Positions 1 through 58,554 of a DNA stretch of 58,554 nt are shown here, in pieces. The stretch spans positions 1 through 58,554 of the forward strand of contig NZ_FZPH01000031.1 of the NCBI RefSeq assembly GCF_900188485.1, written 5' to 3'. The first letter of the stretch is position 1; each line of letters starts with the position of its first letter. The position numbers and the translations under genes are program-made. This DNA is from Asanoa hainanensis (GTDB taxonomy: Bacteria > Actinomycetota > Actinomycetes > Mycobacteriales > Micromonosporaceae). The notes under the pieces are model-generated. The model searched no databases. It worked only from the letters and a program-made list of their open reading frames with translations, and was not told the origin of the DNA.

Positions 1-228
1 GCGAGCCCATCCCAGACCGAAAAACTTTCCCCAACCAACCATGCGGCCAGAAGGAGGTATCCGGTATTAGCCCCCGTTTCCGAGGGTTATCCCAAAGTCC
101 AGGGCAGGTTACTCACGTGTTACTCACCCGTTCGCCGCTCGAGTACCCCGAAGGGCCTTTCCGCTCGACTTGCATGTGTTAAGCACGCCGCCAGCGTTCG
201 TCCTGAGCCAGGATCAAACTCTCCAACA
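1..228 (-). rRNA. rrs: 16S ribosomal RNA, 5' end only
   Basis: The reverse complement begins with the universal 16S start (GAGAGTTTGATCCTGGCTC near 207-226) and continues with GACGAACGCTGGCGGCGTGC and the CATGCAAGTCGAGCGG segment. Only the first ~228 nt lie in the window; the rest runs off the left edge. The exact mature 5' end (about 225-230) is estimated from the conserved start. Confidence 0.97.
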
Positions 229-312
229 AAAACCTTTGTTAAAAAGCGACCTGGCAACCATAATTAACGGATGCCAAAATCAAACACAATTGGCACTGGC
301 TTATCAAACACC

Positions 313-335
313 CTGTTGAGTTCTCAAAGAACAAA
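313..335 (-). promoter_or_regulatory. rRNA leader antitermination-like element (boxA region)
   Basis: On the minus strand this reads TTGTTCTTTGAGAACTCAAC, the conserved leader motif found upstream of actinomycete 16S genes and containing a boxA-like TGTTCTTTGAGA. It lies about 85-105 nt upstream of the 16S start and downstream of all three predicted promoters, as expected for an rrn antitermination signal. Confidence 0.75.
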
Positions 336-392
336 CACACACCGAGTTCGTGGCCGATTTCTCGGCCGCGCCCTGCGGGGCACAACTTCTCC

Positions 393-421
393 AGCTTACT
401 CGGTCGTTTTCGCGCTGTCAA
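393..421 (-). promoter_or_regulatory. rrn promoter P3 (sigma70-type)
   Basis: Minus-strand TTGACA (416-421) and TAAGCT (393-398) are separated by exactly 17 nt. This is the promoter closest to the 16S gene, about 165 nt upstream of it, and has a perfect -35 hexamer. Confidence 0.75.
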
Positions 422-581
422 GCCGGCATTTTCGGCTTTCTTGCGCTTCGCCCGAGATCCCGCAACTTGGGCGCGAAGATCCGCTCCCGTTTTGTTGCTA
501 GGAATCCTGCAGACCGGCCGGATTCCGTCGCTCCCGTGAGGGGCTCTCGGATCATCCCGCCCGGCTCCTGCCGGCTTGGTT

Positions 582-610
582 ACTTTACCCGGTCGGCTTC
601 GCAATCTCAA
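582..610 (-). promoter_or_regulatory. rrn promoter P2 (sigma70-type)
   Basis: Minus-strand TTGAGA (605-610) and TAAAGT (582-587) have a 17-nt spacer. It resembles other actinomycete rrn promoters and is the second of three in series. Confidence 0.75.
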
Positions 611-721
611 ATCCGGTCTAGCCGGTCGATCGCACCGCCCGAACCCTCCACCAGCAAACTGCCTGGTAGTGGTGCCTGCATCCCCCCGGTCGTTTTGTCC
701 GGTGTTCCGCTTGCAGAGAGA

Positions 722-750
722 AAGTTACGTTGGACGTCCCCGAAACGCAA
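722..750 (-). promoter_or_regulatory. rrn promoter P1 (sigma70-type)
   Basis: Minus-strand TTGCGT (745-750) and TAACTT (722-727) have a 17-nt spacer. The -35 is weaker than in P2 and P3. It is called because it has the same geometry and lies in series with them. Confidence 0.5.
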
Positions 751-2625
751 ATCAGGGTTGGTCCATGTCCACTTGCTCCACCTGCGGCCGGCGCGACCAG
801 GGTGACGGCCGAGGTCGTCGTCGCCCTGGAGCAGGACAAGGAGTCCCGGTCCTGGACCTGCAGGCGTACGCCGCCGAGGAAGTCGCCGCCTGAGGTGGCC
901 GAGGCGGGCGTCCGGACAGGGGCGGCGGGGTGACGCCGATGTGCTCAGGCGTTTCGGGTCGGATGCGGATGCCGCCAACGTCGCAGTGGTCGTCTCCGAC
1001 GTGCAGGTCCGGGTGTACGTCGCCACCGGACGCACCCGCCACGAGCCGCCCGCGTGAGCGGCCTCGACGAGCCGCCCAAGCCGCAACCGCGTTGACGACC
1101 CACGCGTCGCGGCAGCGAAACCGCCGTAGTCGCTCCCGGTCTACAAGTCAGGTCATCCGGCTAGCGCCGCGCAGCGGACGGCCTCCGGCTGCCAGTTCTT
1201 GCCAAGGCGGGGTTTCGTTTGTTTCGGAGCTCGCCCCGCCCGAGACCGGCACGCGGGCGAAGCTCGGTTGGCCTCGTCAGTACAGCTCGTCCTGCCGGCT
1301 CTCGGCTCCATGCCACCACCCGTCGCCGACGTTCGACGCGGCCGCAGGTCTTCGACCGGCCAAGCGCGGAACTGGTCTTGTCGCGAGCCAACACGAAGTC
1401 CCGCCCTCCCCCGACATAGCCAGGGACCCCCGCGGGCGGTTCCCCGGTCGCCCCTCGAACCACGGGCCCGGCAGTTCCGACCTCGCCAACCGACGCAGCC
1501 AGAAGGCACTGCAGTTGGCCGTGCCGTGGCCTAGCGGCCTAGGTCGCGAGCCGGGTCTCCAGGTAGCCCAGCCACCAGGGCTGAGGCGGGGTCTGAGCGA
1601 TCAACACGTCGACCACGGCACGTTCGTGGGCAGCGAAGCTGATCCGGTTCAGCGGGTAGAACGTGGCATATTCCGCGTAGACCGGCGGGATCGCCGTGGT
1701 GAGGTCGCGTAGACCGGGCAGTCCTGGTCGGAGAAGATCTGCGTCGCCGTGGTGCCTAGGATGCTGCCGGTACCGGCCACGCCCTCGCTGCAAGGACCAG
1801 ATGCCACGGGCGGCGACGGCGGCAGCCGACCCATCGGCGACGCCTCGATCCTGCGCAGTCCCAGGCACCGGCAGTCGGGCCGACCGCCAGCCGACCGGAC
1901 CCGGACTAGACCCGACCGGACACGGCGGCCCTCCGGCGGACCGCGGACCGACGGAACCACGTGCCGACCTGACGGCAGTGCCGCAAGTCAACGGCACTCG
2001 CAGACACCGAGATTGACCTTGGCGGTCACGGCGCCTCTTCGGATCAGGCGACCATCCTGCCCGACCGCAAGCCCTCGAGTCGGACGCAGTGCGCCAGCCC
2101 TGCCGAGGTCCGGCGCGTAAACGCGGGTCAAGCGCGTGCGCCCGGCCGATCCGCGCTGGATCCGAGAAGTCGATCTTCCGCGCTTGGCCTCACCCACGGC
2201 TCGCGGCTGACGACGATCGACGGGTCGGTGCACGCCGCGGGACGATCCCTGTGCCGCGCCGCGGTGATCACGGCCACCCGCGTAAGACGCCGTGCTCCGA
2301 GCGGACCCCGGCTGTCGTGCTGCCAGCCCCGATCCGGCGGCACGGGTGTCGGTGGTCCCGAGCCACCACGCGACCTGGTCCACCTCGGGTCCCGCCGGCA
2401 CCACCACCGGCAACGCGCCACCCCGCCGACGCGGCCCGCAGCGTGGCCACCGACTCGGCCGGCAGGCGGTGCGGCGTGGGCAGGCCGACGCGGCTGGACC
2501 AGGCCGGCACATTCAGAACCCGCCCGCACCACCTCGCATCGACGCGACCGGCCAGGTGCGCCGCCCGCCGGGTGGCCGAAACCCCACGCACCAGACGGCC
2601 GTCCGAACCGAACGGGCTCGGCAGG
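751..2625. other. Gene-poor region with decayed coding remnants
   Basis: No intact gene is seen between the rrn promoters and map. Short stretches read like protein but are broken by frameshifts and stops. They include a plus-strand tail near 939-1058 ending ...VYVATGRTRHEPPA, the minus-strand remnant at 1539-1712, and minus-strand pieces around 2000-2480 such as VDQVAWWLGTTDTRAAG. The overlapping open frames on both strands look like GC-driven shadows. I see no convincing RNA gene or mobile element here. Confidence 0.55.
1539..1712 (-). pseudogene. Remnant of a conserved actinobacterial hypothetical protein
   Basis: The last ~57 codons of a minus-strand frame read as natural protein, including TAIPPVYAEYATFYP and QTPPQPWWLGYLETR. 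This resembles the N-terminal part of a family of conserved actinobacterial hypothetical proteins as I remember it, in which the PWWLGYL segment is followed by about 100 further residues. Here it stops soon after at TRLAT, and the upstream sequence is nonsense-like Arg/Ala/Pro-rich code. I read this as a fragment left by decay of the region. Function is unknown. Confidence 0.45.
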
Positions 2626-3447
2626 TCAGGAGGTTGCGGCCGGCTTCTCGGCGGAAGTGGCGGCCGAGCTCGCGCCCGAGGTGGGGCGGAGGGTCAGGAC
2701 CTGGGGGCCCGACTCCGTGATCGCGACCGTGTGCTCCGAGTGCGCGGTGCGCGAGCCGTCGGCGGAGCGGATCGTCCAACCGTCCCGGTCGTACATGATT
2801 TTGTCTGTCGACTGGCAGAGCCACGGCTCGATGGCGATCGTGAGGCCTGGCTCGAGTCTCATGCCTCGGCCCGCCCGGCCGTCGTTCGAGACGTGTGGGG
2901 ACTCGTGCATCGTGCGGCCGATGCCGTGGCCGCCGAACTCGCCGTTGACGCCGTACCCGTACGAGCGGGCGACCTCGCCGATCGCGTTCGAGACGTCGCC
3001 CAGCCGCCCGCCGGGCTGAGCCGCGGCGATCGCGGCAGCTAGCGCCACCTCGGTGGCCTCGATCAGCTTCAGGTCGGCCGGGTCGGGAGTGCCGACCACG
3101 AACGAGAGCGCCGAGTCCGCGACCCAGCCGTCGATGCCCACCGCCATGTCGATGCTGAGCAGGTCGCCGTCTGCCAGGACGTAGTCGTGTGGCAGGCCGT
3201 GCAGCACCGCGTCGTTGACCGACAGGCACAGCACGTTGCGGAACGGGCCGCGGCCGAAGGACGGCGCGTAGTCCCAGTAGCAGGACTGCGCGCCCCGTTC
3301 CTTGATGCGCCGGCGCGCGTGGTGCTCGATGTCCATCAGGTTGACTCCGACCGCGGCGACGCCGCTGAGCTCGGCGAGCAACTCGCCGACGAACTGGCCG
3401 GTCACCGCCATCCGCCTGATCTCCTCGGCGGACTTGAGCTCGATCAC
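2626..3447 (-). CDS. map: Type I methionine aminopeptidase
   Basis: Removes the N-terminal Met from new proteins in the cytoplasm. The 273-aa product has the type I pita-bread fold with all five metal ligands visible: Asp100 (SIDMAVG), Asp111 (WVADSA), His174 (GGHGIGR), Glu207 (IAIEPW) and Glu238 (HSEHTVAIT). His83 (VLHGLP) matches the substrate-binding His. Start is GTG at 3447, with GGGAGG just upstream on the minus strand. The C-terminus carries about 20 extra Ala/Ser-rich residues. It is divergent from a small XRE regulator, and a palindrome lies between them. Actinomycetes usually have several map paralogs, so this need not be the essential copy. Confidence 0.95.
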   Translation of the reverse strand: MIELKSAEEIRRMAVTGQFVGELLAELSGVAAVGVNLMDIEHHARRRIKERGAQSCYWDYAPSFGRGPFRNVLCLSVNDAVLHGLPHDYVLADGDLLSIDMAVGIDGWVADSALSFVVGTPDPADLKLIEATEVALAAAIAAAQPGGRLGDVSNAIGEVARSYGYGVNGEFGGHGIGRTMHESPHVSNDGRAGRGMRLEPGLTIAIEPWLCQSTDKIMYDRDGWTIRSADGSRTAHSEHTVAITESGPQVLTLRPTSGASSAATSAEKPAATS

Positions 3448-3469
3448 GAAAGCCTCCCTAACGATCTGC

Positions 3470-3483
3470 GGTATTTTTATACC
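3470..3483. promoter_or_regulatory. Palindrome GGTAT-TTTT-ATACC between map and XRE gene
   Basis: A perfect 5-bp inverted repeat with a 4-nt spacer sits 23 nt before the map start and 28 nt before the XRE start. This is a plausible autoregulatory operator for the XRE protein that could control both divergent genes. The half-site GGTAT/ATACC recurs in the toxin-antitoxin operator at 10271-10290. Binding is inferred. Confidence 0.45.
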
Positions 3484-3510
3484 ACGCCCTCCGCGGGCTA
3501 TCCTGCGACC

Positions 3511-3777
3511 ATGGTTCGCCAGCCGCTCACCCCGGAACAGATCGCAGCGGGCCAGCGCCTCGGCGTCGCGCTCCGCGCGGCGCGCGCCGGTCGCAGCCTC
3601 GTCGAGGTGGCCCTGGCGGCCGGCATCTCACCCGAAACGCTACGCAAGATCGAGGCGGGCCGCCTCCCGGCACCCGCGTTCGGCACGGTGGTCGGGCTCA
3701 GCCAAGCGCTCGACGTACCCCTGAATGATCTTGCCGAGGTCTGGCTCGCCGACCTGCCTGTCCGTCAAGCGTCGTAA
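3511..3777 (+). CDS. Small XRE-family transcriptional regulator
   Basis: An 88-aa protein that is almost entirely one Cro/C1-type helix-turn-helix. Residues about 15-70 include LRAARAGRSLVEVALAAGIS followed by PETLRKIEAGRLPAP, the classic recognition-helix layout. ATG 3511 is chosen because it starts the conserved domain without a nonsense extension. It is divergent from map, with a palindrome between them. Its 3' end overlaps the convergent hypothetical gene by 80 nt. Probably a dimeric DNA-binding repressor; target genes are not known. Confidence 0.85.
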   Translation: MVRQPLTPEQIAAGQRLGVALRAARAGRSLVEVALAAGISPETLRKIEAGRLPAPAFGTVVGLSQALDVPLNDLAEVWLADLPVRQAS

Positions 3778-4291
3778 CACGGATGAGGTTGACCGCCCGA
3801 CCGAGCACCTCCCGCAACACCCGCAGCTGGCGGGGGCTCCAGATCGGGCGGTAGGACTCCATCTTGTAGACCCACGGCACCGCGGCGGCGAAGAGCTGGT
3901 CGTGGCCGGCGCTACCCACCGCCCCGCCGGTGTGGAAACCGCGACCCGTGCTGTGCGCGACGTCGGCTCCCCAGTTCCACAGGTCCAGACCGGCCTGCGG
4001 GTCGAGGGTGATCCGCTTTCCACGTAGCCAGGCCTGCGCCGGCTCCAGGTCCGTGACCTCCACGACCTCGTCGTCGCCGTCGGCGCCTGGCCAGCCGCGC
4101 TCCGCCGCTGTCGTGCGGCAGGCCTCCTCCGACGAGAAGGTGTGCAGCTGGCCGGCCCGGCCGGCGATGCAGTCCTGGCCGTCGGAGTCGGATCCGTACC
4201 AGAGGTAGACCAGGCGTCCGTCGAACCTGAGCCCGGTCACCCAACCCTCGACGGGGATGAGTTCGCGTCCCACGACCGACGACACTGCCAC
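3698..4291 (-). CDS. Conserved actinobacterial hypothetical protein (paralog of the broken gene at 21808)
   Basis: 197 aa, function unknown. The core starts at IPVEGWVTGLRFDGRLVYLW and includes WLRGKRITLDPQAGLDLWNW and PWVYKMESYRPIWSPRQLR. A second copy at 21808-22304 shares this whole layout (PVEGWVSGLRFD, WLRGKRLTL, PWVYGQESYRPIWSPRQL). No signal peptide or membrane segment is seen. The last ~28 residues go beyond the end of the paralog and overlap the XRE gene antisense, so the natural stop may have been lost here. GTG 4291 is one possible start; GTG 4285 is another. Confidence 0.75.
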   Translation of the reverse strand: MAVSSVVGRELIPVEGWVTGLRFDGRLVYLWYGSDSDGQDCIAGRAGQLHTFSSEEACRTTAAERGWPGADGDDEVVEVTDLEPAQAWLRGKRITLDPQAGLDLWNWGADVAHSTGRGFHTGGAVGSAGHDQLFAAAVPWVYKMESYRPIWSPRQLRVLREVLGRAVNLIRVTTLDGQAGRRARPRQDHSGVRRALG

Positions 4292-4329
4292 ACCTCGACG
4301 CGGCGGCCGGCGTACAACACGGCGCGAAA

Positions 4330-4356
4330 GGCCCGGCCCCCCAGGGGGGCCGGGCC
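4330..4356 (-). terminator. GC-rich hairpin terminator
   Basis: GGCCCGGCCCCCC pairs with GGGGGGCCGGGCC, with almost no loop. It lies just downstream of the minus-strand membrane gene that stops at 4371 and before the next minus-strand gene at 4291. On the minus strand it lacks a clear U tract. Confidence 0.6.
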
Positions 4357-4370
4357 GCAGAAAAGAAGAG

Positions 4371-5321
4371 CTAGGCGGTGCGGCGCAGCTTGATGATGCT
4401 CTCGGCGATGTGCCAGAGGGTGATCACGATCGTCACCACGATGGTGACCGTGGCCACCGTGTCGAGGTTGTCGGGCTGGCTGAGCCAGTCGAAGCGGGCC
4501 ACGAGCTCGGGGCTGAGCAGGCGGTCGTTCGCCATCAGGAGGATGACGGGGATCGCGAAGGCCAGGTCCAGCACCGCGCTCGTCACGACCAGGGGCCGGG
4601 TCCACCGGCCGGCGCGGTACTTGGCGATCTCCAGACCGAGCGTGGCGATCAGGACGACCATCAGGAACGGCAGCCAGAAGCTCCACAGCTCCGGGTTGAG
4701 GATCGGCAGGTTGCCCTCGCCGTCCCGGGCGGGGACGAACGAGAAGAAGTGCTGGAGCGGCACGTACGCGGTGAAGATGGCGAGCCAACCGATCGAGGCC
4801 GCGGCGTCCGTGAGGGTGATCTGCCGGTCCGGGCGGTCGTTCGGGAGCTGGTCGACCGTCCACGCCGGCAGGTCGAGCTTGGTGTTGGTGCGCTCCAGGA
4901 TCGCGAAGACCAGCGTGACCCAGAACCCGATCTGCACGGCGGTCTGGATCGCGGCGGCGATGCCGGAGCCGACCGCGCCGCCCGCGTTGTCGCCGTCGGT
5001 GGCCTGCACCAGGCCGACCACCACGCCGACGAGCGCCGGCACGAAGCTGAGCAGCAGCCGGAGCAGCCGGAACCAGGCCAGGTAGTAGGTCGGGCCGATC
5101 AGCTGCAGCCGCCGGTCTTCGTAGCGAGCCGCCAGTTGGGCCGGGTCGCCCAGCTCGGTCAGCACCTCCCGCTCGGCGGTCGTGCTGTCCTCGCCGGCGG
5201 CCGTGCGGCCGTCGATCATGTCCTCGATCGAACCGCGCAGCTCGGCTGCGATCTCCTCCCGGCGCTGCGCCGGGACGGTGCGTAGGGTCGCCGCAACGTA
5301 GCGGTCGGTGAGGGATGTCAT
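4371..5321 (-). CDS. HAAS-domain multipass membrane protein
   Basis: 316 aa. Residues 1-75 form a soluble helical head (MTSLTDRYVAATLRTVPAQRR onward, with ELGDPAQLAARY) typical of the HAAS / permease-prefix domain. Seven or so hydrophobic segments follow, for example LLLSFVPALVGVVVGLV and TVATVTIVVTIVITLW. It is translationally coupled to the PadR gene (TCAT overlap, 5318-5321). PadR-HAAS pairs are common in Gram-positives, with the HAAS protein acting as membrane partner of the PadR-controlled unit. Start ATG 5321 is set by the domain start and the overlap. The precise function is unknown. Confidence 0.85.
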   Translation of the reverse strand: MTSLTDRYVAATLRTVPAQRREEIAAELRGSIEDMIDGRTAAGEDSTTAEREVLTELGDPAQLAARYEDRRLQLIGPTYYLAWFRLLRLLLSFVPALVGVVVGLVQATDGDNAGGAVGSGIAAAIQTAVQIGFWVTLVFAILERTNTKLDLPAWTVDQLPNDRPDRQITLTDAAASIGWLAIFTAYVPLQHFFSFVPARDGEGNLPILNPELWSFWLPFLMVVLIATLGLEIAKYRAGRWTRPLVVTSAVLDLAFAIPVILLMANDRLLSPELVARFDWLSQPDNLDTVATVTIVVTIVITLWHIAESIIKLRRTA

Positions 5322-5659
5322 CGTTCCACTCCTTGGATCAGTGCGGTCATCGAGGTCTGTACGGCGGCCAGGTCTTCGAGGAGGCGGGTCAACGTCGACT
5401 CGCCCTCGGCACTGGTCCGGTAGAACTTGCGCGGCCGGCTCTCTTCGGTGTTCCACTCGCTGGTCAGCAGCCCCTGCTCCTCGAGCCGACGCAACAGCGG
5501 GTAGAGCGTGTTGGCATCCACCGGGAAGCCGTGCTCGGTGAGCCGTTGCAGCAGGGCGTAGCCGTAGTCGGGGTGGCGCAGGGCTACGAGGCTCGCCACG
5601 ACGACGGTCCCCCGCCGCAGCTCTTGGAGGTGGATCCGCAGGATCTCATCGCTCGCCAT
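5318..5659 (-). CDS. PadR-family transcriptional regulator
   Basis: 113-aa winged-helix repressor. Residues about 15-80 carry the PadR pattern: GTVVVASLVALRHPDYGYAL, then VDANTLYPLLRRLEEQGLL (recognition helix) and a wing with SRPRKFYRTSAEGE. The C-terminal helix LTRLLEDLAAVQTSMTALI is the short dimerisation helix of subfamily 2. It overlaps the downstream HAAS gene by 4 nt, so the two are co-translated. A TGTGTG-C-CACACA palindrome lies 15 nt upstream and is probably its operator. Confidence 0.93.
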   Translation of the reverse strand: MASDEILRIHLQELRRGTVVVASLVALRHPDYGYALLQRLTEHGFPVDANTLYPLLRRLEEQGLLTSEWNTEESRPRKFYRTSAEGESTLTRLLEDLAAVQTSMTALIQGVER

Positions 5660-5673
5660 GCGTCACACCATAC

Positions 5674-5686
5674 TGTGTGCCACACA
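5674..5686. promoter_or_regulatory. Likely PadR operator TGTGTG-C-CACACA
   Basis: A perfect 6-bp inverted repeat with one central base, 15-27 nt upstream of the padR start and 56 nt upstream of the divergent PP2C-like gene. PadR proteins usually bind ATGT/ACAT-type palindromes near their own start. Assignment is inferred from position and symmetry. Confidence 0.5.
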
Positions 5687-5741
5687 CCAATGTCTAGAGC
5701 ACATCATCGTGCGTACGAATGATGATGTGTACCGTCAGGCC

Positions 5742-6548
5742 ATGCGAGTGGCGATGGCGACCGGGGCGGCCGAGCCGGGCCGGGTCAACGAGGACTTCTT
5801 CGCGGCCGGGCCCGCGGCGGCCGTGCTGCTCGACGGCGCCGGAATCCGCGGGATCGAGGAGATCTGCCGGCATGGCGTGGCCTGGTACACCACCCGGTTG
5901 GGCGGCGAGCTCGTCGCCCGGTTGGCGCTCGCCGACGGGCGCGACCTGGTGTCCGTGCTCGCCGACTCGATCGACGCGGTGGCCGGCTCACATCGCGACA
6001 CCTGCGACCTCACGAACCCGAGCAGCCCGTCGGCCACGGTGGCCATCCTGCGATTGACCGGCGACCGGGCCGACCACCTCGTACTCGGTGACTCGGTTCT
6101 GGTGCTCGATCGGGGCGGCGCCGGTCTGGCCGTCGTGCACGATCGCCGGGAGCTCGTCGTGCGGGAGCGGTTCGGCTCGGCCTACGAGGCCGCACCCGAG
6201 GGCAGCGCGAAGAAAGAACGCGAGCGCGCCCGGTACGTCACGGCGTTGCGGGCCAACCGCAACCAGCCGGGTGGTTTCTGGCTCGCCAAGGAGGACCCGC
6301 GGACGGCGGCCGAGGCGATCACCGGCAGTGACCCGACCGGCGACCTCACCGATGCCACCCTGCTCACCAACGGCGCCAGCCGCCTCGTCGACCGCTTCGG
6401 CGCCGCCGACTGGCCGGGCGCGCTGGCCGTCGTCCGGGCCCAGGGTCCAGGCGAGATCATTCGCCGGGTACGCGCGACGGAAGCGGCGGCCGGCATCGCC
6501 CGCGACGACGCGACGGTCGCACACTGCGCGGGCCTGGCCGAAAGCTGA
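5742..6548 (+). CDS. PP2C-like protein
   Basis: 268 aa. The N-terminus (PGRVNEDFFAAGPAAAVLLDGAG) and the C-terminal RDDATVAHC are PP2C motifs: the first metal Asp lies in LLDGAG, and DDATV is the usual last metal site. The middle carries the LGDSVLVL strand. Similar actinobacterial proteins are often mislabelled integrase. It lacks the full DGMGGH motif (LDGAGIRGIEE instead), so phosphatase activity is uncertain. ATG 5742 is chosen because conserved sequence begins there; an upstream GTG near 5710 is possible. Divergent from padR. Confidence 0.75.
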   Translation: MRVAMATGAAEPGRVNEDFFAAGPAAAVLLDGAGIRGIEEICRHGVAWYTTRLGGELVARLALADGRDLVSVLADSIDAVAGSHRDTCDLTNPSSPSATVAILRLTGDRADHLVLGDSVLVLDRGGAGLAVVHDRRELVVRERFGSAYEAAPEGSAKKERERARYVTALRANRNQPGGFWLAKEDPRTAAEAITGSDPTGDLTDATLLTNGASRLVDRFGAADWPGALAVVRAQGPGEIIRRVRATEAAAGIARDDATVAHCAGLAES

Positions 6549-6571
6549 CTCCCGCTCCGCCGCGCGCGCCT

Positions 6572-7016
6572 ATGGTCGTTCACGTGGCATGGAAGCAGCT
6601 GCCAGGCGACAAGGCGTACCGCGTGCTCGAGGCCGGTCCGACGATCCTGGTCTCCACCCGGAACGCCGCCGGCCGTGCGGATCTGATGACCGTCGGCTTT
6701 CACATGGTCATCTCGCACGAGGGCGTGCTCGCGGCCGTCGTCTCACCCGGGGACTTCTCGCAGCGGTCGCTGGCGGAGACCGGTGAGTGCGTGCTCGGCG
6801 TGCCCGGCGTCGACCTGGCCGAGCAGGTGGTCGACATCGGCAACTGCTCGGGCTTCGACGTCGACAAGTTCGAGCGCTTCGGGCTGACGCCCAAGAAGGG
6901 AAACCACGTCGCGGCGCCGCTGGTCGAGGAGTGCCTGCGACGGCACCTTCAACGCCGACGGTGACCTCATCGACCTCCGCGACCGCATGGTGTTGTGGAA
7001 GGCCTACCAGGACTGA
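6572..7016 (+). pseudogene. Flavin reductase-like FMN-binding protein with an internal out-of-frame deletion
   Basis: The first ~122 codons encode a flavin reductase-like domain (GPTILVSTRNAAGRADLMTV, then VISHEGVLAAVVSPGDFSQR and NCSGFDVDKFERFGLTPKKG). After LVEECL the frame changes, and the natural C-terminus GTFNADGDLIDLRDRMVLWK appears one frame over, ending at TGA 7014-7016. In the intact family roughly 50 residues lie between these parts. The gene has therefore lost about 150 nt and its frame. The open frame itself would stop at 6964 after RRHLQRRR. Family assignment is strong; loss of function is inferred. Confidence 0.8.
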
Positions 7017-7022
7017 CCCGGG

Positions 7023-7382
7023 CTACCAGATCACCACGGCGCCACCCGCTAAGCGGGCCCGGTTTATGGCGTCGGCGATGTTGGTCAGGCGTTGGGTGAG
7101 GAAGTCCGGGTCGCGGCCGACCGACGCGGAGACGTAGCCCAGGTTGTCGAGGAGCAGGGTGCAGTCGGCGTCGAGGGCGTCGAGCTCGGCCGTGGTCTCG
7201 GCGTACACGTCCTGTGTCGCGAGCATCGGCAGCATCCGCGCTCCCAGCGCCACCACGCAGGGCGCGCCGTAGATGCCGGTGCGCGCGGTCGTCGGGCCGG
7301 CCAGGTCAGAGCCGGGTGGACCGTCGAGGAACAGCATCTCGCCGGCGGGGCCGCGGACGTACGCGTGCACGAGGAGGCTCAT
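7023..7382 (-). CDS. Conserved hypothetical protein
   Basis: 119 aa, function unknown. The sequence (MSLLVHAYVRGPAGEMLFLDG, then a central ALGARMLPMLA and the C-terminal RLTNIADAINRARLAGGAV) reads like a compact soluble alpha/beta protein of a small actinobacterial family I cannot name. No signal or transmembrane segment. ATG 7382 gives a natural N-terminus. It is divergent from the arsR operon and shares its ACAAC-type intergenic region, so it may be under the same repressor. Confidence 0.65.
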   Translation of the reverse strand: MSLLVHAYVRGPAGEMLFLDGPPGSDLAGPTTARTGIYGAPCVVALGARMLPMLATQDVYAETTAELDALDADCTLLLDNLGYVSASVGRDPDFLTQRLTNIADAINRARLAGGAVVIW

Positions 7383-7420
7383 CGTCGTCGATCGTTACAC
7401 ATCTCACCGCGCCGCCGTAC

Positions 7421-7451
7421 ACAACTAATTGGTTGTGAAACTTATTAGTTG
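7421..7451. promoter_or_regulatory. ArsR-type operator region (CAACTAAT...ATTAGTTG)
   Basis: CAACTAAT (7422-7429) is exactly inverted as ATTAGTTG (7444-7451), 14 nt apart. The left half also belongs to a near-palindrome, ACAACTAATTGGTTGT (7421-7436). The AT-rich block lies 17-47 nt before the arsR start and 39 nt before the divergent hypothetical gene. Inferred to be the autoregulatory site of the ArsR protein. Confidence 0.6.
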
Positions 7452-7467
7452 TAGATAGGGTCGCGGG

Positions 7468-7806
7468 GTGACCACCGACGAGCTCAGCCTGGTCTTCGCC
7501 GCTCTGGCCGACCCGACCCGGCGCGCCATCCTGGAGCGGCTCGCGCGCGGCGACGCGACCGTCAACCAACTCGCCGAGCCGTTCGCGATGAGCCAGCAGG
7601 CCGTGTCGAAGCACGTCAAGGTGCTCGAGAAGGCGCGCCTCGTGCAACGCACCCGGGCCGCGCAGTCCCGGCCGTGCGCGCTCGACACCGTGCGCCTGGA
7701 CGCCGCGGCCGACTGGATCGCCGAGCACCGGCGGGTCTGGGCCGACCGCTACGACCGCCTCGACGAGCACCTCGCCCGGTTGCGGGCTGGAGAGGAGACC
7801 CGATGA
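7468..7806 (+). CDS. ArsR-family winged-helix repressor
   Basis: 112 aa. Begins LSLVFAALADPTRRAILERL and continues with VNQLAEPFAMSQQAVSKHVK, the ArsR/SmtB recognition helix, and LEKARLVQR. No cysteine cluster for arsenic or zinc is present, so it belongs to the metal-independent group that is typically fused or linked to SRPBCC (AHSA1) genes. Start is GTG 7468. The stop overlaps the SRPBCC start by ATGA, giving tight translational coupling. Probably represses its own operon through the inverted repeat just upstream. Confidence 0.93.
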   Translation: MTTDELSLVFAALADPTRRAILERLARGDATVNQLAEPFAMSQQAVSKHVKVLEKARLVQRTRAAQSRPCALDTVRLDAAADWIAEHRRVWADRYDRLDEHLARLRAGEETR

Positions 7807-8249
7807 CCGGCGAGCTGACCTACCGCCGCGTCCACGACGCGCCGCCGGAGCTGCTCTTCGACTGCATGACGCAGCCCGCGCACCTGACCCGTTTCTGGGG
7901 TCCGACCGGCACGACGACCCCGCTCGACGGCATCGTCGTCGACCTGCGGCCGGGCGGCGCTTTCGAGACCACGATGGTCAACGAGCGCGACGGCAGCAGC
8001 TACCCGATGCGCGCGACGTACGTCGAGGTCGCGCGGCCCCACCGGCTGGTCTGGATCGAGCCGGAGTCGCAGGGCGGCATGAAGACCACGGTCACCTTCA
8101 CCGCGCTCGGCGACGGCCGCACCGAGGTGGTCACCCATCAGACCAACGTGCCGGAGGCATACCGCAGCGCCGAGGCCCAGGCGGGTTTCCAGACGAGCCT
8201 GGACCGATTCGCGGCCTACCTGGAAGGGAGAACGTCATGGCCTTCGTGA
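7803..8249 (+). CDS. SRPBCC (AHSA1-like) domain protein
   Basis: 148 aa; a START/Bet v1-like ligand-binding fold. Diagnostic parts are VHDAPPELLFDCMTQPAHLTRFWGP at the N-terminus (split across the first strand and helix), LRPGGAFETTM, RLVWIEPE and TFTALGDGRTEVVTHQTNVP. The ligand is unknown. It is second in an arsR-SRPBCC-hydrolase operon, with a 4-nt overlap upstream and a 13-nt overlap downstream. In such cassettes the SRPBCC protein is usually the regulated partner of the ArsR repressor. Confidence 0.9.
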   Translation: MTGELTYRRVHDAPPELLFDCMTQPAHLTRFWGPTGTTTPLDGIVVDLRPGGAFETTMVNERDGSSYPMRATYVEVARPHRLVWIEPESQGGMKTTVTFTALGDGRTEVVTHQTNVPEAYRSAEAQAGFQTSLDRFAAYLEGRTSWPS

Positions 8250-8998
8250 CATCCGAGGACGGCACGAACATCGCCTTCGAACGCAGCGGCAGCGGGCCGC
8301 CGGTCATCCTGGTCGACGGCGCGATGTGCCACCGCGCGTCCGGGCCGATGCGCGGCTTCGCGGCGGTGCTTTCATCGCATTTCACCGTGTACGCCTATGA
8401 CCGGCGCGGCAGGGGCGAGAGCGGGGACACGCAGCCGTACTCGGTATCCCGGGAGCTCGACGACCTGCGAGCGCTGGTGGCTGCGGCGGGCGGTTCCGCC
8501 TTCGGCTTCGGCATCTCGTCCGGCGCGGCCCTGCTTCTGATGGCGGCCGGCCGCGGCTTCGAGCGGATCGCGCTCTACGAGCCGCCGTACGTGGCCGATC
8601 GGGACCCCTCCTATGCGCCACAGCTGGCGTCGTTGTTGGCTGCCGGCCGCGACGGCGACGCGATCGCGCTGTTCATGACGTCGATCGGAATGCCCGCGGC
8701 TCAGGTGGCCGGGATGCGGACGCAGCCGTTCTGGCCGATGTTCGAGGCGGTCGCGCCGACGCTGGCCTACGACAACGCGATCATGGGCGACCATTCGGTC
8801 CCCCGCTCGCTGGCAGCGGAAGTGTCCGTGCCGACGCTGGTGGCGGCCGGCGGAGCGAGCCCGGCCAACCTGCGGGCCGCGGCCAAGGAGGCGGCATCAT
8901 CGGTGCCGGGTGCCGTGCACCGGGAGTTGCCGGGCGAGACGCACGACGTATCCCCGTCGGCCCTGGCGCCGCTGCTGGTGGAGTTCTTCGGCGCCTGA
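8237..8998 (+). CDS. Alpha/beta hydrolase
   Basis: 253 aa, cytoplasmic. The hydrolase core is clear: GSGPPVILVDGAMCHR (oxyanion region), YAYDRRGRGESGDT (strand 4), the nucleophile elbow GFGISSGAA with Ser as nucleophile, and the late His in GETHDVSP. The acid is probably the Asp in strand 6 or 7. Substrate unknown. It overlaps the SRPBCC gene by 13 nt, so it is the last gene of the operon. Confidence 0.9.
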   Translation: MAFVTSEDGTNIAFERSGSGPPVILVDGAMCHRASGPMRGFAAVLSSHFTVYAYDRRGRGESGDTQPYSVSRELDDLRALVAAAGGSAFGFGISSGAALLLMAAGRGFERIALYEPPYVADRDPSYAPQLASLLAAGRDGDAIALFMTSIGMPAAQVAGMRTQPFWPMFEAVAPTLAYDNAIMGDHSVPRSLAAEVSVPTLVAAGGASPANLRAAAKEAASSVPGAVHRELPGETHDVSPSALAPLLVEFFGA

Positions 8999-8999
8999 G

Positions 9000-10163
9000 T
9001 CAGAGGTGTTCGGGCCGGACGCCGAGCCCGACGGCCCGGGCGGCCATGCGCTGCAGCCGCGGCGTGCGGTCGAGCAGACGCATCGGGCCGGGGATGTCGA
9101 CCGGCCCGGTCAGGTGCAGGAGCGGATCGACGACGCGGCGCTGCGCGAGGCGCTGAGCTGCCTGGGTCACGGCGGTCGGAAACTGACGCCGGCGCTGCAC
9201 CTTGTGCAGGTCGTCGTCGGTGCAGCTGCCGGCGGCCAGCCCCGGACCGAGAATCCGGGCGGTCGCCACCGCATCCTGAACAGCGAGGTTGATGCCGACC
9301 CCACCGATCGGCGACATGGCGTGCGCGGCGTCGCCGATCAGCAGTGCGCCAGGCACGGACCACTGCCGCAGCCGGTCGAGGCGCACAGTCAACAGTCGGA
9401 CGTCGTCCCAGCTCGCGACTTCACCCACCCGGTCCTTCAGGTGCGGCGCCCGCGCGGTGATCCGGTCACGGAAGGCGCCGAGGCCCGCCGTCTTGATCTC
9501 GTCGTAACCGCCTTTGGCGATCACGTAAGCGCACTGAAAGTAGTCGTCCCGGTCGATGCAGAGCATCAGCCCACCGGCACCGACCCGCATGTCGAGCCCG
9601 ACCGGATCGTCAGGCCGCCGGGAAACCCGGAACCAGAGCACGTCCATGGGCGCCCCGAACTCTTTCGGCCGCAGACCGAGCACGCTTCGAACCACGGACC
9701 CGCGACCGTCACAACCGACAGTGAACCGGGCCCGCACCTCTCGCCCATCGTCGACGCGAACGCCGGCGACCCGCCCTCCGTGGCCCCGGATCACGTCGAC
9801 CACCTCGGCCGACCGCACCAACCTGAACGTAGGAAGCTTCGCGGCCTCCTCGGCCAGCAGATCGAGAAAATCCCACTGCGGCAGGAAGAGAACGTACGGG
9901 TGAGCGCCGGGCAGCCGACTGAAATCAGCGACCCGCACACTCCCGTCGTCAAAGGTGGCGCGCAGCGCGTCGACCTTGCGCCCAGGCCGAGCCGCGAGCG
10001 CCTCCCCGAGCCCGAGCTCGTCGAGCAGGTTCAACGTGGACGGATGAACGGTGTCGCCCCGAAAGTCCCGCAGAAAGTCGGAGTGCTTCTCGAGCACGAC
10101 GACGTCAACACCCTGCCGAGCAAGCAACAACCCGAGCACAACGCCCGCCGGCCCGCCACCCAC
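9000..10163 (-). CDS. FAD-dependent monooxygenase (PHBH/UbiH-type) with an unclear start
   Basis: At least 387 aa. The N-terminal GGGPAGVVLGLLLARQGVDV is the FAD Rossmann motif; DFRGDTVHPSTLNLLDELGL and the late GALLIGDAAHAMSPIGGVGI give the GD(x)6P FAD/substrate motif. It hydroxylates an unknown aromatic or lipid-like substrate. GTG 10163 is the first canonical in-frame start, but it falls inside beta-strand 1. Natural sequence (VEASVCVV) continues upstream into GTC codons, directly preceded by GGAGG at 10191-10195. The true start may be a GTC codon near 10184, or the start has been mutated. Confidence 0.87.
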   Translation of the reverse strand: MGGGPAGVVLGLLLARQGVDVVVLEKHSDFLRDFRGDTVHPSTLNLLDELGLGEALAARPGRKVDALRATFDDGSVRVADFSRLPGAHPYVLFLPQWDFLDLLAEEAAKLPTFRLVRSAEVVDVIRGHGGRVAGVRVDDGREVRARFTVGCDGRGSVVRSVLGLRPKEFGAPMDVLWFRVSRRPDDPVGLDMRVGAGGLMLCIDRDDYFQCAYVIAKGGYDEIKTAGLGAFRDRITARAPHLKDRVGEVASWDDVRLLTVRLDRLRQWSVPGALLIGDAAHAMSPIGGVGINLAVQDAVATARILGPGLAAGSCTDDDLHKVQRRRQFPTAVTQAAQRLAQRRVVDPLLHLTGPVDIPGPMRLLDRTPRLQRMAARAVGLGVRPEHL

Positions 10164-10270
10164 AACACAAACGCTCGCCTCGACGACGACCCTCCTCGAT
10201 GGAAGCCCGCCCCAGGTTACGTGGAATTGGGCTCAATCTGCCATCGACGACCCTGACCTGTGGCTTGCCC

Positions 10271-10290
10271 ATATACCAAGGACGGTATAT
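10271..10290. promoter_or_regulatory. Toxin-antitoxin operator ATATACC-N6-GGTATAT
   Basis: A perfect 7-bp inverted repeat with a 6-nt spacer, ending 9 nt before the GTG of the toxin gene. It is the only clear symmetrical element before the operon and sits where promoter and repressor binding would compete. HigA-type antitoxins bind such sites alone or with the toxin. Confidence 0.65.
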
Positions 10291-10299
10291 TGTTCGAAG

Positions 10300-10671
10300 G
10301 TGAGACGCTACGTCATCGAGCTTGAGCCAGAGGTACGCGACTGGCTCGAAACCTTGCGACTCACGGAGTACGCCAAGGTCGAAGCGATGGCCGACATCCT
10401 GGCCGAGCGCGCGGAGACGCTCGGTGAGCCCTACTCGCGCCATCTCGGTGGCAAGACACGCGAGCTGCGGTTTCACCTCGACCGGTCGACCGTCCGCGTC
10501 AGCTACTGGCTCGCGCCACAGACTCGAGTAGTGCTGCTGACCGTATTCCGCAAGTCCCGCCAGGTCGAACGTGCCGAGGTCATGCGAGCTATCGCCGCCC
10601 AGCAGACGTGCGAACTGGGGCACGAGGACCATGCGCCCGCGACCGAGATCTTCGAACGGAAATGGCAATGA
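10300..10671 (+). CDS. RelE/HigB-type toxin of a toxin-antitoxin pair
   Basis: 123 aa. Matches the phage-derived Gp49-like HigB/RelE toxin family: VRRYVIELEPEVRDWLETL, then EPYSRHLGGKTRELRFHLDR, RVSYWLAPQTRVVLLTVFRKS, and a helix with QVERAEVMRA. Such toxins cleave mRNA on the ribosome. The start is GTG 10300, since upstream codons run into the operator. The XRE antitoxin gene follows 25 nt downstream, the reversed toxin-first order seen in higBA. With only 9 nt between operator and GTG, a leaderless or very short-leader transcript is likely. Confidence 0.88.
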   Translation: MRRYVIELEPEVRDWLETLRLTEYAKVEAMADILAERAETLGEPYSRHLGGKTRELRFHLDRSTVRVSYWLAPQTRVVLLTVFRKSRQVERAEVMRAIAAQQTCELGHEDHAPATEIFERKWQ

Positions 10672-10696
10672 AGCACAACGGAAGGGCGGAAGGACC

Positions 10697-10987
10697 ATGA
10701 CAGCACGTCACTCCCACTGGGAGCGCACCGGCGCCGAACAGCACAACTCCGCCTACGAGGAAGCGCGGGCAGCGCTTCTGCTCGGCCAGATGGTCCACGA
10801 CCGGCGCACCGAACTCGGCCTCACCCAAGGCGAGCTCGCCGAGCGTGCCGGCATGACCCAACCGCAACTGTCGCGCCTCGAATCAGGCGGTGCCACGCCC
10901 ACCGTGCCATTGCTGGCCAGACTCGCAGCAGCGCTCGACGCGGAGCTCGACATCGCCTTCCGACCACACCGTGGCGCCGCAGCCTGA
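10697..10987 (+). CDS. XRE-family antitoxin (HigA-like)
   Basis: 96 aa. The helix-turn-helix spans residues about 30-85: LLGQMVHDRRTELGLTQGEL, then AERAGMTQPQLSRLESGGATP and LARLAAALDAELDIAF. The N-terminal ~28 residues (HWERTGAEQHNSAYEEAR) probably form the toxin-neutralising arm. ATG 10697 is preceded by GGAAGGA. It is the second gene of the toxin-antitoxin operon and most likely represses it through the ATATACC/GGTATAT palindrome. Confidence 0.88.
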   Translation: MTARHSHWERTGAEQHNSAYEEARAALLLGQMVHDRRTELGLTQGELAERAGMTQPQLSRLESGGATPTVPLLARLAAALDAELDIAFRPHRGAAA

Positions 10988-11235
10988 AGCCCTCGCCGCC
11001 GATTCACACAACTGCGGCAACAAGCCAGCACAACCGATGCGGATCCAGCGACTCCGCGTCACCAACGACCAACCGGCCGCGCCCGGCGACGCCTGCCAGC
11101 AAGCGACGAACTCCGCGCTAGCAGCGGCCCGGGGGCGGCGACCGCTGGAACGTGGGGTGTCCGGGGCTCGGCCCCGGAGCCAGAATGCGAAACCGCCCAC
11201 GTCCGCGCTCTACGCGGACATGGGCAACCCAGCGG

Positions 11236-11309
11236 TGGAGCGGGTGACGGGAATCGAACCCGCACTGTCAGCTTGGGAAGCTGATGTTCTGCCATTGAAC
11301 TACACCCGC
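11236..11309 (-). tRNA. tRNA-Gly (anticodon CCC)
   Basis: The minus strand reads GCGGGTGTAGTTCAATGGC in the acceptor/D arm, then TCAGC-TTCCCAA-GCTGA as anticodon stem-loop (anticodon CCC), GGGTTCGATTC in the T arm and CACCCGC-T-CCA at the 3' end. CCA is encoded. All arms pair. This is the isoacceptor reading GGG. Confidence 0.95.
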
Positions 11310-11465
11310 GAGCCAGGCCACTCTACCCAACCTGAGCAGGTTGCGCACCAACCCCCTCCGTGAGGGGCGTGGTTAGGGCTGAGGCAGGGGTTTCGGACGT
11401 TCCTTCACATCATGCTCATCACTAGCCTCTTTCACATCTGTTCCACGGGGAGGAAGAGGTGAGCA

Positions 11466-12434
11466 ATGACGCTTCAGGGAACACGGTGGGCGTTGCGGGC
11501 GGCTACGACCGCGGGGGCCGCGCTTGCCCTCGTGCTCAGCGCCGGCGCTGCCGGGGTGGCCAGCGCCAAGGGTGCGGCGCCGGCGGGTGAGGTTTGTGTC
11601 GCTGGTCAGGACCACGGCGGTAGCAACCTCAAGGTGCGTAAGGGCGCGCAGCGGCACGATCCCAACGACCTGTCGCCGGCCGAGGTGGCCGCTGCCGAGG
11701 TCGAGTTCGACGCGGCCGCCGCCGCGCGCAGTGGGGGCGTCGCCGACGAGCGGGCCAAGAAGGTCACCATTCCGGTGGTCGTCCACGTGGTGTCCGCGGA
11801 CGGTACGCGGGCGACCGGCAACATCCCCCGGTCGATGATCGACGCGCAGATGAACGTGCTCAACCTCGCGTATGGCGGCTCCACCGGCGGCGCGGCCTCG
11901 CCCTTCTCGTTCAAGTTGAAGAAGGTCAACCGCGTGGTCAACCCCGCCTGGTCGCCGATTCTCGCGGAGACCCCGGCCGAGGTGCAGATGAAGAAGAAGC
12001 TGCGTGAGGGCGGCCCGGAGACGCTCAACATCTACATCGGGATCGTCGACCCCGGGCTGCTCGGTTGGGCGACCTATCCCGAGCGCAAGATCACCAAGTA
12101 CGACGGTGCCGTGATCCTCTCCGAGTCGCTGCCCGGTGGGACCGCCGCGCCCTACAACGAGGGTGACACCGCGACGCACGAGGTCGGGCACTGGCTGAAC
12201 CTCATGCACACGTTCGAGAACGGGTGCGAGGGCAAGGGTGACCACGTCGCCGACACCCCGGCCGAGGCCGACGCGCAGTTCGAGTGCCCGATCGGCGCCG
12301 ACACCTGCGCGGCACCGGGGCTGGACCCGATCCACAACTTCATGGACTACACCGACGACGCCTGCATGTATCAGTTCACCGCGGGCCAGGTGAAGCGGAT
12401 GAACCGCGCCTGGAACGCCTTCCGCGCACCGTAG
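11466..12434 (+). CDS. Secreted M43-type zinc metalloprotease
   Basis: 322 aa. A signal peptide spans about residues 1-34 (twin hydrophobic Ala/Leu core, ending ...GVASAKG). The catalytic motif HEVGHWLNLMH (238-248) gives zinc ligands His238, His242 and His248 with catalytic Glu239. The Met-turn is NFMDYTDD (Met293), typical of metzincin family M43 (cytophagalysin/pappalysin). Cys residues in ENGCEGKGDH and FECP/DTCAAPG suggest disulfides in the secreted enzyme. Start ATG 11466 has a GAGGTGA ribosome-binding site just upstream. Ends in a strong bidirectional hairpin. Confidence 0.93.
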   Translation: MTLQGTRWALRAATTAGAALALVLSAGAAGVASAKGAAPAGEVCVAGQDHGGSNLKVRKGAQRHDPNDLSPAEVAAAEVEFDAAAAARSGGVADERAKKVTIPVVVHVVSADGTRATGNIPRSMIDAQMNVLNLAYGGSTGGAASPFSFKLKKVNRVVNPAWSPILAETPAEVQMKKKLREGGPETLNIYIGIVDPGLLGWATYPERKITKYDGAVILSESLPGGTAAPYNEGDTATHEVGHWLNLMHTFENGCEGKGDHVADTPAEADAQFECPIGADTCAAPGLDPIHNFMDYTDDACMYQFTAGQVKRMNRAWNAFRAP

Positions 12435-12440
12435 CGACCA

Positions 12441-12480
12441 CCGCCCGGCGCCGCTCAGAGCAGATGAGCGGCGCCGGCGG
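12441..12480. terminator. Bidirectional hairpin terminator
   Basis: CCGCC(C)GGCGCCGCTCA pairs with TGAGCGGCGCCGGCGG, with one bulged C and a 7-nt loop. It lies exactly between the convergent stops at 12434 (metalloprotease) and 12485 (PNPOx-like), and probably ends both transcripts. Confidence 0.75.
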
Positions 12481-12484
12481 TGTC

Positions 12485-13000
12485 TTAGTTGAGCGCCAGG
12501 GCTGGTGCGCGCAGCGCCGGGGCGATGCCGACGCGGCGCGGGGATGATCGGCGACGGTCGCCGGACGGGTCGAGCCAGATGCGCACCTCGGGGCTCGTGC
12601 CCCGCCGCGACAGCATCGCCGCCTCGACGGTGAGCTCGAAGAGCCGCCAGTCGACCCGGGGCTCGGCACGTAGGTTGACGGCGATGGCCTGGACCCGCCG
12701 CGGGTCGGTGACCGGCTTGGCCCGCCCGGCGACGTAGGCCTCGTCGTCGCTGTCTTCGGGCGGGAACGAGTGCAGCGCGTAGCGCCCGTCGCGCTCCAGA
12801 TCGCGCCGTTTGGGTGAGTCGACGACGAAGCAGAAAAGGCCGTCATCGGTGATCACCGGTGAGACCGGGTGGACCCGCGGACCGCCGTCGGCCCGGACGG
12901 TGGCCAGGTAGCCCAGGCCGGGCCCGTATTGGTGCAGGAGGGCTTGGATCGCCCGCGCAAGTCGCGGCTCATCGGACGCGAACTCAGACCAGGAAGCCAT
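12485..13000 (-). CDS. Pyridoxamine 5'-phosphate oxidase-like FMN-binding protein
   Basis: 171 aa. The split-barrel fold is indicated by YLATVRADGGPRVHPVSPVI, LFCFVVDSPKRRDLERDGRY and ALHSFPPEDSDDEAYVAGRA. Such proteins bind FMN or F420 and reduce unknown substrates; in actinomycetes many are F420-linked. It lacks the substrate residues that would identify PdxH. The C-terminus after RIWLDP is basic and low-complexity. Divergent from dcd with a 44-nt gap that holds a palindrome. Confidence 0.82.
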   Translation of the reverse strand: MASWSEFASDEPRLARAIQALLHQYGPGLGYLATVRADGGPRVHPVSPVITDDGLFCFVVDSPKRRDLERDGRYALHSFPPEDSDDEAYVAGRAKPVTDPRRVQAIAVNLRAEPRVDWRLFELTVEAAMLSRRGTSPEVRIWLDPSGDRRRSSPRRVGIAPALRAPALALN

Positions 13001-13012
13001 GGAGTGATTCTA

Positions 13013-13028
13013 TCGTACATACGTACGA
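13013..13028. promoter_or_regulatory. Palindrome TCGTAC-ATAC-GTACGA between divergent genes
   Basis: Perfect 6-bp inverted repeat with a 4-nt spacer, 13 nt upstream of the PNPOx-like gene and 17 nt upstream of dcd. It could be an operator shared by both. The binding protein is unknown. Confidence 0.4.
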
Positions 13029-13044
13029 ACCATAGGGTGATTCA

Positions 13045-13632
13045 ATGCTGCTCTCCGACCGTGACCTGGTCACGGAGATCAAGTCGGGCGCCCTGACGCT
13101 GGAGCCGTTCGAGCCCGCGCTGGTGCAGCCGTCCAGCATCGACGTGCGCCTTGACCGGCTGTTTCGGGTGTTCAATAACCACCTGTACACCCACATCGAC
13201 CCGGCCACCCAGCAGGACGAGCTGACCTCGTTGGTGGACGTGCCGGACGGTCAGCCGTTCGTGTTGCACCCGGGCGAGTTCGTGCTCGCCTCGACCATGG
13301 AGGTCATCTCCCTGGGCGACCAGCTCGCCGGGCGGCTGGAGGGCAAGTCGAGCCTCGGCCGGCTCGGGCTGCTCACGCACTCGACCGCCGGCTTCATCGA
13401 CCCGGGCTTCTCCGGCCACGTCACGCTGGAGCTGTCCAACGTGGCCAACCTGCCGATCATGCTCTGGCCGGGCATGAAGATCGGGCAGCTCTGCATCTTC
13501 CGGCTCTCGTCGCCGGCCGAGCACCCCTACGGCGCGGCGGTCTACGGCTCGCGCTACCAGGGCCAGCGCGGCCCCACACCGAGCCGGGCCTGGCAGAACT
13601 GGCGCACCTGGCCGACCGCCCCCGAAGCCTGA
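13045..13632 (+). CDS. dcd: dCTP deaminase
   Basis: 195 aa, the usual family length. Deaminates dCTP on the route to dUMP/dTTP; many actinobacterial enzymes are bifunctional and go directly to dUMP. The core [20 protein letters not shown] followed by [19 protein letters not shown] contains the catalytic Glu and the nucleotide-binding residues. [12 protein letters not shown] and SSIDVRLDR are the standard N-terminal signatures. Start ATG 13045. Followed by a strong hairpin terminator. Confidence 0.96.
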
Positions 13633-13650
13633 ACGCGAAAAGACAAACGA

Positions 13651-13680
13651 AAGCGGGGGCCCCGAAGGAGGCCCCCGCTT
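13651..13680. terminator. Bidirectional hairpin terminator
   Basis: AAGCGGGGGCC and GGCCCCCGCTT form an 11-bp perfect stem with an 8-nt loop, between the convergent stops of dcd (13632) and the NlpC/P60 gene (13697). A-rich flanks on both sides suit bidirectional termination. Confidence 0.85.
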
Positions 13681-13696
13681 CGAAAAGCAAGAACAG

Positions 13697-14650
13697 CTAG
13701 CGCTTCTTCACCGATCGGTAGCCCGTGATCGGCATGTTGCTGACGCTGGACACCTGCACCGGCTCACCGGCCCGAGGCGCGTGCACCATCTTGCCGTTGC
13801 CGATGTAGAGGCCCACATGGCTGATCGGGCTGTAGAAGAAGACCAGGTCACCGGCCCGCGGGCTGGACACCGCATACGTCTCGTCCCACTGGTCACCCGT
13901 GTAGTGGGTCAGCGACACGCCCGCCTTGCCCCACGAGTAGAGGGTCAGGCCGGAGCAGTCGAAGGTGCTCGGCCCGTCGGTGTTGAAGACGTACGGCTTG
14001 CCGACCTGCTGGCACGCGGTGCGCACGGCCGTGCCCTCGGCGGTCGTGACCGTCGAGATCTTCGGGCAGCCGGCCACGTTGACCCGCGTCGGCGGCAGCG
14101 ACGCCTCGAGCTTCTTGATGTCCGCGGCGATCGTCTTCTTGCGCGCGGCCAGCTCGGTGTCGGTCTTCTTGTTCTCGGCCACCAGGGCGTCGAGCTTGAC
14201 CTTCTCGGCGTTGAACTTGTCGCGGGCGGCCACCACGTCGGCGATCTGCGCCTGCTCGTGCCGCGCCATCATGTCGATCATCGCCAGCTGGTCGGTCAGG
14301 TCGCCGGTGTTGCCGCCGCTCAGCAGCATCGTCAACTCGCTGCTCGGACCGGCTTTGTAATGCTGCGCCGCGATTGCACCGATGCGGTCAAGTGCGATGT
14401 CGGCCTGCAACGACAGCGGCGTGATTTTCTTTTCTAGGTCTTTTGCTTTCCTTTGGTTTTTCTCAAGTTGCGAGTGCACCTTGTTGTACTGCTCGATGAC
14501 GGGCTCGAGCTGCCGCCATTTCTTGTCGATTTCGGCTTCGATCTGCTGCGGGCTCGGCTCAGCGGCAGCGAGACCTGCCGGGAGCACGGCAGCGACCAGG
14601 CCGAAGCAGACGGCCAGCAGGACGTGGACAAACGGCCGGGACGCGCGCAA
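13697..14650 (-). CDS. Secreted NlpC/P60 peptidoglycan endopeptidase (RipA/RipC-type)
   Basis: 317 aa. The signal peptide is about residues 1-31 (VHVLLAVCFGLVAAVLPAGL). Residues 35-185 form a long coiled coil rich in Lys/Glu (QLEKNQRKAKDLEKKI and the later KKTIAADIKKLEA). The C-terminal 110 residues are the NlpC/P60 catalytic domain with Cys232 (STFDCSGLT), His278 (PISHVGLYIG) and His290 (KMVHAP). It cuts peptide stems of peptidoglycan outside the cell. The coiled coil probably autoinhibits or binds FtsEX-like partners, as in RipC/CwlM relatives (inference). Codon use in 14410-14480 is AT-richer because of the Lys run. Confidence 0.93.
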   Translation of the reverse strand: MRASRPFVHVLLAVCFGLVAAVLPAGLAAAEPSPQQIEAEIDKKWRQLEPVIEQYNKVHSQLEKNQRKAKDLEKKITPLSLQADIALDRIGAIAAQHYKAGPSSELTMLLSGGNTGDLTDQLAMIDMMARHEQAQIADVVAARDKFNAEKVKLDALVAENKKTDTELAARKKTIAADIKKLEASLPPTRVNVAGCPKISTVTTAEGTAVRTACQQVGKPYVFNTDGPSTFDCSGLTLYSWGKAGVSLTHYTGDQWDETYAVSSPRAGDLVFFYSPISHVGLYIGNGKMVHAPRAGEPVQVSSVSNMPITGYRSVKKR

Positions 14651-14755
14651 GGCGAATGCCTCCCGTAGTGAGACGAATGGGCGTGGGGGGTACGCCGCCG
14701 AGGAAACACATTAGAGAGAAGCGAAAGCGCCCGCAAGGCCGCATTCGCTGTGCTG

Positions 14756-15808
14756 TCAGGCGGGTACGGGCGGTGTAACACCTCCGCCAGGAAAGCCCGA
14801 ATTGCCCTGTCCGACAACCGCATTCAATACATCGTCGAGAGTCACTACTCCCAGTGGCGCGCGGCCATCACTGACCAGAACCATGTGTTGCCGCTCACGC
14901 CGCATCGACAACAACAGGTCGGCCAGAGAGCGATCCGGCGGTACGACCGTGAGCCGCCGCACCACCTCCACCGGCACCGGCGCCGTCCGGCTCGCACCCG
15001 CGTACCCGAGGATGTCCTTGACGTGCACGAAGCCCAGCACCCGGCGGGTGCTGCGCTGCACGACCGGGAAGCGCGAGCGGCCGGTGCGGGTCGCCAGCAC
15101 CTCCAGCGAAGCCGGCGAAACGTCCTCGGCGACGGTGGTGACCGACGACCACAGCCGCATGGCGTCGGCCGCCGTGCGATCGTGCAGGGCCAGGGCCCCG
15201 GTGATCCGCGCGTGCTCCTCGGAGCCCAGCAGCCCCTCCGTGCGGGCCTGCGAGACCAGCCCGGCGAGCTCCTCGGCGGTGAACACGGTCTTCACCGCGT
15301 CGGCCGCCTCGATCCGCCACAGCTTGAGCACCAGCCGGGAGACCCATTTCAACGCCACCAGCAGCGGCTTGGTCGCCACGCAGAAGGCCAGCATCGCCGG
15401 ACCGAGCCAGAGCGCCGAGGTCTCGGGGCCGGCGATGGCGATGTTCTTCGGCACCATCTCGCCGATGACCGTGTGCAGGTAGACCACGATCATCAGGGCG
15501 ATGACGAACGCCACCGGGTGCACCGCGGCCTCCGGCAGGCCGACCGCGTGGAACGGGCTCTCCAGCAGGTGGGCGATGGCCGGCTCCGCGATCGCGCCGA
15601 GGCCGAGCGAGCAGATGGTGATGCCGAGCTGTGCGCCGGCGATCATCAGCGGGATCTGGTTCATCGCCGAGAGCGCCAGCCGGGCCCGCCGCGACCCGGC
15701 GGCCATCGGCTCGATGACGGTGCGGCGCGACGCGATGAGGGCGAACTCGCTGCCGACGAAGAAGGCGTTGCCGAGGATCAGGACCGCCGTGACCAGCAGG
15801 TTAAGCAT
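14756..15808 (-). CDS. CNNM/CorC (HlyC)-family membrane protein, second of a pair
   Basis: 350 aa. Residues 1-160 are the DUF21/CNNM transmembrane region (NAFFVGSEFALIASRRTVIE, GAQLGITICSLGLGAIAEP, TVIGEMVPKNIAIAGPE). Two CBS motifs follow (VSPASLEVLATRTGRSRFPV, HMVLVSDGRAPLGVVTLDDV). The C-terminal CorC-HlyC domain is missing; the protein stops after the CBS pair. The family is linked to Mg2+/Co2+ efflux or ion homeostasis. It overlaps the upstream paralog by 8 nt, so the two are an operon and probably a heterodimer. Confidence 0.93.
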   Translation of the reverse strand: MLNLLVTAVLILGNAFFVGSEFALIASRRTVIEPMAAGSRRARLALSAMNQIPLMIAGAQLGITICSLGLGAIAEPAIAHLLESPFHAVGLPEAAVHPVAFVIALMIVVYLHTVIGEMVPKNIAIAGPETSALWLGPAMLAFCVATKPLLVALKWVSRLVLKLWRIEAADAVKTVFTAEELAGLVSQARTEGLLGSEEHARITGALALHDRTAADAMRLWSSVTTVAEDVSPASLEVLATRTGRSRFPVVQRSTRRVLGFVHVKDILGYAGASRTAPVPVEVVRRLTVVPPDRSLADLLLSMRRERQHMVLVSDGRAPLGVVTLDDVLNAVVGQGNSGFPGGGVTPPVPA

Positions 15809-17090
15809 GTTCGGCCTCCGGGCTGACGACGCGCACCTGCTCGACCCGGTGCCGCTCGACCTCGACGACCGTGAACTCCCAACCCGTCTCGTGGATGGTC
15901 TCGCCGGCCACCGGGATGTGCCCGAGCCGAGCCATCAAGAACCCGGCGAGCGTCTCGTACGGACCCTCGGGCAGCCGGAAGCCGGTCAGCTCGGCCAGCT
16001 CGTCCTCCCGGAGCATCCCGTCGACCAGGAAGGTGCGGTCGCCGCCGGGCACGGTCAGCTCGACCACGCCCGTCTCCTCGATCGCCTCCAGGTCGAACTC
16101 GTCGGCGATCTCCCCGACCAGCTCCTCGACCAGGTCCTCGACGGTCACGACGCCGTCGGTGCCGCCGTACTCGTCGACCACGATCGCGAGGTCCGCGTCC
16201 GCGGTCCGCAGCGCCGCGAGCACGCCGTCCAGGTCGAGGCTCTCGGGCACGTAGACCGGCTCGCGGGCCACCGCGGCGACCGTCGTGGTCGCCCGCCGGG
16301 CCGGCTGCACGCCGAGCGCGTCCGGCACGGCGGCGACTCCGGTGACCAGGTCGAGGGTGTCCTCGTACACGGGGAAGCGGGTGCGCCCGGTCTGGCGGGC
16401 GGCCTCGAGCAGCTCGGCGACGCTGGCCGTGGCGCGCAGCGCGATGACGTCGACCCGCGGTGTCATCGCCTCGGCCGCGCGCTTGTCACCGAACCGGATG
16501 GTCCGCTGCAGCAGCATCGCGGTGTCGCTGGGCAGGGCGCCGGCCCGGGCGGAGATCGCGGCGAGCAGCCCGAGCTCCTCCGGTGAGCGCGCGCTGGCCA
16601 ACTCCTCCTGCGGCTCGACGCCGAGGCGCCGCACCACCCAGTTCGCCGACGCGTTGAGGCCGGCGATCAGCCACTTGCAGGCCGCCGAGAACATCCGCAG
16701 CGGCACCACGGTGCCGAGCACCGCCGACATCGGCCGGGCCAGCGCCGCGTTCTTCGGCACGAGCTCGCCGAAGAGCATGGAGAGCAGCGTGGCCAGCGCC
16801 AGAGCCAAGATCGTCGTCACCGTACGGGTGGACTCGTGCGCCAGCGGCTCGATCACCGGCCGGAACAGCTTGGCCAACGCCGGCTCGGCCAGGTAGCCGG
16901 TGAGCAGGGCGGCGATCGTGATGCCGAGCTGGGCGCCGGAGAGCTGGAAGGAGAGTTCGGACAGTGCCCGGCGCACCGTGGTGGCGCGTTTGTCACCGCC
17001 GGCCGCTCGCCGGTTGATCTCCGCCCGGTCGACGGTGACCAGGCCGAACTCGGCCGCGACGAAGAACGCGTTGGCGCCGGTCAGAAGCAC
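15801..17090 (-). CDS. CNNM/CorC (HlyC)-family membrane protein, first of a pair; start codon unusual
   Basis: At least 429 aa: CNNM membrane domain (NAFFVAAEFGLVTVDRAEIN, GAQLGITIAALLTGYLAEPA, LFGELVPKNAALARP), CBS pair (FPVYEDTLDLVTGV, AIVVDEYGGTDGVVTVEDLV) and C-terminal CorC/HlyC domain (LAELTGFRLPEGPYETLAGF). GTG 17090 is the first canonical start. The natural first helix (IIDVVLTTILPLVGF) is still open upstream, to ATC codons at 17130-17135, which have GAGGTG about 5 nt before them. An ATC start at 17135 would give a normal full-length N-terminus. Transcribed with the downstream paralog. Confidence 0.92.
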   Translation of the reverse strand: MLLTGANAFFVAAEFGLVTVDRAEINRRAAGGDKRATTVRRALSELSFQLSGAQLGITIAALLTGYLAEPALAKLFRPVIEPLAHESTRTVTTILALALATLLSMLFGELVPKNAALARPMSAVLGTVVPLRMFSAACKWLIAGLNASANWVVRRLGVEPQEELASARSPEELGLLAAISARAGALPSDTAMLLQRTIRFGDKRAAEAMTPRVDVIALRATASVAELLEAARQTGRTRFPVYEDTLDLVTGVAAVPDALGVQPARRATTTVAAVAREPVYVPESLDLDGVLAALRTADADLAIVVDEYGGTDGVVTVEDLVEELVGEIADEFDLEAIEETGVVELTVPGGDRTFLVDGMLREDELAELTGFRLPEGPYETLAGFLMARLGHIPVAGETIHETGWEFTVVEVERHRVEQVRVVSPEAEHA

Positions 17091-17246
17091 GAACCCGACC
17101 AGCGGAAGGATGGTGGTCAGTACGACGTCGATGATCGGTTCACCTCGGCCGGGATTGTTTCATGCTTCCCTTCCTGAGGTTTTCCGCAGTGGGGCCGGTG
17201 GTCAGCCGCATGGTGGGTGGTCGGTCGCGTCCATAGCGTCGTTCGC

Positions 17247-17894
17247 ATGATCCTCACCAGCGCACCTCAGCCCACCGGCGGCATCGCCGGCTGGGCCGTC
17301 GACCTGATGGACCGCCTCGGCGCACCGGGCGCCGGCCTGGCCGTCGCCCTGGAGAACCTGTTCCCGCCGCTGCCCAGCGAGATCATCCTGCCGCTCGCCG
17401 GCTTCACCGCCAGCCGTGGCGAGCTGAGCCTGGTCGCGGCGCTGTTCTGGACCACAGCCGGCTCGGTCGTCGGAGCGCTGGCGCTCTACCTGGTCGGCGC
17501 CGCGGTCGGCCGCGAGCGCATCCGGGCGATCGCCGCCCGGCTGCCGCTGATCCGGCTGCAGGACATCGACCGCACCGAGGCGTGGTTCGCCCGGCACGGG
17601 ACCAAGGCGGTGTTCCTCGGACGGATGATTCCCATCTTCCGCAGCCTGATCTCCGTGCCGGCCGGCGTGGAGCGGATGCCGGTGCCGACGTTCCTCGCCC
17701 TGACCGCGGCCGGCAGCCTGATCTGGAACACCGTGTTCGTGCTGGCCGGCTACCAGCTCGGCGAATCCTGGTGGCGCGTCGAGGCGTACGCGGGAGTGCT
17801 CCAGAAGGTGGTCATCGGGACGGTCGTCGTGGTGTTGACCTGGTTCGTCGTCACCCGCCTGCGCCGGCCGAGCGGCCGACACGGTACCTACTGA
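17247..17894 (+). CDS. DedA-family membrane protein
   Basis: 215 aa. DedA/SNARE-associated (VTT) domain: ENLFPPLPSEIILPLAGF with the reentrant-loop Glu and Pro residues, then FLGRMIPIFRSLISVPAGV with the conserved Arg, Pro and Gly. Four or five hydrophobic segments. Members act in lipid-carrier (undecaprenyl phosphate or phospholipid) translocation and membrane homeostasis. ATG 17247 is chosen over an upstream frame start because the conserved region begins soon after. Divergent from the CorC pair. Confidence 0.92.
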   Translation: MILTSAPQPTGGIAGWAVDLMDRLGAPGAGLAVALENLFPPLPSEIILPLAGFTASRGELSLVAALFWTTAGSVVGALALYLVGAAVGRERIRAIAARLPLIRLQDIDRTEAWFARHGTKAVFLGRMIPIFRSLISVPAGVERMPVPTFLALTAAGSLIWNTVFVLAGYQLGESWWRVEAYAGVLQKVVIGTVVVVLTWFVVTRLRRPSGRHGTY

Positions 17895-17983
17895 GGGCAC
17901 CCGGGATCTGCGCCATCGACGTACCCTTTCGGCACCGCTACCGTAGGTGCGCCCTGCTCGCTTTCACCCTTGGGGATCAACCG

Positions 17984-19954
17984 ATGGCGACCACTCCCCG
18001 TCTGGTCCTGCTGCGCGACAGCAGGTGGCCCGACGTGCCCGGCGTGTGCTGCTGGCGTGCCTCGGCCGAGGCCGCGTTCGGCGCCGCCGGCACGGCCGTC
18101 ACGGATGCGACCTGGGATGGTCCGAAGTACGTTCCGCCCGGTTCCGAGCCGCCGAAGCCCCCGCCGCCCCCGCCGGTCAAGGGCCGCGCGGACTGGCTGC
18201 CGATGCCGGTGCGGCGGGGCGTGCGGTTGACGCGGAAGGTCGTCCGCAAGGTTCACCGGATGGTCACCCCGCCGCCACCTCCGCCCCCGCCGCCACCACC
18301 GCCGCCGCCACCGCCGGCCGTCCCCGGCCTCGAGGGCGCCTCGATCGTGGTCGCCGAGTCGATCGCGGCCGCGATCGCCGCGCTCAAGGGTGGCGCTCCT
18401 GGCGACCGCCTCTGGGTGCTGGCCCTGGCGCCGACCCGCACCGTGCAGGGCGGCACGACGGCGTTCGGCGCGTTGGTCAACGAGGTCGCCGACCGGGTCG
18501 CCGGCTTCGTCACCGACAGCGAGCTCGGGCGTGACGCGGTCGAGCGGGCCGCGACCAGCGGGCGCCCCCGGGTGGTCGTGCTGCCGCCGCTCGCGGCGGA
18601 CCGGGCCTGCCCGTCGTGTGCCGACGCGGCGGCCCCCGAGTTGCCGGAGCTCGACCCGGACACCACCGCCGCCGTCGCGCAGCTCGTCGCCTGGCGCCAC
18701 CCGAGCGACACCTACTCGGGCCCGATGGCCCGCCGCCGGGGCCTCGGCGGCGACTGGGCGCCGACCGGCTGGCTCGACTGGAACCAGGACGGCCGTGCCT
18801 GGCCGCGGCCGGGCCTGCCCGACGACCAGCCCGACTGGACCGCCGCCGCCCAGGAGCGCGGCGCCCGCGAGGTCGTCGCGGCCACCCTGCCCGTCGAGTC
18901 GGCCACCGAGCGCGCCGGGCGCAACGTGCTGATCTCCGGCTTCGACCTCAAGTTCATCCGTGAGCTGGGCCACCGGCTGGACCAGCGGGGCGACCTGGAC
19001 GTGTCGCTCGACGAGTGGCGGATGATCCGCACGCAGCAGTCGCCCTCCGAGCAGACCGAAGAGCTGCTGCTCAAGGCCGACACGGTCGTCGCCGAGTGGG
19101 TCCGGCCGAGCGCCGTCTGGCTGACCGAGCGCAAGCAGCCCGAGTCGAAGCTCATCCTCCGGCTGCACCGGTTCGAGCTCGAGTCGGCGTACCCGAGCAA
19201 GATCGATATTTATCAGGTCGATGCCGTGGTCTACATCGCGCCCGCGATCGGCCCGCGGATCCGCGACGAGATCGGGTGGCCCAAAGAGAAGCTGGTCTAC
19301 ATCCCGAACTACCTCGACATCGACTGGCTCGACCGGCCGAAGCTGCCCGACGCCCGGTTCGCGATCGGCATGGTCGGCACCGAGCGCTTCCTCAAGCGCC
19401 TCGACCTCGCGCTCGACGTCGTGGCCGCCGTGCGGCGCGAGGATCCGCGGTTCACGCTGCAGATCCGGTCGATGAACCCGCAGGACAACATGTACGTGTG
19501 GGCCAGCCGCGAGGAACAGGAGTACGCGGGTTGGTGCCAGGACCGCATCGAGCGCGACCCGTTGCTGCGCGGCGGGGTCGTCATCGAGGCACCCGGCCGC
19601 GACATGGCCCGCTGGTACCGCCGGGTCGGCGGCTTCCTCTCGATGAGCGACATCGAGGGCGTGCACCTGGCCGCCGCCGAGGCGATGGCCTCCGGCGCCG
19701 TCCCGGTGTTCCGGCCCTGGCCCGGGGTCCGCGAGGTGTACGACGACCACTGGATCCACCAGTCGGTCGACGACGCGGCCGCCGCGCTGCTGGCCAACGC
19801 CGACCCGGACGTGTGGGCCGAGCGGTCGGCCGCGGCCAAGGCCGAGATGCGCCGCCGCTACGACCCGGCCGCCGTCCTGACCGCCTGGGCCGACCTTGTG
19901 CACGGTGACATCGACAAGGCCCGCGAGCCGTTCGCCTCATACGTGAAGATCTGA
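17984..19954 (+). CDS. Glycosyltransferase with a long polyproline linker
   Basis: 656 aa, cytoplasmic. The N-terminal ~45 residues (PRLVLLRDSRWPDVPGVCCW) are followed by a basic, Pro-rich linker that includes a run of 16 prolines (about residues 95-112). The C-terminal 300 residues resemble a GT-B glycosyltransferase group 1: LILRLHRFELESAYPSKIDI, VDAVVYIAPAIGPRIRDEIG, VYIPNYLDIDWLDRP, AIGMVGTERFLKRLDLALDV and the late GGFLSMSDIEGVHLAAAEAM with the donor-binding Glu. The acceptor is unknown; capsular or cell-wall glycan is likely. ATG 17984 is set by the start of conserved sequence. Confidence 0.8.
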   Translation: MATTPRLVLLRDSRWPDVPGVCCWRASAEAAFGAAGTAVTDATWDGPKYVPPGSEPPKPPPPPPVKGRADWLPMPVRRGVRLTRKVVRKVHRMVTPPPPPPPPPPPPPPPPAVPGLEGASIVVAESIAAAIAALKGGAPGDRLWVLALAPTRTVQGGTTAFGALVNEVADRVAGFVTDSELGRDAVERAATSGRPRVVVLPPLAADRACPSCADAAAPELPELDPDTTAAVAQLVAWRHPSDTYSGPMARRRGLGGDWAPTGWLDWNQDGRAWPRPGLPDDQPDWTAAAQERGAREVVAATLPVESATERAGRNVLISGFDLKFIRELGHRLDQRGDLDVSLDEWRMIRTQQSPSEQTEELLLKADTVVAEWVRPSAVWLTERKQPESKLILRLHRFELESAYPSKIDIYQVDAVVYIAPAIGPRIRDEIGWPKEKLVYIPNYLDIDWLDRPKLPDARFAIGMVGTERFLKRLDLALDVVAAVRREDPRFTLQIRSMNPQDNMYVWASREEQEYAGWCQDRIERDPLLRGGVVIEAPGRDMARWYRRVGGFLSMSDIEGVHLAAAEAMASGAVPVFRPWPGVREVYDDHWIHQSVDDAAAALLANADPDVWAERSAAAKAEMRRRYDPAAVLTAWADLVHGDIDKAREPFASYVKI

Positions 19955-19955
19955 C

Positions 19956-20600
19956 TCAGGAGCCGAGGTAGTGCAGCACCGCCAGCACCCGGCGGCTGTA
20001 GCCGGTCGTGTGCGACAGGCCGAGCTTGTCGAAGATCGCGTTGACGTGCTTCTCCACCGCGCTCTGTGAGACGTGCAACTGGGCCGCGATGCCGGCGTTG
20101 GTGTGGCCCTGCCCCATCCGGTCCAGCACCTCGGCCTCCCGGGGGGTCAGTCGGCGCAGCGGGTCCGTGTGCGAGGTGCGGGCCAGCAGTTGGCGGACCA
20201 CCTCGGGATCGAACGCGGCCCGCCCGGCGGCCACCCGGTCCAGCGCGTCGAGGAACTCGCCCACCTCGGCGACCCGGTCCTTGAGCAGGTAGCCGACCCC
20301 GTCGCTGCGGGTGGTGAGCAGCTCGACCGCATAGCGGCGCTCGACGTACTGCGACAGCACCAGCACACCGACCGCGGGCCAACGGTCCCGGATCTCCAGT
20401 GCGGCCCGCAGGCCGTCGTCGCGGTGCGTCGGCGGCATCCGGACGTCGGCGACGACCACGTCGGGCTGATCGGCGGCGACCGCCGCCAGCAGCGCCGGGG
20501 CGTCGCCGACCTCGGCCACCACCTCGTGACCCTCGTCGGTCAGCAACCGCGCCAAGCCAGCCCGGAGCAGCACGGAGTCCTCGGCCAAGATCACCCGCAT
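19956..20600 (-). CDS. LuxR/NarL-family response regulator
   Basis: 214 aa. Receiver domain MRVILAEDSVLLRAGLARLL with the phosphoacceptor Asp in VVVADVRMPP, the Thr/Ser switch in VLVLSQY and Lys in GYLLKDR. C-terminal HTH LTPREAEVLDRMGQGHTNAG and SQSAVEKHVNAIFDKLGL. It overlaps the histidine kinase gene by 10 nt and is transcribed after it, so the pair is a classic NarL-type two-component system. Target genes are unknown. Confidence 0.95.
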   Translation of the reverse strand: MRVILAEDSVLLRAGLARLLTDEGHEVVAEVGDAPALLAAVAADQPDVVVADVRMPPTHRDDGLRAALEIRDRWPAVGVLVLSQYVERRYAVELLTTRSDGVGYLLKDRVAEVGEFLDALDRVAAGRAAFDPEVVRQLLARTSHTDPLRRLTPREAEVLDRMGQGHTNAGIAAQLHVSQSAVEKHVNAIFDKLGLSHTTGYSRRVLAVLHYLGS

Positions 20601-21724
20601 GGTAGGACCGCCGTGATTCGGGTCGGGCCGCCGCGCGGGCTCTCGACCGTCAACGAGCCGTCGAGCGCTGCCGCGCGGCGGGCCAGCCCGGACAGGCCGC
20701 CGCCGGACGGGTCGGCGCCGCCTGGTCCGTCGTCGGTCACGGTCACCCGTACCCCCTGATCGGTTCGTGCGACAACGACGCTGACCCGGCTGTCGGGCGC
20801 GTGCTTGGCCGCGTTGGTCACGGCTTCGGAGACCACGAAATACGCGGCCGTCTCGACCGCCGACGGCAGCCGGTCGACCGGGCAGTCGACGGAGACGGGC
20901 ACGCCGCCGCGCTCGGCCACCCGGGACAGCGCCTCGGCGAGGCCGAGGTTGTCGAGGTCGGCCGGGTACGCGCGCCAGGCCACGTCGCGCAGTTCGGCCA
21001 AGATCTCGCGGGCCTCGTCGTGCGCCTGCCGGACCAGCTCGTCGGAGCGGTCCTGGTCGGTGCCGCGCCGGGCCTGCCCGAGCAGCAGCCCGAGCGCGAC
21101 CAGCCGCTGCTGAACCCCGTCGTGCAGATCACGCTCGATCCGACGCCGCTCGGCGTCGACCGCGGCGACCACACCCGCGCGGCTGGCCGCCAACTCGCTG
21201 ATCCGGCGCTCGTAGCGGGCCCGGTCGTCGGGCACGAGCAGCCGCCCGGCCAGCCACCGGTCCAGCGCGGCCACCCCGAGGAAGCCCTGCACGGCCAGGA
21301 AGAGCAGCACGAGGCCGCCGACCACCTGGGCTCCGACCAGCAGCGCGCCGCTGCGGCCGACGAACAGGTCGCGGGCCCAGACCACCCCGGTGCCGAGGCC
21401 GTAGAGAAAGAGCAGGGCGACGAGCCCACCGAGCAGACCGACAACCCAACGAATCCCGAGGTACGCGACCGCGCGGCGTTCGGTGTAGTCGTCGAGCACG
21501 TCGACCGAGCCGCCGCCGGGCAGAAAGGCCGCGATCCGCCGGCGCTGCACCTCGACGAGGTGGCGGGCCGGCCGCTCGATGGCGGTGGGTTGGCGCCCGC
21601 GGGTCAGCTCGACCAGGACGACGAGCCCGGCCCAACCAAGAAAAGCCAGCTCCGCGACGGCGGTGGCGGCACCGACAACCACGCCGACGAACAACCGCCC
21701 GCCCGCGCTCAGCACCCCACCCAT
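20591..21724 (-). CDS. HisKA_3-type sensor histidine kinase
   Basis: 377 aa. About four N-terminal hydrophobic segments (GRLFVGVVVGAATAVAELAF, RWVVGLLGGLVALLFLYGLG, LLVGAQVVGGLVLLFLAVQG) and a short C-terminal kinase core. The phospho-His lies in RRRIERDLHDGVQQRL; the ATPase has EAVTNAAKHA (N box) and DDGPGGADPSGGGLSGLARR (G boxes). The start is taken at ATG 21724, where the first membrane segment begins. It probably senses a membrane or envelope signal and phosphorylates the downstream regulator. Confidence 0.92.
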   Translation of the reverse strand: MGGVLSAGGRLFVGVVVGAATAVAELAFLGWAGLVVLVELTRGRQPTAIERPARHLVEVQRRRIAAFLPGGGSVDVLDDYTERRAVAYLGIRWVVGLLGGLVALLFLYGLGTGVVWARDLFVGRSGALLVGAQVVGGLVLLFLAVQGFLGVAALDRWLAGRLLVPDDRARYERRISELAASRAGVVAAVDAERRRIERDLHDGVQQRLVALGLLLGQARRGTDQDRSDELVRQAHDEAREILAELRDVAWRAYPADLDNLGLAEALSRVAERGGVPVSVDCPVDRLPSAVETAAYFVVSEAVTNAAKHAPDSRVSVVVARTDQGVRVTVTDDGPGGADPSGGGLSGLARRAAALDGSLTVESPRGGPTRITAVLPCG

Positions 21725-21807
21725 GCCCCGCACGCTACCTCTGTGGTTTTCCACACCCCGCGGGCTGCGGAACGCCGGAAGGCCCTGATGTGGCATGGTC
21801 ATCGCCC

Positions 21808-22304
21808 GTGGAGGTCGTACCGGTCGAAGGTTGGGTTTCGGGCCTCAGGTTCGACGTGCACGTGGTCTATCTGTGGTGGGGTCGGGACTCCGCCGGCGAA
21901 GACTGTGTGGCCGCACGATCGGGTCGGGTCTACGCCTTCGCTTCGCCGGCTGATTGCCGGGCGATGGCCGATGCCCGAGGCTGGGCGCACGTGGAGACCG
22001 ACGAGGTCGAGTTGATCGACCTGCGACCGGTGCAGGACTGGCTGCGCGGCAAGCGGCTCACCCTTGCCCCAGCGACGCGTTGGGCCTGTGGAACCTGGCG
22101 ACCGACGTCGCCTACAGCACGGGACAGCCCTGGAACGACCGCGGCCGGTTGCGGAACCAGTGCTACGACAAGCTCTTCGCCGCCGCGGTGCCGTGGGTCT
22201 ACGGGCAGGAGTCGTACCGCCCGATCTGGTCGCCGCGTCAACTGTCGGCGATGCGCGCGACCCTGGGCCAGGCTGTCCACCTCCTCCGCGTCGGAATCGC
22301 CTGA
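21808..22304 (+). pseudogene. Frameshifted paralog of the hypothetical protein at 3698-4291
   Basis: Frame 1 encodes VEVVPVEGWVSGLRFDVHVV through WLRGKRLTLAP. The homologous sequence then continues in another frame as SDALGLWNLATDVAYSTGQP and PWVYGQESYRPIWSPRQLS, ending at TGA 22304. Adding one C to the CCCC run at 22067-22070 restores a single frame reading TLAPSDALGLWN, so a one-base loss (real or sequencing error) explains the break. Start is GTG 21808 or 21790. Function unknown. It ends with a TGATG overlap with the next gene. Confidence 0.82.
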
Positions 22305-22584
22305 TGGAGCTGCGCACCTCCCGGCTGCTGCTGCGGGAGCTCACCGACGCCGACCACGCGGCGGTCCACCGATATGCCAGCGACCCCGACGTGACCCGGT
22401 TCATGGCATGGGGACCGAACAGCGTGGAGGAGACCGTCGCCTTCCTCGCCGATGCCCGGCGGGTTCCGCCCACGTCCTGCAGAAGATCGGCATGCGGTGC
22501 GAGGGCCACCTGCGCGACCACCTGCGGATCCGCGGGCAATGGCGGGACCGCTTGACCTTCGCCGTCTTCGGTCAGGGTGTGTAG
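22304..22584 (+). pseudogene. GNAT acetyltransferase with an internal out-of-frame deletion
   Basis: The first ~50 codons read MELRTSRLLLRELTDADHAA and then FMAWGPNSVEETVAFLADAR, the N-terminus of a RimJ/RimL-type acetyltransferase. The natural C-terminus (HVLQKIGMRCEGHLRDHLRI and GQWRDRLTFAV) is in a different frame and ends at TAG 22584. The acetyl-CoA-binding middle (V-type motif, R/Q-x-x-G-x-G/A), about 80-90 residues in the family, is absent. The original open frame runs on to 22555 in nonsense. It is therefore non-functional unless the window carries an assembly error. Confidence 0.8.
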
Positions 22585-23666
22585 GCCAGCAGTTTGAGGT
22601 GCTCGACCGCAGCCGGTTCGGGCACCTCTGCCTTGACCCTGAAGTCCGGGCCGAGCAACGTCAGTTTGCCCGCCGTCCGCACGAGGATGTCGCCGTTGGG
22701 CTGGAACAGGATCGCGGTGACGTCGCCCCTGACCGGGAGGCCGACGTTCTCGCCCGTCCGCACGTCGATGACCGTGTCAGCGATCAGGTCCCGGGCGATG
22801 TCCGAGTCCTCCTCCTGATCCTTGCGCTGCCATACGGAGATCAGACCACCGTCCGCGGAGATGCTGTACGGGTCGCAACTGCGCCGTCGCCCGTAGTTCG
22901 CCTGCGGCTCGCCACTGCCGAAGCCAGGAACCACACGCGCGTTGCCCCCGTCGGGATCGGCAGTCGCAAGGTCACAGTCGCCCGTGGCGTACCCGATGTG
23001 TCGCCCGTCGGCCGACCACAGAAAGTGGATCGCCGACCGCTGGTCCACCAGCGGGGTGAAACGGCCGGTCGCGATCGTGACGATGCCCTTGGTGACCTCC
23101 CCATCAGGGCCCTTCGCCAGCAGCAGCTGCTCGGAGTCCGGCGACCATGCCGGCTCGTATCCGTAGTACTTGGCACCCTGGAACACCGTCCGGCGGTTCC
23201 GACCGTCGCGGTCGGTCACGACCACCTTCCCGCCCTTGTCGACGAAGGCGACGCGCGCACCGTCCGGCGACACACTCGCCGCGTACGCGTCCTTCACCAA
23301 CACCGTGTCCACACCGGACTTCGTGACCCTGACCAGCCGCTCGCTGTCGGAGTAGTACAGCCAACCGGGCAACCCGGTAATCGAGCTCTGCACCGGCGGG
23401 GCGGCCGTGGGGGAAGGCGAACCGGTAACGGAGGGCAGTGCGGTCGGCATGGCCGCCGGCTCGGGCTCGCTGCGCCCCGGCACGCCCAGTTGCCAGGCGA
23501 GCCCGCCTGCCAGCACCAGCGCGCAGGCCGCGACCGAGCCGCTGACGAAAGCCCGGTTGCGACCGATCCGCTTCGAGCGGGCCAACGACCGGTCGACGAA
23601 GTCCACCGGCTTCGCCTGGTCGCCGATTTCGGTCAGGCTGTTCCGCAGCAGGTCGTCGTCATTCAT
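22572..23666 (-). CDS. Membrane-anchored TolB-like beta-propeller protein linked to a SigE-type sigma factor
   Basis: 364 aa. A cytoplasmic N-terminus (MNDDDLLRNSLTEIGDQAKP) and one transmembrane helix (SGSVAACALVLAGGLAWQLG, about residues 42-61) precede an extracytoplasmic TolB/WD40-like propeller with SVSPDGARVAFVDKGGKV, YEPAWSPDSEQLLLA and WSADGRHIGYATG. The layout (sigma gene upstream with ATGA overlap, cytosolic head, one TM, periplasmic sensor) suggests an anti-sigma or signal-sensing partner. The head has no HxxxCxxC zinc motif. Start ATG 23666 is set by the overlap. Confidence 0.8.
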   Translation of the reverse strand: MNDDDLLRNSLTEIGDQAKPVDFVDRSLARSKRIGRNRAFVSGSVAACALVLAGGLAWQLGVPGRSEPEPAAMPTALPSVTGSPSPTAAPPVQSSITGLPGWLYYSDSERLVRVTKSGVDTVLVKDAYAASVSPDGARVAFVDKGGKVVVTDRDGRNRRTVFQGAKYYGYEPAWSPDSEQLLLAKGPDGEVTKGIVTIATGRFTPLVDQRSAIHFLWSADGRHIGYATGDCDLATADPDGGNARVVPGFGSGEPQANYGRRRSCDPYSISADGGLISVWQRKDQEEDSDIARDLIADTVIDVRTGENVGLPVRGDVTAILFQPNGDILVRTAGKLTLLGPDFRVKAEVPEPAAVEHLKLLAYTP

Positions 23667-24115
23667 CTTCCGGTCCCTTCCATGGTCCGGAATTGCCGCA
23701 GCTCCGGCACGAGCTTGCGCGGGTGCTCGAGCGCCCGCGCGGTCTGCGTCTTGACGGTGCTGACCGATACGCCGAGGAGATCGGCGGCCTCGGACTCCGT
23801 GTGGTCCTCGAAGTAGCGCAACACCACGACCGCGCGCTGCCGCGGGCTGAGCGACCGCAGCGCCTGCTCAACGGTCATCCGGCGCGTGATCGAGTCGGTG
23901 TCGTCGTGACCATGCCGGTCGACCGGCTCGGGGAGGTCGCCGCTGAGCACCTCTGCCGTCCTGCGTCGCCGCCACATGGAGACCTGTTGGTGATACATGA
24001 CCCGGCGGGCGTACGCCTCGGCGTTGCCGACTTCGTGGAGCCGGGACCAGGCCCGGTGCGTGCGCGCCAGGGCTTCCTGCACCAGGTCCTCGGCCAGGTG
24101 CTGGTCTCCGTCCAC
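23663..24115 (-). pseudogene. SigE-type ECF sigma factor lacking its N-terminus
   Basis: 150 codons remain: DQHLAEDLVQEALARTHRAW (end of region 2), SMWRRRRTAE, then LRSLSPRQRAVVVLRYFEDH and SEAADLLGVSVSTVKTQTAR (region 4, -35 recognition). The first ~30-40 residues, including the start codon and early region 2, are missing. Just upstream the sequence is that of a TolB-like gene in another frame. GTG 24115 could in principle start a shortened protein, but core RNA-polymerase contacts would be damaged. The stop overlaps the downstream TolB-like gene (ATGA). Confidence 0.75.
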
Positions 24116-24678
24116 AGAGAGTGGAGCGCGGGCCGCTGATCCGCGAACGCGGTGAACTTTCCCGTCGCGACCGTCAGGACGCCCGTTGTCCGCTGCCCCG
24201 GGCTCCGGTACTTCGCGACCAGCAGGCGCTTCGAATCCGGGGACCACGCGGGCTCGAACCCGTCGCGTTCGGCACCGCGAAACACCGTCCGACGATTCCG
24301 ACCGTCTCGGTCGCTGACGATCACGTTCCCGCTCTCGCCACCGCTCTCGTCGACGAAAGCGATACGCGCACCATCCGGCGACACATTCGCCGTGAACGCG
24401 CCGTTCGGCAATACCGTCTTCACACCCGAGCCGGTAAGCCGAACGAGCCGATCGTGGTCGCGGTAGTACAGGCGGCCGGGGATCGAGGTGGCCGGTGACG
24501 GCTTGACCGGCGGCTCAGCCGGTGTGGGTGCCGCCGAAGTCGGAGACGGGACGGACGGCGCCGAGGCCAACGGTCGACTGCCGGCGGGCTTCGGGTTGGC
24601 CTCACAGGCGACGGTGAGCAGCACGGCAGTGGCGAGAAGGGCCCAGCGGGCAACGGTCCGCGACGAGATCGCGTTCAT
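24113..24678 (-). pseudogene. Second TolB-like lipoprotein, truncated by a junction into the sigma gene
   Basis: Starts MNAISSRTVARWALLATAVL with lipobox LTVAC (Cys25), so it would be a lipoprotein. The propeller follows that of the gene at 22572 closely: NVSPDGARIAFVDESGGESG, RDGRNRRTVFRGAERDGFEP, ATGKFTAFADQRPALHSLW. At W189 (about 24112) the homology stops and the sigma-factor sequence begins in another frame; the open frame runs on to 23875 without meaning. About half of the propeller is lost. Confidence 0.75.
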
Positions 24679-24779
24679 GGGAACACCGTTTCGAGAAAGA
24701 GAGAGGCGTCGCCGGCCGGGCGTCGTGCACGTCCTGTGCGCACATCAAGACGTAACCTCGTGCCCAGACGGGCGACAGG

Positions 24780-24809
24780 CCGTTCGGCTCTCTTTCCTCG
24801 GCCGAACGG
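24780..24809 (-). terminator. Hairpin after the EtfD-like gene
   Basis: CCGTTCGGC (24780-24788) pairs with GCCGAACGG (24801-24809), immediately after the minus-strand stop at 24810. The 9-bp stem has a 12-nt T-rich loop. There is no strong U tract. Confidence 0.5.
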
Positions 24810-27002
24810 TCAGCCCGCGGCGGCGGCCTCCGGCTGCGCGGCGGCCGGGCTCTCCGGCTTGACCGAGCGCAGCAGCACCGTGGCCACGTCGACCACCTCG
24901 ACGCCGTCGGTGGCGCCGGCGGCCTGCTTGGCCGTGACTCCGTCGCTGATCATGGTGAAGCAGAACGGGCAGCCGACCGCGATCGTGTGGGCGCCAGTCG
25001 AGATGGCCTCCTCGACGCGCTCGATGTTGATCCGCTTGCCGATCCGCTCTTCCATCCACATCCGGGCACCGCCGGCGCCGCAGCAGAAGGACCGCTCGCT
25101 GTTGCGCGGCATCTCGGTCAGCTCTCCGCCGCCGGCCGAGGCCTGCAGCACCTCGCGCGGCGGGGTGAAGACCCGGTTGTGCCGGCCCAGGTAGCAGGGG
25201 TCGTGGTAGGTGACACCGCCGTCGACGGGCTGCACCGGGGTCAGCTTGCCCGACGCGACCAGGTCGGACAGGAGCTCCGTGTGGTGCACGACCTCGAAGC
25301 TGCCGCCGAGGGCGCCGTACTCGTTGCGCAAGGTGTTGAAGCAGTGCGGGCAGGACGCGACGATCTTCTTGACGCCCGCCTCGTTGAGCGTCTCGACGTT
25401 CTGCTGGGCCAGCATCTGGAAGACGAACTCGTTGCCCATCCGCCGGGCCGGGTCGCCGGTGCAGGTCTCGCCCTCGCCCAGGATCGCGAAGTCGACGCCG
25501 GCCTCGTGCAGCAGCGTCGCGACCGCCCGGGTCGTCTTCTTCGCCCGGTCCTCGAAGGCACCCGCGCAGCCGACCCAGAAGAGGTATTCGAAGTCGTCGC
25601 CGGCGCCGGCCCGCTTGACCTCGAAGTCCAGGCCCTTGGTCCAGTCTTCGCGGGTGTTCGGCGGCGCCCCCCAGGGGTTGCCCTTGTTCTCCAGGTTGCG
25701 CAGCATGACGCCGGCCTCGGACGGGAACGACGATTCGATCAGCACCTGGTAGCGGCGCATGTCGACGATGTGGTCCACGTGCTCGATGTCGACCGGGCAC
25801 TGCTCGACGCACGCGCCGCAGGTGGTGCACGACCAGAGCACGTCGGGGTCGATCACGCCGCCGTCCGACGAGCCGCCGATCAACGGGCGGTCGGCCTCGG
25901 CCATCGCGAGGACGTCAACGCCCGCCAGCTGCTCCTGGCTCGCCTTCTCCTCGCCCGTCAGGTCCTTGCCGCCGCCGGCCAGCAGATAAGGCGCCTTCGC
26001 GTACGCGTGGTCGCGCAGCGACAGGACCAGCAGCTTCGGCGAGAGCGGCTTGCCGGTGTTCCACGCCGGGCACTGCGACTGGCAGCGGCCGCACTCGGTG
26101 CAGGTGGAGAAGTCCAGCAGGCCCTTCCAGGTGAACTGCTCGACCTGGGCGACGCCGAACTGGTCCTTCTCCGGGTCGGCCTCCTCGAAGTCGAGCGGCG
26201 CGCCGTTGGACATCATCGGCCGCAGGGCGCCGAGACCCGATCCGGCCGCGAGCTCCGGGTCGCGCTTGAAGAAGATGTTCGGGAAGGCCAGGAACCGGTG
26301 CCAGGCGACGCCCATCGTCACGTTCAACGAGATGACGATCAGCCAGGTCATCGAGATGACGATCTTGATCGCGGCGACCACCGGGGCCCCGGACTCCCAG
26401 GCCGGCAGCACCGAGCCCAGGCCGTGCGAGAGCGGCGCGGCCCAGGTGGGGAAGTCCAGGTGGTCGTTGGCGGCCTTGAAACCGCGGATCAGGAATCCGC
26501 AGACCAGCACGCCGACGATGACCCACTCGACGAAGTAGCCCTGCCACATGGTCGAACCGGTGAACCGGGACAGGCCGCGCGCCCGGCCCGGCCGGTTCCG
26601 CAGCCGCACCGAGATCAGGTAGAAGATGCCCAGGATGCCCAGGATGCCGAGGATCTCGGTGACGAAGCCGAAGACGACCCAGCCCGACAGCCAGGGAATG
26701 TGGCCCGTCGGCGTGACGACCTCGAAGTAGGCCTCCAGCACGAGCAGCGAGAGCACGATGAAAGCGGCCATCACGAACCAGTGGGCGGCGCCGATCGCGG
26801 ACCACTTCAACATCCGGGTGTGGCCGGCGGTCTCCTTGAGCATGACCTTGGTCCGGGCACCCCAGGAGCCCAGGCGGGCCGGGTCTGGTTGGCCGAGCCG
26901 GACGACGGCGAGCATCCGCGTGACAGCGCGGACGGCGAGCGCGACCGCGACGAGCGTGATGAGACCCGCGATGGTCGTGCAGATGATCTCGACGACGCCC
27001 AT
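24810..27002 (-). CDS. Membrane-bound Fe-S oxidoreductase (EtfD-like)
   Basis: 730 aa. Residues 1-235 hold about six membrane helices resembling a haem b domain (GAAHWFVMAAFIVLSLLVLE, LGILGILGIFYLISVRL, IVISMTWLIVISLNVTMGVAW). Two [4Fe-4S] ferredoxin motifs follow: CTECGRCQSQCP (Cys301-311) and CTTCGACVEQCP (Cys392-402). Two CCG domains follow (CPHCFN and CCGAGGARMW). This matches M. tuberculosis EtfD (Rv0338c), which takes electrons from EtfBA during fatty-acid beta-oxidation and passes them to the quinone pool. ATG 27002 is the start. A TetR-type palindrome lies 53-68 nt upstream. Confidence 0.88.
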   Translation of the reverse strand: MGVVEIICTTIAGLITLVAVALAVRAVTRMLAVVRLGQPDPARLGSWGARTKVMLKETAGHTRMLKWSAIGAAHWFVMAAFIVLSLLVLEAYFEVVTPTGHIPWLSGWVVFGFVTEILGILGILGIFYLISVRLRNRPGRARGLSRFTGSTMWQGYFVEWVIVGVLVCGFLIRGFKAANDHLDFPTWAAPLSHGLGSVLPAWESGAPVVAAIKIVISMTWLIVISLNVTMGVAWHRFLAFPNIFFKRDPELAAGSGLGALRPMMSNGAPLDFEEADPEKDQFGVAQVEQFTWKGLLDFSTCTECGRCQSQCPAWNTGKPLSPKLLVLSLRDHAYAKAPYLLAGGGKDLTGEEKASQEQLAGVDVLAMAEADRPLIGGSSDGGVIDPDVLWSCTTCGACVEQCPVDIEHVDHIVDMRRYQVLIESSFPSEAGVMLRNLENKGNPWGAPPNTREDWTKGLDFEVKRAGAGDDFEYLFWVGCAGAFEDRAKKTTRAVATLLHEAGVDFAILGEGETCTGDPARRMGNEFVFQMLAQQNVETLNEAGVKKIVASCPHCFNTLRNEYGALGGSFEVVHHTELLSDLVASGKLTPVQPVDGGVTYHDPCYLGRHNRVFTPPREVLQASAGGGELTEMPRNSERSFCCGAGGARMWMEERIGKRINIERVEEAISTGAHTIAVGCPFCFTMISDGVTAKQAAGATDGVEVVDVATVLLRSVKPESPAAAQPEAAAAG

Positions 27003-27054
27003 GCGCGTAGCCTCCGTTGGCCTAGGTGTGGCTGATGACCAGGTTACGGCACAA

Positions 27055-27070
27055 GTTACTTATCAGTAAC
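27055..27070. promoter_or_regulatory. Palindrome GTTACT-TATC-AGTAAC (TetR-type operator)
   Basis: A perfect 6-bp inverted repeat with a 4-nt spacer, 53 nt upstream of the EtfD-like start and 49 nt from the convergent end of crgA. The TTACT/AGTAA form is typical of operators bound by TetR-family fatty-acid catabolism repressors in actinobacteria. Inferred to control the EtfD-like gene; no regulator gene is beside it. Confidence 0.55.
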
Positions 27071-27118
27071 GTGAGCTGCGCCGCACCTGGTCGTCAGATC
27101 ACCTTAGTAAATCGGAGA

Positions 27119-27382
27119 TCAGCGCCAGCGGCTGAACACCGCGAGCGAGGCGACCATCGCACCGAACCCGATCGCCAGGTTCCAGTAGCTCCACGACGCC
27201 ACCGGGTAGTTGGTGTCAGAGAGGTAGTAGACCACCAGCCAGGCGATGCCGAACGCGATCAGTGCGACCCCGGTCACCGGCAGCCACCGCGGGCTGGGCT
27301 TGCGGCTCGCCGCGACCGACGACGGGCGCACGTCGGTCGGAGGGGTGTAGACCTTCTTCTTGCGAACCTGCGACTTGGGCAC
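27119..27382 (-). CDS. crgA: Cell division protein CrgA
   Basis: 87 aa, exact family size. Basic N-terminus (MPKSQVRKKKVYTPPTDVRP), then two transmembrane segments (WLPVTGVALIAFGIAWLVVY and WNLAIGFGAMVASLAVF) separated by a short SDTNYPVASWSY loop. CrgA interacts with FtsZ, FtsQ and PBPs and modulates septum formation in filamentous actinomycetes. It sits beside the DUF881 gene and the kinase cluster, as in Mycobacterium and Streptomyces. Confidence 0.95.
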   Translation of the reverse strand: MPKSQVRKKKVYTPPTDVRPSSVAASRKPSPRWLPVTGVALIAFGIAWLVVYYLSDTNYPVASWSYWNLAIGFGAMVASLAVFSRWR

Positions 27383-27559
27383 GACGCTCTCTCCTGGTTG
27401 TGGTCCTCGCTCGGGCCTGTCAACCGGCGACGGTCCATGGCCAATAATGTTCGCCAGCTAGCGTAATCAACGCGGCGCGTCGCGGCCATGGACGGGCGGC
27501 ACCGGGTTATGGGAATAATCCGGCAACCGGATCGACAAGCGTGCACGGAGGAGGAACCG

Positions 27560-28339
27560 GTGCGGAACTCGTCTGTCTGGCGGGCCGGTCTGCGCCGGGT
27601 GGCGCGGGTCCGGAAACCCCGCACGGTCTGGTCGGCCCTGGTGCCGCTGATCGCGCTGGCCGCCGGGCTGCTTTTCACCACGACAGCCCGCACCGCCGAC
27701 GGTACCGCGCTGCGCGAGGATCGCCGCCCCCGGCTGGCCCAGGTGGTCGAGGAGGAGCGCGCCCGGGTGACGGCCAGCCAGCAGAAGGCCCGCGAGCTCG
27801 CCGAGGCGGTCAAGACCCAGACCGACTCGCTGGCCCACACCGACGGGCCGATCCGCGCCGAGAGCCAGCGGGCGCAGGGCATGGAACCGGCCGCCGGGTT
27901 CACCGCGGTGCACGGCCCCGGCTTGACCGTGCGGCTCGACGACGCGCCCCAGCGGTCGGGTGACCGGCCCGACGGGGTCCGCCCCGATGATCTCGTGGTC
28001 CACCAGGGCGACGTGCAGGCCGCCGTCAACGCCCTCTGGGCCGGCGGTGCGGAGGCTATGTCGATCATGGGGGTCCGGGTTTTGTCCACCAGCGCGGTAC
28101 GCTGCGTCGGCAACACCTTGCTCTTGCACGGACGTGTCTACTCACCACCGTTCGTGATCACGGCGATCGGTGATCCCAACGCGATGCGACAGGCATTGGG
28201 AGAATCCGACGGCGTACGTCTCTTCAAAGACGCTGTGGATCACTTCCAGCTCGGCTATCAAGAGACGGTGGAGAAGGACGTGACGATACCCGCGTTCGAG
28301 GGGTCAAGCGCCCTCCGATCAGCAAAGGTGACTTCATGA
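27560..28339 (+). CDS. DUF881 family protein
   Basis: 259 aa. GTG 27560 is preceded by GGAGGA. One N-terminal membrane anchor ([20 protein letters not shown], about residues 26-46), then a coiled coil ([20 protein letters not shown]) and the DUF881 core ([56 protein letters not shown]). Located outside the membrane; role unknown. It occupies the place of Rv0012 between crgA and trpG in the conserved ori-proximal cluster, here with the sortase genes in between, as in Streptomyces. Confidence 0.93.
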
Positions 28340-28352
28340 GGCTTTTGCCGTC

Positions 28353-29759
28353 ATGACGGGCGACCAGAACGGCCGTCACCGCGCGCCCGACGCCAACGAT
28401 GCGACCGCGGTCATCCCCCGGGTGATCGAGCGGACGACCGCTGACGCGGTGCCGGCGCGTCCGGCGCCGACCGCACGGCCGCACCCCCGACCACTGGAAG
28501 CACCGGCCGACTCCCGGACTCCGGTGCGCGACGTCCCGGTGACCCCAGGCCCGACGCTGCGGCCGCCCGCGCCCGAGGCCAGCCCGGACACGACAGCGGT
28601 GATCCCGAGGATCACGGCACCGGCCGCAAAGACATCACCGCCGTCGCCGCCGCCCGCGGCCACGGCACCGCCCGTGGTGCCGGCGCCGACCGCGAAGACG
28701 GCGGTCACGGTCCCGGCCTCACCGGCTGCCGATGCGACCGCGGTGATCCCCAAGGTCACTGTGGTCCCGGCGCCGGTGCCGGCGCCGGCACCGAAGCCCG
28801 CGCCGGTCACGTCGCCCGACGCGACCGCGGTAATCCCGAAGGTGATCGACGAGACGACCGTCATTCCACGGGTGCCGAGCGCGCAGACGCTGGCCACCCA
28901 GTCACCCGACCTGACCACCGTGATGGGTGCGGTGCCGCCGGCGCCGGACAAGCCGGACCCGGCCGACCTGCCCGCCCCGCCGCCGGCGCCGCGCCGCGGC
29001 GAGAAGGTCGTGCGCCTGCGGGCCGAGAACGTCGGCGACGACTACAAGAGCGTCTACTCCGAGCTCACCCGGCCGACGGTCTGGTCCCGCATCCGGTCCG
29101 GCATCCGGGTCGGCGGCGAACTGATGATCACCTTCGGCCTGGTGGTGCTGCTCTTCGCGGCGTACGAGGTCTGGGGTGTCGGTGTCGTCCAGGGCGGCAA
29201 GCAGGACGCGCTGGCCGGCGCGCTCGAACAGCAGTGGGCCAACGAGCCCGGCGACGACCCCACGGTCGGCCCGACGCCCCCCGCCGGCCAGGGTGGCCTG
29301 GGCTCCAAGATCCATGGCATCGCGAAGCTCTACATCCCGGCGCTCGGCCAGCAGTGGGTGGTCGTCGACGGGGTCACCCAGGCCGACATCCGCTACGCGC
29401 CCGGCCACTACCCGGACACCGCACTGCCGGGCCAGATCGGCAACTTCTCCGTCGCGGGCCACCGCAACCGGGCGACCTTCTGGCGGCTCGACGAGCTCGA
29501 CAACGGCGATTCCATCGTCGTCGAGGACAAGAAGAACTGGTACATCTACCACGTCGTGAAGACCCGGATCGTCAAGCCGACCCAGGTCGAGGTGGTCGCG
29601 CCGGTCCCAATGCTGCCGGGCTCGAAGCCGACGAAGGCGATGGTCACGCTGACCACCTGCAACCCGAAGTTCGACAACTACCAGCGCCTGATCGTGCACG
29701 GCGAGCTGGTGCGCACCCAGCCGAAGTCGCAGGGCGACCCGGCCGAGCTGGGAGGCTGA
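28353..29759 (+). CDS. Class E sortase with a long repeat-rich cytoplasmic tail
   Basis: 468 aa. The C-terminal ~190 residues are the sortase domain with His370 (SVAGHRNR), Cys436 ([10 protein letters not shown]) and Arg445 (NYQRLIV). One membrane helix at about 256-279 ([20 protein letters not shown]). Class E sortases anchor LAxTG proteins such as chaplins in actinomycetes. The N-terminal ~250 residues are Pro/Ala-rich, with four copies of (D)(A/T)TAVIP(R/K)(V/I) at about 15-25, 79-88, 127-136 and 156-165, plus degenerate copies at 166-174 and 186-194. No such repeats are needed for catalysis. Location next to the trpG-pknB cluster matches srtE genes in Streptomyces. Confidence 0.93.
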
Positions 29760-29762
29760 GCG

Positions 29763-30056
29763 ATGTACGCGTGGATCTGGCGCAAGCTGCCGTTCGACGG
29801 CGTCATCGGCAAGCTGCTGACCTCGCTCGTGCTGCTCACGGGCATACTCGCGCTGTTCTGGTTCGTCGTGTTCCCGTGGGCCGAGCCCCTGCTGCCGTTC
29901 GACGACGTGCAGGTGACCCAGGAGGGCGGGATCCCGGGCGCACCGGCCGCCGACGACCCGGGCCTGATCGGCCCGTCGGCCGACCCGCGCGAGTCGAACC
30001 TCGACGACCACGACATCCCGTACTCGACCGCGACCGACAACCCGCTTCCGAGGTAA
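29763..30056 (+). CDS. Small single-pass membrane protein
   Basis: 97 aa. N-terminus MYAWIWRKLPFDGVIGKLLT, then a membrane segment (LVLLTGILALFWFVVFPWAE) and an acidic, Pro-rich tail (PGLIGPSADPRESNLDDHDI). No recognised domain. It begins 3 nt after the sortase stop and ends 6 nt before trpG, so all three are one transcript. It might help sortase or wall assembly, but that is only context. Confidence 0.8.
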   Translation: MYAWIWRKLPFDGVIGKLLTSLVLLTGILALFWFVVFPWAEPLLPFDDVQVTQEGGIPGAPAADDPGLIGPSADPRESNLDDHDIPYSTATDNPLPR

Positions 30057-30062
30057 CACACC

Positions 30063-30713
30063 ATGCGCGTGCTGGTGATCGACAACTACGACTCGTTCGT
30101 CTTCAACCTGGTGCAATATCTGGGCCAGCTCGGAGTCGAGTGTGACGTACGTCGCAACGACGAGCTCGACCTGGCCGACGTCGGCCGCGCCGGCGCCGCC
30201 GGTGTGCTGCTCTCTCCGGGGCCGGGCACGCCCGAGAAGGCCGGGATCTGCATCGACGTGATCAAGGAGTACGCGGGCGAGCTGCCGATCTTCGGTGTCT
30301 GCCTCGGGCACCAGGCGATCGGTGCCGCGTTCGGCGCGACCGTGACGCGGGCACCGGAGCTGCTGCACGGCAAGACCTCGCTCGTGCACCACGGCGGCCT
30401 GGGCGTGCTCGGTGGGCTCCCGGACCCGTTCACCGCCACCCGCTACCACTCGCTCGCGGTGCTGCCGGAGACGCTGCCCGACGAGCTCGAGGTGACCGGT
30501 GCGACCGAGTCCGGCGTCGTGATGGCCATGCGGCACCGCACGCTGCCGATCGAGGGCGTGCAGTTCCACCCCGAGTCGGTGCTGACCGAGGGCGGCCACC
30601 TGATGCTCGCCAACTGGCTGGCGGCCTGCGGCCACCCCGAGGCGCTGGAGCGGGCCCCGGAGCTCTCGGCCGAGGTCGACGCCCGCCGCCGAGCCGCGTT
30701 CGCCGCCGCCTGA
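30063..30713 (+). CDS. pabA: Aminodeoxychorismate/anthranilate synthase glutamine amidotransferase subunit
   Basis: 216 aa class I glutamine amidotransferase. The nucleophile Cys80 is in PIFGVCLGHQAIG; the catalytic His and Glu are in GVQFHPESV. MRVLVIDNYDSFVFNLVQYL is the family N-terminus. It provides ammonia for p-aminobenzoate (folate) or anthranilate (Trp) synthesis with a PabB/TrpE partner encoded elsewhere. This is the trpG/pabA conserved beside pknB in actinobacteria (Rv0013 position). Convergent with pknB, with a 25-nt gap. Confidence 0.93.
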   Translation: MRVLVIDNYDSFVFNLVQYLGQLGVECDVRRNDELDLADVGRAGAAGVLLSPGPGTPEKAGICIDVIKEYAGELPIFGVCLGHQAIGAAFGATVTRAPELLHGKTSLVHHGGLGVLGGLPDPFTATRYHSLAVLPETLPDELEVTGATESGVVMAMRHRTLPIEGVQFHPESVLTEGGHLMLANWLAACGHPEALERAPELSAEVDARRRAAFAAA

Positions 30714-30738
30714 CCGGCGGCGGCGCGGCGCGCGCGAC

Positions 30739-32556
30739 TTAGTTCTTGTGCGCCCGGTCCTCGCCGATGATCGGCTTGCCGCCGCCGATGCCGGGCAGGA
30801 TGTCGCCGATCCCGCCGTTGTTGCCGCCGGCCGGCGGTGAGCTCGGGTCACCCGACGGCGGGTCGTCGGGCTCCTCGAACACCGTAACGGTGATCGTCAC
30901 CGTGTCCTTGAGCTTGGCTTCCTGGTCGGCATTGGGATCCTGGTCGATCACCTTGTCGGCCAGGTTCTCGCTCTGGACGGGCTGGCCTTCCTCGACGTCG
31001 ACCTTGAAGCCAGCCTGTTCCAGCAGAGCCTCGGCGACCTCGCGGGACTTGCCGACCACGTTCGGCACCTTCTTGAGCTGGCCGTTGGAGATCTCGACCT
31101 TGATCTTGGTGCCGGGCTTGACCGAGGTGCCGGCCTTGTCGACCCTGATGACCGTGTTCTCCGGCTGAGAGCTGTTGACCTCGTCGAAGTCCGGCGTGAG
31201 CTTGCGGGTCTCGAACTCGCGCTCGACGTCGGCCTTGGTCCGGCCCTTGAGGTCGGGCACCTCCACCGTGCCAGGACCCGCGCAGACGGTCAGCGTCACC
31301 GTGCTGTTCTTCTCGACCTTCTCACCGCCCGACGGGTTCTGCTTCGTGACGGTGTTCTCCGCGCACTCGGGATCTTCCTGCCGCGCGGTCTCGACGACGA
31401 AGCCGTCGGCCTGAAGCGCCTGCGTGGCGGCGGCGACCGGCTGGCCGAGCACCGAGGCCACCTCGACCTTCTCGCCCCGGGCGTTCTGCACCAGCAGGCC
31501 GGCGACCAGCGCGATCACGGCGAGCACGCCGAGCACGCTCAGCACGCCCAGCACCCAGTTGGAGCGCTTGCGCCGCTGCGCGTCGCCGACCGCGGCGGCC
31601 GGGATCGTGCGCGTCGCCGCGCCCTGCGGCCCGCGGACCACGGCCGTGGCGGCGTTGGCCGCGCCCATCGGCATGGTCTCCTGGTCACGCATCACCGGAG
31701 TGGCCATGACCGGCCGGCCGGTGGCCGCACGGAGCACGTCGGCCCGCATCTCGCCGGCGCTCTGGTAGCGGTTGAGCGGGTTCTTGGACAGCGCCTTGAG
31801 CACGATCGCGTCGATCGGCGGCGTCACGTCGCGGTTGATCTCGCTCGGCGCCCGCGGGTCTTCCCGCACGTGTTGGTAGGCCACGCTGACCGGGCTGTCG
31901 CCAACGAACGGCGGGTGCCCGCACAGGAGCTCGAACAGCACGCAGCCGGCCGCGTAGACGTCGGAACGGGCGTCGACCGCCTCACCCCGGGCCTGCTCCG
32001 GCGACAGATATTGTGCCGTGCCGATCACCGCGCTGGTCTGCGTCATGGTGGTCGCGCCGCTGGCCAGGGCCCGGGCGATGCCGAAGTCCATGACCTTGAC
32101 CTGGCCGTTCTGCGTGAGCATCACGTTGCCGGGCTTGATGTCGCGGTGGATGATGCCGTGCCGGTGGCTGAACTCCAGCGCGGCGCAGATGTCGGCGGTG
32201 ATCTCCAGAGCCCGGCGCGGCTGCAACCGGCCCTCGGCGGCCAGCACCTCCTTGAGGGTGCGGCCGTTGACGAACTCCATGACGATGAACGGCAGCGTCT
32301 CGCCCGTCGGGGCGATCTCCTCGCCGGTGTCGTAGACGGCGACGATGGCCGGGTGGTTGAGCGAGGCGGCGTTCTGCGCCTCCCGCCGGAACCGCATCTG
32401 GAACGTCGCGTCGCGGGCGAGGTCGGTGCGGAGCATCTTGATCGCGACGTCCCGGCCGAGCCGGAGGTCACGGCCACGGTGCACCTCGGCCATGCCGCCG
32501 TATCCGAGCAGCTCGCCGACCTGATACCTGCCACCCAGCAGGCGGGCCTGCGTCAT
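30739..32556 (-). CDS. pknB: PASTA-domain Ser/Thr protein kinase PknB
   Basis: 605 aa. Kinase domain 1-280: Lys40 (VAIKML), HRD 137-139 (IIHRDIKPGN), DFG 157-159, activation loop TTMTQTSAVIGT. Juxtamembrane ~285-330, TM 335-357 (LGVLSVLGVLAVIALVAGLL), then three or four PASTA repeats (EVASVLGQPVAAATQALQAD, VEVPDLKGRTKADVEREFET, KKVPNVVGKSREVAEALLEQ) and a Gly/Pro-rich end. It senses muropeptides or lipid II outside and phosphorylates wall-synthesis and division proteins. The juxtamembrane segment contains TAVV and TRTI (TxxV/I), as in FHA ligands. ATGA overlap with pknA. Confidence 0.97.
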   Translation of the reverse strand: MTQARLLGGRYQVGELLGYGGMAEVHRGRDLRLGRDVAIKMLRTDLARDATFQMRFRREAQNAASLNHPAIVAVYDTGEEIAPTGETLPFIVMEFVNGRTLKEVLAAEGRLQPRRALEITADICAALEFSHRHGIIHRDIKPGNVMLTQNGQVKVMDFGIARALASGATTMTQTSAVIGTAQYLSPEQARGEAVDARSDVYAAGCVLFELLCGHPPFVGDSPVSVAYQHVREDPRAPSEINRDVTPPIDAIVLKALSKNPLNRYQSAGEMRADVLRAATGRPVMATPVMRDQETMPMGAANAATAVVRGPQGAATRTIPAAAVGDAQRRKRSNWVLGVLSVLGVLAVIALVAGLLVQNARGEKVEVASVLGQPVAAATQALQADGFVVETARQEDPECAENTVTKQNPSGGEKVEKNSTVTLTVCAGPGTVEVPDLKGRTKADVEREFETRKLTPDFDEVNSSQPENTVIRVDKAGTSVKPGTKIKVEISNGQLKKVPNVVGKSREVAEALLEQAGFKVDVEEGQPVQSENLADKVIDQDPNADQEAKLKDTVTITVTVFEEPDDPPSGDPSSPPAGGNNGGIGDILPGIGGGKPIIGEDRAHKN

Positions 32557-33923
32557 CTCGTCAACATTCCTTCGCTTGTCATCCCGATGTGGAGGATTCG
32601 CTCTCCAAGACGGTACGGGGCATTTGCCGCCTCGGTTCCACCGGTCGGTAGATGAAGCGGGGTCGTTACCTTCCCCGCGGGAGCCATCGGGGGGGCGCCG
32701 TTGTTTTCCGTGCTGTTCTTTTGACTGAGCTGGTAGGAGATGACCCCGGCACAGATCAGCACCAACGCGCCGAGTATCACCGCCAACACGATCAGTAACC
32801 GCCGCCCTCCGCTGCTTGGCTCGGCGGCAGAGGGCACCGACGCGTAACCGTATCCTGCGGAAGCGGGAGGCCGGTTTGCCGGCACGCTCGGGTAGCCACC
32901 GCGCGCTGCCGGACTACTCACCACGGGTGACGAAGGTCGATGCGGCGGCGGGGCCGGGTTGCCACGCGGCGGGGTCGGCTTGACCGGGCCCGGCACGGTG
33001 GCCCGCCCGCTCGGTGCCAGCGCGGGCGAGGCGGGCGCGCCCGAGATCGGCCCGGCGGTCGGCGGGGCGGCCGGGGTGACGGGGCGGTGTGGCTGGGCCG
33101 GCGCCGCCAGGGTCGTCGCGGCCTGCCGGGACACGGCCGAGAACGCCGAGGCGGTGGGCCAGCGGGCGGTCGGGTCCTTGGCCATCGCGCGGTCGACGAT
33201 CGACCGGATCGCTGGCGGGATGTCACCCGGCAACGGGCGGGCGGTCTCCCGGACGTGCTTCATGGCGATCTCGAGCGGGTTGTCGCCCTCGAACGGGCGA
33301 CGCCCGGACAGGCACTGGTAGGCGACCACGCCCAGGGCGTACACGTCGGAGGACGGGGTGGCGATCGCACCCGCCGCCTGCTCCGGCGAGATGTAGGAGG
33401 CGGTGCCGAGCACCGAGCCGGCCGCGGTGAGCTGGCCGACGATCGCCGAGCGGGCGATGCCGAAGTCGGTCAGGACCAGCGTGCCGTTCGGTCGTACGAG
33501 CAGGTTGCCGGGCTTGACGTCGCGGTGGACGATGCCCTTCTCGTGCGCCGCCTGCAGTGCGTCGGCCGCCTGGGCGACCAGCGCCATCGTGCGGGCCGGG
33601 GTCAGCCGGCCGACCCGGCTCAGCGTGCGGGACAGCGCGTCGCCCTCGACATATTCCATGACCAGGAAGGCGATCTGCTGGTCGCTGCCGTAGTCGTAGA
33701 CGTCGACGACGCCCGGGTGGTTGATCGTCGCCATCGTGCGGGCCTCGCCCCGGAACCGCTCGGCGAAGCCCGGCTCGTCGAGCAGGGCGGGCAGCAGGAT
33801 CTTGACCGCGACCGTGCGGCCGAGCACCTCGTCGGTGCCGCGCCAGACGTCGCCCATGCCGCCGCCGGCGATGCGCTCGTCGAGGCGGTACCGGCCGCCG
33901 AGCATGACCCCGGGACTGATCAC
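32553..33923 (-). CDS. pknA: Ser/Thr protein kinase PknA
   Basis: 456 aa. Kinase domain: Gly loop IAGGGMGDVWRG, Lys41, HRD 133-135 (VHRDVKPGNL), DFG 153-155, SPEQAAG. A Pro/Ala-rich linker of about 100 residues follows (RPVTPAAPPTAGPIS), then one TM (RRLLIVLAVILGALVLICAG) and a short outside tail without PASTA domains. This is the PknA layout. It is transcribed with pbpA, rodA, pstP and fhaB upstream and pknB downstream, and overlaps pknB by 4 nt. Confidence 0.95.
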   Translation of the reverse strand: MISPGVMLGGRYRLDERIAGGGMGDVWRGTDEVLGRTVAVKILLPALLDEPGFAERFRGEARTMATINHPGVVDVYDYGSDQQIAFLVMEYVEGDALSRTLSRVGRLTPARTMALVAQAADALQAAHEKGIVHRDVKPGNLLVRPNGTLVLTDFGIARSAIVGQLTAAGSVLGTASYISPEQAAGAIATPSSDVYALGVVAYQCLSGRRPFEGDNPLEIAMKHVRETARPLPGDIPPAIRSIVDRAMAKDPTARWPTASAFSAVSRQAATTLAAPAQPHRPVTPAAPPTAGPISGAPASPALAPSGRATVPGPVKPTPPRGNPAPPPHRPSSPVVSSPAARGGYPSVPANRPPASAGYGYASVPSAAEPSSGGRRLLIVLAVILGALVLICAGVISYQLSQKNSTENNGAPPMAPAGKVTTPLHLPTGGTEAANAPYRLGERILHIGMTSEGMLTR

Positions 33924-33924
33924 C

Positions 33925-35430
33925 TCAGCTGCCCTCCGCGTCGGTGACCACCGCGCGCATGATCTGGCCGGCGATCCGGGCCGCCTCGCCGCTGCCGCCG
34001 CTGCCGGCCTCCTGGAGGAAGACGGCGACCGCGCTGACCGGCTGGCCGTCCTTCATCGCGAAGCCGATGAACCAGCCGTGGTCCTTGCGGTCCGGCGCGG
34101 ACTGGGCGGTGCCGGTCTTGCCACCGACCACGATGTTGTCGATCTGGGCGTTGCGGCCGGTGCCGTTCTCGACCACGTTGACCATCATGTCCTGCAGCTC
34201 ACGGGCCACCGCGCTGCTGACGACGGAGCCGTTGAGCTCCTTCGGCGTGGCCGTGTAGTGCGAGGTCGTGCGGTCGGGACCGAGCAGCTTCTGCACGAGG
34301 TAAGGCCGCATCTGCCGGCCGTTGTTGGCCACGGCGGCGGCGATCAGCGCACCCTGCAGCGGGGTCATCCGGACGTTGTTCTGGCCGATGCCGCTCTGCG
34401 CCAGCGCGGCCGGGTCGTCGCCGCCGTCCGGGTTCTTGATGTCGCCGGTCTCGCTCGTGGCGACCGGCAGGCCTTCGGCGTTGAGCCGCCCGCAGGTGAG
34501 GTCCGTCTGGCCGAAGCCGAACTTGCGCGCCTCGTCCTTGATCTTGTCGGCACCAAGTGCCACCGCGAGTTGGGCGAAGCCGGTGTTGCACGACTCGGTC
34601 AGCGCCTCACGCAGGGAGACCTGCGACTCGGGGCAGATCGACGCGGCCGCGTTGCGGATGTCGGTGCCGGACGTCGGCGCGCGGTAGACCGGGCCGGCCG
34701 GGATCTGGGTCTGCTGGGTGTAGCCGTTCTCCAGCGCCGCCGCGGCGTCGATCACCTTGAACGTCGAGCCGGGCGGGTACGTCTCGCTCAGCGCGCGGTT
34801 GATCAGCGGCTTGTCCGGGTCGCTGTCGAGCTTGTCGAAGGCCGCCTCGGCGGCGTTGGTGTCGTGGCTGACCAGCGGGTTCGGGTCAAAGCTCGGCATG
34901 GAGACGAGGGCCTGCACCGCGCCCGTGCGCGGGTTGATCGCCACCGCGGCGCCCTTGTCGGCGCCGACCCGGTTGTTGGTCATCTCCTTGAAGGCCGTCT
35001 CCTGCGCACGCTTGGAGAGGCTGAGCAGCACGCTGCCGCCCGGCGTCTTCTCGCCCGTCCACAGGTCGGAGATCCGGTCGGCGACCAGCGCGTCGGAGGT
35101 GCCGGCGAGGAACTCGTCCTCGCTGCGCTCGATGCCGGTGGCCGCGAGGTTGACCGGGTTGTAGCCGACGACGTGCGCGTACGCCTCGTCCGCCGGGTAC
35201 TGCCGGATGTACTTGAGCTCGCCGTCGGTCGGCTTGCTGGTGGCCAGCGCGGTGCGGCCGGCCTCGATCACGCCGCGCTCCCGCTCGTACTCCGCGATCT
35301 GCACCCGGCCGTTGTAGTCGCTGTTGCGGTATTCGTCCGCCTTGTAGGCCTGCACCCAGTTGAGGTTGGCGAAGAGCAGCGCGAAGAGAACCAGGACGAC
35401 GACGCCGACCCGGCGCAGTGGTGCGTTCAC
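33925..35430 (-). CDS. pbpA: Class B penicillin-binding protein PbpA
   Basis: 501 aa. One N-terminal membrane helix (VGVVVLVLFALLFANLNWVQ), a pedestal region and a transpeptidase domain with Ser222 (PPGSTFKVID, SxxK), SCN (280-282, LTESCNTGF) and KTG (GGKTGTAQS). It crosslinks peptidoglycan during polar or septal growth, working with the RodA glycosyltransferase encoded just upstream (4-nt overlap). Length fits the family. Confidence 0.96.
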   Translation of the reverse strand: MNAPLRRVGVVVLVLFALLFANLNWVQAYKADEYRNSDYNGRVQIAEYERERGVIEAGRTALATSKPTDGELKYIRQYPADEAYAHVVGYNPVNLAATGIERSEDEFLAGTSDALVADRISDLWTGEKTPGGSVLLSLSKRAQETAFKEMTNNRVGADKGAAVAINPRTGAVQALVSMPSFDPNPLVSHDTNAAEAAFDKLDSDPDKPLINRALSETYPPGSTFKVIDAAAALENGYTQQTQIPAGPVYRAPTSGTDIRNAAASICPESQVSLREALTESCNTGFAQLAVALGADKIKDEARKFGFGQTDLTCGRLNAEGLPVATSETGDIKNPDGGDDPAALAQSGIGQNNVRMTPLQGALIAAAVANNGRQMRPYLVQKLLGPDRTTSHYTATPKELNGSVVSSAVARELQDMMVNVVENGTGRNAQIDNIVVGGKTGTAQSAPDRKDHGWFIGFAMKDGQPVSAVAVFLQEAGSGGSGEAARIAGQIMRAVVTDAEGS

Positions 35431-36920
35431 GGCTTGATCACCTCCGTGGGTGCCCCGTGCAGTTGCGCGGGAGCACTCGCTGTCGCGCCGCTCGGTCGGG
35501 CCGAAGCCGACCCTTCGACCGGGCGCCGTGCGGCGTCGGAGACGCGCAGCAGCAGAGCGATCAGCATCCAGTTGGCCATCAGTGACGAGCCACCGGCGGA
35601 CAGGAATGGGGTGGTCTGGCCGGTCAGCGGGATCAACCGGCTGATTCCACCCACGATGACGAACACCTGCAGACCCAGCGTGAAGGCTAGGCCGCCGGCG
35701 AGCAGCTTGCCGAACGAGTCGCGCACCGCGAGACCGGCACGCAGGCCGCGCTGCACGATCAACAGGTAGACGATCAGCAGCGCGGAGAGCCCGAAGAGCC
35801 CGATCTCCTCGCCGAGCCCGGCGAAGATGAAGTCGTTGTGTACCTCAGGGATCTTGGTCGGCTGGCCGCCGCCCGGGCCGGTGCCGAACAGCCCGCCGCT
35901 GCCCAACCCGAGCAGCGACTGCACGAGTTGGTAACCGCGCTCGTACGGGTCGGAGAACGGGTCGAGCCAGATCTCGGCGCGCTGGTAGAAGTTGGCGAAC
36001 GGGCCGCCGACCGAGGCGCCCAGCAGGTACGCGGCGTATGCGCCACCGAAGAAGAGCAGCAGGCCGATGATCAGCCAGCTCACCCGCTCGGTGGCGATGT
36101 AGAGCGTGACCACGAACATGCCGAAGTAGAGCAGCGAGGTGCCGAGGTCCTTCTCGAAGACCAGGACCAGCAGACTGACCGCCCAGACCGCGAGCACCGG
36201 ACCCAGGTCGCGGCCGCGCGGGAAGTCGACGCCGAGCACCCGCCGGCTGGCCAGCGAGAGCACCTCGCGCTTGCGCACCAGGTAGTAGGCGAAGAAGGCG
36301 AGCAGGGCCAGCTTGGCGAACTCACCCGGCTGGATCTGGAAGCCGCCGATCCTGATCCACAGCTTGGCGCCGTTGATCTCGGAGAACCGCCCGGGCAGCA
36401 GGGCCGGGATCAACACCAGGACGATGCCGCCCAGGCCCAGCGTGTACGCGTACCGCGAGATCGCCCGGTGGTCCTTGACCACGAGCAACACGATCGCGGC
36501 GAACACGACCGCGATCAGCGTCCAGGCGAGCTGGCGGCCACCCGTGCCCGCGAAGATCGGGTAGGTGAGCCGCTCGGCGGCCGGCGCCTCGGCCAGGTCC
36601 AGCCGGCGCAGGAACGCCACGCCGATCCCGTTGAGCAGGGCGACGGCCGGGATGAGCGCCGGGTCGGCGTACGGCGCCGTGTAGCGCACCACCAGGTGCA
36701 GGCCGAGGAACAGCGCGCTGAGGATCGCCGCCGGCACCCAGAAGTTGCCGGTGATCGTGTCGAACATGGTGAGCTGGATGGTCGCGCTGTAAGCCGCGAC
36801 CAGCGCCATCGCAAAGCCGAGCAGAGCCAGCTCGGCATTGCGACGGGTCTGGACGTCACGGACGCGCGGAAGCTCACCCGTCGCCGCGGGTGTGTTGATC
36901 GAACCGGCCTGCGAACTCAC
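35427..36920 (-). CDS. rodA: RodA/FtsW-type SEDS peptidoglycan glycosyltransferase
   Basis: 497 aa with about 12 predicted membrane helices. Conserved SEDS parts: SEINGAKLWIRIGGFQIQPG with EFAKLALL, VFEKDLGTSLLYFGMFVVTL, and QSLLGLGSGGLFGTGPGGGQ, then VHNDFIFAGLGEEIGLFG. It polymerises lipid II glycan strands together with PbpA. It overlaps pbpA by 4 nt. The C-terminus is a cytoplasmic Ala/Ser-rich tail. Confidence 0.96.
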   Translation of the reverse strand: MSSQAGSINTPAATGELPRVRDVQTRRNAELALLGFAMALVAAYSATIQLTMFDTITGNFWVPAAILSALFLGLHLVVRYTAPYADPALIPAVALLNGIGVAFLRRLDLAEAPAAERLTYPIFAGTGGRQLAWTLIAVVFAAIVLLVVKDHRAISRYAYTLGLGGIVLVLIPALLPGRFSEINGAKLWIRIGGFQIQPGEFAKLALLAFFAYYLVRKREVLSLASRRVLGVDFPRGRDLGPVLAVWAVSLLVLVFEKDLGTSLLYFGMFVVTLYIATERVSWLIIGLLLFFGGAYAAYLLGASVGGPFANFYQRAEIWLDPFSDPYERGYQLVQSLLGLGSGGLFGTGPGGGQPTKIPEVHNDFIFAGLGEEIGLFGLSALLIVYLLIVQRGLRAGLAVRDSFGKLLAGGLAFTLGLQVFVIVGGISRLIPLTGQTTPFLSAGGSSLMANWMLIALLLRVSDAARRPVEGSASARPSGATASAPAQLHGAPTEVIKP

Positions 36921-36924
36921 GATG

Positions 36925-38370
36925 TCAGTTCGACGGCCGGCAGTCCGCCGGATCGATGACCGGTGGGACGGTGTCGGTCGGCGTCCCGTCAGGCACCGCG
37001 GTGGCTGAGCCGATGCTGCTCGGCGGCGTGCTCGTCGGAGCCGTCGCGCCGACCGTCGGGCTGGCCGGCGGCACCGTCGGCGTGTTCAGCTGCTCACCCG
37101 CGGTGTTCGCGGGCGGGCAGGCCGGCTTGAGGTTGGGGTTGGTCGGGTCGTCGGTCGTCAGCTCCGCCAGCCGGCGCTGCGCGTCGGCTTCGCTGTTGGC
37201 CTGGATGCCCTGCTTGACCCGCTCCTGCGCGACCGAGGTGAGCTCGTCGAGGCTGGTGGCGCTCGTCGACTGCACGCTCGACAGGTCGACGCCCGCGATC
37301 TGGCCCGGCACGCCGCGGAACACGGCGAGCTGGCCCTCCTCGGTGGCACCGACGTAGAACTGCTGCTGGGTGACCCGCCAGCCGGCCCAGAGGCCGCCGC
37401 CGAGGATGATCAGCAGCACGCCGAGCAGCACCGCCGTGCGCACCGGCCGCCGGCGACGCCGTTCGCCGTCGTCTTCGTGTGCGCCGCCGCGACCGTTGGC
37501 CTCGGCGGGCAGGTTCTGGTCGGGCACCGCCGCGCGGGGCGCGGAGAGGGCCGCCGAGGCGCGCGCGGCGGGCGTGTCGGCGCCGGCCGAGGTCGCGTTG
37601 CCCCGGTCGCGGGCCGCCGCACCGCCGACGATCGGCGCCTGCTCGACGATGTCCTGGTCGGTCGCGTCCGCGACGACCACGGTGATGTTGTCGGGGCCAC
37701 CGCCGCGCAGCGCGAGCGCGACCAGCCGTTCGACGCACTGCTGCGGGTCGACGAAGTCGCGCAACGACTCGGCGATCGTCTCGGCGCTGACCACGCCGGA
37801 GAGCCCGTCGCTGCAGATCAGGTAGCGATCGCCGCGCAGCACCTGCCGGACGGAGTATTCAGGGTCGATGTCGCGGCCGTCGAGCGCGCGGGTGAGCAAC
37901 GACCGCTGCGGGTGGCTGCTCGCCTCCTCGGCGCTGATCCGGCCCTCGTCGACGAGCATCTGAACGTACGTGTCGTCCTTGGTGATCTGCGCGAACTCGC
38001 CGTCGCGGAGCATGTAGGCGCGCGAGTCACCGATGTGCACCATGCCGATCTTGCTGCCCGAGAACAGGATGGCGGTGAGCGTGGTGCCCATGCCCTCGAG
38101 CTGCGGGTTGGCATCGACGGTGTCGCGCAGTTGTTGGTTGGCGGTATCGACAGCCGTGCGCAGCGCGTCGACGAGGGCGTCACCTGGGACGTCCTCGTCG
38201 AGCGGGGCCATGGCTCCGATGACGATGTTGCTCGCGACGTCACCGGCGGCCATGCCGCCCATGCCGTCGGCAACGGCGAGCAGCCGCGGTCCGGCGTAGA
38301 CGGAGTCTTGATTTCCGTCCCGGATCAGACCGCGGTCACTGCGGGCCGCGTAACGCAGTGTCAGTGTCAT
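36925..38370 (-). CDS. pstP: PP2C-type Ser/Thr protein phosphatase PstP
   Basis: 481 aa. PP2C catalytic domain 1-235: RSDRGLIRDGNQDSVYAG, LLAVADGMGGMAAGDVASN, VHIGDSRAYMLRDGE, RYLICSDGLSGVV and GGGPDNITVVVAD, with all metal-binding Asp residues. A basic stretch (DGERRRRRPVRT), one membrane helix (AVLLGVLLIILGGGLWAGW) and an extracytoplasmic Pro/Thr-rich tail follow. It removes phosphates placed by PknA/PknB. Four-nt overlap with fhaB; rodA follows after 4 nt. Confidence 0.97.
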   Translation of the reverse strand: MTLTLRYAARSDRGLIRDGNQDSVYAGPRLLAVADGMGGMAAGDVASNIVIGAMAPLDEDVPGDALVDALRTAVDTANQQLRDTVDANPQLEGMGTTLTAILFSGSKIGMVHIGDSRAYMLRDGEFAQITKDDTYVQMLVDEGRISAEEASSHPQRSLLTRALDGRDIDPEYSVRQVLRGDRYLICSDGLSGVVSAETIAESLRDFVDPQQCVERLVALALRGGGPDNITVVVADATDQDIVEQAPIVGGAAARDRGNATSAGADTPAARASAALSAPRAAVPDQNLPAEANGRGGAHEDDGERRRRRPVRTAVLLGVLLIILGGGLWAGWRVTQQQFYVGATEEGQLAVFRGVPGQIAGVDLSSVQSTSATSLDELTSVAQERVKQGIQANSEADAQRRLAELTTDDPTNPNLKPACPPANTAGEQLNTPTVPPASPTVGATAPTSTPPSSIGSATAVPDGTPTDTVPPVIDPADCRPSN

Positions 38371-38852
38371 GGCCGTAACTCGAGTGAAGTGCGGCCGATA
38401 CGGATCGGCACGCCGAGGGGGACGGGGGTCGGTCCGGTGACCTTAGCGCGATCGAGATACGTCCCGTTCGTCGAGCCCAGGTCTTCCACGAACCACTGCC
38501 CTGACCTGGGAACAAGCCGGGCGTGACGCGCCGACGCGTAATCGTCGGTGATCACCAGTGTCGAGTCCTCGGCGCGGCCGATCGTAATCTGGCCATCACC
38601 GAGCGTGATTCGCGTGCCGGCGAGCTGACCCGCGGTCACCACCAGTTGGTGAGCCGCGCGGCCCCGCTTCACCTTGGCCGGCCGCGTTTGACCGGTCGAC
38701 GCACCCACCCCCCGTGGTGCGGCGACCAGCCTGCTGGATCGGGCCCCGGCGAAGAGGTCACGCCGGATCACACCCACGACTGTGAACACGAAGATCCACA
38801 GCAGAATGAGGAATCCGATCCGGGCGACTTCGACGACGAAATCTCCGGCCAA
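38367..38852 (-). CDS. fhaB: FHA-domain protein FhaB (FipA)
   Basis: 161 aa. An N-terminal membrane anchor (VARIGFLILLWIFVFTVVGV) is followed by a linker and a C-terminal FHA domain (ITIGRAEDSTLVITDDYASA, RHARLVPRSGQWFVEDLGST, NGTYLD). Binds phosphothreonine with hydrophobic or acidic +3 residues. In mycobacteria FipA links FtsZ and FtsQ in a kinase-dependent way. Gene order fhaA-fhaB-pstP is conserved; overlaps pstP by 4 nt. Confidence 0.95.
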   Translation of the reverse strand: MAGDFVVEVARIGFLILLWIFVFTVVGVIRRDLFAGARSSRLVAAPRGVGASTGQTRPAKVKRGRAAHQLVVTAGQLAGTRITLGDGQITIGRAEDSTLVITDDYASARHARLVPRSGQWFVEDLGSTNGTYLDRAKVTGPTPVPLGVPIRIGRTSLELRP

Positions 38853-38856
38853 CGGG

Positions 38857-39633
38857 CTAACCGTCCACGCGGAACGTCAGCGTCGTCGTGCCGAGCTGGA
38901 TCATGTCGCCGGGGTTGAGCGCCACGGCCGAGACGCGCTGGCCGTTGACCATCGTGCCGTTGGTCGAGCCGAGGTCCGTGAGGACGACCTGCGCACCGTC
39001 GAAGTCGAGCCGGGCGTGTCGCCGCGAGATCCCGACGTCGGGGAGGCGCAGGTTGGCCTGGTCGCCCCGGCCGATCACGGTCGAGCCCATCTGCAGCGGG
39101 TACGTCCGGCCATCGCCGGAGACCAGCCGGATGTTGCGCCCGCCCGCGCCGCCACCACCGCCGTGCATCGGGGGCTGCCCGTAGCCCTGGTCGTAGGGCT
39201 GCTGATAGCCGCCCCCGCCACCCTGCTGGTCGTAGCCCTGCTGCACCGGGGCGACGTCGCCGCCGGTGTAGACCTCGGCCGTGACCCGGAACATGCCCGT
39301 GTCGAGGCCGTCGCCACGCTCGATCTCGACGATCACGTCGCCGTAGACCGTCCACGCCTGCTCACCGATGAACTCAGCCTGAGACTGCGCGAGTTCCTGG
39401 GCGAGCGCGGCCGCGTACGGCGCGAGCCGGCTGTGGTCATAGGGAGATAGGTCAATCACGTAGCGGTTCGGCACCAGAGTCCGCCCGCCGGCCAGGATAG
39501 CCTTGTGCGCCTCCGCCTCCCGCTGCATGGCGTTGAGGATCTCCACAGGGTGGACGACCCCCTTGAACACCTTGGCGAAGGCCCCTTCGACCAGGCCTTC
39601 CAAACGCTTCTCGAAGCGTTGCAGCACGCTCAC
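38857..39633 (-). CDS. fhaA: FHA-domain protein FhaA
   Basis: 258 aa. The start is GTG 39633, because it has GAGGAGGAG a few nt upstream and gives the family N-terminus VSVLQRFEKRLEGLVEGAF; an ATG 27 nt further up would add MASEPEEEP. Residues 1-125 form the FhaA N-terminal (DUF3662) domain, then a Tyr/Gly/Gln-rich linker (QQGYDQQGGGGGYQQPYDQG) and a C-terminal FHA domain (VIGRGDQANLRLPDVGISRR, HARLDFDG, LTDLGSTNGTMVNG). In mycobacteria FhaA binds phospho-MviN/CwlM and tunes lipid II flipping and wall synthesis. First gene of the operon. Confidence 0.95.
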   Translation of the reverse strand: MSVLQRFEKRLEGLVEGAFAKVFKGVVHPVEILNAMQREAEAHKAILAGGRTLVPNRYVIDLSPYDHSRLAPYAAALAQELAQSQAEFIGEQAWTVYGDVIVEIERGDGLDTGMFRVTAEVYTGGDVAPVQQGYDQQGGGGGYQQPYDQGYGQPPMHGGGGGAGGRNIRLVSGDGRTYPLQMGSTVIGRGDQANLRLPDVGISRRHARLDFDGAQVVLTDLGSTNGTMVNGQRVSAVALNPGDMIQLGTTTLTFRVDG

Positions 39634-39885
39634 CGGCTCCTCCTCGGGTTCCGAGGCCATGATGGTATCCGGCCGGGGCACATGCAGTCCGCATGGCGAC
39701 CGACCGACTGTCAGCGCCGGTCTCCGTGGAGCGCCGTGGGAGCGCTGCCGCGCGTGGCGTCTGGGGAGACCGAGCCCGCCACCGGAGTGGCGGGCAACGC
39801 CGTGTTAGTCTTCCCAGGCGCCGCGAGCGGCAACCGCCCACGGCCACCGGCATGGATAGCGTAATATGTGCCGGCAGCTGTTCCC

Positions 39886-39971
39886 GGGGAAGTGGCGGAA
39901 TGGCAGACGCGCACGGTTCAGGTCCGTGTGCCCGAAAGGGCGTGGGGGTTCAACTCCCCCCTTCCCCACCA
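39886..39971 (+). tRNA. tRNA-Leu (anticodon CAG)
   Basis: Starts GGGGAAGTGGCGGAATGGC and has a long variable arm (GCCCGAAAGGGC), T arm GGGGGTTCAACTCCCCC and acceptor CTTCCCC-A-CCA. The anticodon loop TTCAGGT lies between CACGG and CCGTG, giving CAG. The 86-nt length and class II structure confirm tRNA-Leu. Located between the fhaA promoter region and the epimerase gene. Confidence 0.96.
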
Positions 39972-39973
39972 TG

Positions 39974-40008
39974 ACGTTAAGGCTCCGCGACTCGCGGAGC
40001 CTTAACGT
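39974..40008 (+). terminator. Terminator hairpin after tRNA-Leu
   Basis: ACGTTAAGGCTCCGCG (39974-39989) and CGCGGAGCCTTAACGT (39993-40008) form a perfect 16-bp stem with a 3-nt loop, 2 nt after the tRNA CCA end. There is no long U tract, but the stem is very strong. Confidence 0.8.
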
Positions 40009-40048
40009 TATGCACCCCTGATTGCCGAGCAGCACCTGGAGTTGAGGC

Positions 40049-41122
40049 GTGTCCGTCGCGTTGGTCACCGGTTCCGGAGGCTTGATCGGCTCGGAGGCCA
40101 CCCGGCATTTCGCCGGCCTGGGCCTCGACGTCGTTGGCATCGACAACGACATGCGGCGCTACTTCTACGGCGAAGACGGCTCGACCGCCTGGAGTGTCGC
40201 GAGCCTCGGCAAGGACCTCGGCGGTGCGTACACCCACTACGAGACCGACATCCGGGACCGGGCCGGGCTCGAGCAGATCTTCAAGAAATACGGCTCCGAC
40301 ATCGCCGTGGTGATCCACACCGCCGGTCAGCCCTCGCACGACTGGGCCGCCAAGGAGCCGTTCACCGACTTCGACGTCAACGCCGTCGGCACCCTCAATG
40401 TGCTGGAGAACACGCGCGCCCACGCGATCGAGGCGCCGTTCATCTTCTGCTCGACCAACAAGGTCTACGGCGACCGGCCCAACAGCCTGCCGCTGGTCGA
40501 GCTCGAAACTCGTTATGAAATCGCGTCCGACCACGCGTACGCGGACGGCGTGACCGAGGACATGTCGATCGACGACTCCATGCACTCGATCTTCGGGGTC
40601 AGCAAGGTCGCCGGCGACGTGATGGTCCAGGAATACGGTCGCTACTTCGGCATGAAGACGGCCGCGTTCCGGGGCGGCACGCTGACCGGCCCGGCGCACT
40701 CGGCGGCCGAGCTCCACGGCTTCCTCGGCTACGTGATGCGCTGCGTGATGGAGGAGCGCACCTACAACCTCTTCGGCTACAAGGGCAAGATGGTCCGCGA
40801 CGCCATCCACTCCCACGACGTGCTGACGGCGTTCGAGGCGTTCTTCCGTGCACCGCGCTCCGGTCAGATCTACAACCTGGGCGGCGGCCGCCACTCCAAC
40901 ACCTCGCACATCGAGGCGTTCGCGATCGCCAAGGAGATCTCCGGCCGGGAGCCGAAGATCAACTACGTCGAGCAGGCCCGGATGGGCGACCACCAGTGGT
41001 GGATCAGCAGCATGGCCCGCTTCCAGGAGCACTACCCCGACTGGAAGCAGACGTACGACGTGCCGATGATCCTGCGCGAGATCCACGACGCGAACGTCGA
41101 CCGCTGGGTGCCCGGGTCGTGA
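40049..41122 (+). CDS. NAD-dependent epimerase/dehydratase (CDP-paratose 2-epimerase-like)
   Basis: 357 aa extended SDR. N-terminal NAD-binding VALVTGSGGLIGSEATRHFA, NDMRRYFYGEDGSTAW, catalytic region FIFCSTNKVYGDRPNSLPLV, and the distal IYNLGGGRHSNTSHIEAFAI. The STNKVYGDRPN segment, with Thr and Tyr near NAD and the Lys in SKVAGDVM, resembles CDP-paratose/tyvelose epimerases. It acts on a nucleotide sugar in the cytoplasm. GTG 40049. Coupled to a glycosyltransferase gene (GTGA overlap), suggesting a shared glycan pathway. Confidence 0.85.
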   Translation: MSVALVTGSGGLIGSEATRHFAGLGLDVVGIDNDMRRYFYGEDGSTAWSVASLGKDLGGAYTHYETDIRDRAGLEQIFKKYGSDIAVVIHTAGQPSHDWAAKEPFTDFDVNAVGTLNVLENTRAHAIEAPFIFCSTNKVYGDRPNSLPLVELETRYEIASDHAYADGVTEDMSIDDSMHSIFGVSKVAGDVMVQEYGRYFGMKTAAFRGGTLTGPAHSAAELHGFLGYVMRCVMEERTYNLFGYKGKMVRDAIHSHDVLTAFEAFFRAPRSGQIYNLGGGRHSNTSHIEAFAIAKEISGREPKINYVEQARMGDHQWWISSMARFQEHYPDWKQTYDVPMILREIHDANVDRWVPGS

Positions 41123-41925
41123 TCGACAAGGGCCGGCACAGCGTCCTCGGCGTCCTGGTCGACGCCGTCGACTATGAGACCGCGACCGCCCGCGTGATCG
41201 AGGCGGCGCACGAACGCCGGCCCATGGCGCTGACCGCGCTGGCCGTGCACGGCGTGATGACCGGCGTGCTCGACCCGCCGCACAACGCCCGGCTCAACTC
41301 GTTCGACGTGGTCACCCCCGACGGGCAGCCCGTGCGCTGGGGGCTCAACCTGCTGCACCGCGCCGGCCTGACCGACCGGGTCTACGGCCCGACGCTGACC
41401 CTGCGGGTGCTGGAGCGCTGTGCAGCCGAAGGGCTGCCGGTCTACCTCTACGGCTCGACCGACGAGACGCTCGCCCGCCTGGTCCCCGCGCTGGAGAAGA
41501 TGTTCCCGGCGCTCAAGTTCGCCGGCGCCGAGCAGTCGAAGTTCCGGCTGGCCCGACCCGGCGAGGCCGTCGAGATCGCCGACCGGATCCGGGCGTCCGG
41601 CGCCCGGGTCGTGCTGGTCGGGCTCGGCTGCCCGCGACAGGAGATCTTCGCGTACGCGATGCGCCCCCTGCTCGACATGCCCCAGCTCGCCGTCGGCGCG
41701 GCCTTCGACTACCACGCCGGGCTGCTCCGCAAGCCGCCGGCGTGGATGCAGCGGGCCGCCCTGGAGTGGCTGTGGCGGCTCGGCCTCGAACCGCGCCGGC
41801 TGTGGCGCCGCTACGTGATCCTCAACCCGGCGTACCTCAGCCGGCTCTTCGCCCAGAAGCTCGGCATATGGAAAGCGACCCCGCCGCCACCGGCGACGGA
41901 GCCGCTCTCCGACTTCCCTGTCTAG
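41119..41925 (+). CDS. WecG/TagA/CpsF-family glycosyltransferase
   Basis: 268 aa. GTG 41119 overlaps the epimerase stop. The family core is visible: VTPDGQPVRWGLNLLHRAGL, DRVYGPTLTLRVLERCAAEG, VYLYGSTDETLARLVPALEK, VVLVGLGCPRQEIFAYAMRP and VGAAFDYHAGLLRKPPAWMQ. Enzymes of this family add ManNAcA or ManNAc to a lipid-linked sugar. Here it probably follows the epimerase in making a cell-surface polymer. Convergent with a subtilisin gene; the two stops overlap at 41922-41925. Confidence 0.9.
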   Translation: MIDKGRHSVLGVLVDAVDYETATARVIEAAHERRPMALTALAVHGVMTGVLDPPHNARLNSFDVVTPDGQPVRWGLNLLHRAGLTDRVYGPTLTLRVLERCAAEGLPVYLYGSTDETLARLVPALEKMFPALKFAGAEQSKFRLARPGEAVEIADRIRASGARVVLVGLGCPRQEIFAYAMRPLLDMPQLAVGAAFDYHAGLLRKPPAWMQRAALEWLWRLGLEPRRLWRRYVILNPAYLSRLFAQKLGIWKATPPPPATEPLSDFPV

Positions 41926-43784
41926 AGGGTCAACGTCCAGCCGTTGATGGTGCCGGCGTCGCCGCCGAACAGGTCCTGCACCTTCAGCTTCCAGTTGCCG
42001 TTCGCCGACTCACCCGCCAGGTTGACGGTGTAGGTCACGTTCACGTTGGCGGCCGAGTCGTACGGGCTGGCCTTCTTCAGCCGGTAGACCGTGCCGTCCG
42101 GAGCGACCAGGTCGACCAGCAGGTCGCCCCGGAAGCTGTGCGTGATGTCGACGGCCACCGTCGACGTGCTCGACGGGCCGCGGTCGCAGCCGAGGATCCA
42201 GTTGGAGCTCGTCACCGCGCTGCCCAGGTCCGGGATCGCCACGTCGCCGCCGTTGCTGGCGGAGCAGCCACCCGGCCCGGCGACGACCGTCAACGTGTAG
42301 GTCGCCGAACGCGTGCCGCTGGTGCCCGTGCCTGTGATGGTCACCGGGTAGGTGCCCGCCGGGGTCGCACCCGAGGTGGCGATGGTCAGCGTCGACGAAC
42401 CGCCCGACGTGACGGTGGTCGGGTTGAAGCTCGCCGTCGCGCCGGCCGGCAGACCGCTCGCCGTGAGCGCGACCGACTGCGTGGCACCGGTGTTGCTGGT
42501 GCCGACCGTGACCGTGGCCGGGTCACCCGCCAGGACCGCGCCGGAGGTCGGCGTCGCGGACACCCCGAAGTTGCTGGCCGGCGGCGCCTCCTTGACGAAG
42601 AGCAGCCGGTTCGGCGTGTCGGTGCCGGGGTTGATCACCTTGTCCGGCGTCGAGTTGGTGACCAGGTAGTCGCGCACCTGCTGGTTGGTCCAGCCCGGGT
42701 TGGTCGAGAGCACCAGGGCGGCCGCCCCGGCCACGTGCGGCGTCGCCATCGACGTGCCGTTGATGGTGTTCGTCGCCGTGTTGCTCGTCGCCCAGGCCGA
42801 GGTGATGGCGACGCCCGGGCCGAGGATGTCGACGCAGGTGCCGAAGTTCGAGAACGAGGCCGCGCCGTCGTTGATCCCCGTCGCACCCACCGTGATCGCG
42901 TTGGGCACGCGGGCCGGCGAGTAGTTGCACGCGTTCTGCCGCCGGCCGAGGAGGTCTCCGTTGCCGGCCGCGATCGCGAAGGTCAGCCCGGTGTCGATCG
43001 CGCCGTTGACCGCGTCGTCGAGCGCCACGCTTGCGTCGCCACCCAGGCTCATGTTGGCCACCGCGGGCTTGACCGCGTTGGCGGCGACCCAGTCGATGCC
43101 CGCGATCACCTGTGCGTCGGTGCCCTCACCCTGGCAGTTCAGCACGCGCACCGCGACCAGCTTGACGCCCTTGGCCACGCCGTACGTGTTGCCGCCGACC
43201 GTGCCGGCCACGTGCGTGCCGTGCCCGTGGCAGTCGTCGGCCGTGCCGCCGTCGATGGCGTCGAAGCCGCTGGTGGCCCGGCCACCGAAGTCCTGGTGCG
43301 TGGTCCGGATGCCGGTGTCGATGATGTACGCGTGCACGTTCGTCGCGGTGTTCGGGTACGTGTACGACTGGTTCAGCGGCAGATCCCGCTGGTCGATCCG
43401 GTCCAGGCCCCACGACGGCGGGTTGGTCTGCGTGCCGTACGCCTTCACCTTGTGGTTCTGCTCGACGTAGGCGACGGCCGGGTCGGCCGCGATCTTGCTT
43501 GCCTGCGCCGCGGTGGCCTTCAACTCGAACCCGCGCAGCGCGGTGCGGAACGTGTGGACCGCCGTGCCACCGGACCGGCCGGTCAACTTCTTGGCCTGAC
43601 CGTCGACCGCGGCGACCGGCACGGCGTTGTCCTTCAGGACGACGATGTAGCTGCCGGCGACGGCGGTCGCACCACCGGCCCGCCGCACGATCCCGGACGG
43701 CTCGGCGGCGGCCGACGGCGCCGCGAACGTGAACACCGTCAAGGCGCTCACACCGACCAGGATGGACTTGCGTGGGAGTCTCAT
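41922..43784 (-). CDS. Secreted subtilisin-like S8 protease with P-domain (copy 1)
   Basis: 620 aa. Signal peptide ends near residue 28 (LTVFTFAAPSAAAEPSG). Inhibitor_I9 propeptide about 40-115 (SYIVVLKDNAVPVAAV to VAYVEQNHKVKA). Catalytic Asp157 (YIIDTGIRTTHQ), His188 (HGHGTHVAG), Asn275 (AAGNG) and Ser345 (NGTSMATPHVAG). A Ser/Thr-rich Ig-like spacer and a C-terminal P-domain (GDLLVDLVAPDGTVYRLKKA, LKVQDLFGGDAGTINGWTL) follow. ATG 43784 is chosen at the signal peptide; upstream codons are nonsense-like. Its paralog starts 184 nt upstream. Confidence 0.95.
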   Translation of the reverse strand: MRLPRKSILVGVSALTVFTFAAPSAAAEPSGIVRRAGGATAVAGSYIVVLKDNAVPVAAVDGQAKKLTGRSGGTAVHTFRTALRGFELKATAAQASKIAADPAVAYVEQNHKVKAYGTQTNPPSWGLDRIDQRDLPLNQSYTYPNTATNVHAYIIDTGIRTTHQDFGGRATSGFDAIDGGTADDCHGHGTHVAGTVGGNTYGVAKGVKLVAVRVLNCQGEGTDAQVIAGIDWVAANAVKPAVANMSLGGDASVALDDAVNGAIDTGLTFAIAAGNGDLLGRRQNACNYSPARVPNAITVGATGINDGAASFSNFGTCVDILGPGVAITSAWATSNTATNTINGTSMATPHVAGAAALVLSTNPGWTNQQVRDYLVTNSTPDKVINPGTDTPNRLLFVKEAPPASNFGVSATPTSGAVLAGDPATVTVGTSNTGATQSVALTASGLPAGATASFNPTTVTSGGSSTLTIATSGATPAGTYPVTITGTGTSGTRSATYTLTVVAGPGGCSASNGGDVAIPDLGSAVTSSNWILGCDRGPSSTSTVAVDITHSFRGDLLVDLVAPDGTVYRLKKASPYDSAANVNVTYTVNLAGESANGNWKLKVQDLFGGDAGTINGWTLTL

Positions 43785-43924
43785 CTCCCGTTCTCCCCTC
43801 CTGTCCACGAACTGACCGCCCCGTTTGTGACATGGCCGTCCGCGGACCGATGGTGAGGCTATTCGGCAGGCGAAGACATGAACAGATGTCTGTTAGTCAA
43901 GATCGCGCAACTCTCGGACAAAAG

Positions 43925-43954
43925 AAAGCGGCCCCGGATCACCGGAGCCGCTTT
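43925..43954 (-). terminator. Hairpin between the two subtilisin genes
   Basis: AAAGCGGC (43925-43932) pairs with GCCGCTTT (43947-43954), with an inner CCGG/CCGG stem. It lies 15 nt downstream of the copy 2 stop, so it probably separates the two tandem transcripts. Confidence 0.7.
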
Positions 43955-43968
43955 CCCTGGTGCGTGCG

Positions 43969-45843
43969 CTAGAGGGTCAACGTCCAGGTGTTGATGTAGC
44001 CGGTGTCGGCGCTGTAGACGTCGCGCACCCGCAACTGCCAGTTCCCGTTCGCCGCCTCACCAGAGAGGTTCACGGTATACGTCGCGTTGACGTTGTCGGC
44101 GCTGTCCGACGCGCTGCTGTTCTTCAGCCGGAACGCCGTGCCGTCCGGAGCCACCAGGTCGATGACCAGATCGCCGCGGTACGTGTGGACGATGTTGACG
44201 GCCACGGTCGACGAGCTTGACGGAGCCCGCCCGCAACCGGAGATGGCGATCGTGCTGGACACGTTGGTGTTGTTGTCAGGGATCGCCACGTCGGTGCCGT
44301 TGGTCCCGGAGCAGCCGCCACCCGGGCCACCCGTCACCGTGAGCGAGTAGGTCGCGGACCGCGCACCGGCCGCTCCCGTCCCGGTGACCGTGACGGCGTA
44401 GGTGCCGGACGGCGTCGACGTCGAGGTGGAGATGGTCAGCGTCGCCGAGCCACCCGACGTGACGGAGGTCGGGCTGAAGCTCGCCGTCGCGCCGGACGGC
44501 AGGCCGCTCGCGGAGAACGCGACGGACTGCGCCGTGCCGGAGGTGGTGGCGGTGTTGACCGTCGTGGTGGCCGCGCTGCCCGCCGCCACCGAACCGGAGG
44601 CGGGTGACACCGAGACGCTGAAGTCGTTGGCCGGCGGCGTGCCGTCGTTGACCACGAAGAGCAGCCGGTTCGGGGTCCCGGTGCCGGGGTTGGTCACGAC
44701 GTTGGGCGTGGAGTTGTTGACCAGGTAGTCGCGTACCTGCTGGTTGCTCCAGCCGGGGTTGGCCGAGAGCACGAGCGCGGCCGCTCCGGCGACGTGCGGG
44801 GTCGCCATCGACGTACCGCTGATGGTGTTGGTGGCGGTGTCGCCCGTCGACCAGGACGAGGTGATGTTGACGCCCGGGGCGAGGATGTCGACGCAGGTGC
44901 CAAAGTTCGAGAACGAGGCCGCGGCGTCGTTGTTCTGCGTGGCGCCGACGGTGATGGCGTTGGGCACCCGGGCCGGCGAGTAGTTGCAGGCGTTCTGCCG
45001 CTGGCCGAAGATGTTGCCGTTGCCCGCCGCGATCGCGAACGTGACGCCCGAGTTGATCGCGCTGTTCACGGCATTGTCGATGGCCGTGTTGGCACCGCCG
45101 CCGAGGCTCATGTTGGCCACCGCGGGCTTGATCGCGTTGGCGGTCACCCAGTCGATGCCGCCGACGACCTGCGCGTTGGTGCCGCTGCCCTGACAGTTGA
45201 GCACCCGCACCGCGACGAGCTGCACACCCTTGGCCACGCCGTACGCGCCGCCGCCGACCGTGCCGGCCACGTGCGTGCCGTGCCCGTTGCAGTCGTCGGC
45301 CGCGCCGCCGTCCACGGCGTCGAACCCGCTGGTCGCCCGCCCACCGAAGTCCTGGTGGGTGGTGCGGATCCCGGTGTCCACGATGTACGCGTGCACGTTG
45401 GCCGCCGTGTTCGGGTACGTGTAGGACTGGTTCAGCGGCAGGTTCCGCTGGTCGATCCGGTCCAGCCCCCAGGACGGCGGGTTGGTCTGCGTGCCGAACG
45501 CGTGCACCGTGTGGTTCTGCTCGACGTACGCGACGTTCGGGTTGGCCGCGATCTTCTTGGCCTGTGTCGCGCTCGCCTTGAGCTCGAAGCCGCGTAGCGC
45601 CGTGCGGTACGTGCGGACCACGCTGCCACCATGCTTGCCGGCGAGCGACGCCGCGTTGCCGTCGACCGAGGCCCGGGCGACAGCGGTGTCCTTGAACACG
45701 ACGATGTAGCTGTCGGCCACGGCGGTGTCGCCGCCCACGTGCAGGATCGTTCCGCTCGGCTCGGCGGCGGCCGCCGGCGAGCTGAACGCGAACGCGGTCA
45801 GGGCACCAACCCCGACCAGGATGAACTTGCGCGGGAGTCTCAT
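43969..45843 (-). CDS. Secreted subtilisin-like S8 protease with P-domain (copy 2)
   Basis: 624 aa, closely similar to copy 1 along its whole length, including identical numbering of the active site: Asp157 (YIVDTGIRTTHQ), His188 (GHGTHVAG), Ser345 (SGTSMATPHVAG). The spacer before the P-domain is longer and Ser/Thr-rich (SGTAQSVAFSASGLPSGATA). P-domain: GDLVIDLVAPDGTAFRLKNS, RVRDVYSADTGYINTWTL. Start ATG 45843 begins the signal peptide. Both copies probably arose by tandem duplication and act outside the cell. Confidence 0.95.
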   Translation of the reverse strand: MRLPRKFILVGVGALTAFAFSSPAAAAEPSGTILHVGGDTAVADSYIVVFKDTAVARASVDGNAASLAGKHGGSVVRTYRTALRGFELKASATQAKKIAANPNVAYVEQNHTVHAFGTQTNPPSWGLDRIDQRNLPLNQSYTYPNTAANVHAYIVDTGIRTTHQDFGGRATSGFDAVDGGAADDCNGHGTHVAGTVGGGAYGVAKGVQLVAVRVLNCQGSGTNAQVVGGIDWVTANAIKPAVANMSLGGGANTAIDNAVNSAINSGVTFAIAAGNGNIFGQRQNACNYSPARVPNAITVGATQNNDAAASFSNFGTCVDILAPGVNITSSWSTGDTATNTISGTSMATPHVAGAAALVLSANPGWSNQQVRDYLVNNSTPNVVTNPGTGTPNRLLFVVNDGTPPANDFSVSVSPASGSVAAGSAATTTVNTATTSGTAQSVAFSASGLPSGATASFSPTSVTSGGSATLTISTSTSTPSGTYAVTVTGTGAAGARSATYSLTVTGGPGGGCSGTNGTDVAIPDNNTNVSSTIAISGCGRAPSSSSTVAVNIVHTYRGDLVIDLVAPDGTAFRLKNSSASDSADNVNATYTVNLSGEAANGNWQLRVRDVYSADTGYINTWTLTL

Positions 45844-46045
45844 CTCCCTCCTCCCCTCCGATCGGCGGACCGGCCGTCCCGCTCGTGGCGGGATATCGGC
45901 GTTCACCGATCGATGGTGAGGTTATGCGGGTTGGGGAGAAGTAGACAGATGTCGAATTTTGCTGGCCCCTACGGGGTGCTTCTGCGGGTCGGCCCCGGGT
46001 GCGGCCCGGATGTGCGTGGTCGCTCTCTTTGCGACGCTTCCTGGC

Positions 46046-46624
46046 ATGGGGACCGAACTGGCACTGACCGCCGCCATCGCGGCCGTCGCGCTCGCCGCGG
46101 CCGGACTCGTCGACCTGCTGCCGCGGGCCACCACTGCCGCCGTCCTGCGCCGCCGGGCCGCCCGGCTCCAGCTGCTGGTCGGCGCGCTGCTCGCGGTGCT
46201 GACCGGCATCGGGCTGGCCGGGCTGGCGGGCTACGGCGACCTGGTGCCGGCGGTCGTGCCGTTCGTGGTGCCCGCGCTGGCCGTCGCCTTCGTCTCGATG
46301 CGCCGGATCGGCCGGGTACGCCGCGGCGCCGCCGCGTTCGCGACGGCGCCGCACACTCCCACCCCGCCCGGCCTGCGCGCCACGGCGGCACACCCGCTGC
46401 TCGCCCTGCCGATCCAGATCACCGCGCTGGCGGGAGTCGCGGCCGTGTTGGCCGCGGCCGGCCTGGTGGCGTTGACGGTGCCGGCCGTGCTCGGCGCGGT
46501 GTTGACCGCAGCCGGCCTGGTCGTCGCCGGCATCGGCGTCCGGGACGCGTTGCGGCACAGCCGCCTCGCCGAAGGCGCGGTGGCGCGGCCGGAACGCCTA
46601 GCGCGGCCGGTTGGCGTCCTGTAG
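46046..46624 (+). CDS. Hypothetical multipass membrane protein
   Basis: 192 aa with about six hydrophobic segments (LTAAIAAVALAAAGLV, LLVGALLAVLTGIGLAGLAG, LVPAVVPFVVPALAVAFV, LAGVAAVLAAAGLVALTV, AVLGAVLTAAGLVVAGIGVR). Small charged loops; no recognised domain. ATG 46046 is preferred over an upstream frame start because upstream codons are nonsense-like. Its 3' end overlaps the convergent hypothetical gene. Confidence 0.6.
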   Translation: MGTELALTAAIAAVALAAAGLVDLLPRATTAAVLRRRAARLQLLVGALLAVLTGIGLAGLAGYGDLVPAVVPFVVPALAVAFVSMRRIGRVRRGAAAFATAPHTPTPPGLRATAAHPLLALPIQITALAGVAAVLAAAGLVALTVPAVLGAVLTAAGLVVAGIGVRDALRHSRLAEGAVARPERLARPVGVL

Positions 46625-46993
46625 GTAGAGCAGCTCGAGGATGGACCGGGCGGCCTCGAACCAGCGGTCCAGCCAGCCGGCGGTCGGGATGCTGCCCTTC
46701 GGCGGCAGTTCCAGGAGCAGGCCCCGCAGCAACGGGTGGTCGGCGATGAGCGCCTCCTGCTCGGTGTTCCACTGCGGCGGGTAGACGGCCTCGAGGGCGG
46801 GCAGCCCCGGCCGGTCCGCGGCGGCGTCGCCCCGGTTGAGGTCCGCCGGGAGCCCTTGGCGCACCACCCGCTCGGGCTCGCGGTCCGCCGGCGCCTCGAT
46901 CGTCAGGGCGGCCTCGCGGCGGGTCTTGCGATACGGCCCGGTGAACCGCTCCTGCGCCGCCGAACCGTTTCCGAGGTTGTCGGGCATGGTCAT
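46598..46993 (-). CDS. Hypothetical protein
   Basis: 131 aa. Sequence includes PYRKTRREAALTIEAP, EAVYPPQWNTEQEALIADHP and LLRGLLLELPPKGSIPTAG, with helix-forming C-terminal WLDRWFEAARSILELLYLQD. No signal or membrane segment. It reads as a natural soluble protein, and I do not recognise the family. Start ATG 46993 (MTMPDN) is preferred, but ATG 47050 is possible. Confidence 0.6.
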   Translation of the reverse strand: MTMPDNLGNGSAAQERFTGPYRKTRREAALTIEAPADREPERVVRQGLPADLNRGDAAADRPGLPALEAVYPPQWNTEQEALIADHPLLRGLLLELPPKGSIPTAGWLDRWFEAARSILELLYLQDANRPR

Positions 46994-47112
46994 TCTTCTG
47001 TCGCCTGCCTGCTCGTTCGGATTAACCCGCTCGGCGGGTTGACCTGGCATTTACCGTGTCTTCTGGTACAACGACCCGGCGCGGCGACGGCGACGGCCCT
47101 TCTACGAAAGCA

Positions 47113-47140
47113 GGCGCCCTCCGTGGCTGGAGGGCGCCTG
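47113..47140 (+). terminator. Hairpin with U tract
   Basis: AGGCGCCCTCC and GGAGGGCGCCT form an 11-bp stem with a 6-nt loop, followed on the plus strand by GGTTTTT. It lies between the start side of the hypothetical gene at 46993 and the end of the DUF397 gene (47162). On the minus strand it could end the XRE-DUF397 transcript. Confidence 0.7.
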
Positions 47141-47161
47141 GTTTTTCGGGGCTCGGGGCAC

Positions 47162-47386
47162 TTACAGGTCGAACTCGCCGTCCTTGGCACCGCCGACGAA
47201 CGCGTCCCACTCGTCGATGGTGAACAGCAGGGCCGGTCCGGTCGGGTTCTTCGAGTCGCGGACCGCGACCGCATCCGGTACGAACGCGACCTCGACGCAG
47301 TTGTCGCAGTTGGGCCCGCTACGGGTGCTCTTCTGCCAGACCGCGCCGGTCAGATCGACATGAAACCCCTTGGTCTCGCCTTCCAC
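47162..47386 (-). CDS. DUF397 domain protein
   Basis: 74 aa. DUF397 pattern WQKSTRSGPNCDNCVEVAFV, then AVAVRDSKNPTGPALLFT and the final W in DEWDAFVGG. Such small acidic proteins act with a neighbouring XRE-DUF5753 regulator in actinomycete development and antibiotic control (WhiJ-type pairs). It overlaps the regulator gene by 37 nt, so expression is coupled. One such pair is seen in this window. Confidence 0.93.
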   Translation of the reverse strand: MEGETKGFHVDLTGAVWQKSTRSGPNCDNCVEVAFVPDAVAVRDSKNPTGPALLFTIDEWDAFVGGAKDGEFDL

Positions 47387-48231
47387 AGTGGCTCCTTAGC
47401 TAGCTTCGCGATGTAGGCGACCGACTCCTCGGGGCGGAGTGCGGCCGCACGGATGTGGTCGAAGATGAAGACGTACTTTCGCAACTCGTCGCTCTTCTCG
47501 ATGAAGAGGCCCCCGGTGGCGTTCTCCGCGTAGACCACTTCGGGGTCACTCGGTTCGGGGAACTCCAGAATGGCGAACGTGCCGTCCATACCGGCATGAG
47601 CACCTGCCTCGAAGGGCAGGATCTGCAAGGTCACATTCGGGGACTCTGCCGCCTTCACAAGCCTTTCCAGTTGGGCCCGCATGACGGCATCACCGCCTAC
47701 AGGCCGGCTCACCACAGCTTCATCTAGAACGAACCACAGGTCGATGGGGTCGTCCTCTTTCAATAACGACTGACGCGCGCGACGGACACTCACTCTTCTG
47801 TCTACGTCGTCCGTGGTGAAGTCCGGCCGCGCGGCGCGGATCATGGCTTTCGCATAGTCCTCGGTCTGCAGCAGACCGGGCACCACCTGGTGCTCGTACG
47901 CGCGGATCGAATGGGCGGCCGCTTCCAGTCCTACATAGGCGCCGGCCAGCACCGCTCCGTACGGGTGCCACCAACCTTTCTGTCTCGCCTCACGGGCGAT
48001 CTGCACCAGTTCCTCGCACTCCGGGCCGGTGATGCCGTAGATGGCGAGCATGTCCCGGACGTCGCGCGGGGTCGCCGAGGTGTGGCCGGTCTCGATGCGC
48101 GAGATCTTCGACGCGGAGCATTCGAGCCGCTCAGCGACGCCGTCGATGGTGACGCCGGCCCCCTCTCGGCGGCGGCGTAGCTCGGCGCCTAGTCGCCGAC
48201 GGCGGATGGTCGGGCTCCGGCGCTCGGTCAC
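47350..48231 (-). CDS. XRE-family regulator with DUF5753 (WhiJ-type)
   Basis: 293 aa. N-terminal HTH (GAELRRRREGAGVTIDGVAE, RLECSASKISRIETG) and a C-terminal DUF5753 domain (VPGLLQTEDYAKAMIRAARP, RRARQSLLKEDDPIDLWFVL, DEAVVSRPVGGDAVMRAQLE, TLQILPFEAGAHAGMDGTFA). The C-terminal domain is thought to bind a ligand or partner. It is paired with the DUF397 gene downstream; no palindrome is obvious upstream in the first 40 nt. Confidence 0.93.
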   Translation of the reverse strand: MTERRSPTIRRRRLGAELRRRREGAGVTIDGVAERLECSASKISRIETGHTSATPRDVRDMLAIYGITGPECEELVQIAREARQKGWWHPYGAVLAGAYVGLEAAAHSIRAYEHQVVPGLLQTEDYAKAMIRAARPDFTTDDVDRRVSVRRARQSLLKEDDPIDLWFVLDEAVVSRPVGGDAVMRAQLERLVKAAESPNVTLQILPFEAGAHAGMDGTFAILEFPEPSDPEVVYAENATGGLFIEKSDELRKYVFIFDHIRAAALRPEESVAYIAKLAKEPLWKARPRGFMSI

Positions 48232-48575
48232 CGGGTCACCTCCGGACGGGTGCGGGAAACATTAGCGTCCGCACCCGCCGCGGGAACGGACCAAATCGGA
48301 CGAACGCGGCGAGCTACGCTAAATGCGACGGTCGCTGAGTGATACGGCCTCAGTCTGACGCGCTAATCGGTTGGACATCAAGGACCATTGCGGCCGCAAG
48401 AGGCCACGAAAGCACTACCAAAGTGCAACTTGCATTGATCATGTTGTTGGTGCACTCTCTACGTATGCCACGGGTCACTCAGCGTTTCTGAAAGATCAGT
48501 TCTCCCCGACGGCCTTTCTTGAGTCCTCCCCGATTCTGAGTTACCTCGATCAACGGCTTCGGAACAGGAGTTGAT
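48232..48575. other. Intergenic region without a clear gene
   Basis: 344 nt between the divergent XRE-DUF5753 gene and the hypothetical gene at 48576. A 120-nt part around 48410-48545 is AT-richer than its neighbours and may hold promoters. An AGTGCA...TGCACT inverted repeat (48422-48427 / 48451-48456) is the only symmetry I see. A short open frame at 48371-48574 lacks natural protein character. Confidence 0.5.
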
Positions 48576-48860
48576 GTGCTTCCTCGCTCCGGTGACGTGC
48601 TGCACGTGACGCGCGCGGCGAGCGTCCAGTTCATCGACCCGCTACTCTTCCGCGTCATCCGCGTGCACGACTGGCCGACCTACGACGGCTGGGTCTGGCT
48701 CGACGGCTACGAGCTCAACGCGGCAGGCGACGCGGTCGAGCGGCGCTCGATCTTCGTGCAGGTCAGCGGCCTCCGGCAGTTGCGCTCGCCGAACGACCTA
48801 CGCCACGCGCCACGGCGCGTCGGTGCGCCCGCGATGCCGGTCGCGGCGCGCGCGGGCTGA
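48576..48860 (+). CDS. Conserved actinobacterial hypothetical protein
   Basis: 94 aa. GTG 48576 has AGGAG at 48566-48570 (5-nt gap). The sequence PRSGDVLHVTRAASVQFIDP, LLFRVIRVHDWPTYDGWVWL and DGYELNAAGDAVERRSIFVQ matches a small family I recall beside XRE/DUF397 genes in actinomycetes. Function unknown. No signal or membrane segment. Confidence 0.7.
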   Translation: MLPRSGDVLHVTRAASVQFIDPLLFRVIRVHDWPTYDGWVWLDGYELNAAGDAVERRSIFVQVSGLRQLRSPNDLRHAPRRVGAPAMPVAARAG

Positions 48861-48968
48861 CCGTTCCGCGTTCCCGTGATGCTCGGGCCTTCGCGGCTCT
48901 AGACTCGACATACCCACCGAAAAGTTCTTCCCGGGCGTGACCAGGACCCCTATTCCTGGGGGTCACCC

Positions 48969-49790
48969 ATGGTCAAGCCACCGGCGCGACCGCTGATCCG
49001 CTCTGCCGCAGTGCTTCTCGCGGCCGCCGCGTTCCTCGTCGGCGGCGTCGCGTTGCCGGGCGTCGCCCTACCCGGCGTCGCGCTGGCCGCACGCGGCGCG
49101 GCGTTCGCCGAGCCGGCCGGGCTGCCGGGCGTGCCCGGGATCGCGTCCGTCGTCGTGCCCGACGTGGCGGGGTTGCCGCAGTCTCCTGGCTGGCCGCTGT
49201 CTCCTGGCTGGCCGCTGTCTCCTGGCTGGCCGCTGTCCGAGGGTGCGCTGCCCGGCATCGTCCTGCCGACCCCGGTGTGGCAACACCTCGACCCGCTGCG
49301 CCAGCCGGCTGTTCCCGGGATCGGTGGTGTCGCTCAGCCCGGTGACCCGGACGGATGGTTCGACCGCCCGGACCCGGACGACCCTGGTCCCGGTGACGAA
49401 CCGCCCGACGATCCGGCACCCGACGAAGAGGAGCCAGACGTCCGGCCGCCCGCCGTGCCGCAGGTGCCCGCCCCGGTGGAGCCGATGCGACCGACGGTCG
49501 CTCCGCTGCCGCTGCCCAGCGCCGCGCCGCCTCGACCGGCACCCGCCAGCCCCGCGTCGCCGCGGCCGACGCGGACGGTCACTCCGTCACCGGCCGACAC
49601 GCGGGGCCTGGACGAGCTCTTCCCGGACCGCCCGTCGACCGACACGCCCGAGGCCGGCGCGCCGCACGGATCGACAGCCGACCCGGAGCCGGTCGGCTAC
49701 GGCCGTCCACTGATCTACTCGGGCATCGCCGGCATGCTCATCTCGGCGATCGGCATCGGTGTGGTGCTGAACCGCCGGCGCGGTTGGTGA
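48969..49790 (+). CDS. Secreted proline-rich protein with a C-terminal membrane anchor
   Basis: 273 aa. Signal peptide about residues 1-40 (AAVLLAAAAFLVGGVALPGV). Residues 70-90 carry a perfect 6-residue repeat SPGWPL three times, from an 18-nt DNA repeat. A long Pro/Asp/Arg-rich region follows. The C-terminus has one TM (LIYSGIAGMLISAIGIGVVL) and an RRRGW tail; no LPXTG motif is seen just before it. ATG 48969 follows a GGG-containing leader. Function unknown; a surface or wall-spanning stalk is likely. Confidence 0.78.
   Translation: MVKPPARPLIRSAAVLLAAAAFLVGGVALPGVALPGVALAARGAAFAEPAGLPGVPGIASVVVPDVAGLPQSPGWPLSPGWPLSPGWPLSEGALPGIVLPTPVWQHLDPLRQPAVPGIGGVAQPGDPDGWFDRPDPDDPGPGDEPPDDPAPDEEEPDVRPPAVPQVPAPVEPMRPTVAPLPLPSAAPPRPAPASPASPRPTRTVTPSPADTRGLDELFPDRPSTDTPEAGAPHGSTADPEPVGYGRPLIYSGIAGMLISAIGIGVVLNRRRGW
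49182..49235 (+). repeat. 18-nt tandem repeat, three perfect copies
   Basis: TCTCCTGGCTGGCCGCTG repeated three times in frame, encoding SPGWPL. The copies are identical at DNA level, so the array is young or under gene conversion and could change length by slippage. Confidence 0.9.
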
Positions 49791-49798
49791 CGGCTCTG

Positions 49799-49962
49799 GG
49801 GCGTGTCTTGTGGATCAGGGTGGTGCGCCGGCGAGGTCCAGGCGGCGTCCGGGCGTGCGCGGAGGTGGGTCGGATACCGGTGTTGTATCCGGCCCGGCTC
49901 CGCGTGCGGTCGGTCGTCGTCTGGGCCCGCCGGGGTGCCGGCATGATCCACAAGACACGCCC
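49799..49962. repeat. 164-nt near-perfect hairpin element
   Basis: GGGCGTGTCTTGTGGATCA (49799-49817) is exactly inverted at 49944-49962. The inner halves also pair along almost their full length, ending in CGGATAC/GTATCCG around a 7-nt loop (CGGTGTT). On the plus strand most departures from perfect pairing are U-G or G-U wobbles, with about five mismatches and one bulge. It lies exactly between two convergent genes: 8 nt after one stop, and its last base is the first base of the TAG stop of the other. Either a MITE-like element or a structured RNA/terminator. Confidence 0.85.
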
Positions 49963-50945
49963 TATGGGCCGGGCGGGATGCTCGGCGACGCGGTCGGGGT
50001 GGGTGTCGGCGTGGCGGTCGGAGTGGGTGCCCCCGACGAGACCTCGAGGGTGACCGTGGTGCCCGGTCGCACCTGCGTGCCGGGCCCGGGATCCGAGTCG
50101 AGCACCGTCCCGGCCGGCTGGTCGGACTCCACGTAGGTGATGCGCGCGCCCAGCCCGACCCCGGAGAGCCGCTGCACGGCCTCGTCCTGGCTCAGCCCCT
50201 GCAGGATCGGCACCTCGACGGGCGCCGGCGTGGTGGCGGTCGGCGACGGCGAGCTGGTCGTGGGTGCGGCGCTCGTCGGTGCGGGCGTGGTCGCGACCGG
50301 CGTAGTAGGGCTCGGCTCCGGTTTGGGGCCGCCGTCGCCGCGCAGGATCAGCCAGAGGCCGAACGCGAGCACGCCGAGCAGGACCAGCGCGATGATGCCG
50401 ATCAGGATCGGCATCCACCACCGACGCCCGTCGGGCGGCCCGGGCTGCCAGTGGTCCGGCGGACCGTCGTCCGGCGGCTCACCCGGGCCACCGGGCTGCG
50501 GGATGCCGGCACGCCCGGCCCAGGCCCGATCCGCCGGCGGCGTGGCGTTGCGCGGCGCGTTCTGCTGGATCCGCGTGGTCCGGTCGTCGTCCCCCGCCCG
50601 ACCGGCCGCCGAGATCTGCGTCGTCCGGTCGTCGTCGCGCGGCCGCTCGATCCGGGCCGTGCGGTCCGGATCCTCCGGCAGCCGCTGGGTCGCCGCGGAT
50701 TGTTCGTTCGCCGACTCATTCGCATCCGACCCGATTCGCGTGGCGTCGGGCTCGTCCGGCGGCGACACCCGCTGCGTCGCGTCGGGCTCGCTCGGGGGCG
50801 TCACCCGTTGTGTTCGCTCAGCGTCGTCCGGGTCGTCGTCCTCGTCGCGGATCGGGTCGAACGGCGCCGTATGGTCGAGCGGCTGGTCGGGGTTGTCCGA
50901 GCCTGAGGCGCCCCGCGTACGCGGGTCTTCGGGCTGGTCGGCCAT
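49962..50945 (-). CDS. Kinase-less PASTA-domain membrane protein with Thr repeats
   Basis: 327 aa. Residues 1-175 are acidic and low-complexity, with seven short Thr motifs at 45, 57, 69, 86, 96, 108 and 123 (ERTQRV, DATQRV, DATRIG, AATQRL, DRTARI, DRTTQI, DRTTRI). One TM about 177-203 (WMPILIGIIALVLLGVLAFG). Then Pro/Thr-rich spacer and one PASTA domain (VPILQGLSQDEAVQRLSGVG, then YVESDQPAGTVLDSDPGPG). The PASTA part is outside and could bind muropeptides; no kinase domain is present. Six of the seven Thr motifs fit TxxI/L/V, the FHA ligand pattern. Confidence 0.85.
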   Translation of the reverse strand: MADQPEDPRTRGASGSDNPDQPLDHTAPFDPIRDEDDDPDDAERTQRVTPPSEPDATQRVSPPDEPDATRIGSDANESANEQSAATQRLPEDPDRTARIERPRDDDRTTQISAAGRAGDDDRTTRIQQNAPRNATPPADRAWAGRAGIPQPGGPGEPPDDGPPDHWQPGPPDGRRWWMPILIGIIALVLLGVLAFGLWLILRGDGGPKPEPSPTTPVATTPAPTSAAPTTSSPSPTATTPAPVEVPILQGLSQDEAVQRLSGVGLGARITYVESDQPAGTVLDSDPGPGTQVRPGTTVTLEVSSGAPTPTATPTPTPTASPSIPPGP

Positions 50946-51058
50946 CCTCGATCCCTTCGCTGCCTGGAAGATCCGGAACCGACCCTAGCCTGCCCGGGTG
51001 GATCACGCTCCGGGCGCGAGGCTCGCCCGCATCGCGGGCGAACGCTACGCTGCCCGGC

Positions 51059-52171
51059 ATGGCCGTACGAGGCTGGGGAGGATCGATCGCCGCGGCGATC
51101 GGCATTGCTGCCTGCGCCGGTGCCGCGCAGCTCGGTCTCGGCTACGGCCTGGGCATCATCACCTGGCTGCCGGCGTCCGACCGGGTGGGCGAGGCGGCCT
51201 GGGCCGCCAGCCTGTCGTGGGCCGCGTGGATCGCCGCGACCTCGACGGTCGCGGGCGCGATCGGCGCGCAACGGCTCACCGACGCGGCCGACACCGACAG
51301 TGACCCACCCGGCGCCACGTTCCTCGGCCGCGTCTCACTCGTCGTCGCCGCCGCGGTCGGCGCGCTCGTCACCGTCGCCCTGGTGGCGGTGCCCGCCCGG
51401 GCCGCGGTCAGGGCCGACACGTTCTCGCCGCAGACCATCGCCGCCGGCTACGCGGTGATCGGTGTGCTGCTCGGCCTCGTCTTCGCGACGTGGGCCCTGT
51501 CGTCGCGCGCGGCGGCAAGCAACGTCATCGCGACGGTCGGCTGGCTCTGGTTGCTCGCCGTGGTCTCGGTGACCGAGGGGGTGGTCTCGGGCGGCGACCA
51601 GTCGCCCGCCCAACTCGGCGTCTGGCAGATCACCAGCGGCAGTGACGCCTTCTGGTTCCGTGACTACCTCTACTGGCCGGGCGCGGCGCTCGCGCTCGGT
51701 GCGGCGTTCGTGATCGGCGCACTGGTCGCCCGCGGCCCGGCCCGCGACCCGCTGCACCGCGTCGGTGCCGCGGTGTCCGGCATCGCGGGTCCGCTCGTGG
51801 TGGCTTCCGCCTATTTCTTGGCCGCGCCGCGGCTGTCCGGCATCCGCGCCGAACAGGTCTCGGCGCACCTGCTGGCCCCGTACGCGGTGCTGGCGGGCCT
51901 GGCCGGCTCGGTGCTGGTCACCACCCTGGCGCAACGCGCCGACCGGTCCCTGGTGACGGTGCCGACCCAGCGCGCGCAGGCCGGCGAGCCCAGCCGCGAC
52001 CGGGTCGACCCCGGCCCGGCGACCGACGACGGTGCGGAGGCCGTGCGTACCCCCGTCGCCACTCCATTGTGGCCGGCGGGCACCGCACCCGGCGAAACCC
52101 CGCCGTCACCACCGAAGCCGGAACGCAAGCGCCGCTTCGGCCGCCGCGGCAACGGCGACGGCGACGCCTAG
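51059..52171 (+). CDS. Hypothetical multipass membrane protein
   Basis: 370 aa. About eight hydrophobic segments (GGSIAAAIGIAACAGAAQLG, VVAAAVGALVTVALVAVPA, VIGVLLGLVFATWALSS, ALALGAAFVIGALVARG, GIAGPLVVASAYFLAA, LAGLAGSVLVTTLAQ) and a basic C-terminal tail (PKPERKRRFGRRGNG). No recognised domain. ATG 51059 is set by the start of natural sequence. Convergent 4-nt overlap with the GCS2 gene. Probably envelope-related, without stronger evidence. Confidence 0.75.
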   Translation: MAVRGWGGSIAAAIGIAACAGAAQLGLGYGLGIITWLPASDRVGEAAWAASLSWAAWIAATSTVAGAIGAQRLTDAADTDSDPPGATFLGRVSLVVAAAVGALVTVALVAVPARAAVRADTFSPQTIAAGYAVIGVLLGLVFATWALSSRAAASNVIATVGWLWLLAVVSVTEGVVSGGDQSPAQLGVWQITSGSDAFWFRDYLYWPGAALALGAAFVIGALVARGPARDPLHRVGAAVSGIAGPLVVASAYFLAAPRLSGIRAEQVSAHLLAPYAVLAGLAGSVLVTTLAQRADRSLVTVPTQRAQAGEPSRDRVDPGPATDDGAEAVRTPVATPLWPAGTAPGETPPSPPKPERKRRFGRRGNGDGDA

Positions 52172-53646
52172 TCGATCGGCCAGGTGTGCACGGGATCGTT
52201 GGTGCGCGCTAGCTCCGCGTAACGATCGAGCATATGGTGCAGCGCCGTCGTGCGGTCCAGGCCGCGCTTGCGCTCCGCCGCGCGGACCATCGCCGTCTGC
52301 CAGGCCGCGCCGTTCTGGCCGGTGCGGCAGCGTTCGGCGATGATGCCCAGCAACTGGTCGCGGAACCGCGGTGCGACACCGAAGCGGTCCAGCCCCGCCG
52401 CCGCCCTAGGCAGCAACACCTCGGGCACGAGGTCCGCGATCCGCACCTCGCCGTGCCGGGGCCAGTAGACCCGGGCGTCGAGGCCACGGCGGGCGGCGGC
52501 GTGGAAGTTCTCCTCGGCCTTGGTGAACGGCAGCTGGCTCCAGATCGGACGGTCGGCCTCGGCCAGGTCGCGCACGAGTCCGAAGTAGAACGCCGCGTTC
52601 GCCAGCATGTCGATGACTGTGGGCCCGGCCGGCAGGACCCGGTTCTCCACGCGCAGGTGCGGCCGGCCATTGTGGATGTCGTAGACCGGCCGGTTCCAGC
52701 GGTAGATGGTGCCGTTGTGCAGGCGGAGCTCGCCGAGATGGGGCACGCCGCCGCTGTGCAGGACCTCGACCGGGTCCTCGTCGTCGGTGATCGGCAGCAG
52801 CGGCGGGAAGTAGCGGACGTTCTCCTCGAACAGGTCGAAGATCGAGGTGATCCAGCGCTCGCCGAACCACACGCGTGGCCGTACCCCCTGTGATTTCAGC
52901 TCGTCGGGTCGCGTGTCGGTGGCCTGCTCGAACAGCGCGATCCGGGTCTCGGCCCAGAGCTGTTTCCCGTACAGGTAAGGCGAATTGGCCCCGATGCCGA
53001 CCTGGATGCCCGCGATCGACTGGGCCGCGTTCCAGTAGTCGGCGAACGTGTCGGGTGAGACCTGCAGGTGGAACTGCACGCTGGTGCACGCCGACTCGGG
53101 CGCGATCGAGTCGGTGAAGGTCTGCAACCGTTCCACACCACGGATGTCGAGCCCGATGTCCTCACCGCGGGCCGCGACGATCTGCTCGTTGAGCGCCCAG
53201 TAGCGCTCGTTGCTGGAGAGGTTGGCGAGAACCAGGTGGCGCGGGGTGAGGGTGGGCAGGATGCCGATCAGCACGATCGTCGCGTCGGCCTTGTTGGCCC
53301 GGTCTTCCGCGCGACCGAGGCTGGCCTGGATGTCGTGCTGGTAGTCGGCGAACCCGTCGCCCTCGATCAGCCGCGGCCGCGCGTTCAGCTCGAGGTTGAA
53401 CAGCCCGAGCTCGGTCTGGAACGTCGGATCCGCGAGGTTGGCCAGGATTTCCGCGTTGCGCATTGCTGGCTCGGCGTCTTTGTCGACCAGGTTGAGCTCG
53501 ATCTCCAGACCCGTCGTCGGCCGCTCGGCGTCGAACTCGAAGTCGTCGAGCATAAGCGCGAAGACATCGAGACATCGCCGGACTTTCTGCCGATAGCGGA
53601 CGCGGTCCTCACGGGAGAAAAAAACCGGCGACACATCCTTGCCCAT
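52168..53646 (-). CDS. Glutamate-cysteine ligase family (GCS2-like) protein
   Basis: 492 aa. GCS2-type carboxylate-amine ligase: GLEIELNLVDKDAEPAMRNA near the N-terminus, NLELNARPRLIEGDGF, TPRHLVLANLSSNERYWALN, VQFHLQVSPDTFADYWNA, GANSPYLYGKQLWAETRIAL, VENRVLPAGPTVIDMLAN. Such enzymes in actinomycetes make gamma-glutamyl peptides; some are EgtA-like. The substrate is not certain here. Start ATG 53646. Confidence 0.85.
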   Translation of the reverse strand: MGKDVSPVFFSREDRVRYRQKVRRCLDVFALMLDDFEFDAERPTTGLEIELNLVDKDAEPAMRNAEILANLADPTFQTELGLFNLELNARPRLIEGDGFADYQHDIQASLGRAEDRANKADATIVLIGILPTLTPRHLVLANLSSNERYWALNEQIVAARGEDIGLDIRGVERLQTFTDSIAPESACTSVQFHLQVSPDTFADYWNAAQSIAGIQVGIGANSPYLYGKQLWAETRIALFEQATDTRPDELKSQGVRPRVWFGERWITSIFDLFEENVRYFPPLLPITDDEDPVEVLHSGGVPHLGELRLHNGTIYRWNRPVYDIHNGRPHLRVENRVLPAGPTVIDMLANAAFYFGLVRDLAEADRPIWSQLPFTKAEENFHAAARRGLDARVYWPRHGEVRIADLVPEVLLPRAAAGLDRFGVAPRFRDQLLGIIAERCRTGQNGAAWQTAMVRAAERKRGLDRTTALHHMLDRYAELARTNDPVHTWPID

Positions 53647-53788
53647 GTGTGCCCTCCCCGGCGCACGGCCCCGTATGAGTGGCGAGTGGACCCTTCACGG
53701 TAGGAGGGCCGAGGCCGCTCGGCCAGAGTCAAACCAGATACTTATCACCCTTTGTAAGCGGATCAAAGCGTTCAGTCCACCATACGTC

Positions 53789-53824
53789 AAGGCCCCGGCA
53801 GCGAGTGATCGCTGCCGGGGCCTT
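53789..53824 (-). terminator. Strong terminator hairpin
   Basis: AAGGCCCCGGCAGCGA (53789-53804) and TCGCTGCCGGGGCCTT (53809-53824) form a perfect 16-bp stem with a 4-nt loop. It lies 16 nt downstream of the YceI stop on the minus strand and before the GCS2 gene. Confidence 0.9.
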
Positions 53825-53839
53825 GAAAAGAGGCGGTCG

Positions 53840-54424
53840 TCACGCCTGGCGAACGGCCTCGCCCTCGAGCTCGATGCGGACCTTCTTGCCCACCAGGACG
53901 CCACCGGTCTCCAGGTTGACGTTCCAGGTCAGGCCGAACTCCTCGCGGTCGATCTCGGTGCTGGCCGAGAAGCCGAAGATGTCCATGCCGTACGGGTTGC
54001 GGCCGGCGCCCTCGAACTCGACCTTGAGCTCGACCTTGCGGGTCACGCCGCGGATGGTCAGCTCACCGGGGAGGACGAACTCCGTGCCGTTGACCTTCGT
54101 CACGCCACCGAGGCTCTGGAACTCGATGGTCGGAAACTCCTCGGTCTTGAGGAAGTCGGGGCTGCGGAGGTGTGCGTCACGGTCAGCGACACCAGTGGTG
54201 ATGCTGGCGGTCTTGATCGTCGCGGAGACGCTGGACTCCGTCGGGTCCTCGGCGACCGTGATGGTCGCGGCGGCCTCGTCGAAGTGACCGCGAACCTTGG
54301 CCACCATCATGTGGCGAGCGACGAAACCGACCAACTTGTGCGCGGGGTCGAGTTCGTACGTGCCGGGGGCCGGGATGGTCACGCCGTTCCAGACGCGGGT
54401 GTTGTTGGTAGCGGTGTCGCTCAC
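53840..54424 (-). CDS. YceI-family lipocalin-like protein
   Basis: 194 aa. YceI beta-barrel: GTYELDPAHKLVGFVARHMM, VRGHFDEAAATITVAEDPTE, SVSATIKTASITTGVADRDA, HLRSPDFLKTEEFPTIEFQS and GELTIRGVTRKVELKVEF. Binds polyisoprenoid or similar lipids; no signal peptide is seen, so it is probably cytoplasmic. GTG 54424 is the start because GAAGGAG lies 8 nt upstream; upstream ATG 54478 would give nonsense residues. Divergent from a MarR regulator. Confidence 0.93.
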   Translation of the reverse strand: MSDTATNNTRVWNGVTIPAPGTYELDPAHKLVGFVARHMMVAKVRGHFDEAAATITVAEDPTESSVSATIKTASITTGVADRDAHLRSPDFLKTEEFPTIEFQSLGGVTKVNGTEFVLPGELTIRGVTRKVELKVEFEGAGRNPYGMDIFGFSASTEIDREEFGLTWNVNLETGGVLVGKKVRIELEGEAVRQA

Positions 54425-54464
54425 GGGAGGGGCTCCTTCAAGAGAGTCAGCGGTTTGCCTGATC

Positions 54465-54480
54465 AGTTGATGAAGCAACT
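54465..54480. promoter_or_regulatory. MarR-type operator AGTTG-N6-CAACT
   Basis: A 16-bp inverted repeat, AGTTGATGAAGCAACT, between the YceI and MarR genes: 41 nt before the YceI start and 49 nt before the MarR start. This is the usual form of MarR sites. Shared control of both genes is likely. Confidence 0.65.
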
Positions 54481-54528
54481 ATATCGCCGGCAATATTCCG
54501 CATGTCAAGGACTGCTATGCTGGGCCTC

Positions 54529-55026
54529 GTGAGTGAGTTGTTCGACGACCCCCGGATCACCGCGATCGGGCTGCTCGCCGAGGCCTTCAGCGGGCTCTCG
54601 GCGCGCTTTGACGCGCAACTGGCGGGGCACAAGCTGTCCGGGGTCGAGTTCGAGGTGCTGATGCGCCTGGCTCGCTCATCGGGACACGAGTTGCGCATGA
54701 CCGACCTCGCCGCCCAGACCTCGCTCTCCACCAGCGGCGTCACCCGCGTGGTCGACCGCATGGAGCGCGAAGGCCTGCTTCGTCGTCGAGCCTGCCCTAC
54801 CGACCGCCGCAGTTCCTATGCCGGTGTGACGAGTGCCGGTATGACCCGCCTCACCGAGACGCTGCCGGGCCACCTCGAGCTCATCGAGCAGTGGTTCACC
54901 GGCCAGTTGGAGCCCGCCGAACTCGACGCGTTCCTCGACTACGTGCGGCGGATCCGGGACGCGGTCAACCCGTGCGCGACAGCCGGAGCCGACCGCGATC
55001 GCGAGTCCGAGGCGCCTGCCGCCTGA
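54529..55026 (+). CDS. MarR-family transcriptional regulator
   Basis: 165 aa. Winged helix: GVEFEVLMRLARSSGHELRM, TDLAAQTSLSTSGVTRVVDR (recognition helix), MEREGLLRRRACPTDRRSSY (wing with Asp-Arg-Arg). GTG 54529 is favoured because TATGCT at 54516-54521 is a good -10 just 8 nt upstream, implying a leaderless or short-leader mRNA; ATG 54502 is in frame but would lie before that -10. It probably represses yceI and itself through the AGTTG/CAACT site. Confidence 0.9.
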   Translation: MSELFDDPRITAIGLLAEAFSGLSARFDAQLAGHKLSGVEFEVLMRLARSSGHELRMTDLAAQTSLSTSGVTRVVDRMEREGLLRRRACPTDRRSSYAGVTSAGMTRLTETLPGHLELIEQWFTGQLEPAELDAFLDYVRRIRDAVNPCATAGADRDRESEAPAA

Positions 55027-55169
55027 GGTTGGTTTGGTCACCGGCAGAAAGACCGGCAGAACCGTTCACGCCCTATCGCCAAAAGCCGCATTTGGTACGC
55101 AGAGCGCTTGACCCCCGATACGGTACTCACGAACAACGATCCACGGGGGCCGAAGCTCTAAGCGCTGCG

Positions 55170-55290
55170 GGGGCGCGACGCGGATGTTCCGAAGGTCCGT
55201 CGGGGGGCGGGCCGATCCGCGTCGAGCGGGGGTGGAAGGCAGCCGGTGCTGACCGATTGGGAGGGCGGTCAGCGCCGGCTGCCTTCATGT
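55170..55290 (+). ncRNA. Structured region, possible sRNA or long 3' end
   Basis: Two hairpins in series: CGACGCGGAT (55176-55185) / ATCCGCGTCG (55215-55224), then a 21-bp stem at 55235-55255 / 55266-55286 with a single U-G pair. The second stem overlaps the last codons and stop of the minus-strand regulator at 55269. No open frame is here. It may be the 3' end of the MarR transcript or a small RNA. Confidence 0.4.
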
Positions 55291-57803
55291 TCGGCCTGGG
55301 CCCGCTCGGCGGGCAGCAACGTGATCCCGCCCTCTTTGCAGACCGCCTCGAGCCGGGTGACCACCGCGGCCCGACTGGCCGTGTCGTCCGTCACCGACGC
55401 CAGCCCGACCAGCGCCTCGGCCACGTCCCGCAGGTCCCGCCCGCCGGCGAACGACTGCACCGCGACGCCGTACCACTCGGCCGCCAGCACCCGGTCGCCC
55501 CGCTTGGCCGCCAGCGTCGCCTCGATCATCGCGCTGGGCCCCTGGACGTCGTTGACCGGCGCGTCACCGATGCCCGGATCCGCGTTCGCCGCGGCCGCCC
55601 GCAGCTGCGCCAGCACCGCGAAAGCGTCGTCGGCCCGGTCGGCCAGCGCGAGCGAGAGCCCGATGGTGCCCAGCACCCGGGCGCGATGGCCGGGGTCGCC
55701 GAGCCGCTCCAGCGCCACGATCGCCCTGCGGCCCATCTTCACGGCGTCTTCGTAGCGGCCGTCGAGCCGGTTGACCTCGGCCACGTTGGCCAGCGCCAGC
55801 GCGCGCAGCCGGTCGTCGCCGCACTGGGCGGCCAGGCGGTCGACCGCGGCCATCCGCCGCCGGGCCGCGCCCAGCTCGCCGGCCCGGATCTCGTGCCACG
55901 CCAGGTTGCTCTGGGCGACCGCCATGTCCCGGGTGCGTCCGGTGCGCGTGGCCAGCGTCAACGCCGCCGCACCGTGCCGGCGGGCCTCGTCGTATCCGCC
56001 CGTCGACATCCACAACCCGGACAGCTGGTTGCGGGCCGCCAGCTCGCCGGAGACGTCGCCCTGCTCGCGGAAGGTCGCTAGGGCGGCCTCCGCGGCCGGC
56101 AACTCGGTCGGCCCGGCGCTGTGCTCGGCGGCGAGCTGGGCGACGCCGAGCTGGGCCCAGGCGCGCAGGACGGCGTCGGCATTGGCGGTACGCGGATCGT
56201 CGAGCAGCCGGCGCAGCCACTGCCGCCCCGCCGCGTCCCGGCCCCGGAACCGCCACCAGCGCGGCAGGTTAGCAGCCAGCAGCAGTGCGGTATGCGGGTC
56301 GTCGATCGCCGAATGGGCCAGCGCACCCCACAGGTCGCTGGTCAGCTCGTCGAGCCGGGCCACCGCGCCGGGCAGGCTGCCGCCGGCGAGCTCGGGCGCC
56401 ACCCGGGCCGCGAACCGGGCCATCACCAACGCGTGCCGGCGCCGGATCGCGGCCAGCTCGCCCTCGGCCGCGGCCTGCTCCTCGGCATAGTCGCGGACGA
56501 CGTCGAGCAGGCGGAACCGCATCGAGCCGGCGCCCCGCATGCCGAGCAGGCCGAGCGCGACGAGCCGGTCGAGCAGCGGCACCGGGTCACCGTCGAGGGG
56601 ACCGCCGGGCGCGTCCGGGTCGGCCAGCATGGCCTCGCCGAGCTCGACCGACCAGCGGTTCCGGAAGGGCGACAACCGGCGTACCGCCACCTGCTCCTCG
56701 GGTTCGAGCAACCGGTAACTGGCCGCGACCGCATCGCGCAGACTCACGGCGACCGCCTGGTACGCACCGCTTTCCGGCCCGGCGAGATCGAGCAGCCGAT
56801 GCCCGTAGCGGTCGAGGATCTGGTTCATGTCGAGTACGCGGCCGCGGGCGGCGGCGAGCTCGATGGCCAGCGGCAGCCCGCCGAGCCGGCGCACCAGCCG
56901 GACCAACGCGCCGACCTCACCGGGCTCGAGCGGGTCCCGGCGCACGCGGCGCAGCCGCTCGAGGAACAGCGCGACCGCGGGGAATCGGGACACTGTGGAC
57001 AGATCCAGGCCCAGGTCGTCGGTCGGCGGCACCTCCAGGGGCACGACCGGCCAGACCCGCTCGCCGGGCAAGCCGATCGGATGCCGACCGGTGGCCAGGA
57101 TGCGAAGTGACGGCGCCACGCTGGCCAACCGGTGCAACGCCTCGGCGACCGCGCCCGGCGCCCGCTCGACGGCGTCGACCAACAGCAGGCTGGGCGCACC
57201 GGCCAGCCGGCCGGCCAGCTCGTCGGCCCGCGCCACACCCAGCACGGTAGCGGCGGCGGTCAGCACGTCGCTCTCGGTCGAGCCCTCGGTGATCAGAATG
57301 CCCGCGACGCCACCCGGGTGGCGTTCCTTGACGCGTTCGATCACGGCCAGCGCGACGCTGGTCTTGCCGACCCCGGCGAGCCCGACCAGGGTGACCAGCC
57401 CATCGCCCCGCAAGAGGGTCAACGCCACCTCGGCCACATCGAGGTCACGCCCGACCAACTGCCCGGGCGGCGGCAACCCGCGCCCACGAGCGGCCGAGAT
57501 CGACGTCGCGGACGCGAGCGAGGTCATCGCCGGCACTGGTTCTTCGGCGGCGGGCCCAGCCGGCGCCCCGCGCGCGACAGCGAGGAACTCGGCACGTGCG
57601 GCGCCGACCAGGTTGAGCGCGGTGGCCAGCAGGTCGACGGTGGTGCGCTGAGGCCGGGACGCCCGACCGCGCTCGAGATCGCGCACGGTCCGGACACCAA
57701 CACCGGCCCGCGACGCGAGCTCATTCTGGGTGAGACCGGCCTCCTGACGGCGGGCTTTGAGCAGGGCGTCGAAACCCTGCTCAGCGCCGTGATCCGCGGT
57801 CAT
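55269..57803 (-). CDS. XRE-NB-ARC-TPR transcriptional regulator
   Basis: 844 aa. HTH at residues 8-62 (LLKARRQEAGLTQNELASRA, GVGVRTVRDLERGRASRP). NB-ARC/STAND ATPase: Walker A LVGLAGVGKTSVAL, Walker B SLLLVDAVER, and RILATGRHPIGLPGERVW, ARC parts SRFPAVALFLERLRR and GGLPLAIELAAARGR. The C-terminal 400 residues are TPR-like repeats. Such regulators are ATP-driven switches sensing an unknown signal. Start ATG 57803. It ends inside a strong hairpin on the opposite strand. Confidence 0.9.
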   Translation of the reverse strand: MTADHGAEQGFDALLKARRQEAGLTQNELASRAGVGVRTVRDLERGRASRPQRTTVDLLATALNLVGAARAEFLAVARGAPAGPAAEEPVPAMTSLASATSISAARGRGLPPPGQLVGRDLDVAEVALTLLRGDGLVTLVGLAGVGKTSVALAVIERVKERHPGGVAGILITEGSTESDVLTAAATVLGVARADELAGRLAGAPSLLLVDAVERAPGAVAEALHRLASVAPSLRILATGRHPIGLPGERVWPVVPLEVPPTDDLGLDLSTVSRFPAVALFLERLRRVRRDPLEPGEVGALVRLVRRLGGLPLAIELAAARGRVLDMNQILDRYGHRLLDLAGPESGAYQAVAVSLRDAVAASYRLLEPEEQVAVRRLSPFRNRWSVELGEAMLADPDAPGGPLDGDPVPLLDRLVALGLLGMRGAGSMRFRLLDVVRDYAEEQAAAEGELAAIRRRHALVMARFAARVAPELAGGSLPGAVARLDELTSDLWGALAHSAIDDPHTALLLAANLPRWWRFRGRDAAGRQWLRRLLDDPRTANADAVLRAWAQLGVAQLAAEHSAGPTELPAAEAALATFREQGDVSGELAARNQLSGLWMSTGGYDEARRHGAAALTLATRTGRTRDMAVAQSNLAWHEIRAGELGAARRRMAAVDRLAAQCGDDRLRALALANVAEVNRLDGRYEDAVKMGRRAIVALERLGDPGHRARVLGTIGLSLALADRADDAFAVLAQLRAAAANADPGIGDAPVNDVQGPSAMIEATLAAKRGDRVLAAEWYGVAVQSFAGGRDLRDVAEALVGLASVTDDTASRAAVVTRLEAVCKEGGITLLPAERAQAEHEGSRR

Positions 57804-58206
57804 GGCCAGGAAGATTACGCAGCGCGGGCCCAAACGGGGAGCACAACGTCGCGTCACTGACCGGTTAACGCCCGATTCCCGACAGAGAAAGACTGATTGT
57901 CATGCGGAAATCGTTATCCAGCCCGCAAAACCCCAGCCCACCACGCGGTTTCATGTCAGATATATGCCCGCCCCCGAACCGCCGAAGACCCACCACCAGG
58001 CCGCGCGCTTCGGCAAGGTGGCACAAACCGCGAAGGTGCGACCACCGCGCAACAAGCCCGAGCCCGCTGGCCCGAAGACGGCGAACGAACCGGCAAGCCC
58101 CTTGCCCCTTGGCTTAGTGGTCCGCGGGAACCGCGAGGGTGCGGCCACCGCGCGACGAGCACGAGCCAGGGACGGCGAACGAGCCGACAAGCCCTTAGAC
58201 CACGTC
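57804..58206. other. Non-coding region with decayed repeats beside an insertion sequence
   Basis: No gene is seen. Two imperfect copies of a ~70-nt unit occur at 58026-58100 and 58129-58194. Both share AACCGCGAAGGTGCG/AACCGCGAGGGTGCG starts and GACGGCGAACGA...CAAGCCC ends. The second copy ends about 12 nt before the transposase stop. Confidence 0.6.
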
Positions 58207-58554
58207 TCATTTGGGGTTGTTTCTGGTCAGTAGGTTGAGGCGGACGGCTCGGCGGTAGCAGATCAAGGCGCAGGCCAGGGAGAGGAATCCGGTGTAGTGG
58301 GAAGCCTTGCGCTCGTAGCGGCGGGCCAGGCGACGGAACCGGCTGACCCATTCCAGGCAGCGTTCGATGACGTAGCGGTGCCGGCCGAGGTGAGTGGCCG
58401 ATTCGATGCCTTTACGCGCGATCCGGGCGATCATGCCGCGCCGCCGGACTGCCTCGCGGCAGGACCGGTAGTCGTAACCCTTGTCGCCGTGGAGCTTGCC
58501 GGGCCACCGGCGGGGCCGTCCGAGCGGCTGCCGGACCGCACGCAGGCTGTCGAG
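58207..58554 (-). mobile_element. IS5-family transposase, C-terminal part (runs off the window)
   Basis: Minus-strand frame reading into the window from the right edge: LDSLRAVRQPLGRPRRWPGK, LHGDKGYDYRSCREAV (DDE region), IGRHRYVIERCLEWVSRFRR with the catalytic Glu, and ending TRNNPK at TGA 58207. The HGDKGYDY and VIERCLEW motifs are typical of IS5/IS427-type transposases. The presumed IS end lies around 58195-58206 (GAGACGTGG on the minus strand); the start is outside the window. Confidence 0.9.

Follow-up and report, generated by a model that had tools for sequence, protein, structure and literature searches.

The class E sortase gene srtE of Asanoa hainanensis raises the question of what the long N-terminal tail of its product does. 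The window analyzed here (the whole stretch of 58,554 nucleotides) encodes this sortase together with Ser/Thr kinases and FHA-domain proteins. A sequence-only reading had proposed that a threonine motif repeated in the tail is phosphorylated at many sites and recruits FHA proteins, tying surface-protein anchoring to kinase signaling.

The srtE product scores 226.5 bits against the NCBIfam class E sortase profile NF033747 (cut-off 160) and carries a Pfam Sortase domain (PF04203), which together place it in class E. The catalytic His and Cys (H135 and C201 in the numbering of the first row of alignment A1) are invariant among 18 sequences, and both are present in the window's sortase, within AGHR and TLTTC. 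The protein has only one hydrophobic segment, which lies between the tail and the catalytic domain (Table 1) and is immediately preceded by an Arg-rich stretch of 12 residues. Because the catalytic domain must be outside the cell, and because this Arg-rich stretch comes before the helix, the tail is presumably on the cytoplasmic side, as in ordinary sortase topology. The juxtamembrane block, which contains RRGEKVV, is strongly conserved in the family and holds further conserved Ser and Thr residues.

Table 1. Features of the sortase gene, its product and the neighboring kinase/FHA cluster, in positions of the window
Feature	Position	Strand	Basis
Class E sortase gene srtE (468 aa)	28353..29759	+	ORF; NCBIfam and Pfam profiles
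N-terminal Pro/Ala-rich tail, about residues 1-257, putatively cytoplasmic	28353..29123	+	Sequence; presumed topology
Motif 1, DATAVIPRV, Thr18	28398..28424	+	
Motif 2, DTTAVIPRI, Thr81	28587..28613	+	
Motif 3, DATAVIPKV, Thr129	28731..28757	+	
Motif 4, DATAVIPKV, Thr158	28818..28844	+	
Motif 5, DETTVIPRV, Thr168	28848..28874	+	
Motif 6 (variant), DLTTVMGAV, Thr188	28908..28934	+	
Conserved juxtamembrane block, 29 residues	28992..29078	+	Alignment of relatives
Single hydrophobic (membrane) segment, about aa 258-279	29124..29189	+	Hydropathy
Sortase catalytic domain, aa 326-453	29328..29711	+	PF04203; matched to 5cuw SrtE1
PknB-type PASTA kinase, candidate writer	30739..32556	-	Pfam
Second Ser/Thr kinase, candidate writer	32553..33923	-	Pfam
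PP2C phosphatase (PstP-type), candidate eraser	36925..38370	-	Pfam
FHA-domain protein (FhaB-type), candidate reader	38367..38852	-	Pfam
FhaA_N+FHA protein (FhaA-type), candidate reader	38857..39681	-	Pfam; loop alignment

Repeated TAVIP-like motifs are indeed present in the tail, although the count of four good and two degenerate copies given earlier is better stated as five good copies and one variant. The five have the form DxT(A/T)VIP(R/K)(V/I), with TAVIP at T18, T81, T129 and T158 and TTVIP at T168. Thr18 and Pro22 of motif 1 are nearly invariant among 16 aligned relatives. The T-phi-phi-G-phi-P form, to which motif 6 belongs, is located 63-75 residues from the helix where it is present.

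A match to the srtE protein was found in 58 of 61 genomes, the organism's own included. Tails were taken by phmmer extraction, with start codons set by rule, such that some tails may begin wrongly. Those shorter than 30 aa were left out of the counts, which leaves 52 of 59 tails in a set of relatives and 58 of 79 in a set of named loci (79 tails from 80 loci, with L168 missed). The pattern T.[VILMF][VILM][PG].[VILM] has 94 copies spread over 37 of the 52 relatives' tails, against a shuffled expectation of 0.73 and a maximum of 4 in 200 shuffles, although these relatives share ancestry and are not independent observations. In the named set, the same pattern gives 112 copies in 45 of 58 tails, against an expectation of 0.40 and a maximum of 3. 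These excesses over shuffled sequence confirm that the repeated Thr motif is real, and not a product of chance.

The Thr position of this motif is unusually strict. Ser and Thr are about equally common in the tails as a whole (834 versus 854 in the relatives, 1189 versus 1315 in the named set), and neither Ser, Val, Asp nor Glu occupies the Thr position in either set; Ala, Ile and Pro do so once each among the relatives and never among the named loci. A looser five-residue pattern is less clean (Thr 83, Ser 1, Ala 10 and Val 3, against 3.0, 2.6, 5.9 and 3.1 after shuffling). When D at -2, a hydrophobic residue at +2, I/L/M at +3, P at +4 and a hydrophobic residue at +6 are fixed, the central residue is Thr in 64 of 64 cases. 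With the other positions fixed instead, +3 is I/L/M in 64 of 66 cases, and +2 is freer, with nine residue types. Thus, the tail motifs have both Thr rather than Ser and a selective +3 residue, as FHA sites do. In a sequence logo, D at -2 is enriched 11-fold and I at +3 is enriched 30-fold, and an acid at -1 or -2 accompanies I/L at +3 in 61 of 83 motifs. Conservation also extends to +2, +4 (Pro/Gly) and +6.

The surroundings of the motif are far less constant. Among six genomes of the genus, tails range from 185 to 260 aa, linkers align poorly, and copy number varies. A modular D-x-T-x-(V/L/F)-(I/L)-P-x-(V/I) is thus shown to persist while tail length, copy number and linkers drift, so that two expectations of the sequence-only reading, that close relatives carry the motifs and that Thr and the +3 Ile/Leu are kept when the linker is not, are both borne out. 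In the window's family, at least one motif is found in 35 of 37 genomes, with one to six copies each, and the tails of the two motif-free genomes are 73 and 295 aa long. Another 22 loci of the order yield 15 tails that are long enough, two of them with the motif. When named loci are grouped by hand from database entry titles, the motif is present in 44 of 46 of the Micromonosporaceae, Glycomyces and Phytomonospora type, versus 1 of 33 others. The motif was found in none of 14 Actinomadura srtE tails, 13 of which are only 2-25 aa by the start rule. Some lineages, Actinomadura among them, retain srtE but with hardly any tail, so the link is not universal. In a class-level search with an alignment of class E sortases, none of the 11 listed genomes of another family of the same order (f8) gave a match, and 8 further genomes in that search gave none either.

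Within its own genome, the motif has few other homes. A DNA pattern for TAVIP, searched on both strands of the whole 8.64-Mb genome, gives 12 matches versus 3 for a reversed-pattern control; four are in srtE, one is in RecA, and seven are in ORFs judged by eye to be non-genes. The pattern DxTx[VL][ILM]P[RK] also gives 12 matches, five of them in srtE; the seven outside compare with six for the control, and those at L078, L079 and L081 are in plausible unrelated genes. The pattern [DE]xTx[VL][ILM]Px(phi) gives 10 matches, again five in srtE, against three for the control. Matches outside srtE are thus few and near the control level. Therefore, SrtE is nearly the sole bearer of this precise version of the motif in this genome, and TAVIP is unsupported as a consensus used across the organism's proteome.

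A single-site form of the motif occurs in Streptomyces-type sortases, for which we took 12 genomes of one family that have SrtE genes side by side. The catalytic part of one protein, L210, matches S. coelicolor SrtE1 (5cuw) with an E-value of 6e-119. A single site such as LDDETVALRV is present in 11 of the 12 genomes, starting at residue 52 in L210, and no such site was found in the 57-aa tail of L214. The layout consists of an acid at most three residues upstream, Thr, Leu at +3 and Arg at +4. Thus, these tails keep the Thr and +3 of the motif, whereas its +2 and +4 are lost.

This site is of interest in view of published work on S. coelicolor SrtE1, in which deletion of residues 15-79, a stretch that includes an acidic patch (D50-E60), abolishes function, but a basic patch (residues 82-90) can be deleted without a null phenotype; an effect of the tail deletion on stability could not be excluded by the authors (PMC5148588). 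Judging from position and composition, the acidic patch probably corresponds to the Streptomyces-type Thr site. Like the sortase studied here, SrtE1 is a class E enzyme with an N-terminal extension presumed to be cytoplasmic (PMC5148588), and Streptomyces-type homologues carry acid-x-T-x-x-L-R in the stretch deleted there. However, there is one site there and up to six here, and the residues at +1, +2 and +4 differ. In discussing the tail, the authors point to no kinase, motif or partner; "kinase" and "phosphorylat" have no occurrences in the main text (PMC5148588). Sporangium formation in Actinoplanes missouriensis requires SrtE; "phosphorylat" is likewise absent from the main text of that report (PMC13251363). 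The claim that nothing of this kind had been described for class E sortases therefore holds in part. The requirement for the SrtE1 tail was already known (PMC5148588), but searches of a set of openly licensed papers turned up neither the motif nor its spread nor a connection with the kinase cluster.

The cluster itself is as had been proposed, with a PASTA kinase, a second kinase and proteins of the FhaA and FhaB types recognized by Pfam. The second kinase (32553-33923) is presumably PknA, a name given from its cluster position. A penicillin-binding protein and FtsW/RodA are also present in the cluster (Pfam). Elsewhere in the window (22572-24678, minus strand), ORF 23875-24678 begins, by eye, like the TolB-like protein at 22572-23666, then extends into the sigma-factor ORF (23663-24247) in a different reading frame; it looks like a truncated copy left by partial duplication.

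In the whole genome, only four FHA domains score above the family cut-off. One of them sits in a GarA-like protein whose N-terminus, DVTSTL, has the same D-x-T-x-x-L core. The N-terminal Thr of GarA binds GarA's own FHA domain. GarA and OdhI, whose chains were matched in our comparison, resemble the sortase tail in combining an acid, Thr and a hydrophobic +3 residue near an FHA domain, but there the one or two sites operate inside a single small cytoplasmic protein. At L273:889-2022 (+ strand; G000:C27), directly behind a gene read by eye as a Ser/Thr kinase, an FHA domain is joined to a C-terminal end that looks by eye like a LuxR-type DNA-binding region.

Three loops seen in the FHA chains of TB39.8 (PDB), GRG, SRRH and STNGT, are retained in the FhaA-type protein of the window; TB39.8 is also called Rv0020c (PMC4157861, PMC4238996). 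In M. tuberculosis, the FHA domain of FhaA (Rv0020c) binds CwlM at pT382, which has Phe at +3, and FhaA is a partner of MurJ (PMC6180346). That system shares with the one proposed here a kinase-written pThr, a hydrophobic +3 residue, an FHA reader and a related FhaA. However, its ligands are others and include no sortase, and the ligand site lacks Pro at +4 and repeat copies (PMC6180346). The specificity of FHA domains is set by positions +3, +1, -2 and -3 (PMC4157861), and -2 is Asp in many tail copies. Rv0020c responded to pThr and not to pSer sites in one comparison, although binding of pSer as well as pThr is on record for one FHA domain (PMC4238996).

Candidate kinase preferences can be compared in the same way. 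PknA-dependent sites in M. tuberculosis favor an acid at -1 and from -3 to -6, followed by Leu/Val in the +3 and Lys/Arg in the +4 position, and the motif for PknB was not significant in that study (PMC7164672). The Streptomyces form of the tail site fits the PknA-dependent motif well, and the window form fits it partly (acid at -2, Pro at +4, Lys/Arg at +5).

These observations suggest that the SrtE tail may be a multisite phospho-docking tether, whose candidate pThr residues would be written by PknA/PknB-type kinases and read by FHA domains, a proposal to which we give an even chance. Such docking is favored because the cluster holds candidate writers, a candidate eraser and candidate readers, the loops of FhaA are retained, the sites resemble PknA-dependent sites well in Streptomyces-type tails and partly in the window, Rv0020c responded to pThr and not to pSer sites in one comparison, and positions -2 and +3 are among those that set FHA specificity. 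That neither Ser nor Val stands in for Thr in the seven-residue pattern also fits a phosphothreonine reader. If the proposal is correct, kinases of the PknA/PknB type would phosphorylate the tail Thr residues, and each pThr-x-x-(Ile/Leu) would be recognized by an FHA domain, for which FhaA or FhaB, encoded beside srtE, is the most likely source. Several copies of the motif could give avidity or a graded response, and the PP2C phosphatase would erase the mark. Sortases attach their substrates to lipid II; thus, as a more speculative outcome, SrtE might be held where FhaA-centered wall machinery handles lipid II, and protein anchoring might thereby follow wall synthesis as sensed by the kinases. 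The predicted mechanism would work like known FHA docking sites.

Conservation at +2, +4 and +6 goes beyond the +3 rule, so the reading of the motifs as FHA docking sites is supported in part, by the strict Thr and +3, and leaves room for a partner that does not depend on phosphorylation. DxTxVIPxV could dock as a strand on such a partner, perhaps a protein of cell polarity or division, with Thr kept for its own contacts. Pro at +4 and alternating hydrophobic residues would suit binding to a groove or strand. However, exclusion of both Ser and Val is unusual for such a motif unless the hydroxyl and the methyl group both count, as they do for phosphothreonine, and Streptomyces-type tails drop +2 and +4 while retaining Thr and +3. 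We therefore consider a phosphorylation-independent motif rather unlikely. Alternatively, the Thr residues might be kinase sites without a dedicated reader, at which phosphate alters the charge, stability or membrane contact of the tail. Kinases are encoded beside srtE, and the upstream acid and hydrophobic +3 resemble PknA-dependent sites (PMC7164672), but a charge switch would need neither strict +3, +4 and +6 positions nor sharp exclusion of Ser, which makes this explanation unlikely.

A neutral low-complexity repeat spread by recent duplication is nearly refuted: duplication does happen, as a tandem run of 10-residue units in the relative L017 illustrates, and this run shows how copies arise, but the core is kept across genera whose linkers do not align, and the codons of copies within one tail have diverged synonymously (103 of 180 comparisons at T, V, I and P codons, where only synonymous change can show because the search pattern fixes these residues). 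The repeat as fresh DNA duplication was rejected for the same divergence.

Returning to kinase-written, FHA-read docking, other proteins that carry the motif bear on how widely it might apply. One search gave 94 matches, 67 of them outside srtE (control total 26), with some of the 94 being one identical string common to several genomes; another gave 51, of which 47 were outside srtE (control total 34). After removal of srtE and one clustered gene, the second search retains 40 matches versus 34 for the control. Single matches near the control level therefore prove little, and only carriers with clustered copies are strong. Of the 114 non-srtE matches, 20 picked by eye were fetched: 12 look ordinary, and eight have a tail-like or low-complexity context (L251, L252, L257, L261, L262, L263, L265 and L266).

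The clustered carriers include a BldN-family sigma factor in genome G008 (L251:2343-3476, minus strand; 210.1 bits against TIGR02952, cut-off 206.45), with six T-x-phi-phi-P copies in an N-terminal extension. MFS-thymidylate kinase fusions in two related genera (genomes G028 and G017) carry 12 copies in an N-terminal tail (L261:2059-5928, plus strand) and 7 copies in a C-terminal tail (L266:1-3279, plus strand). One or two copies each occur in a Wzz-like protein just under the Pfam cut-off (L252), a histidine kinase with a NIT domain (L262), a small membrane protein (L257) and, at L263 and L265, two unassigned proteins that have hydrophobic segments. Recurrence in unrelated proteins, at either end of the protein, is what a docking motif does.

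The PknB linker between the kinase domain and the membrane helix has ATRTIPA in the window (31597-31617, minus strand), a possible second ligand of the same reader. Among 60 such linkers, taken from 93 loci at which PknB was matched, T(R/G)QIPARV was seen by eye in many Micromonospora and is absent from Actinoplanes-type linkers. Thus, the idea that PknB linkers share the srtE motif holds only partly.

A broader and more tentative possibility is that TxxIP serves the whole family as a phospho-docking code. A single FHA reader (either FhaA or FhaB) might gather SrtE, PknB via the T-x-x-I-P of its linker and, in some genera, the BldN-family sigma factor and the MFS-thymidylate kinase protein into one kinase-controlled assembly at sites of growth or sporulation, with copy number setting the strength of recruitment.

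If the docking proposal is true, it would supply a mechanism for the published and unexplained need for the SrtE1 tail in Streptomyces, with the question now narrowed to single Thr residues. Protein anchoring and development would then be tied to the kinase cluster that adjoins srtE here.
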